64,000 nucleotides of DNA. It comes from Anaerolineaceae bacterium. Lineage in GTDB: Bacteria > Chloroflexota > Anaerolineae > Anaerolineales > Anaerolineaceae. The stretch's first letter is position 1, and each line of letters starts with the position of its first letter. A model generated the notes under the pieces. The model saw only the letters and a program-made list of their open reading frames with translations, searched no databases and was not told the origin of the DNA. The DNA is taken from positions 35,843 through 99,842 of the forward strand of contig WOYY01000025.1 in assembly GCA_011620555.1 (NCBI GenBank). Direction: 5' to 3'. Made by a program: the position numbers and the translations under genes. Shown here in pieces: positions 1-64,000 of this stretch.

Positions 1-182
1 TGACCTGAGGTAATTCCAATGTCCCCCTGGGATAAGCCCTTTTCGCTTGCTATACTCAAAATAATCTGACAACTTAATTATTCTTTCAATCCTTAGTCGG
101 ACTCTACCAGCTGGATGCGCACGTCAAGAGCGCGTAAGCACGAGTGTCTGGCTTTTGTTTTTAACACTTACCCGGAGGATCT

Positions 183-298
183 ATGACGATATTAATCCCG
201 GATATAGAAACTTTATCGGTTGGTGCAGTAAAAAAGAGTTTAATTCAAACAGGTTACCTTGAACCATTTATATCTGAAAATGATAAACAGCATTCTTG
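183..298 (+). CDS. possible 38-aa small ORF (MTILIPDIETLSVGAVKKSLIQTGYLEPFISENDKQHS)
   Basis: ATG preceded by a ggagg Shine-Dalgarno-like sequence (cccggaggatctATG); short and no recognised family. Confidence 0.2.
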
Positions 299-412
299 AG
301 ACGGCTGTGGAAACATCCAAGTTCACAAAAAGAAAGAAAAAAAGAAAATATTTTAGGACGGGTAGCGGTTCAAGTTGAAGGGGGTTGAGAAAAGATACAT
401 TTAAAACCCTAT

Positions 413-430
413 CCAATATTTAAATATTGG
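413..430. repeat. perfect 18-bp palindrome CCAATATTTAAATATTGG
   Basis: read directly from the sequence. Confidence 0.7.
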
Positions 431-437
431 AAAGAGG

Positions 438-465
438 CGGGTGGGTTCCGCTTGTAACCCACCCG
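438..465. other. 10-bp stem hairpin CGGGTGGGTT-8 nt-AACCCACCCG
   Basis: perfect inverted repeat. Confidence 0.6.
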
Positions 466-582
466 GGATTTATCCTTTTGCTGCTTATCCTAAGCATAAA
501 AAAACCCGCTTCATAAGTTGTAGTTTTCTAACTCACCCCACCTTTGACCCATCCCCCATACACAAATCCCCATTCACCAACC

Positions 583-612
583 CAAAAACCGCCTTGCTCA
601 GGCGGTTTTGGG
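583..612 (-). terminator. intrinsic terminator downstream of tmRNA
   Basis: caaaaaccgcc-ttgctca-ggcggttttgg hairpin with A/T tract, just 3' of the minus-strand tmRNA. Confidence 0.7.
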
Positions 613-618
613 TTCTAG

Positions 619-1015
619 TGGAGATGGCGGGAATCGAACCCGCGTCCGAAAGATTCGACCCTCGAATATCTACGAGTGTAGTTGGCCTATTGAATCTCGC
701 TCCAGGTTAGCCAGCCAACGAGGCCGACCCTTTCGCCAGCCGTTAGGACCCGAAAGCCCTTCTTTCATGCATTTAACGGCATCCTGCATGGCATCCTGAC
801 TTTGTGTCGCCACACTCATGCCCGGCCAGGAAAACGGACGATGAGGGACGTGACCTCTTAGGAGATCAGAGCTCTTAGCTCACAGCTTAGGCTGCGAGGG
901 GGAGAGCCGCGTATTCAGTGCGATTGGCACTTAATGGGTGTACTGAGTTAACGAGGTCGGTACCTCTCGACTCGCAATCCGGGACCAGCCTCTCCCGTCG
1001 AAGCCAGTCATCCCC
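619..1015 (-). ncRNA. ssrA: transfer-messenger RNA (tmRNA)
   Basis: reverse complement begins GGGGATGACTGGCTTCGACGG and ends CGGACGCGGGTTCGATTCCCGCCATCTCCA; GGGGATG/CATCTCC acceptor stem; tag frame at 887-928 encodes ANRTEYAALPLAA followed by TAA. Confidence 0.95.
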
Positions 1016-1064
1016 GAATGGACTCGTATTATACACGAAAGCTGTTAACGCTGCATAAGAAAAA

Positions 1065-1088
1065 AGGCCGCTCCGGATGGGGCGGCCT
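1065..1088 (-). terminator. terminator hairpin after the first ABC operon
   Basis: AGGCCGC/GCGGCCT inverted repeat with an A-rich flank (T-rich on the minus strand). Confidence 0.6.
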
Positions 1089-1118
1089 CTGTCTTACTTG
1101 GGAACGCTACTGGTGAAA

Positions 1119-2477
1119 TTACTCAGCAGCAGGTTCGATCTGGGCCAACTGGTCGGCCAGAATGCCATTAGCGACCTCATTGAAGTCGGTCAAGGTGGTG
1201 GCAACGTCCAGGGTGGGATTATCAACAATGGCAGCCATCACGGCTTCGATTTCATCGCGGACGAAGTCATAGCCAGGAACGTTGGGTTCGGCAATACCAT
1301 ATTCGAGCATGTCGAATGCGGTGGCATAGGCCGGATTGGTAGCGAAGAAGTCGGTCATCTGATCAGCAACACTCGCCCGAGTCGGGAAGTACATGCTGGC
1401 CTTCGCCCAAGCAGCCTGCGGATCGGGACTGGTGTAGTATTTCAACCAAATCCAGGCAGCCAACTGGCGTTCGGGGGTGGACTTCGGAATGCTGACGCTG
1501 GCGCCGTAGATGTTCTGAACGGGATCGCCGGTATGCGGCAGGGCAGCCACAGACCAATTGAAGTTCGCGCCTTCAGCAACAGCGGTGTCATAGTAGGGCA
1601 GACCGGAGGATGAACCAACGGTGAAGAGCAGCTTGCCGGCGCCGAAATCGGTCTGGTCGCCGTAGGATTCGGTCACGAGTGTGGCACAACCATCGGCGAA
1701 GAGGCTCTGAACGAACTGCCAGGCTTCAATCGCAGCAGGATCATCGTAGGTGAACTGATTGTCATCAACACTGAAGACATTGCCACCGAAAGCGAAGGTC
1801 CAGGAAGCGAAGCGGGAAGCATCAATTGAAAGTTCATAACCAATGCTGCCTTCAGCAGTTGCGCCGCTGTAGGGGGTGGTAGCTGCTGCGCAGGCCATTT
1901 CCTTGAATTCTTCAGGAGTGGCGGGAGGAGCATCATAACCCAACTCGTTCAGCCAGTCCATGTTGTAGTAAAGAACTTCCATGGAGCGGTTTGGCGGCAG
2001 ACCCAAGCGGGCATTGCCAAAGGTCGGGTAAACGTCCTGAGCAAAGAAACCAGGGAAGAAATCATCCTGGTCTGCCTGGGGCATACCCCAGGTGGGGTCG
2101 TCAATAATCTCGTTCATGTCCCAAAGGGCATCAGCGAGTTGGTAGGTCGCGGCCTGGTTCTGATAGGCCACCACGACGTCCGGAACCTCAGGCGTATTGA
2201 GGATGGGGAGCATCTTGGTGAAGATATCACCATAACCGCCGGCGTATTCAGCCGTCAGCGTGATGCCGTATTCGTTGGTGGCGTTGAATTCATCAACAAC
2301 CTTCAACAATTCGGTCTCACGGTCGCCACTATGCTGATGCCAGAAGGTGATTTCAGTTGCAGGAACGACTTTTGACCAATCTACGGTGTCCGTTCCGCCA
2401 CCAGTCTGCTGGCAAGCAGCTAGAATCATTGCAGAGATGATGACCACTGCAAAGATCCAATAACTGTGCTTCTTCAT
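1119..2477 (-). CDS. carbohydrate ABC transporter extracellular solute-binding lipoprotein (family 1)
   Basis: signal peptide/lipobox (MILAAC), SBP-family features, adjacent MalF/MalG-type permeases. Confidence 0.9.
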   Translation of the reverse strand: MKKHSYWIFAVVIISAMILAACQQTGGGTDTVDWSKVVPATEITFWHQHSGDRETELLKVVDEFNATNEYGITLTAEYAGGYGDIFTKMLPILNTPEVPDVVVAYQNQAATYQLADALWDMNEIIDDPTWGMPQADQDDFFPGFFAQDVYPTFGNARLGLPPNRSMEVLYYNMDWLNELGYDAPPATPEEFKEMACAAATTPYSGATAEGSIGYELSIDASRFASWTFAFGGNVFSVDDNQFTYDDPAAIEAWQFVQSLFADGCATLVTESYGDQTDFGAGKLLFTVGSSSGLPYYDTAVAEGANFNWSVAALPHTGDPVQNIYGASVSIPKSTPERQLAAWIWLKYYTSPDPQAAWAKASMYFPTRASVADQMTDFFATNPAYATAFDMLEYGIAEPNVPGYDFVRDEIEAVMAAIVDNPTLDVATTLTDFNEVANGILADQLAQIEPAAE

Positions 2478-2581
2478 ATCTTATGCCTCCGTTAATAGGA
2501 TTGAATAGAGAGAAATTTGATAAACGCGGCCAAAATCAGCCCCGTGATATCTATGTGAGTAAATAGGCATCAGGACAGAAA

Positions 2582-3472
2582 TTATCCTTTCAAACCTGTT
2601 GTTGCAATTCCTTCGGTGAATTGCTTCTGAGTGATGAAATAAATGACCAAAATCGGGAGCAGCGAAATCACCGCGCCCGCCATCAACAAGTGAGTCTGCG
2701 GGCCTGCTTCCTGAACAAAGGTCCACAGGCCGACCATCATCGGGCGCCAGGTGTCATTTGTGGTGACCAGCAGCGGCCAGGTAAAAGCGTTCCAGGAAGC
2801 CGTAAACCCAAAGAGGAGCACAGTCATAATGGGCGCCTTGCTGATCGGCAGAACAATCTGAACCAGAAAGCGGGTGTGATCACAGCCATCAATCCTGGCC
2901 GCATCCCAAAGGTCCTTGGGCACCTGAGAAAAAAACTGTTTGAGGAGGAAGATGCTGAAAGCATTGGCGATGAAAGGGACGGTCAAAGCCCAATAGGTGT
3001 TCAGCCAGGTGCCTCCCGGAAGCGGAACGATTGCGCCGCGGATCATCAGGAAGTTTGGGATCCAGGTGACCGATTCGGGCATCATCATCGTCGCCAGGAA
3101 CAAACCGAAAATCAGGTCACGCCCTTTGAATTCTATCCGGCCAAAAGCGTAACCGGCTAAAATTGAGGTCACCAGCAAACCCGCCAGGGTGCCGACTGTA
3201 ACGAGGACGCTGTTGATGAAATACTCCCCAAATTTTGCCGTGCTCCAGGCTTGCACAAAATTTTGAAATTGGGGAACCCTGGGAACAAGCTGGCGGTTGA
3301 TCGTTTCACCCAGAGACATCAGGGAGGTTGAAATCATCCAAAAGAAGGGGAAAATAGCGACCAAAGCGCCAAAGATCAAGACGATATAAATCAGTATTCG
3401 ACCAATAATCCTTCCGGCCTGACCTTTATGGCTGACGGAACGAGTCGAGACTGAACCAGAAAGGTTAGCCAT
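2582..3472 (-). CDS. carbohydrate ABC transporter permease, MalG-like
   Basis: EAA loop 'DLWDAARIDGCDHTRFLVQIVLPISKA'; multiple TM segments. Confidence 0.9.
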   Translation of the reverse strand: MANLSGSVSTRSVSHKGQAGRIIGRILIYIVLIFGALVAIFPFFWMISTSLMSLGETINRQLVPRVPQFQNFVQAWSTAKFGEYFINSVLVTVGTLAGLLVTSILAGYAFGRIEFKGRDLIFGLFLATMMMPESVTWIPNFLMIRGAIVPLPGGTWLNTYWALTVPFIANAFSIFLLKQFFSQVPKDLWDAARIDGCDHTRFLVQIVLPISKAPIMTVLLFGFTASWNAFTWPLLVTTNDTWRPMMVGLWTFVQEAGPQTHLLMAGAVISLLPILVIYFITQKQFTEGIATTGLKG

Positions 3473-4634
3473 AGAAAACCCTCTCTCCCATGATCTTGTT
3501 CTGCACGAGGGTCAATCCCAGGATCACGAGGAACAGGACAATCGCCTGAGACGTTGCAACGCCATACATATTTGCTTTATAGAATGAATCAAAGATCCGG
3601 ATGCTTGCAGTAATCACCGAATCCTGAGCAGAGGGCACCCGAAGCACATAGATATGATTGAAAGCCTTGAAGGTGCCGATGAATGCCACTAGGGAAAGGT
3701 AAAAAGTGACAGGTGAAAGCAGGGGCATGGTGATATAACGGAACATGTGGAACCGGTTTGCCCCGTCAATCTCAGCCGCTTCATACACTTCCTGCGGAAT
3801 GTTGCCGAGGCCCGCCAGGAAAATGACCGCATTGTAACCCACATAGGTCCAAATGCCAAAAAGTATGATCGTAACCAGCGCCAGACTGGGGCCTGCCAGG
3901 AAGCCCTGCAGGTTCAAACCGAGCAATTCGGATACCGGGTTGGGTTCAAACCGCCACTTCAAGGGGTCCATACCGAAAAAACCCACCACCATATTGGCGA
4001 TGGATGTCTCTCTTGAACTGAAAATGATCTGGAAAACCACAGCGGTGGAAACAGTGGGCGTGATGTAGGGTAAAAAGTAGATCATTCGGAAGATCTCTTT
4101 GCCCTTGATATTCTGGAAGAGAATATAGGCCAGGACCATCCCCAGGATGATCTCGAGGGGGACAGTCCCCAGAGCATAGTAAAGCGTGATAATCAAAGAA
4201 TTGAGAAAGTTCGAGTTTCCTGCGGCGATCATCCGTCCCCAGCCCGAAGTCAGCACGAATCCGCCAGCGATCAGGATCACAGACGCAAGCAGCCGGGCCG
4301 GAAAGCCGCCGGCCTTGACCGACCGAAAGGCTTTATTCCAAACATTGTAAGCTAGGACAAACAGCCCGATCCCGGCCAAGAACATCAGAAAACCGGTGAG
4401 ATCTCCAAAGATGTCAAAATAATGTCCCAGTCCCACAAAGCTGCCGCGTCGAACGCGCCAGTTGAACATGCTCATGTAGAAAGAATATACGATGGGAAAA
4501 AGACCAAACAGGAAAATAATGATAAATGCCGGCAGGATGTATAGGAATCCAGTTCTTTGCTCCCGCTGCTTCAGCCACTTAATGCCTCGCTGCGGTTTCG
4601 TGGACTCCCCCAGCGGTGACGTTGTTCTTGCCAA
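3465..4634 (-). CDS. carbohydrate ABC transporter permease, MalF-like
   Basis: EAA loop 'EVYEAAEIDGANRFHMFRYITMPLLSP'; overlaps the next permease by 8 nt. Confidence 0.9.
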   Translation of the reverse strand: MARTTSPLGESTKPQRGIKWLKQREQRTGFLYILPAFIIIFLFGLFPIVYSFYMSMFNWRVRRGSFVGLGHYFDIFGDLTGFLMFLAGIGLFVLAYNVWNKAFRSVKAGGFPARLLASVILIAGGFVLTSGWGRMIAAGNSNFLNSLIITLYYALGTVPLEIILGMVLAYILFQNIKGKEIFRMIYFLPYITPTVSTAVVFQIIFSSRETSIANMVVGFFGMDPLKWRFEPNPVSELLGLNLQGFLAGPSLALVTIILFGIWTYVGYNAVIFLAGLGNIPQEVYEAAEIDGANRFHMFRYITMPLLSPVTFYLSLVAFIGTFKAFNHIYVLRVPSAQDSVITASIRIFDSFYKANMYGVATSQAIVLFLVILGLTLVQNKIMGERVFYG

Positions 4635-4690
4635 GTTCTTCTCCTAGGAAAACCATTAAGATGTTTCAGGGACTTCGCAACTACCCCTTT

Positions 4691-4732
4691 ATTATAAACA
4701 AGGAATCATTCAATGGCAAAGGTTTCCGAAAC
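4691..4732 (-). promoter_or_regulatory. sigma70-like promoter with near-palindromic operator-like site
   Basis: minus strand TTGCCA-17-TATAAT (4714-4719 / 4691-4696); GTTTCCGAAAC at 4722-4732 abuts the -35 box. Confidence 0.55.
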
Positions 4733-4748
4733 ATTTAAGATATATTAA

Positions 4749-5807
4749 TCACTCTTTAACCCCGGACACATACCCGAGAATGGTCGTCGGATATTCGTCC
4801 GTTACCATCAGAAAGCCCTCTCCCATCCGCACCAAACCCTCCCAATTGAACGATTCTTCGCTATCCAATTGAAGGTAAATGGGCGCAACGTCTAATAAAA
4901 CGATGCCGCTTGCTGTGACCTGCATCTCAACAATTCGCTCAACCTGCTCCGCGGTCTGGTGGGTTTGGCCGATGCCATAGCTCAGAGCAATCTGGTCATC
5001 ACCAGACTTGAGCTTGGTGTCGCCCGGGTAAAAATAATTGAACGCCCAAAAAGAGCCATCTTCAGCCGCTGCCGCCGCGTCCGTCACCCGGTATTCAATG
5101 CTCGGGAATTCAACCGTGCCCAGGGGAGTCAGGTCCAGATCGAAGACATGGGCAAGCGGCTCGGGGTTCACATGGATGCCGTTAGCTTCATAAAAAGTAT
5201 AAACTTTTTCCCCGAAGATCACGATCGTCTCGTCCGTCAGATTGCTCAGGTCCGCTTGAGGCGGGATTTCCTGCCGCGATTCGGGATCCAGCACGATTTT
5301 AGAGCAGTCCTCCGAGACTGCGCCCCTTAAGATGTAGCCCAGCATGCCGCCGGACTGCCGGGTTTCCACCGTGACGTAAACCACATCCTGATCGAAAGCG
5401 ATCGCCTCAAAACCTTCGAAGCCGCTCAAGGCCTTCGGCAGACCGGCCGTGTCAAACACAATCTGTTCAGGGTTGATGGGCGCCGCTGACACGCCGTCCA
5501 AATAAGCGCTGAGGGTGGCCTTGTCAATCGAAAACACCCTGCCCACCCCATCCACCTGGAACTGGTCGGGGAATTGGGGCAGCAGGATCAGCTGATCCCC
5601 GCACCAGGCCATCCCTGAGACCTCCGCCTGCGAGAATGCCACCGGGCCTGAGAGTGCAATCTGGGTGACGGGCTGTTCGGCAATCGTGGCAAGACTAACA
5701 GCTTCCGGCGTCTGACCGACCTGGCAGCCGGAAAGTAACATCAGTCCAATGGCGCCAATCAACAAGATAGAAAAGTTTTTGTTTTTCATCATGACCCTGA
5801 CTCTCAT
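4749..5807 (-). CDS. hypothetical secreted lipoprotein, possibly beta-propeller-like
   Basis: lipobox LLSGC; no confident family. Confidence 0.6.
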   Translation of the reverse strand: MRVRVMMKNKNFSILLIGAIGLMLLSGCQVGQTPEAVSLATIAEQPVTQIALSGPVAFSQAEVSGMAWCGDQLILLPQFPDQFQVDGVGRVFSIDKATLSAYLDGVSAAPINPEQIVFDTAGLPKALSGFEGFEAIAFDQDVVYVTVETRQSGGMLGYILRGAVSEDCSKIVLDPESRQEIPPQADLSNLTDETIVIFGEKVYTFYEANGIHVNPEPLAHVFDLDLTPLGTVEFPSIEYRVTDAAAAAEDGSFWAFNYFYPGDTKLKSGDDQIALSYGIGQTHQTAEQVERIVEMQVTASGIVLLDVAPIYLQLDSEESFNWEGLVRMGEGFLMVTDEYPTTILGYVSGVKE

Positions 5808-5838
5808 TCTCGGCTTTTAGCCAAATGACTCACAGGCC

Positions 5839-7737
5839 TCAATTCAAGTCAAATACGGCTGTGACCGGGTCATGGTCGCTGAAGCGGCTTTGATAGTCAA
5901 ATTCGCTGTTGATATGCAGGACATCGTATTCAACCAGCTTCTCCAGCATCTGCGCGCTGACCAGGATCTGGTCCAGGGTTTGGCTGTTGCCGTCATAGAT
6001 GTAGGAATACTGCTCCTCAACGGGCAGCATATTGACCAGGTCGGTCAGAATATCACCCTGCAGCAGCTCAAGCGGGGCAGAAAACTGGAAATCGTTCAGG
6101 TCGCCCATCACGACGATGTTCGCCTCGGGGTCCACAGCCAGCATCTCTGCCACGAAGTCATGCACAACCTGGGCCTGGAGCAGGCGCTGGGTTTCTGAAG
6201 TCAGCACCGGCGGCTGTTCATCGCCAAACAAAGCCGAATCGCCGCCCTTGGAATTGAAGTGATTATTGATCACATAGAGCGTCTGGCCATTGACCTCCAA
6301 GGTCACCACCAGGGGCTTGCGGCTGTCGCCAAAGGCTGCATTGGTCGGATCAATCCGGCCGGGGTTGAGCGAAAGAGCCAGTTCCCCATCCACATCCAAA
6401 ACCTCGGTAGCCGTCCGCGCGTCGCCTTCCACACCCTCTGCCAGAATGATCCCCCGGTCCAGGCGGTAGATAAAGCCCACCCGGATATTCCCGCCCGGCA
6501 CGCCGCCATCCCGATTGAGTTCGGGGTCAATATCCACAAAGCCATATTCGGGGCCGCCCACGGCCAGAATGGCGTCAATAATGGCTTGATAGGTGCCGTC
6601 CGCTGAAAGCGACTGGGTGCTGGTACTGCCATCCTCATCCTGAATTTCCTGAAAGCCAATGATGTCGGGTGAAGCCATCCGATTGACGATCTGGTCGGCC
6701 AGGACCTCCGCCCGGCCCGGGTCCTTGCCGGACATATTCAGGATGTTGTAATCCGCGATCCGGATCTGCCCCGCGCCGACCGGAGCCAGCGGGCCTTCCG
6801 GTGCCAGTCCGGCCGAAGTGAAGCTCACCTTTTGGGTCGCCTGCAGTTTGTAATTGCCATAGGTGTAATCCAGCACGCCGACAATCGGGCCGTCCGCCCT
6901 GTCGCCCGTGGTCACAAAGGGGATCTGCCGCATGCCATCATCGAGGATGATGCGCTCGGGGTTGAAATCATCCGCCTGGATGACCAGGCCGCCCCGCGGC
7001 GTCATCACGCCGGCATGGGCGCCGTTATCGCCCACTACCGCGATCTCCTTATATTGGCTGGTCCCTGAAACCGCGACCGCGTCGTCCACCTGGACGCGCA
7101 TCCCTTCGAGACTCTCATAAAAGTCAATCCCGTCATTCTCAGGGTCAAAGACATTCGATTGGCTGATCGAGCCATCAGCGTCATCTTCAATGACCTCCGA
7201 AGGCGGCATCCGCCCGCCCTCGCCGATGATAACCGGCTCAGGGAGTTCGTTCTCACTTGAGAGCACTTCGATGTAGGGATTTTCCAGTTGGGTGATGGTC
7301 AGTGAGGTGGACCCCACACCGCCCGGGTTCATTTCTTCCACCACAGCGTTGATCAGCACTTCATCCCCGGCCTTCACGCCGGGAACAAGCGATTTATAAA
7401 CAAATATGCCTTCCGAGGTCGCCGGGTCATCATCCGGATTAGGATCTTGCATATAGAAACCATCCGCCCGAATGGCGGTCACGATCCCGTGGACGTTATA
7501 GACCGGGTGGTTCTTCAAAGGGGAGAAATGCCCGGCCCCCTGAATTTCGCTGATCTTCTCCCCTTCCGGCAGCGGCGTGGCTGGGGTCAGCCCAGCGCAA
7601 CCGGCAAGGATCAAAACCGGAAGGATAAGAACGCTGAGGATTCTGGGCAATTTGGTCATGAATTCCATTCCTTCTGCTGCAATTGACTCATTTTCTGTGG
7701 TGGTGGTTTTTAGTTCAATGCGTCCATTATATCCCAT
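5839..7737 (-). CDS. secreted endonuclease/exonuclease/phosphatase (EEP) family lipoprotein; true start probably near 7660
   Basis: lipobox LILAGC after MTKLPRILSVLILPV; EEP motifs DYNILNMSG, IIGFQEIQDED, VINNHFNSKGGDS, VVMGDLNDF, SDHDPV. Confidence 0.85.
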   Translation of the reverse strand: MGYNGRIELKTTTTENESIAAEGMEFMTKLPRILSVLILPVLILAGCAGLTPATPLPEGEKISEIQGAGHFSPLKNHPVYNVHGIVTAIRADGFYMQDPNPDDDPATSEGIFVYKSLVPGVKAGDEVLINAVVEEMNPGGVGSTSLTITQLENPYIEVLSSENELPEPVIIGEGGRMPPSEVIEDDADGSISQSNVFDPENDGIDFYESLEGMRVQVDDAVAVSGTSQYKEIAVVGDNGAHAGVMTPRGGLVIQADDFNPERIILDDGMRQIPFVTTGDRADGPIVGVLDYTYGNYKLQATQKVSFTSAGLAPEGPLAPVGAGQIRIADYNILNMSGKDPGRAEVLADQIVNRMASPDIIGFQEIQDEDGSTSTQSLSADGTYQAIIDAILAVGGPEYGFVDIDPELNRDGGVPGGNIRVGFIYRLDRGIILAEGVEGDARTATEVLDVDGELALSLNPGRIDPTNAAFGDSRKPLVVTLEVNGQTLYVINNHFNSKGGDSALFGDEQPPVLTSETQRLLQAQVVHDFVAEMLAVDPEANIVVMGDLNDFQFSAPLELLQGDILTDLVNMLPVEEQYSYIYDGNSQTLDQILVSAQMLEKLVEYDVLHINSEFDYQSRFSDHDPVTAVFDLN

Positions 7738-7808
7738 CCAAAACCAGGGAGCTTGCCCGCCCCTGAATTTCAGGCCCAGGCCCCGGAGATTTGCAGTAAA
7801 ATGGAGAT

Positions 7809-8510
7809 ATGGAGCTACGGATTGCAGTTGCGAAGATCAATAACGCTTTTTCGGCCAAAAGCGGTGATACCGTCGAGATCATCGAGCGGCCCAATGGCGG
7901 GCTTTCGGCCGTCCTGGCCGATGGCCAGATCAACGGCCAAAGCAACAAGGGCATCTCCACCATGGTCGGTCACCGCGTGATTGGCAACATCAGCGAAGGC
8001 GTGCGGGATGGCTCCGCTATCCGGGCCGTTTCCAGCCGGATCTACGCCGAACACAACGGGCATGTCCAGGCGGACCTGATCGTGATCAGTGCCGACATGC
8101 AATCCAACACGATCCTGGTTTCCAAGAATTCGCCCGTCCCGGTCTTCGTCGTCAGCGAAGATAAGGTGGACTGCCTCACAACGGAAAGCGAACCGATCGG
8201 CCTGCGCGCGGATAGTACGCCCGCCATCGTGGAACTGCCGATCCATCCCGGCCTGGTCGTGGTCGCCTTTTCCGATGGCATCTACCACGCCGGCCAGCAG
8301 TCCCAGCTCAGCTTTGAAATCTCAACCGCCCTCGAATCCTTCCTGGAGGAACAGGAACCCACAGCTCAGGAAATCGCCGATTTTCTGCTCAATCAGGCCA
8401 TCCGCATGGATAACAACCGGCCGCAGGATGATATGAGCGTGGTCGTGATGGCCGTTTCCTACCAATCCCCGGACCAGATCCGGCGGATGAATGTGACCAT
8501 GACGCTTTAA
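7809..8510 (+). CDS. SpoIIE/PP2C-type protein phosphatase-like
   Basis: LADGQINGQSNKGISTMVGHRVI and VVAFSDGIYHAG, DDMSVVVM motifs. Confidence 0.75.
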   Translation: MELRIAVAKINNAFSAKSGDTVEIIERPNGGLSAVLADGQINGQSNKGISTMVGHRVIGNISEGVRDGSAIRAVSSRIYAEHNGHVQADLIVISADMQSNTILVSKNSPVPVFVVSEDKVDCLTTESEPIGLRADSTPAIVELPIHPGLVVVAFSDGIYHAGQQSQLSFEISTALESFLEEQEPTAQEIADFLLNQAIRMDNNRPQDDMSVVVMAVSYQSPDQIRRMNVTMTL

Positions 8511-8608
8511 CATTTTTCCTGTCCCAATTTCCCAATTTCAAATCAAGTTACGATAAAATAATCTCAGCGTCAAATGACGCGCTCTCACCATCACCTTAGG
8601 AGGAACCT

Positions 8609-9643
8609 ATGCGTCAGAAGGTCGTGCTTGTCACCGGTGCGAACGGTGAAATTGGGCATGGACTGATCCGTTATCTCGCGGAAAACACCGAAGCCAATAT
8701 CGTCGCGCTGGATGTCGTCCCTTTGGACAAATCCCTGCGTGACCTTTGCAGCAGTTATATTGTTGGGGATATCCTCGACCAGATGCTGCTTGGCCGGCTG
8801 GTCGTCGAACATGAAATCGCCACCATCTTCCATCTGGCCTCCATCCTTTCCACCAAAGCCGAATACAACCCTGAAACAGCTCACCGGATCAATGTGGAAG
8901 GGACTTTGAACCTTCTGCGGCTGGCCGTGGAACAATCCCAATGGCAGGGAACGCCGGTCAAATTCATCTATCCCAGCTCCATCGCGGCCTTCGGCATCCC
9001 CACACTCGCTGAAAAGATGAAAGCCGGGCCGGCGAAAGAAGACGAGTGGCACCACCCCACAACGATGTACGGCTGCAACAAGCTCTACTGTGAGAACCTG
9101 GGGCACTACTACGGGGCTTTTTACCGCCAACTGGCCGCGGACTGCGGCACGGCGGAGACCATCGATTTCCGCTCGATCCGCTTCCCCGGACTGATCAGCG
9201 CGGAAACGATCCCCACCGGCGGCACCAGCGACTACGGGCCGGAGATGCTGCACGCCGCGGCCCAAGGCGAACCCTATGCCTGCTTCGTCCGGCCGGACAC
9301 CAAAATCCCCTTCATGGTCATGCCGGATGCTATCAAGGCCCTGGTGAGGCTGGCGGACGCCCCCCGCGAACGCATCTCGCAGATCGTCTATAATGTGACC
9401 TCTTTCTCGCTCTCCGCTCAGGATATTCACGACATCGTGATGAAAGCCTTCCCGGAGGCTCAGATTGACTTTGAAGTTGATGCCTGCCGGCAGAAGATCG
9501 TGGACACCTGGCCGGAAGAGATCGATGATTCCGCCGCCCGGCGGGATTGGGACTGGCAGCCGGACTATGACTGCGACCGGGCCTTCAACGAATACCTGAT
9601 CCCGGCGATCAGAAGCCGCTATCAGAAAGTGGAAATGAAATAA
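8609..9643 (+). CDS. NAD-dependent epimerase/dehydratase (extended SDR)
   Basis: VTGANGEIG Rossmann motif, YGCNK active-site motif. Confidence 0.85.
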   Translation: MRQKVVLVTGANGEIGHGLIRYLAENTEANIVALDVVPLDKSLRDLCSSYIVGDILDQMLLGRLVVEHEIATIFHLASILSTKAEYNPETAHRINVEGTLNLLRLAVEQSQWQGTPVKFIYPSSIAAFGIPTLAEKMKAGPAKEDEWHHPTTMYGCNKLYCENLGHYYGAFYRQLAADCGTAETIDFRSIRFPGLISAETIPTGGTSDYGPEMLHAAAQGEPYACFVRPDTKIPFMVMPDAIKALVRLADAPRERISQIVYNVTSFSLSAQDIHDIVMKAFPEAQIDFEVDACRQKIVDTWPEEIDDSAARRDWDWQPDYDCDRAFNEYLIPAIRSRYQKVEMK

Positions 9644-9760
9644 GCCCAGGAACTAAAAACCGGTGGTCACACTCCGGTTTTTAATTGCTCAAATTGACCA
9701 GCCCCAACGGTTGCGATAAAATGGAACAATTAGTCCCATTTTAGCAAGGTATGGGTTTGC

Positions 9761-9985
9761 ATGCCGATCTACGAATACCGCTGTCTGGATTGCCAAGGCG
9801 CCTTTGAACTGATCCGCCCCATCAAAGAAGCTGATGCCCATCCCACCTGCCCATTCTGCCAGGGGACGAACGTCAAACGCCAACTGTCGCTGTTCAACGC
9901 CTCCAGTGGTGGCCAATCCATCACTTCCGGCGGCGGATGCAGCGGCTGCTCTGGCGGCTCATGCAAGGCCTGTGGAGGTCAATAA
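9761..9985 (+). CDS. FmdB-family zinc-ribbon protein
   Basis: MPIYEYRCLDC...CPFC with Gly/Cys-rich tail. Confidence 0.9.
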   Translation: MPIYEYRCLDCQGAFELIRPIKEADAHPTCPFCQGTNVKRQLSLFNASSGGQSITSGGGCSGCSGGSCKACGGQ

Positions 9986-10818
9986 TGGCAAAACAATATC
10001 ACCTTGGACTGATCACAGGGGGGTCCAGCGGGATCGGCCTGGCTCTGGCTAAGAAACTGGTCCAATCCGGCACGGATATCTGCATCCTCGCCCGGGATGC
10101 AGCCAAACTGGAAAACGCGAAATCGGAATTATCCAAACTCAAGAGCGTTCAAAGCCAGCAAATTTACACCCTGCAGGCTGACGTCACGGACTACGCCCAG
10201 TTGGAAAAGGTCCTGACCGATTTCGTCAGTGTGCGGGGCTGGCCGGATTTGGTGATCAACTCCGCCGGTGTGACCTACCCCGGTTATTTTCAGGAGCTGG
10301 ATGTTGATATCTTCCATTGGCTGATGGAGATCAATTATTACGGCACAGTCCATGTCTTGAAAATCCTGACACCCGGGATGATCGAACAGGGATCTGGAAC
10401 GATCCTGAACATCTCCTCGCAGGCCGGTTTTGTCGGCGTCTTCGGCTATTCCGGCTACAGCGCGTCCAAATATGCCGTGCGCGGTTTCAGCGATGTGATC
10501 CGCTCCGAACTCAAACCGCTGGGCATCCAGGTCTCTGTAGCCTTCCCGCCGGATACCGAAACGCCCCAGCTGGCCTTTGAAGAGCCGCTAAAGCCTTATG
10601 AGACCCGCTTCATCGCAGGGACGACCAAAGTCCAAACAGCCGATGCCGTGGCGGATGTAATCCTAAAAGCGATGGGAAAAGGAAAATACATCATCATCCC
10701 CGGTTTTGATGGAAAACTGGTCTACCGGGCGGTGAACCTGATTGGCAATCTGGTCTATCCTCTGATGGACACTATGGTCCGTACCGCCCAGAAGAAAAAA
10801 GCGAAACAGGAAGAATAA
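9985..10818 (+). CDS. short-chain dehydrogenase, 3-ketodihydrosphingosine reductase-like
   Basis: TGGSSGIG, YSASK; FPPDTETPQLAFEEPLKPYET resembles the KDSR signature; start overlaps the fmdB stop (TAATG). Confidence 0.8.
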   Translation: MAKQYHLGLITGGSSGIGLALAKKLVQSGTDICILARDAAKLENAKSELSKLKSVQSQQIYTLQADVTDYAQLEKVLTDFVSVRGWPDLVINSAGVTYPGYFQELDVDIFHWLMEINYYGTVHVLKILTPGMIEQGSGTILNISSQAGFVGVFGYSGYSASKYAVRGFSDVIRSELKPLGIQVSVAFPPDTETPQLAFEEPLKPYETRFIAGTTKVQTADAVADVILKAMGKGKYIIIPGFDGKLVYRAVNLIGNLVYPLMDTMVRTAQKKKAKQEE

Positions 10819-11005
10819 ATCCTGAAGGAATTAATTATCATTTTGTTGATACGGTTTGTTCAAGCCGTATGAACAACTGCTATACCTAATACTTCCAGAC
10901 TTCAACGCCCTGGACGATAATCAGCCTTCCCCCTTGGGGGGGCAAACAGTGCCGGATGAGGGGAGAAGCAAATCTTCTGCACTCAAAACTGGTGGGTTGC
11001 TGACT

Positions 11006-11555
11006 CACTATCTGAGGCGGGCACAGAGGCCCGCCTCTACAGTTTTTTTCGTCACTAGAGTAATACTTCATCTCACTTTCCATTAAGTCGTAGGGGTGCC
11101 CCTCCGCGGGCACCCACTTTTTTATTTCGTTACAGGGGATGACAAACTTTCTGCGAGTATACCTGGTGGGGCAGTTATTCCATCGGTCAGGCAGGGTGAG
11201 ACCGCATGGCCAATGTGGGCAGCCACTATGTGAGGCAGGCCCAGAGGCCCGCCTATTACAGTTTTTGTCGTCATTAGAGTAATACTTCATTTTCCATTAA
11301 GTCGTAGGGGTGCCCCTCCGTGGGCACCCGGTGGTTATTTCGTGACAGGGGAGAACAAACTTTCTGCGAGTAAACCTGGTGGGGCAGTTATTCCATCGGT
11401 CAGGCAGAGTGAGACCGCAAGACCAATGTGAGCAGCCACTATGTGAGGCGGGCACAGAGGCCCGCTCTACAGTTTTTGTCGTCATTAGAGTAATACTTCA
11501 TCTCACTTTCCATTAAGTCGTAGGGGTGCCCCTCCGTGGGCACCCGGTGATTATT
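11006..11555. repeat. 2.5 imperfect tandem copies of a ~213-218-bp hairpin-rich unit
   Basis: units begin near 11006, 11224 and 11437; shared blocks: gaggcgggcacagaggcccgcc, gtcattagagtaatacttca, ccattaagtcgtaggggtgcccctccgtgggcaccc. Confidence 0.9.
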
Positions 11556-11662
11556 TCTTGGCGGCCACTGCGGCCGCCCCACAGGGTTAAAGCCAAGCGC
11601 TTATGTTGCAATCATTCTGAATTCAGATTATCATTAGTGAAACAAATATTCGAAGAATTCCG

Positions 11663-14185
11663 ATGACAGACAAGATCAAAACCCTCCTCAGCCGCTGGCG
11701 AACCCAGCCCACCATCGCAGAAAACGTGGTGGAATGGCGCATCCTCGCGCAAAAACCGGCTGACCTGAGGGATTACCCGCCCCAGCTCTCCCTGGAACTC
11801 AGGGCCTACCTCACTGACCGGGGAATCCCTTCCTTATACATCCATCAGGTCCTGGCCTACGAAAAGGTCCAAAACGGCGAGAATATCGCCGTGATCTCCG
11901 GCACGGCCAGCGGTAAAACCTACTGTTACAACCTGCCGGTAGTAGACAGCCTGCTGAAGCACCCCGAGGGCAAAGCGCTGTACCTCTTTCCCACCAAAGC
12001 CCTGGCGCAGGACCAGCTCGCCGGCCTGCGGGAGATGCTGCACAGCCTCAACCGCCCGGACATCAACCGGGCCAATATCTACGACGGCGATACGCCGCAA
12101 CATCTCCGCTCGCTTTACCGCCAGCAATCATCCATCATCCTCACCAACCCCGACATGCTCCACACCGGCATCCTGCCGCATCACACCAGCTGGAAGGACT
12201 TCTTCACCGCCCTGCGTTTTATCGTGATCGACGAGATGCACGCCTATCGCGGCGTCTTCGGCTCGCATGTCACCAATGTGATCCGCCGGCTCAAGCGGAT
12301 CAGCCGCTTCTATGGTAGCCAGCCCCAGTTCATCCTGACCTCTGCCACAATCAGCAACCCCCAGCAGCTCGCCGAAGGCCTGATCGAAAAACCCGTCAGC
12401 GTGATCGAACAGGACGGCTCGCCCCACGGCGAGCGCCATTTCCTGATCTACAACCCGCCCATCCTCGACAAAAAAACCGGCATCCGCCAAAGCTCGCTGC
12501 TGGAAGGGTCCATGCTGGCCGGTGAACTCCTGGCCGAGGATATCCAGACCATCGTCTTCGGCAAAACTCGGCGGAGCATCGAACTGATTCTGACCTATCT
12601 CCGCCAGCGGGACCCGAACGGCAATCCCAATGAGATTCGCGGCTACCGCAGCGGCTACCTCCCCCGCGAAAGGCGCGCCATCGAAGAAGGCCTGCGTCGG
12701 GGCGAAGTGAAGGGCGTGGTAGCCACCTCGGCCCTCGAACTGGGGATCGACATCGGCGGGATGGATGCCGCGGTGCTGATTGGCTATCCCGGCAGCATCG
12801 CCGCCACCCGCCAGCAGGCCGGCCGGGCCGGGCGCAAGCTCGCGCCTTCCCTCTCCGTGCTGGTCGCTTCCCCCAACGCGATGGATCAATACCTGGCGCG
12901 GCATCCCGATTACTTCTTTGGCCGTTCACCCGAACGCGCCCTGATCGCGCCCAACAATCTCCTGATCCTGCTCCAGCATATCCGCTGCGCGGCTTTTGAA
13001 CTCCCCTTCCAGGTGACCGAAGGGTTCGGCGCAATCCCCGTGGAGGAGCTCCAGGCTTTCCTGGAGTTGCTGAGCAAGGGCGGCGAACTCCACCACCAGG
13101 CGGGCCGCTATTTCTGGATGGCCGACCAATACCCGGCAGCGGATATCTCCCTCCGCAATGCCACGCCCGATCAGGTCAGCCTGATCCTCAAAGGCGAACA
13201 CCGCCAGGAGACCATCGGTCAGGTGGACCTGGCCAGCGCCTACTGGATGGTGCACCCGGATGCGATCTACCTGCACGAAGGGACTTCCTACCTGGTGGAA
13301 AACCTGGACCTGGAAACCGGCGTGGCTTATTTGAAGCCCGCCTATGTGGACTATTACACGCGGGCCAGCAAAGAGACCAAGGTCGAAGAGCAATCCCTGA
13401 TCAAAACCGAACCCGTCACCGGCGCGCAGAAAAGCCTGGGCGAGATCCTCGTGACGAACAAGGTCGTGGGCTACAAGCGGGTCCGCTGGTTCACCCACGA
13501 GAACCTGGGCAGCGGCAAGGTGGACCTCCCCCCCAGTTTTCTAAACACGGTCGGCTATTGGATTTCAATTAATGAAGCGACCGTTGACCAGTTGAAGGAT
13601 CAAATGGTATGGAACGCCGACCCGAACGATTACGGCCCGGATTGGGAGGATATCCGCCAAAAAGTGATGAACCGCGATGGCAATACCTGCCAGGTCTGCG
13701 GCGCATCGGGCAGTCAGCAGCCCCTGCATGTCCACCATATCCAGCCCTTCCGCAGTTTTGCCAGCCGGGAGACGGCCAACCAGCTGCAAAACCTGATCAC
13801 CCTCTGCCCCACCTGCCACCACCTGGCGGAGACCCGCGTCCGGGTGCGCAGCGGCATGGCGGGGTTCAGCTATGTGCTCGCCAGCCTCGCTCCGCTTTTG
13901 ATCATGTGCGATGGCGAGGATATTGACGTCCATTACGACCCCAACGCCACCCTGGGCGGCGGCCAGCCCACGGTGGTGCTGTTCGATAACATCCCCGGCG
14001 GCCTGGGGCTGAGCGAGACCCTCTATGACCTCCACCAGGACCTGCTGACCCAGGCCTACGAAACCGTCGCCTATTGCGAATGCGAGGATGGCTGTCCCTC
14101 CTGCGTCGGCCCGGTGGGTGAAGAAAGCTCGGGCGGCAAGCCGGAAACACTGGCATTATTGAAAGCGTTGATCGGTCATGCCTGA
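11663..14185 (+). CDS. mrfA: DEAD/DEAH helicase with DUF1998/MZB-type Zn cluster (MrfA/YprA-like) carrying an HNH endonuclease-like domain
   Basis: SGTASGKTYCYNLP (Walker A), IDEMHAY, TSATISNP, QQAGRAGR; HNH CQVCGASGSQQPLHVHHIQPF...NLITLCPTCHHL; C-terminal CECEDGCPSC. Confidence 0.88.
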   Translation: MTDKIKTLLSRWRTQPTIAENVVEWRILAQKPADLRDYPPQLSLELRAYLTDRGIPSLYIHQVLAYEKVQNGENIAVISGTASGKTYCYNLPVVDSLLKHPEGKALYLFPTKALAQDQLAGLREMLHSLNRPDINRANIYDGDTPQHLRSLYRQQSSIILTNPDMLHTGILPHHTSWKDFFTALRFIVIDEMHAYRGVFGSHVTNVIRRLKRISRFYGSQPQFILTSATISNPQQLAEGLIEKPVSVIEQDGSPHGERHFLIYNPPILDKKTGIRQSSLLEGSMLAGELLAEDIQTIVFGKTRRSIELILTYLRQRDPNGNPNEIRGYRSGYLPRERRAIEEGLRRGEVKGVVATSALELGIDIGGMDAAVLIGYPGSIAATRQQAGRAGRKLAPSLSVLVASPNAMDQYLARHPDYFFGRSPERALIAPNNLLILLQHIRCAAFELPFQVTEGFGAIPVEELQAFLELLSKGGELHHQAGRYFWMADQYPAADISLRNATPDQVSLILKGEHRQETIGQVDLASAYWMVHPDAIYLHEGTSYLVENLDLETGVAYLKPAYVDYYTRASKETKVEEQSLIKTEPVTGAQKSLGEILVTNKVVGYKRVRWFTHENLGSGKVDLPPSFLNTVGYWISINEATVDQLKDQMVWNADPNDYGPDWEDIRQKVMNRDGNTCQVCGASGSQQPLHVHHIQPFRSFASRETANQLQNLITLCPTCHHLAETRVRVRSGMAGFSYVLASLAPLLIMCDGEDIDVHYDPNATLGGGQPTVVLFDNIPGGLGLSETLYDLHQDLLTQAYETVAYCECEDGCPSCVGPVGEESSGGKPETLALLKALIGHA

Positions 14186-15422
14186 ATGGAAATCGCTGGA
14201 AGACCAACTGAGAGCGCTGGGCGTTCAAGTGGGGAAGGACAAGCCCCTCAAGGGCAAGCGCGCCCAAAAACACCCGATTGAAAAGGTGATTTCCGGCGGA
14301 TATTGGGAAATGATCTATGGGGAAGTCTTCTGCCATGAAGAGGTCTACCCCTCCGACTATATCCACGGCGCCAAGCCGCTCATGCCCAGCGACCCCATCG
14401 AAGTCCTCTGTCAATGGGCCGGAGCGCAGCAGCTCTCCCTCACAGACCTGCAAAGTTTCGTCTTTTTGGATACCGAGACCAGCGGACTGGCCGGCGGCAC
14501 CGGCACCTATGCCTTTGAGGTCGGCGTAGGCCGCTTCACCGATCAGGGCTTCCGCCTGGCCCAGTTCTTCATGCGCCACCCCGGCGAAGAGCCAGCGTTG
14601 TTGGCCGGGCTGACGGCCTTCATGGACGGCATGCAAGCGGTGGTGACTTATAACGGCAAATCCTTCGATATCCCCCTGCTCAACACCCGCTACACCCTGA
14701 TGGGCATGGATACCCCCTTCAAGTCCGTGGATCACTTTGACCTGCTGCCCCTGGCCCGCAGGCTCTGGAAGATCCGGTTGGAGAGCCGCACGCTGGGGAA
14801 CGTGGAAAACCAGATCCTCGGCGTCGTGCGCGGCGGAGAAGAAGTGCCGGGTTATCTGATCCCGCAGATGTATTTCGATTATTTGCGCACCCAGGATGCC
14901 CGCCCGCTGGCCGGGATCTTCTACCACAATGCCATTGACATCCTCAGCCTGGCGGGGTTATTCGGCCACATGGCCTTCCTGCTGGATGATCCCCACTCTG
15001 AGCGCATCCAGCACGGCGAGGACGTTGTGGCGCTGGCCCGGTTCTTTGAATTAATGGGGGAAATTCCCGAAGCGGAAGCGCTCTATCAAAAAGCGCTCTC
15101 CACAGACCTGCCGGAAGAGGTCTATTGGGATACCGTCCAGCGTTTCTCCTTCCTGCTCAAGAGGAAAGGAGAATGGCCCGCAGCGATCGCCCTTTGGGAG
15201 CCGGCCGCCGAAAACGGCGCTCTCTACGCCTTCGAGGAAATTGCCAAATATTACGAGCACCAAATGGGGGACCTTGAAGAAGCTCATCGCTGGACCGTTG
15301 GGGCATTGACCGTCCTCAACGGACAGCATTTCCCCGCCTATGAATACCATTCCTGGCAGGAGAAACTGACCCACCGTCTGGAACGTCTGGAACGGCGTTT
15401 GGGCCGGGAAGATGGCGAATAA
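14178..15422 (+). CDS. mrfB: RNase H-like (DnaQ/DEDD) exonuclease with C-terminal TPR, MrfB/YprB-like
   Basis: FLDTETSGLAGGTGTYAFEVGVG, VTYNGKSFDIPLLNTRY, YHNAIDILSLAGL; overlaps mrfA by 8 nt. Confidence 0.85.
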   Translation: MPEWKSLEDQLRALGVQVGKDKPLKGKRAQKHPIEKVISGGYWEMIYGEVFCHEEVYPSDYIHGAKPLMPSDPIEVLCQWAGAQQLSLTDLQSFVFLDTETSGLAGGTGTYAFEVGVGRFTDQGFRLAQFFMRHPGEEPALLAGLTAFMDGMQAVVTYNGKSFDIPLLNTRYTLMGMDTPFKSVDHFDLLPLARRLWKIRLESRTLGNVENQILGVVRGGEEVPGYLIPQMYFDYLRTQDARPLAGIFYHNAIDILSLAGLFGHMAFLLDDPHSERIQHGEDVVALARFFELMGEIPEAEALYQKALSTDLPEEVYWDTVQRFSFLLKRKGEWPAAIALWEPAAENGALYAFEEIAKYYEHQMGDLEEAHRWTVGALTVLNGQHFPAYEYHSWQEKLTHRLERLERRLGREDGE

Positions 15423-15537
15423 CCTTGCCATCCGACCGGTTTTCCTATATTATTAAGCGCTCTTGTAAAATGGTATAATCGTGCTATGAACCAGGTAGAA
15501 AACTAATAATTCCTGGTTGATGAAGGAGAATTTTTTT

Positions 15538-16293
15538 ATGTCAGGACATTCGCATTGGGCGACTATTAAACGTAAGAAAGGTGCAGCCGATGCTAAGAAG
15601 GGCAAGGTTTTTACCCGGCTGGCTCGTGAAATCGTGATCGCTGCCCGCGAGGGCGGCGGCGACCCCAGCATGAACGTTCGGCTTGGCCTGGCCATGGATA
15701 AGGCCAAAGCAGCCAACATGCCGAAAGACAGCATTGAACGCGCCATCAAACGCGGCACGGGTGACGACAAAGAAGGCGAAGCTTTTGAGGAAATCCTCTA
15801 TGAAGGGTATGTCGCCAATGGCGTGGCGCTGATGATCGAATGCGTCACCGAAAACCGCAACCGGACGGTTGCTGAAATCCGTCACGTCCTTTCCCGTTCA
15901 GGCGGCGGCCTGGGCGACCCCGGCTCCGTGAGCTGGCAATTTGACCGGGTGACCTATTTCTCAATCCCCGTTGAAAGCGCTGATTTTGATACCATCTTTG
16001 AACTGGCTGTGGAAGCCGGCGCGGATGATGTCCGCGAAGATGAAGGGTTCATCGAAGTGATCGGCGCGCCTTCCAGCTTCCAGGCCATTGCCGACCAATT
16101 CAGCAAAGCCAACATCGTCCCGGACGAATCCGGCATTCGCTATATGCCCAAGCAGGAGATCAGCCTGGACACCGAGCAGACCCTCAAGGTCATGAAAACC
16201 ATTGACAACCTTGAAGAGCTGGATGACGTCCAGAATATCTATTCTAATCTTGAAATTTCCGACGAAGCCGTCCAGGCCATGGAGGGCGACTAA
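15538..16293 (+). CDS. yebC: YebC/PmpR (TACO1) family protein
   Basis: MSGHSHWATIKRKKGAADAKKGKVFTRLAREI; ATG at 15538 after ggag. Confidence 0.95.
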   Translation: MSGHSHWATIKRKKGAADAKKGKVFTRLAREIVIAAREGGGDPSMNVRLGLAMDKAKAANMPKDSIERAIKRGTGDDKEGEAFEEILYEGYVANGVALMIECVTENRNRTVAEIRHVLSRSGGGLGDPGSVSWQFDRVTYFSIPVESADFDTIFELAVEAGADDVREDEGFIEVIGAPSSFQAIADQFSKANIVPDESGIRYMPKQEISLDTEQTLKVMKTIDNLEELDDVQNIYSNLEISDEAVQAMEGD

Positions 16294-16300
16294 TCCGGAC

Positions 16301-16798
16301 ATGCTGGTCCTCGGTATTGACCCCGGCATTGCGATCACGGGATATGGTTTGGTGCGGACCGACCCGCGCAAGGATTATGAATGCCTGACTTATGGGGTCA
16401 TCACGACCGAAGCCGGCCTTTCAGATGCCGAACGGCTGAACATCCTGTTCAATGAATTAACGCAATTGATCTTTCTCCACCAGCCTGATACCAGCGCGGT
16501 GGAGAAGTTGTTTTTCCAGAAGAACGTCAAAACGGCCATCTCTGTCGGCCAGGCGCGGGGCGTGGCGATGCTCACGCTCGCCCAGGCTCACCTGCCCATC
16601 GCGGAATACACGCCGAACGAGGTGAAACAAACCGTCTGCGGCTATGGCAGCGCAGGGAAAAGCCAGGTGCAGCGCATGGTCCAGGCCCTGCTGGGGCTGC
16701 CTGAAATCCCCAAACCAGATGATGCCGCCGACGCCCTGGCCGTGGCGATCTGCCACATCCATCACCCATCCTCCCCACCCGCCGGGATGGAGAATTGA
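16301..16798 (+). CDS. ruvC: Holliday junction resolvase RuvC
   Basis: MLVLGIDPGIAITGYGLV; VEKLFFQKNVKTAISVGQARG; DDAADALAVAICH. Confidence 0.95.
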   Translation: MLVLGIDPGIAITGYGLVRTDPRKDYECLTYGVITTEAGLSDAERLNILFNELTQLIFLHQPDTSAVEKLFFQKNVKTAISVGQARGVAMLTLAQAHLPIAEYTPNEVKQTVCGYGSAGKSQVQRMVQALLGLPEIPKPDDAADALAVAICHIHHPSSPPAGMEN

Positions 16799-16806
16799 TC
16801 CCAGCT

Positions 16807-17616
16807 ATGATCACCAGTTTTGCCAACGCCACGATAAAAGTCATCCGGAAGCTCGAACAGAAGAAGTACCGCCAGCAGAGCGGCCTCTTCTTTATCGAGG
16901 GCCTGCGGACGGTGGGCGAAGCGGTCCAGACCGGCGCGCCGATCAAAGCGCTGGTGACCGCGCCGGACCTGCTGGTCAGCGAATTTGGCCTGAGCCTGCT
17001 GGACGACCCCCATCTGAAGGACGTGGAGCGGATTGAGGTGAGCGCGGAGATCTATGAAAAGCTGGCCCATAAGGAAGGCCCCCAGGGAATCGGCGCGATC
17101 GTCAGGCAAAGCTGGCGGGACCTCGCCAGCCTTCAGGCCGCCCCCGATGATCTGTGGGTTGCGCTGGATTCCGTCGCCGACCCCGGCAACCTCGGGACGA
17201 TCATGCGCACGGCGGATTCCGTCGGCGCCCGGGGGATCATCCTGCTGGGCAACGCTACCGATCCCTATGACCCGACCGCAGTCAAGGCCAGTATGGGCGC
17301 GATTTTTTCCCTGCAACTGATCAGTACCGCCTGGAAAGACTTAAAAGCCTGGCAGCAAAACCAGCAGGCCACGCTGGTGGGCACCTCCGACCACGGCGCG
17401 ACCGATTACCAGCAGATCCGCTATTCCCGACCGCTGGTCCTGCTGATGGGCAGCGAACGTCATGGCCTATCCGAGGCGATGATCGCCGGATGCGACCATC
17501 TGGCCCGGATCCCGATGGCCGGACGGAGCGATTCGCTCAACCTGGCTGTGGCTACAGCCGTGATGCTCTATGAGATCTACAATCAATCCCGGAATCCGGT
17601 TAAAATAGAACCATGA
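16807..17616 (+). CDS. TrmH/SpoU family RNA 2'-O-methyltransferase
   Basis: LDSVADPGNLGTIMRTADSVGA, LLMGSERHGLS, IPMAGRSDSLNLAVATAVMLYE. Confidence 0.92.
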   Translation: MITSFANATIKVIRKLEQKKYRQQSGLFFIEGLRTVGEAVQTGAPIKALVTAPDLLVSEFGLSLLDDPHLKDVERIEVSAEIYEKLAHKEGPQGIGAIVRQSWRDLASLQAAPDDLWVALDSVADPGNLGTIMRTADSVGARGIILLGNATDPYDPTAVKASMGAIFSLQLISTAWKDLKAWQQNQQATLVGTSDHGATDYQQIRYSRPLVLLMGSERHGLSEAMIAGCDHLARIPMAGRSDSLNLAVATAVMLYEIYNQSRNPVKIEP

Positions 17617-18188
17617 TCGCTTCAATCCAGGGAGAAATCACGCAAATCCTAAATAACCAGGTTGTCGTCAACCTCGACGGACTGGGGCTGTTGGTCAACG
17701 TCACCGAAGCCGCCTGCCTGAACTGCCATCTTGGGATGCAGCAGTCCTTCCACACCTATCTCGTCGTGCGGGAAGACCAACTGGCCCTTTACGGCTTTGC
17801 GACGGCGGAAGAGCGGGACCTTTTTGTCCACCTGATTGGGGTGGCCGGGATCGGGCCGAAGACCGGTCTGGCAGCGCTTTCCGCCCTTTCGCCGGAAACG
17901 GTACGCCGGGCGATCACCTCGGAACAGCCGGAAATCTTCGCCCGCGTGCCGGGCATCGGCAAGAAAACCGCCCAGAAGATCATCCTCGACCTGCAGGGCA
18001 AGATCCAGCCTTTGGAGCCATTTGAAGCCGCCAGCCGCCTGGACGATGTGGACACCGAAGTGCTGGAAGCCCTCACCGCCCTGGGTTATTCCGTGGTGGA
18101 AGCCCAGGCCGCACTCCAATCCATCGGGCGCGAAGAAAATCCGGATGTCGAAGAACGCCTGCGCAGGGCCTTGCAATACTTCAGCTAA
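17613..18188 (+). CDS. ruvA: Holliday junction DNA helicase subunit RuvA
   Basis: MIASIQGEITQILNNQVVVNLDGLGLLV; helix-hairpin-helix GVAGIGPKTGLAALS. Confidence 0.95.
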   Translation: MIASIQGEITQILNNQVVVNLDGLGLLVNVTEAACLNCHLGMQQSFHTYLVVREDQLALYGFATAEERDLFVHLIGVAGIGPKTGLAALSALSPETVRRAITSEQPEIFARVPGIGKKTAQKIILDLQGKIQPLEPFEAASRLDDVDTEVLEALTALGYSVVEAQAALQSIGREENPDVEERLRRALQYFS

Positions 18189-18280
18189 AATGGGGTAAAA
18201 TTCTCAAATCTTTGGCATTATCCTTATTTCCTATTTATCCAAGAAGTCGAAACCCGAAAAGTGCCTGAAGCCTAAGATGT

Positions 18281-18330
18281 AACGACCTGGGTCTGCGCCG
18301 GAGACAGGTTGGTCCGTTCTTTTGTGTTTT
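18281..18330 (+). terminator. putative terminator/structured element after ruvA
   Basis: interrupted stem acctgggtct-gcgccgg-agacaggt followed by a T-rich stretch (ttcttttgtgtttt). Confidence 0.4.
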
Positions 18331-18359
18331 AATGCTATGTCTAGGTATTAAGTTAAAAT

Positions 18360-18388
18360 TTGAGTGGATTTCTTGTTCAGATTATAAT
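18360..18388 (+). promoter_or_regulatory. sigma70-like promoter for the kinase/TPR module
   Basis: TTGAGT-17-TATAAT. Confidence 0.45.
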
Positions 18389-18441
18389 CCGGCCTGGGTA
18401 AAATAAGGCCGTTATCAACAACAAAGACTTTTGGAGCGATT

Positions 18442-21225
18442 TTGGCAAAAACAGTTCAGGGCAAGACCTATCAATGGCGCTTAGGCGATGCACCCATCGG
18501 CAGCGGCGATGCCGGTGAGGTCTATGCCGTCGCGTGTGTGGGCCAGCCTGAACTGTCGGGCGTCCTAAAACGGCCGGCCCATATCGCCACCGGCGGCACC
18601 ATCCAGCGTCAGGCCGGTCAGATCGCCCAGGAGGGGCTGGCGCTCGCCCAGCTCGAAGGCCTGCCAGCCTGCAAAGCCCATCCCCCCCTGATCCTGGATG
18701 AGGCCCCGGCGTTCACCCAGGGCACTGCCAATTACTTCATCGTCAGCGAGACGGCCCCAGGCGAGGATATGGCAACCATGCTGGCGCGCACCCGCCTGGA
18801 AGGCATCCCCTTCCCCCGCCGGGTGATCCTGACGGTGCTGGACGCCCTCTTTGACCTCTTTGCCCGGGCGCACCGGATCGGGGTGCTCTGGAATGACGTC
18901 AAGCTCGAACACATCTATTGGGATAACGCCACCGGCGGCGTGGCTGTGATCGACTGGGGCAACGCCCAGTTCCTCGCAGAACCCAACGGTCAGCGTCGGG
19001 CGCTCCCCCGCTGGGAGGACTACCGCCAGATGGTTGATACGCTGGGCGGCTTCCTGCAGCAATCCGCGCCGGAACTTTATGAAGACCTGGGCTGGTCGGA
19101 GTTTCAGGGCGCGGAGCTGGACCTGCCGCAGATCTCCGTCCTGGCGCGCCGGATTGATTACCAGCACGAGGTGATCGCCCTGCAGGTGATGGAATATCAA
19201 GCGCTCATCCGGGTCGTGCTGAACAGCGACCCCAGCCTTGAGGGTCTCCAAAAAATCCAGAGCTACCAAAAGACCCTGCTCCGGATCGGCGCGCCCTGGG
19301 AAGCCCCGGCCGTGCTCGACTATGGCCGGCGGCTTGTGGAACAGGCGCTGGACCAGGGCGATTCGCAGGACGCCATCCGGGCCACCACGATCATTTGGGA
19401 CCTCTTCGGCGAGACGCTGGACCTCTCCTGGCATCTTTTGCGGGAAGTCTTCCGCAACCCAGAGCTCCTCAGCCATGCCGAAATGGAGGCGGTGGTTCGG
19501 TCGATACTGCACGAAAATTGGGCCCAGACCCTCTGGCATCTGGCCATAATCGCCCAGGAAACCGGTCCATCCGGCTGGTGGGAGCAATTGGTCCCGGTCA
19601 TCCGGCAGAAAGCCCTTGGCTCCACCACGCCCCTCCCCCTGCAAATGGCCTATTCTCTTCTGGATTGGACCCAGTCCGGCCCCTCGATCGACCCGGTGGC
19701 CAGCGCCGATCTGCACAGCACAATTGACCATTGGCGTTCAAAAGGCGCGGATTTTAAGGACAGCCCCTTTGAATATGCCCTGTTGGAAATGGCCCGCGGC
19801 CAAAACGACCTACCCCGGCGGCTTCGCACGGAGTTGAGATCCGGGTTCGCCGCAGGCGAAGATGCGATCCGGAACCTGCTGCAGGCCTGGGTGAACATGG
19901 ATTGGGAAGAACTCCCCAAGGCTTTTCGCCAGGTCATCGCCTGGGACCCTGACCGCTGGGGTGTGCTCACTTCAGCCGAGGCCGTGCTTAAATTCCAGGC
20001 CTGGCTGGACCGCCTATATTCCGGTCCGGCAGATCCGCGCAACGCCGCCGATTTCCTCGCGGGCCTGATGGAAGAACGTCTGCCGCTGGAACGCCTGCTG
20101 GGCAATCCCCCCTGGCTCCAGGCCCTGCTGGAACTGCTGGCTCGAATCCGGGCCGGGGAGTACCTCGCCGATCTCCAGGCGGGGATCCAAACCTGGTGCC
20201 CCTGGCTCTCGGGTTACGAGACGATCTACGATACGCAGCCAAAGTTGGCCGCTCCCAATGCGGAATCGATCGAAAAAGTGCTGGCCCATTTCAGCCAGCA
20301 TCTCAAGAATTGGTCCGATCTGGATAACGGGCTGGAAAGCGTCAGGGCCATTGCCCCTGCTTTTTACCCAGCCTGCCGGCGGCTCGCCGATGGCTTCCAG
20401 ACCGTTTTCCACCTCAACGCCGACCCGGATGAGATCAAAGGCGATTGTGCAGCAGCGGACCACCCCGCCCTGGCGGAGGGCTGCGCCGTCCTCCAGGCCC
20501 TGATCGGCTGGCGGGAAGCGCTCAGGGGGCAGGATTACGACCTGGCCCTTGAGGCGCTCAGCAGCGAGTCCCACCCCGGCTGGCGGATTTTGGAACACGC
20601 CCAGACGGTGACCCGGGATTGGATCACAGCTGTTCAGCCCTGCCTGGATGCCATCTCCGCCCAGAAGGCCCAGGTCTGCCCTGGCAAGCAACCAGATTTG
20701 CAGGCCGTGCAGGATAGCTTGGCCGCAATGATCCACCAATGGGACCGGGTTTACACCACCCGGCCGCACCAATCCCTGCTCGAATCCCTTGAGGCGGAAA
20801 GCGACACGCTGCAAAAAAGCTTCTACGCCTGGCGGAATGGACTGGACCACGACCCGGACCCGATCACCCATTTGCTTTACCACAACAACCTGGAGCAGAT
20901 CCGCGCCATCTCAGACACCTTCCTGAAATTGGCCCAGCGCACCCGCCAAGCCAGGTTGAGCCACAGCAATCTGGAAGGGGATGACACCCTGCCCTATGCC
21001 AAACAGGTCCAGGCGGGCGAAAGCCTGCTGGATCACCTCGCAGCCATCGAAGAACTTCTGGTTCCGGATGAAACAGCCCGCCGCTTCCCGACCTGGCAAT
21101 CCACTTTTCACGCCATCACCAGCCTGCATGCCCTGGCGGAACAGCGGGAGGCCATCCTCGAAATGGATAATACGCACCCGCTCTATGCCTGGCTAATACA
21201 ATCCACCCTTGCACGGGATATCTAA
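18442..21225 (+). CDS. divergent protein kinase-like N-terminal domain with long helical C-terminal region
   Basis: GSGDAGEVY Gly-loop, VLKRP, catalytic-like LWNDVKLEHIYWD, DWG in place of DFG; TTG start with ggag upstream. Confidence 0.7.
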   Translation: MAKTVQGKTYQWRLGDAPIGSGDAGEVYAVACVGQPELSGVLKRPAHIATGGTIQRQAGQIAQEGLALAQLEGLPACKAHPPLILDEAPAFTQGTANYFIVSETAPGEDMATMLARTRLEGIPFPRRVILTVLDALFDLFARAHRIGVLWNDVKLEHIYWDNATGGVAVIDWGNAQFLAEPNGQRRALPRWEDYRQMVDTLGGFLQQSAPELYEDLGWSEFQGAELDLPQISVLARRIDYQHEVIALQVMEYQALIRVVLNSDPSLEGLQKIQSYQKTLLRIGAPWEAPAVLDYGRRLVEQALDQGDSQDAIRATTIIWDLFGETLDLSWHLLREVFRNPELLSHAEMEAVVRSILHENWAQTLWHLAIIAQETGPSGWWEQLVPVIRQKALGSTTPLPLQMAYSLLDWTQSGPSIDPVASADLHSTIDHWRSKGADFKDSPFEYALLEMARGQNDLPRRLRTELRSGFAAGEDAIRNLLQAWVNMDWEELPKAFRQVIAWDPDRWGVLTSAEAVLKFQAWLDRLYSGPADPRNAADFLAGLMEERLPLERLLGNPPWLQALLELLARIRAGEYLADLQAGIQTWCPWLSGYETIYDTQPKLAAPNAESIEKVLAHFSQHLKNWSDLDNGLESVRAIAPAFYPACRRLADGFQTVFHLNADPDEIKGDCAAADHPALAEGCAVLQALIGWREALRGQDYDLALEALSSESHPGWRILEHAQTVTRDWITAVQPCLDAISAQKAQVCPGKQPDLQAVQDSLAAMIHQWDRVYTTRPHQSLLESLEAESDTLQKSFYAWRNGLDHDPDPITHLLYHNNLEQIRAISDTFLKLAQRTRQARLSHSNLEGDDTLPYAKQVQAGESLLDHLAAIEELLVPDETARRFPTWQSTFHAITSLHALAEQREAILEMDNTHPLYAWLIQSTLARDI

Positions 21226-21231
21226 AAACTA

Positions 21232-22266
21232 TTGAATTGGAAAATGACCATGGAAACCCTCTCCCTTGGACCCAATAAAGCAATGCAACTGACCGAACCG
21301 CTGGATACCTGGCTTTCGGCCGGCCTGCGGGACTTCGCCGTCCCGGAAGCAGTCGGCTCTTCTGCCCGGGTTTTCAGTCTGAACTACGCGCCTCTTGCGG
21401 GCGACTACGCGAATCGTCCTGCAATCAAGGTGATGCGACCCGATAAGACCCAGTATGCTCTGCCCCTCTTCCGAACCGAGATCCAAATTCTCGACCGGCT
21501 GAAGGATGTGCCGGGCATCACGCCCATGCTGGGGCTGGGCTATCTCAAACCGATCGAATCCCATTGGCCGGACGAGATCGCGCCGATGACCACCTCCCTG
21601 CAGCAGGCAGCCTCAGCCGCCGAACTGGCCGGCACATTTGACCTCTTCCCAGCCGACGAGAGCGAAGCGATGCTGGCGGAACTCGATGAACGCACGGCAG
21701 AAGGTTGGCTGGCCGCCATCATCCTGCCCCGCCGCTGGGAGGATAACCTCTACATGCGGGCAGACGCCGGTTATACCCGCGGTGAATTCCACCGCAGCTA
21801 CCCCGTAATCGAAGCGCTGCAGGCCAGCATTCAGATCTGCGGGATTCTTGAGGCCGCCCACGAAAACAACGTGATCTACCTCGACCACAAGGTCCTGCAT
21901 TACTACTGGAACGAACCCCGTCAGCAGGTTTTTGCGCTGGATTGGAATATCGGCCGCCTGATCAACAACGGCAACTCGGAAGAAGTCTACGCCTTTGACG
22001 TGCTCCAGTTCAGCGCCCGCGCCCTGCATCACCTGCTGACCGGCCGCCAGGCGCCCGGCTCAGTCAAAGTCGGCCCCAACCGGCCGGAAGAAATCCAGAA
22101 CGCACCGGAAAAATATGAGCCGATCTGGACCTATGACGACCAGAAACGTCTGAGCGAGGATGAACTGAACGTTCTGGGTGATGCCATCCAGGGTAAATAC
22201 CAGACCCCGTCCGCGTTGGCGGAAGATCTGCAATCCCTGTATAATCAACGGCAATCACAAAGTTAG
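21232..22266 (+). CDS. second divergent protein kinase-like protein (start may be 21244 or 21250)
   Basis: RPAIKVMRPDK (beta3 Lys), FRTEIQIL, IYLDHKVLHYYWN, LDWN in place of DFG. Confidence 0.7.
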   Translation: MNWKMTMETLSLGPNKAMQLTEPLDTWLSAGLRDFAVPEAVGSSARVFSLNYAPLAGDYANRPAIKVMRPDKTQYALPLFRTEIQILDRLKDVPGITPMLGLGYLKPIESHWPDEIAPMTTSLQQAASAAELAGTFDLFPADESEAMLAELDERTAEGWLAAIILPRRWEDNLYMRADAGYTRGEFHRSYPVIEALQASIQICGILEAAHENNVIYLDHKVLHYYWNEPRQQVFALDWNIGRLINNGNSEEVYAFDVLQFSARALHHLLTGRQAPGSVKVGPNRPEEIQNAPEKYEPIWTYDDQKRLSEDELNVLGDAIQGKYQTPSALAEDLQSLYNQRQSQS

Positions 22267-22287
22267 CTTTGCGGTGAAAGGAATCTT

Positions 22288-24105
22288 ATGCTGAAAGACC
22301 TCATCCAACGGGCAAGGACCGTTCTGGATCAACCCCATCCACCGGAGCAGGAACTGGTGGAAGTTGAAAACGCGTTAAGCGCTTTCCTGGAAGCTTTAGC
22401 CACCGAACGCATCGCCGAACCCGTCGACTTCACCGAACTCGAGCACGCCAACCGCCTGCTGCGGGAAATCCGGCGGGAGCGCTCCCGCCGCCTGGCCGAG
22501 CTGCAACATCAGGAACAAAAAGAGCAGCCCGCCCCGCCCAAAGGTGCGCCGACCAGCTCATCGCAGGCCGCGCTCAATATCTCGCCCCAGTTCGGCGATG
22601 ATGACACTTACGATCCCCTCCGCAAATTCCTCAGCTCCAGCCACGACCCGGAAGCCGAAGCCGTCATGGACTCGGCCGAAGAGGCTTTTTACGCCGGCAA
22701 TTACCAGAAGGCCATCCCACTCTACGAGAATGTGCTCCAGATCGAGCCGGGCTGGTCCCGCGCCAAGGAACACCGCGACGAAGCGGAAGAATTCCTGCGG
22801 ACCGGGAACATCCCTTCCGTCGCCCTGCCGCCGGACGCCGGCAAGGCCTACGGCAAAGCGCAATCGGCGGCCCGTGTTTTCCGCTATCAGACCGCGCTCG
22901 ACTACCTCGAAGAAGCCTTCACCAGCCTGCAGGAAGCTGGGATCAACCGCTGGCGGGAGGGGGAAGACCTGCGCCAGGACCTTGAGAACCAGATGCAGGC
23001 CCACGATGTCTATGAAGAGGGGCTGGCCCTGCTCCGCCAGGGTGATCTCCAAGGCGGCCTAGCCAAAGTGCAGACCGCAGCCAGCGCGGTTGCCCTGCCC
23101 GAATATGTGGACAAAGCCAGTGAGATCCGCAGTGATATTTCTGCGCTGGACGAGATCGCTGATGTGATGAACCTCAGCGGCAACATCCCGCCCGAAAAAC
23201 TGGCGGAAGCCCGAACCAAACTGGACCGTCTTTCGATTAAATACGGCGAGATCCCCCAGATCTCCCGCCTGCGCAACCGGATGGACATCGTCCTGCCGGC
23301 CGTAACCGCCTCATTGCTGGATAAGATCAACCGGCTCAAGCGCCAGGGCGATGCGGCCACAACGCTCAAAACGGCCAAAACAGCCTATGATGGCGCAGTT
23401 GAGGCCCTGGCAACCCTGCAGGTCCTCACGCCGGACACCCCCCAGGGCAAAGCTCTCCAGGCGGAAGCCCAGGAAGCCCAGCATGAGGTGGAAACACAGG
23501 AAGAAAGCCTCAGGCGCGCCGTGCAGGCTTTGAACACCGAAAGCCGCTTCTTTCCCCGCAATGCCTACCTGATCAGCAAAGCCGTGCGCTCCCGCTTCCC
23601 GGAAGATCCGGAAGTGCTGGACCTCAAACGCCGGCTGCGCTGGTATTACGTGACCCTCTATGGCGGCGGCGGGATTGCAGGCATCCTGCTGATCCTCGCC
23701 CTGTGGTTCGGCGGCCGCGGAATCACCACGGCCGTGCATAACCGGAATTTGGCGCTGACCCCGTCCCCCACCGTGACGGCAACCATCACCCAGACGCCGA
23801 CGATCACCCCCACGCCAACGATCACCCCCACGCCTACGCCGGATAGGACGGCCACCCCGCAGTACACGCCCACCTCCACCCCGGTGATCACCGGGACCAT
23901 GAAGCGCACCGTCTGGGTGCGTGAGGGCTGCTATGAGGATGAAGTTGCCAAGAGCCGCATCCCTGAAGGCGCTGTGGTCACGCTGATCTCGATCCCCGAG
24001 CGGGTCTTTGATAACCTGAACCGGGAATGCGTCCTGGTGGAATATCGCACGGAAGATGCTTCAGCCGTGGGCTACGTCCTGCTGATAGATATGACCATCC
24101 CCTGA
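22288..24105 (+). CDS. TPR-like protein with one TM helix, Thr-Pro-rich linker and SH3b-like C-terminal domain
   Basis: TPR-like EAFYAGNYQKAIPLYENVLQIEPGW; TM GGIAGILLILALWFGG; TPTPTITPTPTPDRTATP linker; C-terminal TVWVREGC...VGYVLLIDM. Confidence 0.7.
   Translation: MLKDLIQRARTVLDQPHPPEQELVEVENALSAFLEALATERIAEPVDFTELEHANRLLREIRRERSRRLAELQHQEQKEQPAPPKGAPTSSSQAALNISPQFGDDDTYDPLRKFLSSSHDPEAEAVMDSAEEAFYAGNYQKAIPLYENVLQIEPGWSRAKEHRDEAEEFLRTGNIPSVALPPDAGKAYGKAQSAARVFRYQTALDYLEEAFTSLQEAGINRWREGEDLRQDLENQMQAHDVYEEGLALLRQGDLQGGLAKVQTAASAVALPEYVDKASEIRSDISALDEIADVMNLSGNIPPEKLAEARTKLDRLSIKYGEIPQISRLRNRMDIVLPAVTASLLDKINRLKRQGDAATTLKTAKTAYDGAVEALATLQVLTPDTPQGKALQAEAQEAQHEVETQEESLRRAVQALNTESRFFPRNAYLISKAVRSRFPEDPEVLDLKRRLRWYYVTLYGGGGIAGILLILALWFGGRGITTAVHNRNLALTPSPTVTATITQTPTITPTPTITPTPTPDRTATPQYTPTSTPVITGTMKRTVWVREGCYEDEVAKSRIPEGAVVTLISIPERVFDNLNRECVLVEYRTEDASAVGYVLLIDMTIP
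23800..23835 (+). repeat. tandem 18-bp repeat acgatcacccccacgcc[a/t] in the Thr-Pro linker
   Basis: two adjacent copies at 23800-23817 and 23818-23835. Confidence 0.7.
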
Positions 24106-24127
24106 ACAATAAATTTTAAACTTAAAA

Positions 24128-24152
24128 GGGCTGGGATCTGATGTCCCAGCCC
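24128..24152. terminator. hairpin between convergent genes
   Basis: GGGCTGGGA-7 nt-TCCCAGCCC. Confidence 0.6.
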
Positions 24153-24192
24153 GTGCAAGCAATCAAATTAACCCGGTGAAGGTCTTCTTCAA

Positions 24193-25977
24193 TCATTCCA
24201 ACGGGATGTTGAAGAAGGCGTCCAGCACGATTTCCTCATGCCACTCTGTTGGCGATGGCGCCAGCCCCAGGATATCCCCCGCAGTATGCACCCGTCCCCG
24301 CCCAAGGCTCACAACGGCCAAATGGAGCATGTCCGGCAACCCCAGCAGGGATTCGGGGATCTCAAGTTCAATAGTGGTCGGCTCGCCCAAAACTAGCGCT
24401 GCGCCGCCCGTATAGAACGCCAGTTCCCAGGCCTCGCCCTCCCAATAGTAAAAGTCAAAATGGCCAGAGACGGTTCCCTTGCGGTCATCTGGGGTGATGG
24501 CCAGCAGATACTCCGGTTTATAAGGATCCGCGACCGTGATCGGATGCTTATCCACGTCACTATCTGCGCCCTGCCCGTCGCCTGTGGTATCGAAATAAAA
24601 TGCATAGGTCCCCCAGGGGGTAGCCTCGGGGTTTCCCGCCACTGTCAGTCCCAGGTAGAGCGAACCATCCAGCCTTTTCACATAAAGGTCCAGCAAATCC
24701 AGATGGTCAAAATCCAGATTATCGCCAGCCTCATCGCGAACCAGTGGGCTGCCGTAAGCCGCATCAATCGCCCCATCCACGACCTCCGGGGAATAGGTGT
24801 AGTCATGCGAGAGGAAGTCAATCGCCGAGGTCACCTCGTTGTTATTCATGAAGTCAAAGAAGGTTGCATTCTCCCAATGCGAGCCCTGCCCCCAGCGGGT
24901 GGAACAGGGCGTTGAAACCCAGGCCGGCTCCCAATAAACCACGCCCAGCCCGCCGTTGCTGATCAGAGTCTGGGTCAGGTCAATCATGAACTGGCGCTGC
25001 CCCGCAATGCTGATCGGATAGGCGCCGATGCCCTGGTAGAGGATATTGTCGGCCGTCTCATCCACCGCCTCCAGCGTCCAGGGGTAAGCGGTCTCAACAA
25101 TCATGACCTCTTTATCAAAAGTTTCCCGCAGGGTCGTGGTCATCCCGCCCACATCAGCCAGGGAGAACTCGCTCCATTGTGGGTAATACGAAAGCCCAAT
25201 CACATCAAAATCCGTGATCCCGGCGGCCGTCGCCTCACGGAACCACCAACCGGCGTTTTCCGGTTGAGCCACGTGCAGGACGATCCTGATCGAAAGGCCG
25301 GTTTCGGCGGAAATATCCCGCACGGCCTGAATACCCGCGTTGAACAAACGGGCGTCCCGCGGCCAATCGAGGGTGGTGATGTCCTTGACCATCCCGGCAT
25401 TGGTCTCATTGCCGACCTGAACGAACTCGGGCATCAGCCCCGCCTGATAAAGGATGTTCAAGGTGTCATAGGTATACTGGTAAAGCGTTTCGGGCAGGTC
25501 CGCCTCTGGGATATCCGCCCACAACTCCGGGACATCCTGATTGCCGGGGTCCGCCCAGTTATCGGAATAATGGAAGTCCAGCAGGGTCGCCATCCCGGCT
25601 TCCTTGGCCCGCGTGAAGGTCCGGATCACATCCGGGACGGTGCTGTAAGCCGTCCAATCGGGGTCAATCCAGAGCCGTGCCCGGATCAGGTTCGCGCCGT
25701 GTTCGCTGAACAGCTCATAGGCATCCACCAACTCGCCGCCCTCGCGATACTCTGCTCCGCAGTCATCCACCTCGTTCACGTACGAGAGGTCCACACCAAA
25801 GTAAAAATCCGCATCCGGCGGCACGAACAAGGGTGCGGGCGTCCCCGTGGGTGCGGCGGTCGGCGTGGCGGCGCCTTGCGTTTCAAAGACTTGCCCGTCT
25901 ACCGGACGGCACCCCGCCAAAACCAAGCCCGCCAGGATCGAGATGACCCTGGCGGCCTGAAACCAACGAATTTTCAT
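24193..25977 (-). CDS. secreted GH53 arabinogalactan endo-beta-1,4-galactanase lipoprotein with C-terminal beta-domain
   Basis: lipobox LAGC; FYFGVDLSYVNEVDDCGAEYREGG, LIRARLWIDP, VQVGNETNAGM and MIVETAYPWT catalytic Glu motifs. Confidence 0.9.
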   Translation of the reverse strand: MKIRWFQAARVISILAGLVLAGCRPVDGQVFETQGAATPTAAPTGTPAPLFVPPDADFYFGVDLSYVNEVDDCGAEYREGGELVDAYELFSEHGANLIRARLWIDPDWTAYSTVPDVIRTFTRAKEAGMATLLDFHYSDNWADPGNQDVPELWADIPEADLPETLYQYTYDTLNILYQAGLMPEFVQVGNETNAGMVKDITTLDWPRDARLFNAGIQAVRDISAETGLSIRIVLHVAQPENAGWWFREATAAGITDFDVIGLSYYPQWSEFSLADVGGMTTTLRETFDKEVMIVETAYPWTLEAVDETADNILYQGIGAYPISIAGQRQFMIDLTQTLISNGGLGVVYWEPAWVSTPCSTRWGQGSHWENATFFDFMNNNEVTSAIDFLSHDYTYSPEVVDGAIDAAYGSPLVRDEAGDNLDFDHLDLLDLYVKRLDGSLYLGLTVAGNPEATPWGTYAFYFDTTGDGQGADSDVDKHPITVADPYKPEYLLAITPDDRKGTVSGHFDFYYWEGEAWELAFYTGGAALVLGEPTTIELEIPESLLGLPDMLHLAVVSLGRGRVHTAGDILGLAPSPTEWHEEIVLDAFFNIPLE

Positions 25978-25980
25978 GGA

Positions 25981-26874
25981 CTATCCTTTGACAGCCCCCT
26001 GAGTCAGCCCGCCCACAATCTGATCCTGCAGGATCAGGTAGATGACCATGATCGGCAGCGCGCCGATCAACGCGCCGGCGGAGAAAACGCCCCACCGCTG
26101 ATCGAACTGCGCCCCAGCGAAGATCTGCAAACCAACCATCAAAGTGTATTGCTCGCTGGTCTTCAATAAAACCCGGGCCAGGATGAATTCACCATAGGTG
26201 CTGATGTAATTGATGATCGCAATCACGATCAGGATCGGCCGCAGCAAAGGCAGGATCAGCTTGGTAAAGATCTGCCAGCTGGTTGCGCCCTCTACCATGG
26301 CCGATTCATCAATATCGCGGGGAACCGTGTCCATATACCCCTTCATCAGCCAAATGTTCAATCCCATTGCGCCGCCGAGATAAACCAGGATCAACCCGGC
26401 GTGGGTGTTGAGGCCGATGAACGGAATGACATCATCGATCTGAGAGATCATCAGGAAGGTCGCCACCAAAGCTAACAGAGTGGGAAAGACCTGGATCAAC
26501 AAAATGGCTCTGAGCATTGTCTTGCGGCCCTTAAAGCGGAACCGAGAGAAAGCATAGGCTGCAACGGTTGTGATTGTCAGGGATAAAACGGACGTGATGC
26601 CTGCAATCTTGATGGAATTGAAAAACCAACGCCAGAAGGGGAAATCACCCGAGGCCGCCAGCTGCTGGTAATTGCCAAAGCCGAGATGGGCTGGGATCAG
26701 GGTCTGGGTTGCGAGCGATCCCGTGGGGTTAAAGGAGGCCGAAATCACCCAGAGGATGGGAAAGATTGAGAAAATGATCAGGACGAAGGCCACGATCAGG
26801 CGGACCCCGATGCTGATCTTGCGCCGAGCGCTTTGGGACTTGAAAGGTTTCTGTTTCTTATCCATCTCAGACAT
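25981..26874 (-). CDS. carbohydrate ABC permease, MalG-like
   Basis: EAA loop DIDESAMVEGATSWQIFTKLILPLLRP; start MSEMDKKQ overlaps the upstream gene. Confidence 0.9.
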   Translation of the reverse strand: MSEMDKKQKPFKSQSARRKISIGVRLIVAFVLIIFSIFPILWVISASFNPTGSLATQTLIPAHLGFGNYQQLAASGDFPFWRWFFNSIKIAGITSVLSLTITTVAAYAFSRFRFKGRKTMLRAILLIQVFPTLLALVATFLMISQIDDVIPFIGLNTHAGLILVYLGGAMGLNIWLMKGYMDTVPRDIDESAMVEGATSWQIFTKLILPLLRPILIVIAIINYISTYGEFILARVLLKTSEQYTLMVGLQIFAGAQFDQRWGVFSAGALIGALPIMVIYLILQDQIVGGLTQGAVKG

Positions 26875-28462
26875 TTTCACTGACCTCCTCCCACATCTTG
26901 GTGTAATTGAACTGGATGAGGGTGATCGTACCAACGATAAAGAAGATCACGATTGTGATCGCAGCTGCAAAGCCATAGTCCACACCCCGGCTGGCGGAGA
27001 ATGCCAGGTTATAGACATAACTGATCAAAATATCCGTATGCCCGGCGGGCGTTGGCGTATTGGCCATCGGCGGACCGCCGCCATTAAAGATGTAGATCAG
27101 GTTGAAGTTGTTGAAGTTGAACACAAACGACGATATCAGCAAGGGCCCCACGGCTACAAGCAAAAGCGGGAAAGTGATCTTCCAAAACTTCTGCCAGCCA
27201 TTAGCGCCATCCACCTGAGCGGCGTCATAGTACTCATCGGGTATGGATTGCAAGGCGCCGCTGCTGATCAACATAAAGTAGGGGTAACTCAACCAGAGGT
27301 TGATGATGATCACGGCCACCTTGGCCCACCACTGATCCGTGAACCAGGGCGGCGCCCAGCCAATCAGGTTCTCCAGCACCCGAGAGATCACGCCCAGCTC
27401 CGGGTTGAGCATCCCGCGCCAGACCAAAATCGTGAGCAGGGCCGGCACGGTATAGGGAACGATCAACAATGAGCGGATCAATTTCTTCAGGGGAAAACCA
27501 GGGTCATTGAACAGGACCGCAATCAGCAGGCCAAGGGCAAAGTTCAACACCAGACTGATCCCGGCAAAGCTGAAGTTCCAGACAATGATTCGTACCAACG
27601 GCCCGCGCAAGGCAGGGCTGACGAAGAAGCGTTTGAAGTTCTCCAGGCCGATGTTGGCAATAAAGCCCGGTTTCAATACCTCGCCCGTGGGTGAGGAAAA
27701 AGTGCCGCGCAGGTTGGAATAGACCGTTCCATCCTCCTGGTCGATCATCACATCCCTCTCAGGATCATACACATACTTTTGGACCAGTTCAGCCGCCTCT
27801 TGCGGCGATCGGACCTGGATCGTTTTGTCTTCCTGACCAAAAAGGATATTTGAAAGGTTCGGGTCGGTCGCCGCGAGGATGGAGTTCAACCTTTGATAAC
27901 CTTCAATTGTCACGGGAATGCCATCGGCATCCAGTTCGCCGATCCCGGCCTGCCCTGGCACGGGCTGGGCGATCAACTCACCTTCTGTCGCCAGGTAAGG
28001 TTGGCCTTCGGCGTCAATCAACCAGAGGGCATAGTCACCCGAATCGGATTTGAATGCCGTCCAGGAATAGGCTTTGCTATCTTCCGGCAGGTACTTGATC
28101 TCCAAAATATGTTGAATGGCCAGCTCTTCGGTGATCAGGTGGCCTTCACCATAGTTCGTAAAAGAAACCCAAACCGTAAACAGGATGGGATAAATCGTGA
28201 ACAGAGCCATCAACACCAGGCCGGCCACCATCCAGCGCAGGGGATAAGCCTTCTTAACCAATAAAATAATATTCACGGCCAGGGCGATCGCGAAAAAAGC
28301 CGCAGCCAGCGGAGTATATCCCAAGGATACAAATTGGCTGATGACCCAGCCAACCGCTGCATCCCCAACCAACAGCAGAATAATTATTATCAACTGAGAT
28401 GATACCGTCTTAGGTAAAAAAGCCGGTTTTTTCCGATTTCCCAAAGGGGTACTAGATGCCAT
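26867..28462 (-). CDS. carbohydrate ABC permease, MalF-like with periplasmic insertion
   Basis: EAA loop DEYYDAAQVDGANGWQKFWKITFPLL; VYSNLRGTF... MalF P2-like region. Confidence 0.9.
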   Translation of the reverse strand: MASSTPLGNRKKPAFLPKTVSSQLIIIILLLVGDAAVGWVISQFVSLGYTPLAAAFFAIALAVNIILLVKKAYPLRWMVAGLVLMALFTIYPILFTVWVSFTNYGEGHLITEELAIQHILEIKYLPEDSKAYSWTAFKSDSGDYALWLIDAEGQPYLATEGELIAQPVPGQAGIGELDADGIPVTIEGYQRLNSILAATDPNLSNILFGQEDKTIQVRSPQEAAELVQKYVYDPERDVMIDQEDGTVYSNLRGTFSSPTGEVLKPGFIANIGLENFKRFFVSPALRGPLVRIIVWNFSFAGISLVLNFALGLLIAVLFNDPGFPLKKLIRSLLIVPYTVPALLTILVWRGMLNPELGVISRVLENLIGWAPPWFTDQWWAKVAVIIINLWLSYPYFMLISSGALQSIPDEYYDAAQVDGANGWQKFWKITFPLLLVAVGPLLISSFVFNFNNFNLIYIFNGGGPPMANTPTPAGHTDILISYVYNLAFSASRGVDYGFAAAITIVIFFIVGTITLIQFNYTKMWEEVSENV

Positions 28463-28501
28463 ACCACCGCCTCCTCAATATGAAATCGTGCCGAGATATA
28501 A

Positions 28502-28532
28502 AATGAAGGCCGGGATAAACCCGGCCTTCATT
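28502..28532 (-). promoter_or_regulatory. 13-bp stem hairpin between binding-protein and permease genes
   Basis: AATGAAGGCCGGG-ATAAA-CCCGGCCTTCATT. Confidence 0.75.
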
Positions 28533-28546
28533 ATCAATTTGCAATG

Positions 28547-30124
28547 TTATTCAACTGTGAATTCGACGAGATGTGTTTCTGGATCGTAGACAAATGTCAC
28601 GGTGCCATCGGCTGCCAAACTCAAAGTGTAGTTCGGGCCATCCTGTTCGCCGTTGGAGCCATAGTTCACGCCCCAGTCGCCATCGAGAGCAACCTTGAAT
28701 TCGTAATCGCCGGCGGGCAGGTCAACGGTCAGAGTGTACATGCCGTCATCGCCTTCGGTCATGCCGGTGGCTTCACAGGCCGGATCCCAGTCGGCGCCGC
28801 AGCCAGCCAGAGACTGGTAGGAGCCGGGCAGGTTAACCATGCCAACCAGAGCGCCCTTGATCAGGTCGCGGATCTGGGTCGAGGCGTCAACCATCGATTC
28901 TTCGGGGGTCAGATCGCCGGTCAGCGCCAGGGTAATGCCGTTATTCCAGGCGCTCCAGACGGAACCCATTTCAGGAATGTTGGGCATCGGGATGGCATTG
29001 GCGCCAGCCTGACCCATCGCCTTCAGGTCCTCATCGTCAGTCATCGCCAGAACGGATGAGTAAGCGGAGGGGCGGTTGCCGGTGATGTAAAGTTCTTCCA
29101 TCACAGAATCGGTGGCGATAAATTCGGTCAGGAAAGCCTGAGCCAAGAGGACGTTCTCACTAAAGGGGTTGATCAGGAAGCCCTGAACGCCCAGGAAGGG
29201 AGCGCCTTCATCGGGGAAGAAGGGAGCCACAGCATAGTTGACTCCACTGGCCCGGATGCGATCCAAAGCCCAGGGGCCGGCCATCAGGAAGGGGATATCG
29301 CCGGATTCGAACATGGCATGAGCCGTCTCATAATCTGTGGTTTCGGGCATCAGCCCGGCATTCACAGCATCAACCATCCACTGCACAGCCGCAATTTCGC
29401 CTTCACTATCCAAACCGATGTCATCGGGGTTCCAGGCGCCGTTCTCATCCTTGCCAAAGACATAACCGCCGAAAGCAGTTTGAATCGGGAAGGAATTATA
29501 GCCCGGATCGCCGCCAATGGCGATGGCGTATTGGACAAGGCCTTCATCCTGCAATTGCTGGCCGATTTCGAGAACTTCAGCCCAGGTTGTGGGGGGTTCG
29601 GGAACGAGGTCCGTGTTGTAGAAGAAACCGAGGTTTTCTGTGGCGTAGGGCATACCATAGAGGTTGCCATCAGTGTAGGTGAAGGCTTCCAAGGCGGAGC
29701 TCTCAAAATCGGCGGCTTTTTCGCCCAGATCAATGGGGGCAGCCAAACCGCTGTCGACCAGAGAGCCCAACCAGTCGTGCACACCGATGTAGATATCGGG
29801 GCCTTCACCAGCGGGGATCGCAATGATCACCTGGGAACGAATATCCTGAACAACGCCCAGGTCTTCAACAACCAGCTCAACGTTGTATTCATTCAGGAAT
29901 TCTTCTGCCAGACCCTGGAGGATCGGCGTCCGGGTGTCATCTGCCCAGATCCTCAAGGTCGCAACAGGTTCAACGACCGCTTCTGTCGGCTCTTCGGTCA
30001 CCACCGCTTCGGTCGCTGGGGGTTGCGTTTCAACGACCTCGGTAGGAGTGGCGCCTTGGCAGGCCGTCAAGCCCATGACCAGCACAAGGGCTAACGCGAA
30101 GGTAGTATACAATATTTTCTTCAT
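28547..30124 (-). CDS. MalE-like sugar-binding lipoprotein with extra C-terminal beta-domain (X25/pullulanase-linker-like)
   Basis: lipobox GLTAC; MalE-like core; C-terminal YTLTVDLPAGDYEFKVALDGDWGVNYGSNGEQDGPNYTLSLAADGTVTFVYDPETH. Confidence 0.88.
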   Translation of the reverse strand: MKKILYTTFALALVLVMGLTACQGATPTEVVETQPPATEAVVTEEPTEAVVEPVATLRIWADDTRTPILQGLAEEFLNEYNVELVVEDLGVVQDIRSQVIIAIPAGEGPDIYIGVHDWLGSLVDSGLAAPIDLGEKAADFESSALEAFTYTDGNLYGMPYATENLGFFYNTDLVPEPPTTWAEVLEIGQQLQDEGLVQYAIAIGGDPGYNSFPIQTAFGGYVFGKDENGAWNPDDIGLDSEGEIAAVQWMVDAVNAGLMPETTDYETAHAMFESGDIPFLMAGPWALDRIRASGVNYAVAPFFPDEGAPFLGVQGFLINPFSENVLLAQAFLTEFIATDSVMEELYITGNRPSAYSSVLAMTDDEDLKAMGQAGANAIPMPNIPEMGSVWSAWNNGITLALTGDLTPEESMVDASTQIRDLIKGALVGMVNLPGSYQSLAGCGADWDPACEATGMTEGDDGMYTLTVDLPAGDYEFKVALDGDWGVNYGSNGEQDGPNYTLSLAADGTVTFVYDPETHLVEFTVE

Positions 30125-30262
30125 CCTTTGTCTCCTTTTATTGAGATAGACTGATAAACAAGCTTAAAAACCTTCTGTGGGGGATAGTGAATCACCAAAA
30201 TATAAACGAGAAGTCCCTCCTTCAAACTATCCAACCTTTATATGGCAAATGATCAACTCGTG

Positions 30263-30291
30263 TTGACATCACATGCGTCCAAGATTATAAA
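30263..30291 (+). promoter_or_regulatory. sigma70-like promoter upstream of GH2
   Basis: TTGACA-17-TATAAA. Confidence 0.65.
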
Positions 30292-30316
30292 TAATCCACT
30301 AGTAAAAGTCAAGCAC

Positions 30317-30340
30317 AGACGGTATACCACGGACGGTATA
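30317..30340 (+). promoter_or_regulatory. direct repeats of GACGGTATA including GGTATACC palindrome; possible operator
   Basis: cagacggtataccacggacggtatagat just downstream of the promoter. Confidence 0.35.
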
Positions 30341-30378
30341 GATCCTCCACGGGTGCTCTTATAGGGATTAAACTACCA

Positions 30379-32565
30379 ATGAGACGTTTTGTCAACTTTA
30401 ACGACAATTGGCTGTTCGCGCCGGACCTGATCGGTCCTGAAATTCCCGATTCAGCCTTCAAGCCCGTCACGCTCCCCCACAGCAACCAGATTTTCGACCA
30501 TGCGGCGAATGTGGATAACCAGGATTATCAGTTCCTCTCAACCTATCGCAAACATTTTAAGCTCACCCTTCCCAATAGCCATTCCCAGGCTCTGCTCGAG
30601 TTTGAGGGGATCATGCTGGCGAGTTCGGTATTGCTGAACGGCGAACAGATCGCTGAAAACCTGGGCGGCTTCCAGCCTTTCACCCTCGACCTGACATCCC
30701 TGCTGCAGAATGGCGAAAACACCCTGACGGTGTATGTGGATTCCAGGGAGCGCAAAGACATCCCGCCCTATGGGCATTTGGTGGACTACCTCACCTTTGG
30801 CGGTATTTACCGTGAAGCCTCTCTAAAGATCGTGGACAGCGTCCATATTCAAGACATCTTCATCCGGACGGAGGATAACCTCAGTTCGCCCAAAGCGCTC
30901 TGCCAGGTGAGCCTGAGCCAGGCTGAACCCGGCCTTTCGGTCAGCGCTTCTCTTCTGGATTCGGGCGGCCATGTGTTGAAAACCTTGCAAAGCGAGGCCG
31001 ATGACTCCGAGGTCGAACTGGTTTTTGACGACCTGCCCGGTGTGCGGCTCTGGTCGCTCGACCACCCCAGGCTTTACACCCTGCAGGTCTCCCTCCACCG
31101 CAATGGGGAGCTGATTGACTCGGATTCCGCCCGTTTCGGTTTTAGAAGCGCAGAATTCATGCCCGATGGCGGCTTCTACCTCAACGGGGAAAGGGTCAAG
31201 CTCTTTGGCCTGAACCGCCATCAGTCCTACCCCTATATCGGCGCGGCCGCCCCGGCCCGCTTGCAGCGGCTGGATGCCGATATTCTCAAATTCAACCTGG
31301 CCTGCAACATCGTCCGCACCTCGCACTACCCTCAATCCCGCCATTTTCTGGACCGCTGTGACGAAATCGGCCTGCTGGTCTTTGAAGAGATCGCCGGCTG
31401 GCAGCACATCGGCGACGAAAAGTGGCAGAGACTGGTCCTGAATGACCTGAAAGCCATGATCGAGCGGGACCGCAACCGTCCGGCGATCATCCTCTGGGGG
31501 GTGCGGGTGAACGAATCGCCGGATAACGACCCCTTCTATCAAAAGACCAATGCCCTCGCCCACCAGTTGGAACCCTCCCGCCAGACCGGCGGCGTCCGCT
31601 GTTTCCTGGGCAGCAAGCTATTGGAAGACGTTTACACCTACAACGACTTCTCCAACACCGTCATTGACCCACCCGTGACGCCCTACCTGATCACGGAATT
31701 TGCCGGGCACATGTTCCCCACCAAGATCTGGGACCATGAGGAGCGTCTGATCGACCATGCCCTGCTGCATGCCCGCATCCAGGATGGACAGCTGGGCAAC
31801 CCCCGAATCGCAGGCGCGATCGGCTGGTGCGCTTTTGACTATGCCACCCATAAGGAATTCGGCTCGGGAGACCGGATCTGCTATCACGGCGTGATGGATA
31901 TCTACCGCCTGCCCAAATGGGCCGCCTACTTCTATCAAAGCCAGCAAGCCCCGGAACGGAAAATCGTCCTGCAGCCCGCCACCCACTGGACCATGGGAGA
32001 CCGTTCCGGCGGCGGCAACGACCCGCTGACGGTCTTCAGCAACTGCGACCAAGTTGAAGCCATCATCGGTGAAAGCCATCTGGGGCGGGTTAACCCGGAT
32101 TCAAAACACTACCCCCACCTCGCACATCCCCCCTTCACCCTGCCCATCCCCGAGAAATACAGCGCCTGGGGGCAATCAGAATTTTATGATCTGCAATTGG
32201 TCGGCTATCTCAACGGCGAAAAGGTGGCCGAACATTGGGTGGCCAGCCGGCAGCTGCCCACCCGTCTGGAACTGGCAACCGACACCGACCAGCTCAGCGC
32301 CGACGGGACGGATATGACCCGCCTGATCGTGCGGATCACCGACGCCTATGGCAATCCCCTGCCCTATGCCGCCAGCGTGATTCACTTCGAAGTGGAAGGC
32401 CCCGCTGACCTGATCGGTCAAAACCCCTTCCCCCTGATCGGCGGCCAGGCGGCGCTGCTGCTAAAAGCCCGTCAGGAACCCGGCGAGGTCCACATCAAAG
32501 CCCGGTGCGCGGGCTTGAACGAAGCTAAAATCCAAATGCACATTCAGAAGCCCTCCCCAGATTAA
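30379..32565 (+). CDS. GH2 family beta-galactosidase-like glycosidase
   Basis: LFGLNRHQSYPYIG, IILWGVRVNES acid/base region, YLITEFAGH nucleophile region. Confidence 0.88.
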   Translation: MRRFVNFNDNWLFAPDLIGPEIPDSAFKPVTLPHSNQIFDHAANVDNQDYQFLSTYRKHFKLTLPNSHSQALLEFEGIMLASSVLLNGEQIAENLGGFQPFTLDLTSLLQNGENTLTVYVDSRERKDIPPYGHLVDYLTFGGIYREASLKIVDSVHIQDIFIRTEDNLSSPKALCQVSLSQAEPGLSVSASLLDSGGHVLKTLQSEADDSEVELVFDDLPGVRLWSLDHPRLYTLQVSLHRNGELIDSDSARFGFRSAEFMPDGGFYLNGERVKLFGLNRHQSYPYIGAAAPARLQRLDADILKFNLACNIVRTSHYPQSRHFLDRCDEIGLLVFEEIAGWQHIGDEKWQRLVLNDLKAMIERDRNRPAIILWGVRVNESPDNDPFYQKTNALAHQLEPSRQTGGVRCFLGSKLLEDVYTYNDFSNTVIDPPVTPYLITEFAGHMFPTKIWDHEERLIDHALLHARIQDGQLGNPRIAGAIGWCAFDYATHKEFGSGDRICYHGVMDIYRLPKWAAYFYQSQQAPERKIVLQPATHWTMGDRSGGGNDPLTVFSNCDQVEAIIGESHLGRVNPDSKHYPHLAHPPFTLPIPEKYSAWGQSEFYDLQLVGYLNGEKVAEHWVASRQLPTRLELATDTDQLSADGTDMTRLIVRITDAYGNPLPYAASVIHFEVEGPADLIGQNPFPLIGGQAALLLKARQEPGEVHIKARCAGLNEAKIQMHIQKPSPD

Positions 32566-32650
32566 TTTCTTTCGATCAATCAATATTTAAAAAGTTCAGC
32601 CGAATCAATCCTGCCATCTATCAGCACTCCTTTGTTCGCAGGAAGCTTTT

Positions 32651-33697
32651 ATGACCCAGGAAGCCAAGATCATCACCCAAAAGGACGTCGCAAAATATGC
32701 GGGCGTTTCGCGCAGCGTTGTCTCCTATGTCCTCAATGATGGCCCGCGCATTGTGGCCCCGGAGACCCGCAAGAGGGTGCTGAAAGCCATCGAAAAGCTG
32801 GGCTACCATCCCAACAAAAATGCCCAGCGCCTGAAACTGGGCGCCTGCTCCGCCCAATGCTGCCTGGGAATCATCGCGGGGGGCAAAAGTTTCAATGTTT
32901 TGGAACGGTCCTACTACAATTCGATCCTGTCGGGCTTATTTGAGGAGGCTCACCGCCTGGGGCAGGCGGTCCGCTTTTTCAGCTTCTTTGAAGCGCTGAC
33001 CGATCCGGTATTCTTTAATAAGAATATCCACCCGGATGAAATCTCCTCCCTGATCTTGATCCTCCCCACCATGATCGAACCCGCGCCGGACTATGAACGG
33101 ATCCTGGACCAAATTGCCAAAAGGATCAAGAATGTGGTTTGCGTGGAGGAGACTATCAAAGGCTGGCCGACCGTGATCTTCGACCGGGCGCTGGCTGCCC
33201 AGCAGGCGGTGGAGCACCTGATCCACCTGGGCCACCAGCACATCGCCCACCTTGGCATTCGGGACGCCCGGCTGACGGGTTATCAGCAGACCCTCGAAAA
33301 GCACGGGCTGCACTATGACGAATCACTCGTCGCAATCCCCAACCCTTCCAAGATCCTGGTATCCTCCTATGAATTGACCCTTCAATTCCTGGAGCATAGT
33401 CCCCGGCCCACAGCCCTTTTCGCGGCCAGCGATGAGATCGCCATCAGCGCCATGGCCGCCCTGCATGACCAGGGCATCTCCGTCCCGCGTGAGATGGCCA
33501 TCACCTCCATTGATAATATCGACCTGGCCAGCATGGTCCGCCCCAGCCTGACCACAGTGGACGTGCCCAAGCGCCGGATGGCCTCCTTTGCGATGCAGAT
33601 CCTGATGATGAAACAGAAGTTCAATGACACCCAAAATGCGTCGATTGTCCTGCCGACGGAGTTGATCGTCCGCGAATCCTGCGGCGCAAATTTATAA
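32651..33697 (+). CDS. LacI family transcriptional regulator
   Basis: HTH TQKDVAKYAGVSRSVVSYVLNDGPRIVAPETRKRVLKAIEKLGYHPN. Confidence 0.93.
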   Translation: MTQEAKIITQKDVAKYAGVSRSVVSYVLNDGPRIVAPETRKRVLKAIEKLGYHPNKNAQRLKLGACSAQCCLGIIAGGKSFNVLERSYYNSILSGLFEEAHRLGQAVRFFSFFEALTDPVFFNKNIHPDEISSLILILPTMIEPAPDYERILDQIAKRIKNVVCVEETIKGWPTVIFDRALAAQQAVEHLIHLGHQHIAHLGIRDARLTGYQQTLEKHGLHYDESLVAIPNPSKILVSSYELTLQFLEHSPRPTALFAASDEIAISAMAALHDQGISVPREMAITSIDNIDLASMVRPSLTTVDVPKRRMASFAMQILMMKQKFNDTQNASIVLPTELIVRESCGANL

Positions 33698-33762
33698 GCT
33701 ACACGAAGCCCATGCTGGCGGCCGTCCGCTCGCTGCCTTCATTCCCCCTATTCCCCATACCT

Positions 33763-34659
33763 TCAATCCAGCGTCTTCGTCCAGAGTACGCCCTGACACA
33801 TTTCAAGGGGGTTCAGCGCCGCATACAAGCTGTTCGCCGCGTCATTCTTGGCGTCAGAGGCGAGACAGGCCAGGTTCAGCCCCATTTTTTGCATTTCGCT
33901 GAAACTTCGCAAGGCTATGGCCTGCGCAAGGCCCAGCCGTCAAAAAGCCGGATGGGTCCCCAACGGGGCAATTTCTCCCAACCCGGTTTCGGGATAGGGC
34001 CAAACCAAAGCGGTCGCCGCGTATTCCCCGGTGGGCGAGAGCGCCAGCAGGCCCAGCCGGGGATCATAATGCAGCGCGGAACTCTTCCCTCAATACCAGG
34101 CCTCATCCAGGGTCGCATCCCAAATCCTGTTTTCCAGGGTCCCCCTCGCCCCAGAATTGCCCTCCTCTGCCACCGAACTGAAGCGGAATCCAGAGGGCAG
34201 GGCCGCCTCCGGATAGCTGCGATTCAAATCGTAGATTCGCAGCTCTTCAACAATCCGCTGGGATTGGTATCCCCGCTGGCGGAAAACGCTCTGACGCCGG
34301 ACATCCCAATCAAAAGCCAAAACCGAGACCTCCCCTTTTTCGTTAGCCCAGTTTTCCTCCGTCCAGCCCAGCAAGCCATCCAGCAAAGCAGGGTCGTTTT
34401 CCAATGTTTGAGGGTGGATCAACCGCTTTCCCCGGATGAGGGCGCCCGTCAGCTGCCGGTCTTCATTTTGTCAGAGCCGGACCCTCTCCGTTAAATAGGT
34501 TTTCGGTTCCAGGTGGCGCGAACCCATATTCCAGTTCTCGGCCAGGGCCAAGCGCCAATGCCGAGGGCGGTGATCGCGGGAGGCGCTTTCCATCAGCAGG
34601 GCGCAGATCTCATCAAATTCCCGCCGGGTATGCTTATAGGGCAATGATGGGAAAGTCAA
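33763..34659 (-). pseudogene. GNAT-family acetyltransferase pseudogene with three in-frame TGA codons
   Basis: one continuous frame from ATG at 34657-34659 to stop at 33763-33765, broken at 34471-34473, 34090-34092 and 33940-33942; GNAT-like ...GEYAATALVWPYPETGLGEIAPLGTHPAF*RLGLAQAIAL. Confidence 0.8.
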
Positions 34660-34668
34660 GTGGGCGCT

Positions 34669-35679
34669 TCAATCCCGCTGAAAATACTGGTCAAGTTCTG
34701 CCCGCAACAGCTGCTTTTCAGCTTCGCCAAGGAAGGAGGCTTCAATGGCATTCCGGCTGATCTGGTGCAGGTCAGCCAGAGACAGGTCCAGCCCCGCCTG
34801 GGTCGCGAGGAAATTTTCGTTCAGATACCCGCCAAAATAGGCCGGGTCATCGGAATTGATCGTCACCCGCACGCCCAGGTCTAAAAGCTGTTTGAGATTG
34901 TGCTGCCCCATCTCCTCAAACACGCAAAGCTTAAGATTGGAGAGCGGGCAGACGGTGAGCGCGATCTGATTCTCAACCAGGTAATCGATCAATTCGGGGT
35001 CTTCAATTGACCGCACCCCGTGGTCAATCCGCTGGACCCCCAGCAGCCTGATTGCCTCCCAGACGTATTCCGCCGGGCCTTCCTCACCCGCATGCGCCAC
35101 AATCCGATAGCTCTGGTCTTTCGCCTGTTTAAAGACCTCCGTGAAAAGTGAGGGCGGCCGGCCCTGTTCGGATGAATCCAGGCCCACACCCAGGATCTTT
35201 TCCCGGTAAGGGTAAGCGTCCTCGAGCGTTTTCAGCGCGGCTTCCGGGCTGAGGTGCCGCAGGAAGCAGAGGATCAATTCCGAAGTGATCCCCATTTGCC
35301 GTTCAGCATCCTCCCGGGCCCGGGTCAGCCCCTGGATCACCACTTCAAAAGGAATCCCGCGCTCGGTATGGGTCTGGGGATCGAAAAATATCTCCGCATG
35401 ACGCACGTTTTGCTCACTGGCTTTTTTCAGGTAAGCCCACATCAGGTCATAAAAATCCTGCTCCGCCACGAGCACCTGCGCCCCCTGGTAATAAATATCC
35501 AGAAAGGACTGCAGGTTGGTGAAGTGATAGGCCTCCCGGACTTTCTGCACGGACTTGAAAGGCAGGTCCATCCGGTTGCGCTGAGCCAGGGCAAACATCA
35601 GCTCGGGTTCCAGCGTGCCCTCAATATGGAGATGGAGTTCCACTTTGGGCATTTGTTGGATAAATTGTTGTAGCGTCAT
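34669..35679 (-). CDS. add: adenosine deaminase family protein
   Basis: KVELHLHIEGTLEPE, IVAHAGEEGP, RIDHGVRS, TINSDDPAYFG. Confidence 0.93.
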   Translation of the reverse strand: MTLQQFIQQMPKVELHLHIEGTLEPELMFALAQRNRMDLPFKSVQKVREAYHFTNLQSFLDIYYQGAQVLVAEQDFYDLMWAYLKKASEQNVRHAEIFFDPQTHTERGIPFEVVIQGLTRAREDAERQMGITSELILCFLRHLSPEAALKTLEDAYPYREKILGVGLDSSEQGRPPSLFTEVFKQAKDQSYRIVAHAGEEGPAEYVWEAIRLLGVQRIDHGVRSIEDPELIDYLVENQIALTVCPLSNLKLCVFEEMGQHNLKQLLDLGVRVTINSDDPAYFGGYLNENFLATQAGLDLSLADLHQISRNAIEASFLGEAEKQLLRAELDQYFQRD

Positions 35680-35921
35680 AGTTTCCTTTGGCTTGAGGAT
35701 GAGGTGAGTGGATTTCCGAATTGCAAAAGAGGAACTTTTATTTAATAGGGCTGCTGAGGTGAGCGGAAAATGGTTTTCCTTTTCCCTATATTTCTCCCTA
35801 TTCTATATCATTTTTATGCTATTTTCAAAAATGAGATAATAAGTCGAACTGCCATTGAAGCTGATTGCGTAACCACGCCCAAGGCACCTTCCAACAGCAG
35901 CGTAAATAAAAATTAGGTGTC

Positions 35922-36164
35922 CTATTTCTTCGTGGAAAATCTTATATCCACCCCAACAGCAATCGCGGCGCCCAGAAATGGCGCGGTCAGACACAGCCAC
36001 AGGTCATCCAGCTGATGGGCAGCGAGCGCAGGCGCCAAAGACCGGGCCGGGTTCATGGAAGCGCCGGTGGCAAAGAATACCAATGCAAAAGGACCGATAA
36101 ATTCTGCCCATAAGGCGCGTTTTGTCCTCGCCTGGATTCTCTTTTTCAAGCTCACCCAGAACAA
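35922..36164 (-). pseudogene. internally deleted aquaporin/MIP remnant
   Basis: RALWAEFIGPFALVFFATGA joined directly to SMNPARSLAPALAAHQLDDLWLCLTAPFLGAAIAV; only 80 aa. Confidence 0.65.
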
Positions 36165-36343
36165 TAGGTTCTGTCCCTTAAGTCTAATGGACGGGAAATT
36201 CAGTCAAATACCATTCAAGCATATTTCTGTTTTGAAGTTAAATCAGCATTCCCATTGATCTATGGCAAACGCAAATAATCGCCTTGTCTCTTCAGCATAA
36301 ACGCATCAATGGGATAAATTTTTTTCGTGAACTCAAGAACGAA

Positions 36344-37864
<1,521 letters not shown>

Positions 37865-37989
37865 TGGATTTCACCCCATTTCAGCGATAGAGCGACCGGT
37901 TTAATAAGGAAATTCTAGCACAGAAAGAACGAAGCCAAAGCGGGAATTTTGCTTCCCCCTGAAATCTTTTAAGGGAACCCGCGTCGGGA

Positions 37990-39732
37990 TCAAATTTTAA
38001 GCCAAAAGGCGCAATACGGTGTGAAATGGATCACTGCTTTGCCAGCCTCAACCTTCATCCGCGCAGCGCCGATCAGGTCGGCGACTTCGGCTCCACTTTC
38101 CACTCCAATACCTACAGCCAGGTCAAAACTTTCAGAGCTGACGTTGACCAGGGCCAGAATCCTGGATTCGGCATCCCGTGAGGTCCGCCGGAGGGCGAAA
38201 ATCCGCTCATCCAGCGCCAGCACCTGCTGGCCGCCGTGAGGGTCGAACGCGGCCTGCTTTTCCCGAACCGCCAGGAGATGCAGCAACCGCTCAAAAACCC
38301 TCGTATGAAGGTTTTCAGGATGGGCGAATAGGGCCTCGACCTCCGCTTCCGTGAATTTCTTCCGGTTGATCGACCTGGCCCGTCCGGTCAATTGGACCTT
38401 ATCCTGGGCATTGTGGGAGCCGAACATGCTGTGATAATAGATCCCTGGCACCCCGGCCAGCGAGAGCAGGATCACCTGCGAAGCCAGATAGCGCTCGATG
38501 TCTTGATCGGTCGGTTTGGCGGCGTCATTCAGAGCGTCATACAAGGTCGTGTTAAGCTCATAGATCGTCTCGGTCCCATCCGGGTTGGAGCGGTGGGATA
38601 GCAGGCCGCCATGCCGGTGCACCTGGTCAATCACCGCTTGCAGTTCGGCCTCCGTCAGAATGCCCCTGGCCGGCAGAACACCGATCCCGTCATGCGAGGC
38701 AATGAAGTTGAAGAAAATGCCGGCCGGCGCCAACCCCGTCGCCCACCGGGTCAGCTTCGTCGAATTGCCGGATATGAGCGCATGCAAAACCAAGGGGGCC
38801 AAGGGAAACTGGTAGACCATGTGGGCTTCATCCGTCTGTCCAGTTGCCGGGTCTAGCTCGCCAAAATAACTGATGTTCTCCTCATGGGGGACGTTCGTCT
38901 CCGTGATCAAAACGACCTGCGGGTTGGCGGCTTCCAGCACCTGGCGGATGATCTTCACCACCGTGTGGGTCTGCGGCAGGTGGATGCAGGTCGTCCCCGA
39001 TTCCTTCCACAAATAGGCGATCGCATCCAACCGGATGATCACTGCACCCTGCTCCAGATAGAACAACAAGACGTCCAGAACGTCCAGCAGCACCTCCGGG
39101 TTAGCATAATTCAGGTCAATCTGGTCCGCGCTGAAAGTCGTCCAGACCTTCTTCAGCCCGGATGCCGTCTCAACTTCGGTCAGCAAGGGCGAAGTCCGGG
39201 GACGCGCCACCTGGCTCAGGTCCCAGGAGCCATCCACCTGGATGAAATAGTCCTGATAGGCCGGGTCGCCGGCCAGGAACTTCCGAAACCAGTCGCTTTC
39301 CCGGGAAATATGGTTGATGACGCCGTCCACCATGATCTTGCGTGACTGCGCCAAATGCCGAAAATCTTCCCAGGCGCCCAATCTGGGATCAATTGCCTTA
39401 TAATCCACCACGGAAAAACCGTCATCGGAAGAATAAGGAAAGAACGGCAAAATATGCAGACTGTTCAGCCGGCCGTCAAACCGCCGGTCGAGAAAAGCCC
39501 CCAAAGCCTGCAAATCGGGCTTGGCGGGGTCTTGAACGATATCGCCATAGGCGATCAGGATAACATCTTTCTCGCTGAATTTCGGCGCAGCGCCCGCAGT
39601 TTTATCCGGGGCCAAAGGCAGCCTGACCTCCCTAAGCCTGGCCATGATCCTTGTGCTTAACGCAACAGCCCGATCTTCCCCATATAAAAATGCCAGATGC
39701 TGTTCCAGTTTTCTGATTTCTTTGTCGTTCAT
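37990..39732 (-). CDS. GH13_18 sucrose/glucosylglycerate phosphorylase-like protein
   Basis: IIRLDAIAYLWKE (nucleophile), ITETNVPH, FIASHDGIGV; phosphorylase-type organisation. Confidence 0.8.
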   Translation of the reverse strand: MNDKEIRKLEQHLAFLYGEDRAVALSTRIMARLREVRLPLAPDKTAGAAPKFSEKDVILIAYGDIVQDPAKPDLQALGAFLDRRFDGRLNSLHILPFFPYSSDDGFSVVDYKAIDPRLGAWEDFRHLAQSRKIMVDGVINHISRESDWFRKFLAGDPAYQDYFIQVDGSWDLSQVARPRTSPLLTEVETASGLKKVWTTFSADQIDLNYANPEVLLDVLDVLLFYLEQGAVIIRLDAIAYLWKESGTTCIHLPQTHTVVKIIRQVLEAANPQVVLITETNVPHEENISYFGELDPATGQTDEAHMVYQFPLAPLVLHALISGNSTKLTRWATGLAPAGIFFNFIASHDGIGVLPARGILTEAELQAVIDQVHRHGGLLSHRSNPDGTETIYELNTTLYDALNDAAKPTDQDIERYLASQVILLSLAGVPGIYYHSMFGSHNAQDKVQLTGRARSINRKKFTEAEVEALFAHPENLHTRVFERLLHLLAVREKQAAFDPHGGQQVLALDERIFALRRTSRDAESRILALVNVSSESFDLAVGIGVESGAEVADLIGAARMKVEAGKAVIHFTPYCAFWLKI

Positions 39733-41117
39733 ATCCTGGTCGGAAAATCCAATTCTAAAAGCAACTTCATAAGGTGATCTTTTAATTGATCATAAGAATA
39801 ATTTCGCTCTGCAATGGCGTAATTCCTCTCCACCGCCAGGTCGCGGCGGACCGCTCGGGTCAGAGGCTCCACGCACTGGTCAGCAGCGCCTTGTAAAATC
39901 TTAGTGGAAATTTCCACCAAGTCAAGTCGATCCCGCCGGGCAATTTCGGAACCCAGGGAGACCACATCAAACCCTCTTGAGCGGATATCCGCCAAATAAA
40001 CCGGATATTCAAACAAAGCCACCGGCACCTTTGCCCGAAACGCCTCCAAGAGCTGGTTCCCCCACCCCTCCCACAGGCTCGGATAGGTGACGAGGTTGGC
40101 AAGGGTGTAACTGTCCCACAGGGAATAAACCTTCACCCCGGCTTTCCGCTCGCGCTGCGGGCCGATGATCGCATTGATAAAGCGCAAATCAACGCCCAAC
40201 CCAGCGGCTTTCTCCTTTAATCTCTGCAGATAGGTGCCTGTCGGGTCATCCCAATCGTAGCCAGCCAGGACGAGCACGATTTTATTATCCGCGCTGAAGC
40301 TCCTCCCATCCGCTAGCCCGCGCGCTTCCAGGATTTTTCGCCTGGGAGCTTCGTCCAATGCCGCCACAAGGTCAATCGCCAGCTCAATGCCCTTGCGGGG
40401 GATGATCCGGGTGGCCTGGAGGACGCAAATGTCCCCGGCTTCCAGGCCAATCGCCTGGCGCAAGTCTGCGTTGTAGGCGTCCACTTCCCAATCCGGGCTA
40501 TCAAAATCAAACACATTGGGGATGACAGCCGCAGGGAGCTGCTTGCACCTTGCCAGGCTCGCCTGAGCCAGGCTGTTGATGACGACGTGCTGAATGGCAG
40601 CGCCTCTCGGGGGCAGGTACTGATCCAAAATCCTCGCGACCAACGGATCTTCCCGGTTGGGTATCACCTTCTTTTCCCAGTAGAAATCGTGATGGTGGGC
40701 AATCGCCCGCAGCCCCAGCTCCTGCCGGACCTCTTCGAGAGCCATGGCCGCCGGGATGTTCATGCCAACGCTCCAGAGATTATTCACAATCAGCAGGTCC
40801 AGGTCATTTTCGAGGATGGCCCGGCGCAAAGCCGTTTTGGCTCGTCCCTTATGGTCCGCAAGCTGCGCGGCCAGGGCCTCCGCCGAGAGCGAGTGCGCTA
40901 AGCCCAGGATGTTTTGACTGATCGCTTCGATCTCTGGGTCGTGGTGATAAATTTCCGGGATCAGCACCCCTTCATCCTTGCCAAAGCGGCCAGCGCAGAG
41001 GACCACCTGATGCCCCATGCGCTCCAGAACGGTCTTCCATTTCTCCACTTCCAGAGAAACGCCATCGGTCATCCCAAGTTGGTAATGGAAAATGCCAATC
41101 TTATGCGATGTCGTCAT
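39729..41117 (-). CDS. GT4-like glycosyltransferase
   Basis: QATRIIPRKGIELAIDLV, SLWEGWGNQLLEAF; overlaps the GH13 gene by 4 nt. Confidence 0.8.
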   Translation of the reverse strand: MTTSHKIGIFHYQLGMTDGVSLEVEKWKTVLERMGHQVVLCAGRFGKDEGVLIPEIYHHDPEIEAISQNILGLAHSLSAEALAAQLADHKGRAKTALRRAILENDLDLLIVNNLWSVGMNIPAAMALEEVRQELGLRAIAHHHDFYWEKKVIPNREDPLVARILDQYLPPRGAAIQHVVINSLAQASLARCKQLPAAVIPNVFDFDSPDWEVDAYNADLRQAIGLEAGDICVLQATRIIPRKGIELAIDLVAALDEAPRRKILEARGLADGRSFSADNKIVLVLAGYDWDDPTGTYLQRLKEKAAGLGVDLRFINAIIGPQRERKAGVKVYSLWDSYTLANLVTYPSLWEGWGNQLLEAFRAKVPVALFEYPVYLADIRSRGFDVVSLGSEIARRDRLDLVEISTKILQGAADQCVEPLTRAVRRDLAVERNYAIAERNYSYDQLKDHLMKLLLELDFPTRI

Positions 41118-41204
41118 ATCTGCTCACCCATATTTCCAGCAGCGAACCAGCGAGTCTTGGGTCTTTTGAGTCTCGCGGCGATGCGGTTTCGATCCGGTCC
41201 GGGT

Positions 41205-42104
41205 TTAGCCTTTCACGCCGCCGGCGGTCAGCCCCTCAGCCAGGTATTTTTCCAGGGCGAGGAAGAGGATGATGATCGGGATCGTCATGATCGTGGAGGC
41301 CGCCATCACCACATTCGGGCGCGGCGTGGGATCGTTGAAGATCGTATTGATCTTAATCGGCATGGTGAACATATTATGGTCGTTTAGGAAGATCAAGGCA
41401 TACAGGAATTCGTTCCAGGCGATCATAAAGGTGTAGATGCTGACGGAAACCAAAGCCGGGATCGACAAGGGCAGGGTCACCCGCCAGATGACTTCCATCC
41501 GGCTGCAGCCATCAATCAGCGCGGCCTGCTCGATCTCATCCGGGATGGTGCGGAAGTAATTGGTGAGCATATACAAAGCCACAGGCAGGGTCTGGGAAAG
41601 ATAGGTGAAGACCAAAACGCCCAAATTGTCCTGAACATTGAATCCCACCCGATCTCCAACCTGGGCCAGCATCGCAAACAGCGGGATGATCAGCAGCACG
41701 CCTGGGAATAAATAAACCAATAGAATCCCATTGAGCAGCACGTTCTTCCCTTTAAATCGGAGCCTTGCGATGGCATAGGACCCCAGGATCGCCAAAATGA
41801 CCGCGATGATGGCCGTTGGAATGGACACTTTGAGCGTATTTGAGACATTTTGGCCAAAATCCTGATAGCTGGGATAGTTCGGATCAAACAGCTCGCGGTA
41901 GGCATCCAGCCGGAACCCGCCGGGAATATAGACAGGCTCCCTGCCCCCAATCTCTTCCCGGGTCTTGAAAGATGAACTCACCATCCAATAGAAAGGAAAA
42001 AGAATGCCGGTGATGAAGAAGATGAAGACCACTGCAAAAAGGAAACGCTTCCAGGTGATCCACCCGGCAAGATGGCCAATGAGGTTCTTTTTTTCACTTT
42101 TCAT
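41205..42104 (-). CDS. carbohydrate ABC permease, MalG-like
   Basis: EAA loop DEIEQAALIDGCSRMEVIWRVTLPLSIP. Confidence 0.92.
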   Translation of the reverse strand: MKSEKKNLIGHLAGWITWKRFLFAVVFIFFITGILFPFYWMVSSSFKTREEIGGREPVYIPGGFRLDAYRELFDPNYPSYQDFGQNVSNTLKVSIPTAIIAVILAILGSYAIARLRFKGKNVLLNGILLVYLFPGVLLIIPLFAMLAQVGDRVGFNVQDNLGVLVFTYLSQTLPVALYMLTNYFRTIPDEIEQAALIDGCSRMEVIWRVTLPLSIPALVSVSIYTFMIAWNEFLYALIFLNDHNMFTMPIKINTIFNDPTPRPNVVMAASTIMTIPIIILFLALEKYLAEGLTAGGVKG

Positions 42105-42106
42105 GG

Positions 42107-43045
42107 TTAATCCTCAACATTCTTCATGACAACCGTCACATATACGGTAAGGAAGATGGCCAGCACCACCAACAGGATCATGGCCGTTGCAGCGCCGCGG
42201 CCAAAGTCATATAGCCGGAAGCTGAATTCATAAGTCAACACAGGCAGGACCTTCGTCCCGAAACCCCCGCCGGTGTAGAGGAAAATATCGTCAAATTTAT
42301 TAAAGGTCCACATCAGCCGCAGGAGGAACGTCGCGCCGAGGACATAGCGCAATTCCGGCAAGGTGATCGTGAAGAATTGCTGAATGGCATTGGCGCCATC
42401 CATCTTGGCGGCCTCGTATAATTTCCCGTCAATCGCCTGCAAGCGGGCCAGGATCATCAGCATGCAGAAGGGGAAATATCGCCAGGCATCCAACAGGATC
42501 ACGATCAACAGTGAAAGGCCGCGGTTGGCGAGATAGGCAATCGGTTCTTCGATGAGGTTCAATGAAAGCAGGATGTTATTCAAAACGCCCGAGGGCTTGG
42601 GGTCGAGAATCCAGCGCCAGACAAAAGCAACGCTCACAATGGGCGCAACATAAGGAAAGAGGAAAATTGCCCGCGCAATGCCGCGGCCTCTGAAAGGGCG
42701 GTTCAAGATCAGCGAGGCAATTAGACCGATAATGATTGCAAGGGTTGTGGCCGAAAAAGAATAGACCACTGATGTGACGGCCGCGCCCAGATTATCCAGG
42801 CCCTGAAATTTGAAAGCATAGTCATTGATGACCTTAACATAATTATCAAAGCCGACATAAGGGGCATGAAAAACATCGTTCAGATTATGCAACCCAACGT
42901 CATGGAAACTCACCCATATGCTGAAAATAGCCGGGAAGATCACCAGCCCGAAAACGATCAATGCCGTGGGCGAGATCAACGCCCAGGCCAGCCGGGCTTC
43001 TTTCTTTTGAAACCCCGTCGCTTTTTTCTTTGCAGCGGTAGACAT
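42107..43045 (-). CDS. carbohydrate ABC permease, MalF-like
   Basis: EAA loop KLYEAAKMDGANAIQQFFTITLPELR. Confidence 0.92.
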   Translation of the reverse strand: MSTAAKKKATGFQKKEARLAWALISPTALIVFGLVIFPAIFSIWVSFHDVGLHNLNDVFHAPYVGFDNYVKVINDYAFKFQGLDNLGAAVTSVVYSFSATTLAIIIGLIASLILNRPFRGRGIARAIFLFPYVAPIVSVAFVWRWILDPKPSGVLNNILLSLNLIEEPIAYLANRGLSLLIVILLDAWRYFPFCMLMILARLQAIDGKLYEAAKMDGANAIQQFFTITLPELRYVLGATFLLRLMWTFNKFDDIFLYTGGGFGTKVLPVLTYEFSFRLYDFGRGAATAMILLVVLAIFLTVYVTVVMKNVED

Positions 43046-43060
43046 ACCGACTCCTTTTAG

Positions 43061-43107
43061 ATAAGGTGCAAGGGTGTGGCGTCCGCCACACCCTTGCTAA
43101 GCCTTAT
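43061..43107 (-). promoter_or_regulatory. strong intra-operon hairpin between binding-protein and permease genes
   Basis: GCAAGGGTGTGGC-GTCC-GCCACACCCTTGC with outer ATAAGG/CCTTAT pairing. Confidence 0.8.
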
Positions 43108-43110
43108 AAG

Positions 43111-44478
43111 CTACTCACTCCGCTCTGCCAAAAGGGCAATAACCTGCTCCTGCAGCCAGCTTGCGGCTTCCTCAGGAGTCATGGTCTGCTCCAAAACGAT
43201 ATAGCTGATCGCCTGCGGGATGAGCAAACGGCCTTCAATGTCGCCGACCACAGCCCGTTCCACGCTGCCATATTCGGGGCGGAAGAGCCAGCGCTGCATG
43301 GTCTCATAACCATCTGCAATTTGAGCAATGGTTTCTTCGCTGTAGTAATCGAAGTATTCGCTCAAACCACGCCAACCTTCGACAGCACTCTTCAAAACAG
43401 GCACCTTGCCCATCGGCGCAACCGCGAGGATATCAAGGTAGTTCTGGCCGGTCATGAAGTATTTCACCACTTCCTGGGCCATCGGGTCGGCGCCTTGGAG
43501 GATGCCAAGGGTGACCAGCTGACCGTAGGTCGCGGAGCCTTTGTCGCTGACAATGCTGGGGGCGAAACCAGAGTTAGCAGCCAGGTTTTCAACCACCGCG
43601 ATGTTGCTGCCAGCTTCCGTGCCGGAGCCATCCACGAGGTCGTCCATGATGTACGTGCTGTACCACATCATGCCGGACTGACCGAGTTCGTAGGACTCAC
43701 GAGCGCCGCGCCAATATTGGGGGCCGGGGGTCGAACAGCGCTGCAATTGGGCGTACCAATCCAGAGCAGCGATCATCTCCGGGGTGTCCATGGTCACATT
43801 GCCGCTGGCGTCAAAGGGCCAGGCATTGTTGGAAATGGCAACCTGTTCGAACACCTGGTGCGGGTAGTTCTGGCCGGGGTCCGTGCCGATGGTCATGCTG
43901 TAATCCAAACCGGCATTGCCAGCCAGACCGTCACAGGCAGCATCAATATCATCCCAGGAGATCGGGGCGGCCAGGCCGAGATCATCAAAAATATCCGAGC
44001 GATACCAGAGCGCCTGCACCCAGCCATCGTAAGGTACGGCAGCGTATTTACCAGTCGCGGGATCGGTGACCATCGCCAGCGGGCCGGCCTGGAAATCGTC
44101 CTCGCCAATGCTCTCAATGGTCGCCTGGGCGGCATCCAGGTCCAGAATGCCATCCGCCGCAAAAGCGGAGACCCGTTCAACGCCCATCCGGACGATATCC
44201 GGCAAGCGGTTGGCGGCCTGAGCCGTCGCAATCCGCTGGGCAATCCCGGCTTCTTCAATGGCCACAATCCGCAGGTCAACCTCGGGATTCTCGGCCATAA
44301 AGGCGTCCGCGATCGCTTCATAAGCGATAATGCGGTCTTCCTCATTATCAGTCGTCCAGAATTCGATCACGGTCTTTTCGGCTGGCGCCTGGGTTGCGTC
44401 GGTGTTCTGAGGTGCACAAGCGCCGAGAATGACGCTGAGCACAACGATGACCGACATCATAATTGAAAACTTCTTCAT
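43111..44478 (-). CDS. sugar ABC transporter solute-binding lipoprotein
   Basis: lipobox ILGAC; family 1 SBP features. Confidence 0.92.
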   Translation of the reverse strand: MKKFSIMMSVIVVLSVILGACAPQNTDATQAPAEKTVIEFWTTDNEEDRIIAYEAIADAFMAENPEVDLRIVAIEEAGIAQRIATAQAANRLPDIVRMGVERVSAFAADGILDLDAAQATIESIGEDDFQAGPLAMVTDPATGKYAAVPYDGWVQALWYRSDIFDDLGLAAPISWDDIDAACDGLAGNAGLDYSMTIGTDPGQNYPHQVFEQVAISNNAWPFDASGNVTMDTPEMIAALDWYAQLQRCSTPGPQYWRGARESYELGQSGMMWYSTYIMDDLVDGSGTEAGSNIAVVENLAANSGFAPSIVSDKGSATYGQLVTLGILQGADPMAQEVVKYFMTGQNYLDILAVAPMGKVPVLKSAVEGWRGLSEYFDYYSEETIAQIADGYETMQRWLFRPEYGSVERAVVGDIEGRLLIPQAISYIVLEQTMTPEEAASWLQEQVIALLAERSE

Positions 44479-44570
44479 TTTCTGACTCCTTTTTTTGAAT
44501 CGATTTAGATTTTGAAAGTTAACCCTAAAACTGCTCCATCCAGAGGTCTCCTCCTTTACTCATCGGTGGT

Positions 44571-45587
44571 TTAGGTATAAGAACGACAGGATTGCCGGAT
44601 AATTAATTCCGGCTTGAGCAATACCTGCTGCAAATCCTGGATTTCTTCACAGATTTGCCTGATCAACATCTCGCAGACCATCCCGCCAATCTGGTAGACC
44701 GGCTGGTGGACCGTCGTCAGGGGCGGATAGGAATATTCAGACATGGGAATATCATCAAAACCCGTGATCGAAACATCTTCGCCCACCACCAGGCCGCGAT
44801 CCTGGGCTGCGCTCATCACCCCAAAGGCCATCAGGTCGTTGCAGGCAACAATCGCAGTGGGACGGTCCGGCAGATCCAAGAGTTCGCCGCCCAATTGATA
44901 CCCGCTCTTTTGAGTCAGGTCCCCTTCCCTGATATATTCCTCCCGGAGCGTTAAGTCGAACTCCGCCAACCCGGCCTGCAGGCCCGCCAGACGCTTTTCC
45001 GAGAAGGCCAGGTCCTGGGGCGGCAGGATACAGGCGATTTTCTCATGTTTCAAACCCGCGATGTATTCCGCAATGAGTTGCATGCCAAAATAGCCGTCCT
45101 CATCCACATAGGAAAAGCGGTCGCAATCATCCGTCCGTCCGAATGCCACAAAAGGAAAACCGCGGGAGAGAAGATAGTTGATCCGCTGGTCCTGCTTGCG
45201 GGTGCGGACGACAATGAAGCCATCCACCCGGCGGCCGTCAATCAGCTTTTCATAAGTCTCATTCTCTTCCGGGCCGGGAGAGCGGGTCGAGACTAGCAGG
45301 TCAAAGCCCAGATCGGCCGCCTTGTTCCCGATCCCGGCCAGCAATTCGCTGAAATAGGGGTCGGAAAACCGGGGGCTGAAGGTCGGCAAAATCAGACCGA
45401 TGGTGTCGGATTGCTGTTTTTGGAGGCGCTGAGCAAAAGTGTTGGGGGAATAGCCCATCTCTTTGGCCGTCTTCAGGATGAGCTGCTTCGTTTCGGGGCT
45501 GACGTCGTCATAGCCATTTAATGCCCGGGAAACGGTCGTGATGGAGCGGTTCACTCTTTCAGCAATGTCTTTAATGCGCACACTCAT
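44571..45587 (-). CDS. LacI family transcriptional regulator
   Basis: [52 protein letters not shown]. Confidence 0.93.
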
Positions 45588-45602
45588 GGTTTCATCCCTT
45601 AT

Positions 45603-45616
45603 CCAAAACGTTTTGG
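45603..45616. promoter_or_regulatory. LacI-type operator CCAAAACGTTTTGG (site 1)
   Basis: perfect 14-bp palindrome with central CG, just upstream of lacI-family gene. Confidence 0.9.
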
Positions 45617-45634
45617 AGATAATCCGAGTATAAA

Positions 45635-45648
45635 CCAAAACGTTTTGG
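45635..45648. promoter_or_regulatory. LacI-type operator CCAAAACGTTTTGG (site 2)
   Basis: identical palindrome 32 bp from site 1. Confidence 0.9.
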
Positions 45649-45841
45649 ATGTCAACAATTTATTAACATTTCTTAATGGGATATTAAATTTGAGAGGAAG
45701 GGGTTAAAGGTTTTCTGCGAAAAAACTGCTGGTTTCTTTCCTTAATTTCCCCAAAAGTTGGAAAGGTTAGGTTCTACCGTGCCAGCACGCTCCCTTTTCG
45801 ATCCCAGTCCTTATTGACCGGGATCAAAAAGGCAACCTCGA

Positions 45842-46624
45842 TCAGATACAAGGCATCACGTTGCCCCCGGCAACGGGCAGGTAAACTCCGGTGATAAAAC
45901 TCGCCAGATCGGAGGCCAGGAAGCACACCGCATCTGCAATTTCATCGTCCGTGCCGCGCCGGTTCATGGGAACGGTGCTGAGATAGGGGAAATCCTGTTT
46001 GGTGTTGGTCTCCGTGCCATCTGTTTCCCGGCAGCTATCACTGATGGTCCAGCCTGGCGCGACCTCGTTCACGGTGATGTTATACTCCCCCACTTCTTTG
46101 GCAAGAACCTTATAAACCCCATCCATCCCGCGCTTACCGGAGACATACGCCGATTGATACGGCAGCATCTGCATTGCACATTCCGTGTTGATCGCGATCA
46201 CTCGCCCATACTTTTGCTCGATCATATCGGGCACAAAGGCTTTGGCCATCAATACAGCCTGGAGGACAGAAGACCTGAACTGCCCTTCATAACTTTCAAT
46301 GTCCTGATCCAGAATTTTCTGCCAGTTATACGTGATCACAGCGCTGTTGACAATGATACTCACCACGCCCAGCTTCTCATTCACAACTTTTTTCATTTCC
46401 AGGATGGAGTTCAAATCAGTGACATCCAGTTTCGCCGCCAGCGCTTTGACAGCATAGGCCTGTTCAATGGTGGATTTGAGTTCCTCAGCAAACGCCTTCT
46501 GGGAATGATAGCCAATGACAACATTCGCGCCGCAATCGGCCAAGCCCTTGCACATTGCCCGGCCAAGCTGCCCCGTTCCACCGGTAACAACCGCCGTCTT
46601 GCCCGTTAGATCAATAACCTTCAT
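45842..46624 (-). CDS. short-chain dehydrogenase/reductase
   Basis: VVTGGTGQLGRAM, YVSGKRGMD, VNEVAPGWT. Confidence 0.85.
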   Translation of the reverse strand: MKVIDLTGKTAVVTGGTGQLGRAMCKGLADCGANVVIGYHSQKAFAEELKSTIEQAYAVKALAAKLDVTDLNSILEMKKVVNEKLGVVSIIVNSAVITYNWQKILDQDIESYEGQFRSSVLQAVLMAKAFVPDMIEQKYGRVIAINTECAMQMLPYQSAYVSGKRGMDGVYKVLAKEVGEYNITVNEVAPGWTISDSCRETDGTETNTKQDFPYLSTVPMNRRGTDDEIADAVCFLASDLASFITGVYLPVAGGNVMPCI

Positions 46625-46773
46625 TTATCCTCACAACCTTTAAAACCTGATATCGAACTCGGATTGTAGTGGTTTACAGAATCTCTTTTATTCTAAAGAC
46701 AAAATGCACTATTAAGCAACATAAGAGCACCCCATTTCAGGGACGCCGCCGCCATTTTAGGATAATCAGGCTT

Positions 46774-49566
46774 TTAAGATTGCTCTTTGAGAAACTCCAA
46801 AACCGCTCCCACCTTGATCGGCAGGCTGTGCACCCGCAGACCAATCGCATTATAGAGCGCATTGGCTATCGCCGGCGGCGTGGGGATGCTGACGATCTCG
46901 CCGATCCCCTTGGCGCCGTAAGGCCCCTCGTTGGTCGGCGCTTCAACCGGGTAGATCTCAATCAACGGCGTATCCATGATCCCGGGGATCTGATACTGTT
47001 TGAAGCCCTCCGTGAGGTTATGCCCATCCACCAGCTGCACTTCCTCCATCAGGGCGTGACCCACCCCCATCACCGTCCCGCCTTCCACCTGTGCATTGAA
47101 GCCCAGGGGGTTGATGACCTCGCCGGCGTCATTGGCCGTGATCACCCGCAGCACCCTGATCGCGCCAGTTTCCAAATTAACCTCGATCTGCACGGCCTGG
47201 ACCGCGAAGGAGAAGGCGAAATGGATATCCCCGTCCGTGCCCAAAGGCTCGGTGGCCGGGGCAGCGTAATGATAGGTTTCGGATGTCGGCACGTGACTCT
47301 CAACCAACACTTGGTAAAGTTGTTCCAGACCGATCAGGTTTTCGCCAACGCTCACCTGGCTGCCCTTGAAGGACACCTCCTCCGGCAAGACCCCGGATTG
47401 CTCCACTAGAAAATCAACGATCTTTTGGCGGAACACTCTGGCGGCAAATTTGGCCGCATTCCCGGTGACATAGGTCTGGCGGGAGGCCGTGGTCGGGCCG
47501 CCGTCCGGCGCCAGGTCCGTATCCATCACATGCACGTCCACATCTTCTGGCCGGACATCCAGCTCTTCAGCCACAATCATCCGCAGCACCGTCACCAGGC
47601 CCTGGCCCAGCTCCGCTGCGGATGAACGCACATCAAAGCGTCCCTCTGGCAGCAGTTCCACAACTGCGCCGGAGCTGTCATCCGCGCCGCTGCCCAGCCC
47701 GGTATTCTTGAAAGCGGCAGCCATACCCCAGGTACGGACGAAAGTCACGCCCTCGCGCACTTCGCGGACGGGGTCAAAGGGCCGCTCGCCCGCCACCTCA
47801 TGGAGCCGGGCCTCAACCTGATCCAGACAGTCCACCAGGCCGACGCTGTCAACCAGCAATTGGTTGGTGTTGGTCCGGGTGCCGGTCCGCAGAGCATTCA
47901 TCCGGCGCAGGGTGAAGGGGTCCAGCGCCAGACGGTGGGCGATCATGTCCATCATGCTCTCAATCGCAAAGGAGGACTGGATCACGCCAAAGCCCCGGAA
48001 TGCGCCCGCCGGGGGGTTGTTGGTGAACATCGCGTAACAGTCGGCCTTGGTGTGGGGAATCACATAGCATCCGGCGGAATGGGTGGTCGCCCGGGTCATC
48101 ACCTTATCCCCCAGCGAGGCATAAGCCCCGGTGTCGCCATAGAGCAGGGTCTCCGCCGCAGTCAGATGCCCGTCCTGCCGGACGCCCAGTTTAACCGTGA
48201 TCTGGGTGGCATGCCGTTTGGGATGCACCAGGAGCGATTCTTTCCGGTCAAAGAGCAGCTTCACCGGCCGGCCGGTAGCATTGGCCAAAAGCGCGCTGTG
48301 GATCTGGCCGGAAATATCCTCTTTCCCGCCAAACCCGCCGCCCATCGTCTGCCCGGCGATATGCACCCGTTCTTCCGGCCAGCCCAGCGCCTCAGCCACC
48401 TGGCGGCGGTCTTCATAGGGGATCTGGGAGGCCACATAGACTGTCATCCGCCCATCAGCGCCTGGGACGGCCATGCTGCATTCCGGCTCCATGAAGGCAT
48501 GGTCCATCGTCGGCGTGGTGAAGGTCTCCTCAAAGACCAAATCAGCCTCAGCCAACCCCTGCGCCAGGTCCCCTTTGCGGACCTTGATGTGCTCCATCAA
48601 GTTGCCCGTCTCCCGCAGCCGGGGCGCGTCCGGCCCTGCGGCCTGAATCGCCGAGAACACCACCGGCAGAGGGTCGATCTCGACTGCAATCAATTCAAGC
48701 GCCCGGTCTGCGGCCGCTTGGGACTCGGCGGCCAGGATCGCCACCGCGTCACCCTCATAGCTGACCTGCTCCCCCACGCCCACCAGGATCGGCCAATCCG
48801 TGAAGACCAGGCCGTGCTTGTGGGCGCCGGGGAGGTCCTCGGCCGTCATCACCGCGACCACCCCCGGATAGGCTCTGGCGCCGGAGACATCCACTTGCCG
48901 CAAAATGCCGTGCGGCGTCATCGCCCGCTTCACCCGCGCGAAGAGCATCCCCTCAAAAGCCAGGTCATCCGTAAAAACAGCCATCCCAGCGACCTTGTCC
49001 ACCGCGTCCGGCCGGATGGCCTTCCGGCCCACAACCCTGCCGGGCCTCTCCGAAACCACCACCTCGGGTTGTTCGAGCGGACGGCCGGTCCGCAGCGATT
49101 CAGCGGCCGCCAGGATGGCTTTTTCAATCGAGGGATAACTGCCACAGCGGCAGAGGTTCCGCTTGAGCGCTTTGTGAATATCTTCAGTCGTCGGGTTTGG
49201 ATTGCTTTTCAGCAAAGCCCAGGAGGCCATGATCTGGCCAGGGGTGCAGAAACCACATTGCACCGCGCCGTAATCCACGAACGCGGTCTGGAGCGGGTGC
49301 AGTTTTAGCGCGCCATCCACGACTTCCGCCAGGCCCTCGATCGTGAGCACCGTCTTGCCATCCGCATTCGCAGCCGGGTAAAGGCAGGATTTAACCGGCC
49401 GGCCTTCCAGCAGGACCGTGCAGGTGCCGCACTGACCTTCCCCACATCCCACCTTGGTCCCGGTCAGATGCAGCCGCTTGCGCAGGACATCCACCAGTTT
49501 CTCGCCAGGTTCAATGGCCAGAGAATGGTCCCGCCCATTAACAGTCAGACTGATTACTTGGTTCAT
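46774..49566 (-). CDS. molybdenum hydroxylase (xanthine dehydrogenase/aldehyde oxidoreductase family): 2Fe-2S domains fused to Mo-binding domain
   Basis: CGEGQCGTCTVLLEGRPVKSC, CGFCTPGQIM, CRCGSY; GGGFGGKED, AFRGFGV, GAKGIGEIVSIPT. Confidence 0.92.
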   Translation of the reverse strand: MNQVISLTVNGRDHSLAIEPGEKLVDVLRKRLHLTGTKVGCGEGQCGTCTVLLEGRPVKSCLYPAANADGKTVLTIEGLAEVVDGALKLHPLQTAFVDYGAVQCGFCTPGQIMASWALLKSNPNPTTEDIHKALKRNLCRCGSYPSIEKAILAAAESLRTGRPLEQPEVVVSERPGRVVGRKAIRPDAVDKVAGMAVFTDDLAFEGMLFARVKRAMTPHGILRQVDVSGARAYPGVVAVMTAEDLPGAHKHGLVFTDWPILVGVGEQVSYEGDAVAILAAESQAAADRALELIAVEIDPLPVVFSAIQAAGPDAPRLRETGNLMEHIKVRKGDLAQGLAEADLVFEETFTTPTMDHAFMEPECSMAVPGADGRMTVYVASQIPYEDRRQVAEALGWPEERVHIAGQTMGGGFGGKEDISGQIHSALLANATGRPVKLLFDRKESLLVHPKRHATQITVKLGVRQDGHLTAAETLLYGDTGAYASLGDKVMTRATTHSAGCYVIPHTKADCYAMFTNNPPAGAFRGFGVIQSSFAIESMMDMIAHRLALDPFTLRRMNALRTGTRTNTNQLLVDSVGLVDCLDQVEARLHEVAGERPFDPVREVREGVTFVRTWGMAAAFKNTGLGSGADDSSGAVVELLPEGRFDVRSSAAELGQGLVTVLRMIVAEELDVRPEDVDVHVMDTDLAPDGGPTTASRQTYVTGNAAKFAARVFRQKIVDFLVEQSGVLPEEVSFKGSQVSVGENLIGLEQLYQVLVESHVPTSETYHYAAPATEPLGTDGDIHFAFSFAVQAVQIEVNLETGAIRVLRVITANDAGEVINPLGFNAQVEGGTVMGVGHALMEEVQLVDGHNLTEGFKQYQIPGIMDTPLIEIYPVEAPTNEGPYGAKGIGEIVSIPTPPAIANALYNAIGLRVHSLPIKVGAVLEFLKEQS

Positions 49567-49590
49567 AAATGATACTGAATTCTGCGACCC

Positions 49591-50556
49591 TTAAAGACCG
49601 CGCTCTCCCCGGACATAGGGGATACCCAAAGCCGCCGGTGTGCCTCGCCGGTTCCTTCTGGCCGCGCCGGACCCCCAAACCAGCGCAACGATGGTCAGGG
49701 CGAATGGCACCATCTGGAGGAAAAATACCAGGTTATGGTCATAGAAGAAGGGATTGCGCAGGCCCAGGATCATCGCGGGACCCTGCAGGTCGAGCGTGAA
49801 ACGCCGGAGCATCCCGAAGAAATAGCCGCCCAGCGCCGCGGTGTAGGGGTTCCAGCGGGCGAAGATTACCAGAGCAATCGCAATCCAGCCCTGACCGGAA
49901 GTCGTCAGGTTGCTGTACCACCCGGGCGAGATCGCAATGCTGATCGTTGCGCCAGCAAGGCCGGCCAGACAGCCGCCGATGAAGGTGTAAAGATAGCGGG
50001 TGCCATAAACGCTGATGCCCAGGCTGTCCGCCGCAGAGGGCTTTTCGCCCACCGCGCGCAGGTGCATCCCGGGACGGGTCTTGAAAATAAAATACCAGGA
50101 GAGGGGAATCAGCAGATACCCCACATAGACCAGCAAATTGAAATCGGTGAAGAAGATCAGGCCGATGAAGGGAATTTTTGAAAGCAGGGGGAGTGTCACG
50201 GTGGGGATGGTGGGGGTGTTCAGGCCGGTCAGACCTTCACCGATAACCAAGGCCAGCCCCGTCCCCAAAAACGTCAGCGAGAGGCCGCTGACCGTCTGGT
50301 CAGCCTGCAATGAAATGACCACCAGCCCATGCGCCAAGCTCAGGATGCCGCCCGCCAGAATACCGGCTAGCAGGCCCAGCCAGGCATTTTGGGTCACATA
50401 GGACACTTTGAAAGCCGCCATTGCACCAATCAACATCATCCCTTCCACGCCCAGGTTCATCACCCCGGAACGCTCCGCAAAAATCTCGCCAATCGCTGCG
50501 AAGATCAGGATTGTCCCTGTGGACAACCCGGCTCGAAGAATAACCTCTAAATTCAT
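49591..50556 (-). CDS. nucleoside/BMP-type ABC transporter permease
   Basis: IGEIFAERSGVMNLGVEGMMLIGAM. Confidence 0.9.
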   Translation of the reverse strand: MNLEVILRAGLSTGTILIFAAIGEIFAERSGVMNLGVEGMMLIGAMAAFKVSYVTQNAWLGLLAGILAGGILSLAHGLVVISLQADQTVSGLSLTFLGTGLALVIGEGLTGLNTPTIPTVTLPLLSKIPFIGLIFFTDFNLLVYVGYLLIPLSWYFIFKTRPGMHLRAVGEKPSAADSLGISVYGTRYLYTFIGGCLAGLAGATISIAISPGWYSNLTTSGQGWIAIALVIFARWNPYTAALGGYFFGMLRRFTLDLQGPAMILGLRNPFFYDHNLVFFLQMVPFALTIVALVWGSGAARRNRRGTPAALGIPYVRGERGL

Positions 50557-51659
50557 GCCATTTCCTCCTGATGGGTGCGGACGATGCGGACTTTATAGCG
50601 CAGGAAGACATCACTGCTGATCACCAGGAAGAGAATGGTCCCCTGGATCATAAATGAGAGGCCGGAAGGCTGAATCTCCCGCCCGGCGACGATCAGCGCG
50701 CCGAAAAGGATCGCCACCGGAATGACAGCGAAGGGGTTCAACTTCGCCAGCCAGGCCACGATCACACCGGAAAAGCCATAGTTCGTTGAAATCCGCTCCT
50801 GCAAGCGATGGACTACGCCCGTCACCTCGGACATCCCGGCCAGGCCGGCCAGCGCGCCGGAGAGCATCATCACCAGGATGATGTTCTTTTTGATGTTGAT
50901 GCCGGCGTAATTGGCGGCCTTGGGGTTATCGCCGATCAGGGCGATCTCATAGCCCCAGCGGCTGCGCTTGAGGATCACCCAGATCAGCACGGCGGCCACC
51001 AGGCCAAAGACCACGCCCAGGTGCAGCGTGATCCCCGAGAAGAAGGGGTAATCCTTGGCCAGGTCCGCCAGCCGCGGCAGCCAGGCCACTTTGTCAAAGG
51101 TGGGCGTCATCTGGAACCCGGCGTCGCTGTATTTGCCGAAGATCCAGTAGTTGTTCCAAAAGATCGCGATGTAATTCAACATCAGCGTGGTGATGATCTC
51201 GTTCACATTGAACACCGCCTTGAGGAAGCCGGGGATGAAACCATAGAGCGCACCGCCCAGGATTCCCATCAAGGCCATCAGGGTCAGCACCAGCCATTTC
51301 GGGCTGTCCAGCGGAATGATCGGCACCAGCACGACCATGCTGGCAAAGAAAGCGCCAATATAAAATTGGCCCTCAGCGCCAATGTTGAGGATGTTCATCT
51401 TAAAGGCCACAGAGCAGCCCAAACCGATCAGGATCAAAGGCGTCGCTTTGACCAGGATATCCGAAAACGCGCCCCAGCTGCCAAAAGAGGCCGTGAAGAA
51501 ATAGCGGTAAACCTGGAAGGGGTTCCCGCCGATCAACCACAGGACAATCCCACTGATAATGAAGGCAACAACCACCGCGCCCAAGGATGTGGCCAAGGGC
51601 AGCCATTTCGGAACATCATTGGTACGGCTTTCAAACTTAATTTTGTAAGGAAACTTCAT
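50553..51659 (-). CDS. nucleoside/BMP-type ABC transporter permease
   Basis: FKMNILNIGAEGQFYIGAF; EITTLMLNYIA. Confidence 0.9.
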   Translation of the reverse strand: MKFPYKIKFESRTNDVPKWLPLATSLGAVVVAFIISGIVLWLIGGNPFQVYRYFFTASFGSWGAFSDILVKATPLILIGLGCSVAFKMNILNIGAEGQFYIGAFFASMVVLVPIIPLDSPKWLVLTLMALMGILGGALYGFIPGFLKAVFNVNEIITTLMLNYIAIFWNNYWIFGKYSDAGFQMTPTFDKVAWLPRLADLAKDYPFFSGITLHLGVVFGLVAAVLIWVILKRSRWGYEIALIGDNPKAANYAGINIKKNIILVMMLSGALAGLAGMSEVTGVVHRLQERISTNYGFSGVIVAWLAKLNPFAVIPVAILFGALIVAGREIQPSGLSFMIQGTILFLVISSDVFLRYKVRIVRTHQEEMA

Positions 51660-53191
51660 CCGTCACTCCTCAACGCCCCGGTCATCATCATCCCGATCTG
51701 GTTGAGATCGGCCTGGCTGGCAGCCATCTCTCCCACCAGCTCACCATCAAAGATGACCGCAATCCGATCGCTCAACATTAGAAGTTCTTCCAGCTCTTCC
51801 GAGATCAACAGGATCGCAGCGCCCTTCTGACGTTGTTCCAAAAGCAGCCGCTGGATCCCTTCGATTGCGCCGACATCCAGGCCGCGGGTGGGTTGCATGG
51901 CAACGATCAATTTGGGGTCGCCCGAAATTTCACGAGCCAGGATCAGCTTCTGCAGGTTCCCGCCGGAGAGCTTCCGGGCCATCGTTTCCACAGTCGGCGC
52001 CTGGATATCATAAACCTCTTTCAACTCAGCCGCATGGTCATGGGCGGCCAGATAGTCAATCCGCCAGCCATTGCTGATCGGGTCCTGGGCGTAATTCTTC
52101 ATGATGATGTTCTTGGTGATGGAAAGGTTCGGTGCGGTCCCCATGCCGGTCCGGTCTTCAGGGATATGCGCCAGGCCGCAGCGGATGGACTTCTGCGGTG
52201 AGCAGTTGCCCACTTCCGTCCCATTAATCCGCACGGAGCCTTCGATGGGCCGCAGCCCGGTCACGGCTTCGACCAGTTCGCTCTGGCCGTTGCCGGCGAT
52301 CCCGGCAATGCCGAAGATCTCCCCTTCCTGGATCTGGAAGGACACATTCCTCACTGCGGGTAAGCCCCGATTATTGGTTGTTGAAAGGTTTTCCACTTCC
52401 AAAACAACCTCGCCCGGCTCCCTCTCGACCTTTTCCACCTGGAAGATGACCTTGCGGCCAACCATCAGTTCGGCCAGCTGGGTCCGGGTCAGCCCTTGCG
52501 GATCAATCCCTTCGGCTGTGGCTTTGCCCTTCCGCAGAACGGTCAGCCGGTCAGCGACGGCCTGAACTTCATTTAATTTGTGGCTGATGAAGATGATCGA
52601 CTTTCCCTGGCTCACCAGGGTCCGCATGGTTTCCATCAGCTCGTCGATTTCCTGGGGCGCCAGAACCGCGGTGGGTTCATCCAGGATCAGAATCTCCGCC
52701 CCCCGGTAGAGCGTTTTCAGGATCTCCACCCGCTGCTGCTCACCCACAGAGAGCTGCCAGATCTTCGCGGTCGGATCGACCTTCAAACCAAAGGTCTCCT
52801 GCAGCTTTTGAATCTTCTTGTCGTAGGTCGCCAGTTTCATAATAAACTTAGGCTCATTGAGCCCCAGCAGGATGTTCTCCGTGACGGTCAGCGTTGGCAC
52901 CAGCATAAAATGCTGGTGGACCATCCCAATCCCGCTGGCAATGGCACCTTTGGGAGAGCGGAAGGAAACGGGTTCGCCATTGATCCTGATCGTGCCGGAT
53001 TCGGGTTGATACATTCCCGAAAGGACATTCATCAAGGTGCTTTTCCCGGCCCCGTTCTCACCCAAAAGGGCATGGATCTCCCCTTTTCTTAGAGTGAAAT
53101 TCACATGATCGTTTGCCAAAACTCCCGGGAAACGGATCACGATATCCTGCATTTCAACTGCGTAGGGCGTATTTTCCGGTAAATTTGTCAT
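51656..53191 (-). CDS. nucleoside/BMP-type ABC transporter ATP-binding protein (two ABC domains)
   Basis: LLGENGAGKSTLMNVLSG, LSVGEQQRVEILKTL, LSGGNLQKLILAREI. Confidence 0.93.
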   Translation of the reverse strand: MTNLPENTPYAVEMQDIVIRFPGVLANDHVNFTLRKGEIHALLGENGAGKSTLMNVLSGMYQPESGTIRINGEPVSFRSPKGAIASGIGMVHQHFMLVPTLTVTENILLGLNEPKFIMKLATYDKKIQKLQETFGLKVDPTAKIWQLSVGEQQRVEILKTLYRGAEILILDEPTAVLAPQEIDELMETMRTLVSQGKSIIFISHKLNEVQAVADRLTVLRKGKATAEGIDPQGLTRTQLAELMVGRKVIFQVEKVEREPGEVVLEVENLSTTNNRGLPAVRNVSFQIQEGEIFGIAGIAGNGQSELVEAVTGLRPIEGSVRINGTEVGNCSPQKSIRCGLAHIPEDRTGMGTAPNLSITKNIIMKNYAQDPISNGWRIDYLAAHDHAAELKEVYDIQAPTVETMARKLSGGNLQKLILAREISGDPKLIVAMQPTRGLDVGAIEGIQRLLLEQRQKGAAILLISEELEELLMLSDRIAVIFDGELVGEMAASQADLNQIGMMMTGALRSDG

Positions 53192-53245
53192 AAATCCAAC
53201 TTGGTCAATAAAGGCACCAAAACGGTGTTTAAATAATGCCAGGTA

Positions 53246-53286
53246 ACACAACCAGGAAACTGCATTCGCAAATTTCCTGGTTGTGT
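53246..53286 (-). promoter_or_regulatory. 14-bp stem hairpin between BMP-lipoprotein and ABC ATPase genes
   Basis: ACACAACCAGGAAA-13 nt-TTTCCTGGTTGTGT. Confidence 0.8.
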
Positions 53287-53299
53287 CTGTTCAGTCTAA

Positions 53300-54505
53300 C
53301 TAATCAAGTGAGGGTAATTCAGCGGTGATGTTCTCATTCCACCAGTACATACAGGTGGTGCATTCGCTGCCAAATTGGGCGAAGCCATCCAGGTCAAGCT
53401 GTTCAAGGCTGACACCATCGGCCAGGATCAAGTTGCCCTGGTTGTCCGTGATCGGGCCTTTGAAGACGTCGAAGCGGTCGAATTCACCAGCCAGCATCTG
53501 GTCCAAGATTTCGCGGACCATCGCCAGATCCTCTTCGGGCAGCTCAGCCACACCGGGCATCAGTTCCTCGCCTTCCATGAAGCCATAGAGGCCCAGGCCG
53601 CCGGAATCGGCGTCAAAGTATTCCCAGCCGCCCTTCCAGATGCCTTCGCGGGAGGCTTCAACGATCCGGGCATATTCCACACCCCAGTTCCAGTACATGG
53701 AAGTGAGGCAGGCATCCACGGTGCAGTTTCCAGAGTAGTCATAGGTGATGCCCCATTTGCCTTCGGGAGCGACCATGGCAGGAGCGGGGGTGTCCGCACC
53801 GGTCATCACAACCTGGGCGCCGGCGGAGAAGAGCGATTCAGCGCCTTCCTGTTCCAGGATGGGATCATGCCAGGTGTTGATGAAGCGGACATCAATTGTG
53901 CATTCGGGGCAGGTTTTCTGGACGCCCAAAGCAAAAGCGTTGCCCAGGCGGGTTTCTTCGGGGATGGGGAAGGTGGCCATATAACCCAGTTTCGGGTTGC
54001 CATCCATCTTGGCCCGGGAACCGGCCAGCATACCGGCCAGGTATTTCATATCTTCCATCGCGCCCATCAGGTTGCCAAAGTTTTCGCCATTGGCTTTGTA
54101 GCCACTGACGTGGATGATATCCACATCCGGGAATTCTTCCGCCACGATTTCCGAGGCGTCCATGAAGCCAAAGGATGTTGTGAAGATCACATCAAAGCCT
54201 TTGCGGGCCAGGGAGCGGATCACCTGTTCGGCATCGGCGCCCTCGGGCACGTTTTCAACGTAGGCAGTGTGAACGTCGGCGACGTTTTCTTCGACGTACA
54301 TCCGGCCAACATCATGGGACTGCGACCAACCGCCATCGTCATGGGGGCCAACATAGACGAAAGCTACGTTATATTTTCCCTCTTCCGGGGCAGGGATCTG
54401 AAAGCCTGCAACGGTCTCTTCTGTTGCCTGGGTTTGGCCGCATGCAGAAAGGGCAAACGCAGCAACAACTAAAATAGCCAAAAGCCAAAAAATATGTTTT
54501 CTCAT
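53300..54505 (-). CDS. BMP family nucleoside-binding lipoprotein
   Basis: lipobox ALSAC; YVGPHDDGGWSQSHDVGRMYVEE. Confidence 0.93.
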   Translation of the reverse strand: MRKHIFWLLAILVVAAFALSACGQTQATEETVAGFQIPAPEEGKYNVAFVYVGPHDDGGWSQSHDVGRMYVEENVADVHTAYVENVPEGADAEQVIRSLARKGFDVIFTTSFGFMDASEIVAEEFPDVDIIHVSGYKANGENFGNLMGAMEDMKYLAGMLAGSRAKMDGNPKLGYMATFPIPEETRLGNAFALGVQKTCPECTIDVRFINTWHDPILEQEGAESLFSAGAQVVMTGADTPAPAMVAPEGKWGITYDYSGNCTVDACLTSMYWNWGVEYARIVEASREGIWKGGWEYFDADSGGLGLYGFMEGEELMPGVAELPEEDLAMVREILDQMLAGEFDRFDVFKGPITDNQGNLILADGVSLEQLDLDGFAQFGSECTTCMYWWNENITAELPSLD

Positions 54506-55089
54506 CTCTCATCCTTCTTCGTCTAAATATTTGGTGGATTGATTAGACTGAAGTACAAATTTTTGAGTCGTGATCTCCTTTCCCAAATTAGCCATGTGGA
54601 TCGAGTGATGAAGGCCTTCTATTTCTTCATTCAAACGCATGGCGTTGAATAAACAAATATTCCATTGAATTTATTGGCAGGAAAAACATATCTGGTAGGG
54701 ACAGATCGATTGAACACATTCCCCAAGCAGTAACCCTTTTGATGTCAGACGTCTGGTGGTTCATAACGCAAGAATTCATCCTTGCAATCGCAACCTCAAC
54801 TCATTCGGCTATGTTAAGTCAGTAGACAGATTTTATCATAGAAAACGACGAGATTAAATTGTCTAGACACATTAACTTTTTGTTTACATCCGGATGGATC
54901 TGCGCCCAACACCGTTTTCGGCTCGCCCAGCAGCGGCCCGCTTTCCAGGCCCAAGGGCCGCGCCAGCGTCCAAATGAGACCCAAATTGCAGCCAAATACG
55001 GATAACGCAGCCCAGATAATCAAAGCTTAACCCGGCGTTAACCTTTTGATGTGGTAAAAACCCAGGAGTTTGCTAAAATCGAACCAATT

Positions 55090-55226
55090 ATGACTGAGAA
55101 ATTTGTTCAGGAACTCAAGCGAAAGCCTCATCACCGAACCTCTCCCGGAGGAGCGGCGTTTGGCGCTTAACTGAACTTATTTACGAGCGTATATCAAAAG
55201 GCCTTCCTCCAGGAAGGTCTTTTTTG
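55090..55226 (+). promoter_or_regulatory. putative transcription attenuator with leader ORF MTEKFVQELKRKPHHRTSPGGAAFGA (55090-55170) and terminator (~55199-55226)
   Basis: 26-codon ORF; ggccttcctccaggaaggtctttttt terminator before the ABC operon; GGAGGAG (55147-55153) can pair with the terminator 5' arm. Confidence 0.45.
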
Positions 55227-55324
55227 TTCCCCGAGGAGGTTGCATGCGATCTGAGCGATAAAAAACGAGACAGCAAGCCAACGTATTGGAATAACCAGAT
55301 TTTATTTATTTTTGAGGAGAAAAA

Positions 55325-56062
55325 ATGAAACAGAAAGTTTTAGTGACAATGATTGCCGTTCTGGCCCTCGGCCTTCTGGCCTCCTGCGCCAAATCATCTG
55401 ATGCACTGGTCGTTGCAACAGATGCCGCCTTCCCGCCCTTTGAAATGATTGACGAAGAGACAAAAGAGATCGTTGGGTTCGATATCGACCTGATGAACGC
55501 CATTGCCGAAAAAGCGGACCTGGACATCGTCTTCCAAAACGTCGCCTGGGACCCGCTGCTGGCGGGCATGGCGGATTGCCAATATGATATGGCTATTTCC
55601 GGCATGACCATCACGCCCGCGCGGGCTGAACAATTCAGCTTTTCAGATCCCTACATCAACGCCGGCCAGATCGTCACCGTCCAGGCGGACAACACCACCA
55701 TCAACGGCCCTGAGGACCTGGTTGGTCTGACCGTCGGCGCCCAGATCGGCACCACTGGCGCCATGGAAATTGAAGCCATTGCCGACACCACGCTCAAAAT
55801 TTACGATACCTATGAACTCGCTTTCCTCGATCTTGCCAATGGGCAGGTGGACGCAGTGGTCGCGGACTATCCCACGGCTGTGGCTTTCGTCAGCAACACC
55901 GCCGCCAATCTAAAAGTTGTCGGCGATGTCTTCACCGATGAAGGCTATGGCGTGGCATTTTGCCTGGGCAACACTGAACTGATTGACCAGGTCAATGCAG
56001 CCATCGCAGAGCTTCAGGCCGAAGGCTTCATCGACGAGCTAGTTGCCAAATGGTACAACTAG
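55325..56062 (+). CDS. polar amino acid ABC transporter substrate-binding lipoprotein (family 3)
   Basis: lipobox LLASC; DAAFPPFEMIDEETKEIVGFDIDLMNAIAEK. Confidence 0.93.
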   Translation: MKQKVLVTMIAVLALGLLASCAKSSDALVVATDAAFPPFEMIDEETKEIVGFDIDLMNAIAEKADLDIVFQNVAWDPLLAGMADCQYDMAISGMTITPARAEQFSFSDPYINAGQIVTVQADNTTINGPEDLVGLTVGAQIGTTGAMEIEAIADTTLKIYDTYELAFLDLANGQVDAVVADYPTAVAFVSNTAANLKVVGDVFTDEGYGVAFCLGNTELIDQVNAAIAELQAEGFIDELVAKWYN

Positions 56063-56142
56063 CGATTTAGGGGTTATCCAATCCACTTGGTTCTCCCTCT
56101 CGCCAGGGTTCGCCTTGGCGAGAGGGCTAAGAAAGAGTTCCT

Positions 56143-56955
56143 ATGCAAATCCGAAAAGAACTGGAAAAAGTCCCCGGTTTCGAGGTTGCCAACCACCAGA
56201 TCGACAGCTGGTGGTGGCTGGTCGCGGCGGTCGTCGCGATTGTTGCCCTCCTGGCAGGTCTCGAACCCGATCCCTACTGGCGGATTATTAAATTCGTCAG
56301 CGATGGCTTGCTGGTGACCGTTGGCGTCACCATCACCGCCTTTATCCTGACCCTGGTCCTGGGTCTGCTCACGGCGTTGGGCCGACTCTCGAACAACGGT
56401 TTTGTCCGTTGGTTCACCACCATTTACGTTGAAGTTGCCCGGGGGGTTCCACTCCTTGTCCAATTGTTGTTCTGGTATTTTGCTTTTCCTTCAATTATTC
56501 AAGCATTAGGGCGGCTGATCAGCTACGAACCCTTTGAACATTACCTGGCCAACCCTTTTGTGATGGCCATCTTGGGCCTGACCTTCTGCTATTCCGCTTA
56601 CATGAGCGAAATCTACCGGGCGGGAATCCAGAGCGTCCCCAAAGGCCAAAACGAGGCGGCCCGCAGCCTGGGCATGACCCACAATCAGTCCATGCGCTAT
56701 GTGATCCTGCCCCAGGCCTTCCGCACGGTCCTTCCGCCGGTGGGCAATGAGTTCATTTCCCTGCTGAAAGATTCTTCCCTGGTGAGTGTGGTTTCTGTGG
56801 CCGATATCACCCGACGGGGCCGGGAGTTCATGGCGGCCAGCTTCCTGCCGGTTGAAACCTGGATGATGATCGCCCTGATCTATCTTATCATGACCCTCAT
56901 CTCCGCCCGAGTCGTTGCCTGGATCGAACGAAAAACTCAAACGGAGGCCCGCTGA
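56143..56955 (+). CDS. polar amino acid ABC transporter permease
   Basis: [43 protein letters not shown]. Confidence 0.95.
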
Positions 56956-56956
56956 A

Positions 56957-57700
56957 ATGACCACCCCTTCCCCCACCCCCATTATCCAAATTGAAAACCT
57001 GCATAAACACTATGGAGAGACTGCCGCGCTCAACGGCGTCAGTTTGAATGTTTACCCCGGTGAAGTTGTGCTGATCATCGGCCCTTCCGGCTCGGGCAAG
57101 TCCACCCTCCTGCGGTGCATCAACCGCTTGGAGACCTTCCAGGCGGGTTCCGTCTGCGTGGATGACATCCCCCTGACCACGGCGGAAAACATCAATGCAA
57201 TCCGCACCGAGGTCGGCATGGTCTTCCAGTCCTTCAACCTTTTCCCCCACCTGACGGTGCTGGAAAATGTGACCATCGCCCAGAAGGTCGTCCGCAAGCG
57301 CAGCCCCGAGGAAGCCGAAGAGATCGGCCGAGCGCTGCTCGCCAAGGTCGGCATTCCCGAAAAAGAGAATGACTATCCCGGCCAGCTTTCCGGCGGCCAG
57401 CAGCAGCGGGTGGCCATCGCCCGAGCGCTCGCGATGAACCCCAAGATCATGCTTTTTGACGAACCCACCAGTGCGCTGGACCCAGAGATGATCCAAGAGG
57501 TTTTGGATGTCATGCTCCAGCTGGCCAAAGAGGGGATGACGATGGTGGTCGTCTCCCATGAAATGGGCTTCGCCCGGGCCGCGGCGGACCGCGCCGTCTT
57601 GATGGATGAGGGCCTGATCGTTGAAGAAGCCGTACCGGATGTGCTTTTCAGCAACCCCACCCAGGACCGAACCAAGGCCTTCCTGAGCAAGATCCTTTAA
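56957..57700 (+). CDS. polar amino acid ABC transporter ATP-binding protein
   Basis: [52 protein letters not shown]. Confidence 0.95.
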
Positions 57701-57803
57701 AACTTAGCAAAGTGAATACCCCTAAAAACCGCTTTGATCCGCCTCTCAAAGTGGCTTTTAATGCTATGATTTAATCTCAACCAAAATAAGGCAAAGGAGC
57801 ATC

Positions 57804-58265
57804 ATGAAGATTGCGATTGGAAGCGATCACGCTGCTTATGAATTGAAAGAGATCATCATCCAACACCTCAAAGATCGCGGAATTGAAGTTTTGGATCTGG
57901 GTACCCACTCCCCGGAGCGCACCCATTACCCGGTTTACGGCCAGCGGGTGGGCAAAGCCGTGGCGAATGGCGACGCGGACCTGGGCATTACCATCTGCGG
58001 TACGGGAATCGGGATCGGCATCTCCGCCGGCAAGGTCAAAGGCATCCGGGCGGCCATTGTCAGCGACACCTACTCGGCCCGGATGGCCCGCCAGCACAAC
58101 AACGCCAACGTGCTGTCCTTCGGCGCCCGCGTGGTTGGCCCCGGCCTGGCAGAGGATATTGTGGACTCCTTCCTCGACCATGAATTCGAAGGCGGCCGGC
58201 ATGCTACCCGCGTGGACCTGATCGCCGACATTGACGCTGGCGAGGACATCACTGAGATGTCATAA
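57804..58265 (+). CDS. rpiB: ribose-5-phosphate isomerase B
   Basis: MKIAIGSDHAAYELKEI; ICGTGIGIGISAGKVKGIRAA. Confidence 0.95.
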   Translation: MKIAIGSDHAAYELKEIIIQHLKDRGIEVLDLGTHSPERTHYPVYGQRVGKAVANGDADLGITICGTGIGIGISAGKVKGIRAAIVSDTYSARMARQHNNANVLSFGARVVGPGLAEDIVDSFLDHEFEGGRHATRVDLIADIDAGEDITEMS

Positions 58266-58286
58266 CCCTGATTTCCGGGGATAAAA

Positions 58287-58316
58287 ATAAACCAGCCAAG
58301 CGGCTGGTTTTTTTAT
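58287..58316. terminator. bidirectional intrinsic terminator
   Basis: aataaaccagcc-aagc-ggctggtttttttatt between convergent genes. Confidence 0.85.
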
Positions 58317-58996
58317 TTAACCTCTGGGGATTGACGTCTTTTCTTCGTCAGCGCCGAATGGCGTGAGATCAGGCGGACATAGGGCGGAGATAGGCGCCCC
58401 TCGATTTCCGCCGTCCTAAGCGCAGCTCGGAATTCCTCAGCCGTATGAAATTCCGGCAGGGAGAGAGTCGCCGTGCCCAGTTCATAGGCCGAATGGGCAT
58501 CTGAGCCGGCCGTGCCCGCCAGACCGACCTGCCTGGCAAAATCCTGCGCCTGCTTGTTCGGTTCCATCCTCAGGCAACGCGCGTTGAAGACCTCGACGGC
58601 ATCAAGCGCCGGCGCAATGGCTTCCAGATCCGCCGGCTCCCACAATTTGCCGCCTCGGTGGTCAAAGGGATGCGCCACGCTGATCACCGCGCCTTGCGCC
58701 TTCAACCGCCGCACGGCCTCCCCGGGGTTGAGGCCTTCAGGCACCTTTTCCGTCATGAAATAGCCCAAAAGTTCGCCGCTGGTCGTCTGGATCTCTTCGC
58801 CAATGATAATCAGGTCCGGGGCAAGTTTCTGGGCGGCAAAAGCCCCCTCAATCTCATTATGGTCCGTCACAGCCAGGCGGTCGATCCCCAGTTCCCGGGC
58901 GCGTTCGATCAGCCTATCCAAGGGAAGCAGGCTGTCTTTGGAATAACACGTGTGCAGGTGAAGTTCGACCCGGATGGTTGGCGTTGCTGAGTTCAT
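58313..58996 (-). CDS. PHP domain protein
   Basis: ELHLHTCYSKDS, AVTDHNEIEGA, GSDAHSAYELG. Confidence 0.9.
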   Translation of the reverse strand: MNSATPTIRVELHLHTCYSKDSLLPLDRLIERARELGIDRLAVTDHNEIEGAFAAQKLAPDLIIIGEEIQTTSGELLGYFMTEKVPEGLNPGEAVRRLKAQGAVISVAHPFDHRGGKLWEPADLEAIAPALDAVEVFNARCLRMEPNKQAQDFARQVGLAGTAGSDAHSAYELGTATLSLPEFHTAEEFRAALRTAEIEGRLSPPYVRLISRHSALTKKRRQSPEVK

Positions 58997-60108
58997 GCGT
59001 TCAAAAAAATGCGGGGCAGGCGATCGGCCAGCCCGCAGACCACTTCATAGTTGATGGTTCCCCAGCATGCCGCCAGGTCTTCCGCGGAGAGCCGGTGGCT
59101 GCCCTGAACGCCTAATAACACCACTTCGTCCCCCACCCGGGCCTCCGGCACGGAATCCAGTTGGAGCATGCACTGGTCCATGCAGACCCGCCCGACGACG
59201 TCGACCCTTTGGCCGCGCACCAGCGCCTGCTGCCCAGGCACTCGCCGGTAGCCATCGCCATAACCCACTGGGATCACGCCGATCCGTTCCTCGCCCTGAG
59301 TCTTGTACTGGTGCCCATAGCTGACGCCGTGCCCCGGCGGCAAAAGCCGCAGGGAGGTGAGCCTGGCTTTCCAGGTCAGCGCGGGGCGGAACTCGGACGG
59401 CAAGGGGGACTCGGGCGACGGGGTCAGGCCGTAGAGTGCGATTCCCGGCCGGACCATATCGAAATAAGTTTGAGGAAAATTGATAATCGCTGCCGAGTTG
59501 GAGGTGTGGACCGTCTTCGGCAGGAGGCCGCGCTGGCGCAGCCCCTCTAACAGAGCAGTGAAGCGGGCTAACTGCTCCTGGGTGGTATTGACATCCGGCT
59601 CATCCGCCCGGGCAAAATGGGTGAAAATCCCATCAATCTCCAGTTTTGCATGGTCGTGATACTCGGCCAGGAATTCCGCCGCCTTTTCAGGGACCATGCC
59701 CAGGCGTCCCATGCCGGTTTCCACCTTGACATGAGCCTTAAGCCGGCCGGGCGCTTTCTGCGCAGCTTCAAGGTAGGCTTTGGCCATCTGAGGATCATAA
59801 ATCGCCACGTGAATCCCCTGGCGGATGGCTTCCGGGATCAACGCGGGGGGCGTATAGCCCAGGACCATGATCTCCGAGCTGATCCCCTGCTCGCGCAGAA
59901 GCAGGGCTTCCTCAATCCGGGCAACGCCGCACCAATCCGCCCCGGCCTCGATCGCCGCGCGGGCAATCTGGAGCGCGCCATGGCCATAGCCATTCGCCTT
60001 GATCACGGCCATCACCATCGCGTGCGTTCTGCGACTGATCGCACGAACGTTGCTCCGGATCGCGTCCAGGTCAATTTCCAGCCAGGTTGAATAAGCTTGC
60101 GTATCCAT
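58993..60108 (-). CDS. alr: alanine racemase
   Basis: VIKANGYGHGALQIA; GVSYGHQYKT; VVGRVCMDQCMLQL. Confidence 0.95.
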   Translation of the reverse strand: MDTQAYSTWLEIDLDAIRSNVRAISRRTHAMVMAVIKANGYGHGALQIARAAIEAGADWCGVARIEEALLLREQGISSEIMVLGYTPPALIPEAIRQGIHVAIYDPQMAKAYLEAAQKAPGRLKAHVKVETGMGRLGMVPEKAAEFLAEYHDHAKLEIDGIFTHFARADEPDVNTTQEQLARFTALLEGLRQRGLLPKTVHTSNSAAIINFPQTYFDMVRPGIALYGLTPSPESPLPSEFRPALTWKARLTSLRLLPPGHGVSYGHQYKTQGEERIGVIPVGYGDGYRRVPGQQALVRGQRVDVVGRVCMDQCMLQLDSVPEARVGDEVVLLGVQGSHRLSAEDLAACWGTINYEVVCGLADRLPRIFLNA

Positions 60109-60236
60109 GGGGTGTAGTATAGCCCCCCTTGCCCCAGCTTTCAAGGTTCCAGGCCATTATCAAAGCGGGCAGCTACGGTATAATCAAAAACCTGAATACC
60201 CTTATTGACCAGAAACCCAATGGAAGAAAACGCGAG

Positions 60237-61346
60237 ATGATGGAAAAATCAAAATTCAGCTACGATCTGGTCGCCCAGGATGGCCGCGCCCGAGCCGGCG
60301 TCTTCCACACACCGCATGGCGACATCCCAACCCCGATCTTTGCCCCGGTGGGCACGCAGGCCTCGGTGAAATCCCTCACCCAGCGCCACCTGCAGGAACT
60401 GGATGCCAAGCTGATCCTCTCCAATACTTACCACCTCTACCTGCGGCCGGGCGATGAATTGATCGCCGAGCTGGGCGGCCTGCACCCGTTCATGTCCTGG
60501 GACCGGCCAATCCTGACGGATTCGGGCGGCTTCCAGGTCTTCTCGCTTTCCGACATGCGCCAGGTGGACGAGGACGGCGTGACCTTCAAGAGCCATCTCG
60601 ATGGAGCCACCCACCGCTTAACGCCTGAAAAATCCATCGCGATCCAGGAGAACCTCGGTTCGGACATCATCATGGCTTTTGACGAGTGCGCTGATCCCTA
60701 CCAGCGGGACTACATTGAAGCCGCAATGCACCGCACCCACCGCTGGGCCGAGCGCTGCAAAGCCGCCCAGGCCCGGGATGACCAGGCCCTTTTTGGCATC
60801 GTCCAGGGCGGCATCTATCCCGAACTCCGGGAGCAATCTGCTGAATTTATCCGCTCGCTGGACCTGCCGGGCAATGCTATCGGCGGCCTCTCGGTCGGCG
60901 AGACCAAGGAAGAAATGCACGCCATGCTGGAGATCGTGGACCAGATCCTCCCGCAGGACAAGCCCCGCTACCTGATGGGCGTCGGCACGCCGCAGGACCT
61001 GGTGGAAGGCGTCCGGCGGGGCGTGGACATCTTCGATTGCGTCCTCCCCACCCGCCTGGCCCGCCACTCCGCCGCGATGACTGATTCCGGCCGGCTGAAC
61101 ATGATGAACGCCCAATTCGCCCGGGATGAGCGGCCGATCAGCGCCACCTGCGAGTGCTACACCTGCCAGAATTACTCCCGAGCCTATCTCCGCCACCTGA
61201 TCCAGGCCAAGGAGTTGCTGGCCGGCACGCTACTCTCAATCCACAACATTCACACGCTACTCAGCCTGACCCGCAGGATGCGCCAGTCAATCCTGGATGG
61301 GCAGTTCGATGAATTTGCATATAATTACCTGGCCAACTTCGATTAA
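60237..61346 (+). CDS. tgt: queuine tRNA-ribosyltransferase
   Basis: LTDSGGFQVFSLS, FGIVQGGIYPELREQSA, GGLSVGE, CECYTCQNYSRAYLRHL. Confidence 0.96.
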   Translation: MMEKSKFSYDLVAQDGRARAGVFHTPHGDIPTPIFAPVGTQASVKSLTQRHLQELDAKLILSNTYHLYLRPGDELIAELGGLHPFMSWDRPILTDSGGFQVFSLSDMRQVDEDGVTFKSHLDGATHRLTPEKSIAIQENLGSDIIMAFDECADPYQRDYIEAAMHRTHRWAERCKAAQARDDQALFGIVQGGIYPELREQSAEFIRSLDLPGNAIGGLSVGETKEEMHAMLEIVDQILPQDKPRYLMGVGTPQDLVEGVRRGVDIFDCVLPTRLARHSAAMTDSGRLNMMNAQFARDERPISATCECYTCQNYSRAYLRHLIQAKELLAGTLLSIHNIHTLLSLTRRMRQSILDGQFDEFAYNYLANFD

Positions 61347-61361
61347 TCAAAGGAGCCTTCC

Positions 61362-62186
61362 ATGACCCTACTCCAGGCCATCATTCTCGGGATCGTGCAG
61401 GGGCTGACCGAATTCCTCCCGATCTCCAGCTCCGGGCATCTGGTTGCCCTGCCTTTCCTTTTGAACTGGGACCTGCCTGCCAAGCAGATGTTCATCTTCG
61501 ATGTCCTCGTGCAACTCGGCACGCTGGCAGGGGTGATTGTCTATTTCTGGAATGACCTGATCGCAATCCTCAAAGGCTTCTTCCGGGACCTTTTCTCCGG
61601 CAAGCCCTTTGCCAGCCACGAAGCCCGGATGGGCTGGCTGCTGATCGTCGCGACCATCCCCGCGGGGCTGGCCGGCCTCTTCCTGAACGACCTGGTTGAA
61701 CAGGCTTTCTCCTCCCCACTGGCAACCGGAATCGCCCTGCTGGTGACGGCCGTGATGCTGCTGGCCGGTGAAAAGGTCAGCAGGAAAATCGGAGACCTGG
61801 AGGACATCAATTTTGGCACCGCGCTGGTGATGGGCCTGATGCAGGTCCTGGCGCTCTTTCCCGGCATCTCCCGCTCCGGCGCCACCATTTCCGGCGGGAT
61901 GTTCCGCAACCTCAAACGGGAATCCGCCGGTAAATTCTCGTTCCTGATGTCCATCCCGATCATGCTGGCCGCGGGCGGCCTTTCCACCTACCAGATGGTC
62001 ACAGAAGGGTCTGACCTGGCTTCCTTCCTGCCCATCATGCTGGCCGGCTTCCTAACGGCGATGGTCGTGGGCTACCTATCCATCCGCTGGCTGCTCAAGT
62101 TCCTGGTGAACCACTCCCTGGCTTATTTCTCGATCTACTGCGCGGCGCTGGGCAGCCTCATCCTCCTGATCGGCTGGCTGCGGTAA
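61362..62186 (+). CDS. uppP: undecaprenyl-diphosphatase
   Basis: LGIVQGLTEFLPISSSGHL; FPGISRSGATISGGM. Confidence 0.95.
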   Translation: MTLLQAIILGIVQGLTEFLPISSSGHLVALPFLLNWDLPAKQMFIFDVLVQLGTLAGVIVYFWNDLIAILKGFFRDLFSGKPFASHEARMGWLLIVATIPAGLAGLFLNDLVEQAFSSPLATGIALLVTAVMLLAGEKVSRKIGDLEDINFGTALVMGLMQVLALFPGISRSGATISGGMFRNLKRESAGKFSFLMSIPIMLAAGGLSTYQMVTEGSDLASFLPIMLAGFLTAMVVGYLSIRWLLKFLVNHSLAYFSIYCAALGSLILLIGWLR

Positions 62187-62190
62187 GGCC

Positions 62191-62925
62191 ATGAAAAGCC
62201 GAATTTGGCTCGGACTGCTCCTGGCTCTGCTGGCCCTCCTGACCGCCTGCGCCCCATCCGCGCCTTCAGACAGCCCCGCTCTGGAAGTGGTCCATTTGCA
62301 GACCACGGCCGCGCTGGCGCGCTGGCTGCCCAAGGCCGCGGATTGCGCCGGCGCGATCCCGAACCTGGGCGTCGCCAGCGAGATCGCCGAACCCGACGCA
62401 CTCAGTCTGGCCAGCGCCGACCTGATCCTGCGCCTGGGCGCCCGCCAGGCCGAAGACCCCTTCACCGCCGTGATGGGGCGCGAAAGCCTGGTCCTGGTCG
62501 CCGGAGATCAGGTCCCCGTCCGTTCGCTCTCCATTGACACCCTGCAATCGCTCTATGCGGGAGACTGGACACGGTGGTCAGAGCTGCCGGAAGCGGACAG
62601 CACTGCTGCGGACCTCCCCGTCATCCTGCTGAGCTACCCGGCAGGGCATGAATTGGAAGCCCTCTTCTCCCAGACCTATCTCGGAGGCTCGCCGATCCTC
62701 GGCAGCCCCCAGCCCTATGCCTCCCCGGAGGGACTGGCCGAGAGGCTGAACGCCAGCCCCGGCGCCATCGGCTACACTCTTTCCAGCCTCGTTCCCGTGG
62801 GTTACCGGACGGTCCCGGTGACCGGCCTGGCAGCCGACCCCGTTTTCTACGTCCTGGCGGTCACGGCCGAAGAACCGACAGGCGAGCTACGGCAGCTTTT
62901 GCTCTGCCTGCAAAATGCCGAGTGA
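62191..62925 (+). CDS. lipoprotein, PstS/PBP-like substrate-binding domain
   Basis: lipobox LLTAC; SIDTLQSLYAGDWTRWSEL, SPGAIGYTLSSL. Confidence 0.7.
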   Translation: MKSRIWLGLLLALLALLTACAPSAPSDSPALEVVHLQTTAALARWLPKAADCAGAIPNLGVASEIAEPDALSLASADLILRLGARQAEDPFTAVMGRESLVLVAGDQVPVRSLSIDTLQSLYAGDWTRWSELPEADSTAADLPVILLSYPAGHELEALFSQTYLGGSPILGSPQPYASPEGLAERLNASPGAIGYTLSSLVPVGYRTVPVTGLAADPVFYVLAVTAEEPTGELRQLLLCLQNAE

Positions 62926-63744
62926 ATCGATCAGCCCCGGCAGATGGCTGGCGAGGAAAGCCCCGGTTTCCTTCCTGATCCTGATTCCCCCATCCTTTGC
63001 GATCTTCTGGTTAAAAAAGTCCAGCATCGCCGCCGCTTTCTGGTTGGAGATGTCATCTTCCACGTCCCACAACGAAAAAGCGTAACTGACCAGCGCCTGG
63101 CCCTTTGTCACCCAGAGGTCCGACTCATACAAATCCAGCCGTACCTCAGCGAACTGTGAGGTCAGGCGATCCCAGCCATTTTGCAGGCTGAAACGCCGGC
63201 GGTCGCTGTCGGGAATCCTGAAACCCGGCTGGAACTCCTCAAGCAGGGTATACAAATCCACCATGTGGGTTGCGCCGTTGGTCGCGGCGATAAAAAGCCC
63301 ATCGGGTTTGAGCGCCCGGGCGCATTCCGCGACGGCCAGTTCAATGGTTGGAACGTGGTAAAGCATGTGGTTCGCGGTCACCCGGTCATAGCGGGCATCC
63401 TGAAAGGGCAAATCCTGGGCATCGCCGCTCAGATAATTGAAACGCCAGTCCGCCGCGCCCATCCCCGCGCGCCCGCTCCTGAGCATCCCGATCGAAAGGT
63501 CCATCAGGTCAAACCGGGCGGAATTTGGGAACAAAGCCGCATTGGCCTGCCACTGGGTCGCATTCCCGCAGCCCACCGCCAGGACTTGCTGACCTTCACC
63601 CACCGCGAGGTGTTGGTAGACCCAGGTTGTCCAGGGCACAGACGCCGTGCTGTAAAGGTCATGCAAAGCGATCCTGGAATTCAAATTGTTCGGTGAACGG
63701 TACTGCTCGCCTTTTAAATACGCCTGATCGGTGAACTTGCTCAT
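62887..63744 (-). CDS. class I SAM-dependent methyltransferase
   Basis: VLAVGCGNATQWQANAALFP; DLPFQDARYDRVTANHMLYHVP. Confidence 0.88.
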   Translation of the reverse strand: MSKFTDQAYLKGEQYRSPNNLNSRIALHDLYSTASVPWTTWVYQHLAVGEGQQVLAVGCGNATQWQANAALFPNSARFDLMDLSIGMLRSGRAGMGAADWRFNYLSGDAQDLPFQDARYDRVTANHMLYHVPTIELAVAECARALKPDGLFIAATNGATHMVDLYTLLEEFQPGFRIPDSDRRRFSLQNGWDRLTSQFAEVRLDLYESDLWVTKGQALVSYAFSLWDVEDDISNQKAAAMLDFFNQKIAKDGGIRIRKETGAFLASHLPGLIDSLGILQAEQKLP

Positions 63745-63836
63745 GCGCCCTCCGCAGTCACAGGTCTGAAATTCATGCTCCCACCTGCCCCCATTCTATC
63801 ATTGAACCCGAGGGCAGCTCTCAAAATGGGCCTTGC

Positions 63837-63893
63837 TTGACACTGACTTTCAAAGGGATTATATTTAGCAAGCATCCCAAAAATGCAGGATGC
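63837..63893 (+). promoter_or_regulatory. cold-shock gene promoter (TTGACA-17-TATATT) and 5'-UTR hairpin
   Basis: TTGACA 63837-63842; TATATT 63860-63865; GCATCC...GGATGC at 63872-63893. Confidence 0.65.
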
Positions 63894-63932
63894 GTGGAAC
63901 TTTAAAAAATCCTAGTCAGATGGAGTATCAGC

Positions 63933-64000
63933 ATGGCAGAACGTTATGTCGGAACCGTCAAATGGTTCAGCGCCCCAAAAGGGTATGGTTTCATTGGTCG
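63933..64000 (+). CDS. cold-shock protein, truncated by window end
   Basis: MAERYVGTVKWFSAPKGYGFIGR... RNP1-type motif. Confidence 0.93.
   Translation, partial: MAERYVGTVKWFSAPKGYGFIG

Follow-up and report, generated by a model that had tools for sequence, protein, structure and literature searches.

Leader-peptide attenuators are on record from Proteobacteria, Actinobacteria and a few Firmicutes (PMC2965389, PMC9413887), the only lineages given for such systems in PMC2965389, where those of Firmicutes were new. The trp, his and leu attenuators of Proteobacteria carry sensor codons in a leader peptide, form 1:2, 2:3 and 3:4 hairpins, include an intrinsic terminator and have the stop codon near segment 2, as do the leaders of Anaerolineales described here, but the latter differ in their predicted leaderless start, their putative basic-amino-acid sensor and their RNA sequence. 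In mycobacteria, leaderless poly-cysteine uORF attenuators have been described (Canestrari 2020, cited in PMC13236596) and predicted (PMC4633059); they resemble the predicted form of our leaders, as leaderless uORFs that carry codons of the regulated amino acid, yet that amino acid is Cys rather than Lys, Arg or His, and PMC13236596 classes them with translation attenuation. A survey of Actinobacteria reported neither a conserved terminator for the cys leaders nor any RNA element ahead of operons for arginine, lysine or histidine (PMC1262725). Orf34 of Salmonella speF represents arginine-related uORF control before a metabolic gene (PMC6386406), although there the gene is a polyamine gene, the architecture is another one and the host is a gammaproteobacterium. 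The "ABC-leaders" of Naville and Gautheret place a premature terminator/antiterminator before ABC transporter operons, in other lineages and with other motifs (PMC2965389). Leader-peptide attenuation as such is known; its leaderless basic-amino-acid form, common to uptake and biosynthesis genes in Chloroflexota, would be new. A non-exhaustive full-text literature search returned no report of a leader-peptide attenuator in Chloroflexota or of Lys, Arg and His as a joint sensor of uptake and synthesis. By titles and abstracts, in a non-exhaustive search with subscription papers mostly outside it, we found no amino-acid operon for which arginine or lysine codons do the sensing.

The window, by which we mean the whole stretch of 64,000 nucleotides that was analysed, holds an amino-acid ABC transporter operon whose leader is very likely a ribosome-mediated transcription attenuator, tying an operon for basic-amino-acid uptake to the supply of charged tRNA-Lys, tRNA-Arg and tRNA-His. 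A preliminary description of this DNA had already read the region as an attenuator, a reading that conserved compensatory pairing and in-frame basic codons now support and from which we infer the dependence on amino acids. The elements of the locus are as follows.

55071..55079, + strand: extended -10 box (TG-C-TAAAAT); the -35 is weak in this species (GTGGTA)
55090..55170, + strand: leader peptide ORF, predicted to be leaderless; ATG 10 nt past the -10 box
55117..55137, + strand: putative sensor codons AAG CGA AAG CCT CAT CAC CGA (K R K P H H R), lying 12-30 nt ahead of segment 2
55117..55121, + strand: 5' strand (AAGCG) of the outer 1:2 stem, pairing with 55164-55168 and doubling as part of the Lys-Arg codons
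55134..55143, + strand: segment 1 (CCG, CCUCU), partner of segment 2
55147..55157, + strand: segment 2 (GGAGGAGcGGC), the 5' arm of the antiterminator
55164..55168, + strand: 3' strand (CGCUU) of the outer 1:2 stem, overlapping the leader stop codon
55201..55210, + strand: segment 3, GCCUUCCUCC, partner of segment 2 (antiterminator) or segment 4 (terminator)
55196..55225, + strand: intrinsic terminator with a 12-bp stem, TCCA loop and U-run
55234..55239, + strand: AGGAGG, SD-like and conserved, though no start codon is conserved with it
55325..56062, + strand: amino-acid ABC transporter substrate-binding lipoprotein, closest to the Lys/Arg/Orn, GlnH and Arg families
56143..56955, + strand: permease subunit, HEQRo_perm_3TM domain above cut-off
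56960..57700, + strand: ATP-binding subunit, GlnQ/HisP/ArtP-like

Every element of the preliminary description was recovered base for base at its position: the ORF of 26 codons (MTEKFVQELKRKPHHRTSPGGAAFGA) from the ATG at 55090 to the stop codon at 55168-55170, CCTC at 55139-55142, GGAGGAG at 55147-55153, CTTCCTCC at 55203-55210, the terminator, and gaggagg at 55233-55239. Because the nearest upstream gene (53300-54505) lies on the minus strand, the terminator does not mark the end of a gene upstream.

The terminator folds far more stably than shuffled sequence (-16.3 versus -7.2 kcal/mol, z -4.3), as does the antiterminator stretch at 55146-55211 (-24.2 versus -15.5, z -3.3), and the two share segment 3 and exclude each other. 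The 2:3 pairing is longer than originally given, with GGAGGAG-c-GGC at 55147-55157 opposite GCC-UUCCUCC at 55201-55210, a helix of 10 bp. Taken by itself, the window's 1:2 hairpin was not clearly more stable than shuffles (z -1.3 for the 91-nt leader). Covariation, which had been suggested as a check, was found across 25 leaders: 20 of 24 helix pairs changed on both sides, none of 500 shuffles did as well, and 93.4% of alignment cells were paired, in an alignment that leans towards its own model. Since some rows of the MAFFT and covariance-model alignments have the terminator displaced by one base, we added an alignment-free test in which each leader's segment 2 was paired with segment 3 of every other leader. 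A leader's own duplexes averaged -14.3 kcal/mol and swapped ones -11.8, a difference matched in 0 of 20,000 permutations among related, and so not fully independent, sequences. The corresponding 1:2 test, in which segments 2 were those defined by the 2:3 duplex, gave 8 of 20,000, again among related sequences. In the alignment helices 1-3 covary, the protecting 1:2 hairpin included, although the latter is weak in the window's own sequence. A terminator was detected in 66 of 68 leaders. Segment 2 occurs in all three reading frames, and in L004 and L011 the leader ORF crosses the conserved RNA in a different frame; therefore, the 3' half of the ORF is preserved as RNA, not as peptide.

The peptide is kept where the model predicts, as in-frame basic codons. 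When codon and RNA-pair conservation were compared, as had been proposed, the frame was found to vary further downstream. Across 51 non-redundant leaders, Lys, Arg and His codons made up 160 of 306 codons (52%) in frame 0 at 15-32 nt before segment 2, compared with 44/306 (14%) in frame +1, 38/306 (12%) in frame +2 and 13% elsewhere in frame 0; as AAGCG is where the covariance models start, the position of the basic codons is biased and their frame is not. Of the 43 instances of AA[AG]CG or AA[AG]CA[TC] (Lys-Arg or Lys-His) in non-redundant binding-protein leaders, 39 are in frame 0. The sensor would thus consist of the Lys, Arg and His codons 15-32 nt before segment 2. A sensor of histidine alone was considered and dropped, L006 and L011 having no His. 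The type of putative sensor codon tracks the regulated gene: the zone is 50% Arg in leaders of argG, 26% Arg and 21% Lys in those of LysX-type ligases, 50% Lys in those of homocitrate/isopropylmalate synthases (few data), and 25% Lys, 17% Arg and 11% His before amino-acid binding proteins. The family amounts to a natural codon-swap experiment.

The leader peptide is probably translated from a leaderless mRNA. Its ATG lacks an SD, which the preliminary description had counted as a weakness; it is not one, since the ORF looks leaderless. The distance from promoter to ATG is near-constant across leaders, with the ATG 6-10 nt past a -10 box in 62 of 68, and transcription should therefore begin at the ATG, where absence of an SD is expected. 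Leaders from other genera almost always have TTGACA 16-18 nt above the -10, most commonly as TTGACA-17-TATAAA. Most species of the window's genus have lost the -35 consensus, and the window itself combines a poor -35 with an extended -10. Upstream of the -10, a block GTTAAC...TGATGnnGTAAA is kept (55030-55079 in the window; same place in L003 and L004), a possible activator site in this genus with its poor -35. The sole TTGACA-17-TATAA match within the window lies at 30263-30290 (0.03 expected); no leader ORF was recognised behind it.

In the model that we propose, transcription begins at or a few bases from the leader ATG and ribosomes would load on the leaderless mRNA. When basic amino acids are scarce, the lead ribosome would stall on the Lys, Arg and His codons at 55117-55137, blocking segment 1 and the outer AAGCG stem, so that segments 2 and 3 could pair, the terminator would not form, and RNA polymerase would read into the genes for binding protein, permease and ATPase. 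When charged tRNA is ample, the ribosome would continue to the stop codon (55168), where it would cover or have passed segment 2, leaving segments 3 and 4 to pair and transcription to end at about 55225. The sequence shows the elements, their covariation, where the codons lie and how codon type matches gene function; stalling, read-through and the exact amino acid or acids sensed are inferences. In simulations that folded the RNA downstream of the ribosome up to the terminator loop and treated all RNA under or behind the ribosome as unavailable, 2:3 pairing was likeliest for an A site 12-29 nt ahead of segment 2, the location of the basic codons, and dropped to nil, partly by construction, for a ribosome on the stop codon. 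Full leaders folded without a ribosome favoured the terminator (mean 0.91). In the window's pre-terminator RNA, 2:3 dominates and 1:2 is weak, such that the antiterminator is favoured even when no ribosome is stalled (P about 0.75 throughout). The OFF state should therefore need a ribosome that passes segment 2, or folding kinetics, and superattenuation should be slight.

The leader belongs to a family that recurs across Anaerolineales, of which about 65 related leaders were analysed. Leaders built alike precede orthologous binding-protein genes in five other genomes of the genus and, as L011, L018 and L027, in three further genera; each combines a short ORF for a basic peptide with segments 1 (CCUC type) and 2 (GGAGG type), then a terminator. 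In an exact-string search, the conserved core matched within the genus only, once per genome. A first covariance model (R1), built from six leaders and run over 147 genomes of the family without the downstream gene as a criterion, gave 29 matches, of which 24 are leaders, 23 of them verified upstream of a substrate-binding protein, these proteins falling into two sequence clades. A second model (R2) was run over the order and phylum; 40 regions plus listed loci were read, chosen mostly by score and some for nearness to binding-protein matches, and included leaders before argG (8), LysX-type ligases (10) and homocitrate/isopropylmalate synthase (3). NCBIfam is the basis for naming one representative each of argG, LysX, synthase, ilvD and ilvB, the synthase scoring just below the cut-offs; the other genes were named by inspecting their sequences. 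Many R1 and R2 matches proved to be ordinary terminators (L075, L078, L080-L082, L093-L100, L102, L103, L105-L109, L115, L123, L126, L131, L140, L146, L148, L149); R2 scores below about 40 bits need a check of promoter and ORF, and raw R2 tallies are not true leader numbers. In the host genome, R2 gave nine other matches, all weak, and none of the four inspected is a leader. An Rfam search of the leader found no known family, T-box or riboswitch near its gathering score, and no leader family, His_leader included, above threshold (best Phe_leader, 22.5 bits where the gathering score is 55, E 4.1).

We lean towards viewing these leaders as one modular scaffold, a regulon of leaderless attenuators in Chloroflexota in which Arg, Lys, mixed basic and perhaps Gln codons have been swapped for the control of both uptake and biosynthesis. 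The device is apparently not shared by all amino-acid operons, since the regions upstream of 20 trpE genes of relatives showed no convincing Trp leader. L086 has the same scaffold with a peptide MELRRQQQNPKPQN... and a citrate-synthase-like gene as its longest downstream ORF; the Gln codons in its sensor zone suggest either altered specificity or decay following gene loss. In other Chloroflexota families, L092 and L101 are Ile/Leu/Val-rich leader ORFs with terminators before ilvD and ilvB, and are probable branched-chain attenuators. The family would be an instance of attenuation from leaderless mRNA, and its covariance model can aid annotation of uncultured Anaerolineales.

A narrower version of the attenuator would respond to just one amino acid, such as Arg or His alone, with the other basic codons incidental to stem or composition. 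The Lys-Arg codons do serve the RNA, AAGCG pairing with CGCUU, the closest solved binding proteins include arginine-binding ones, and some species have strong His runs (HHH in L003). No residue is universal, however, with His missing from L006 and L011 and Arg from L120; Lys, Arg and His are all enriched, and AAG interchanges with AAA, and CGA with CGT and CGC. We regard this version as rather unlikely, while giving it some weight. It is much harder to credit that the nascent peptide itself arrests the ribosome on sensing a free metabolite such as arginine, as SpeFL/Orf34 or the fungal AAP do. An Arg-related uORF is indeed known in Salmonella speF (PMC6386406), and a C-terminal TSPGGAALGA is kept within the genus, but across the family the peptides diverge with no sequence conserved in one frame, the frame over the conserved RNA shifts (L004, L011, L063) to the point that segment 2 is found in all three, and the sensor residues vary with the gene.

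We give next to no credence to a constitutive premature terminator preceded by a chance short ORF, with the operon driven from a promoter between terminator and gene. The preliminary description had itself held that a promoter between the terminator and 55325 would refute an attenuator; in a scan that is not decisive, none there rose above background. Promoter-like scores downstream of the terminator reach 7-9 of 12, but the leader promoter is much better in most relatives (10-11 of 12), and such an arrangement leaves both the 2:3 covariation and the in-frame basic codons unexplained. The attenuator responding to charged tRNA for basic amino acids is the reading that we retain, although the weak 1:2 hairpin and poor -35 box of this species, and the scaffold of L086 ahead of a citrate-synthase-like gene, count against it.

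The host probably imports Arg, His and Lys. Models for argG, hisD, lysA and lysX found no match in its genome (G000; 2.32 Mb, 96% complete, 3.6% contamination) while matching control genomes, and uptake of these amino acids is likely because these genes are missing; four joint absences at 96% completeness are suggestive, single absences being no proof. The trpE model was likewise unmatched in this genome, and the host is a probable multiple amino-acid auxotroph (argG, hisD, lysA, LysX, trpE). Its close relatives are Anaerolineaceae MAGs, one of them named Brevefilum. The binding protein at 55325-56062 is nearest to AncQR, to glutamine-binding and amino-acid-binding proteins and to the Lys/Arg/Orn family model, with no family model above its equivalog cut-off; the amino-acid-binding proteins we take to be the T. 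maritima arginine-binding protein. For transporters such as this, with a ligand unsettled by sequence, the leader codons offer a clue to the substrate.

Between terminator and gene, the SD-like sequence of the preliminary description is kept in relatives, but the mini-ORF MRSER behind it (55244-55261) is not, and we rejected the latter as a part of the system. AGGAGG or GGAGGT occurs in this interval in 28 of 38 non-redundant binding-protein leaders and in 2 of 12 biosynthetic ones (examples are the window at 55234-55239, L055-L058, L060, L062-L065, L067, L068, L071-L074, L076, L079 and others). Complementary to the 16S 3' end, the post-terminator AGGAGG lies well away from the true start, in most cases lacking a start codon, and resembles a STAB-SD or a ribosome standby site.
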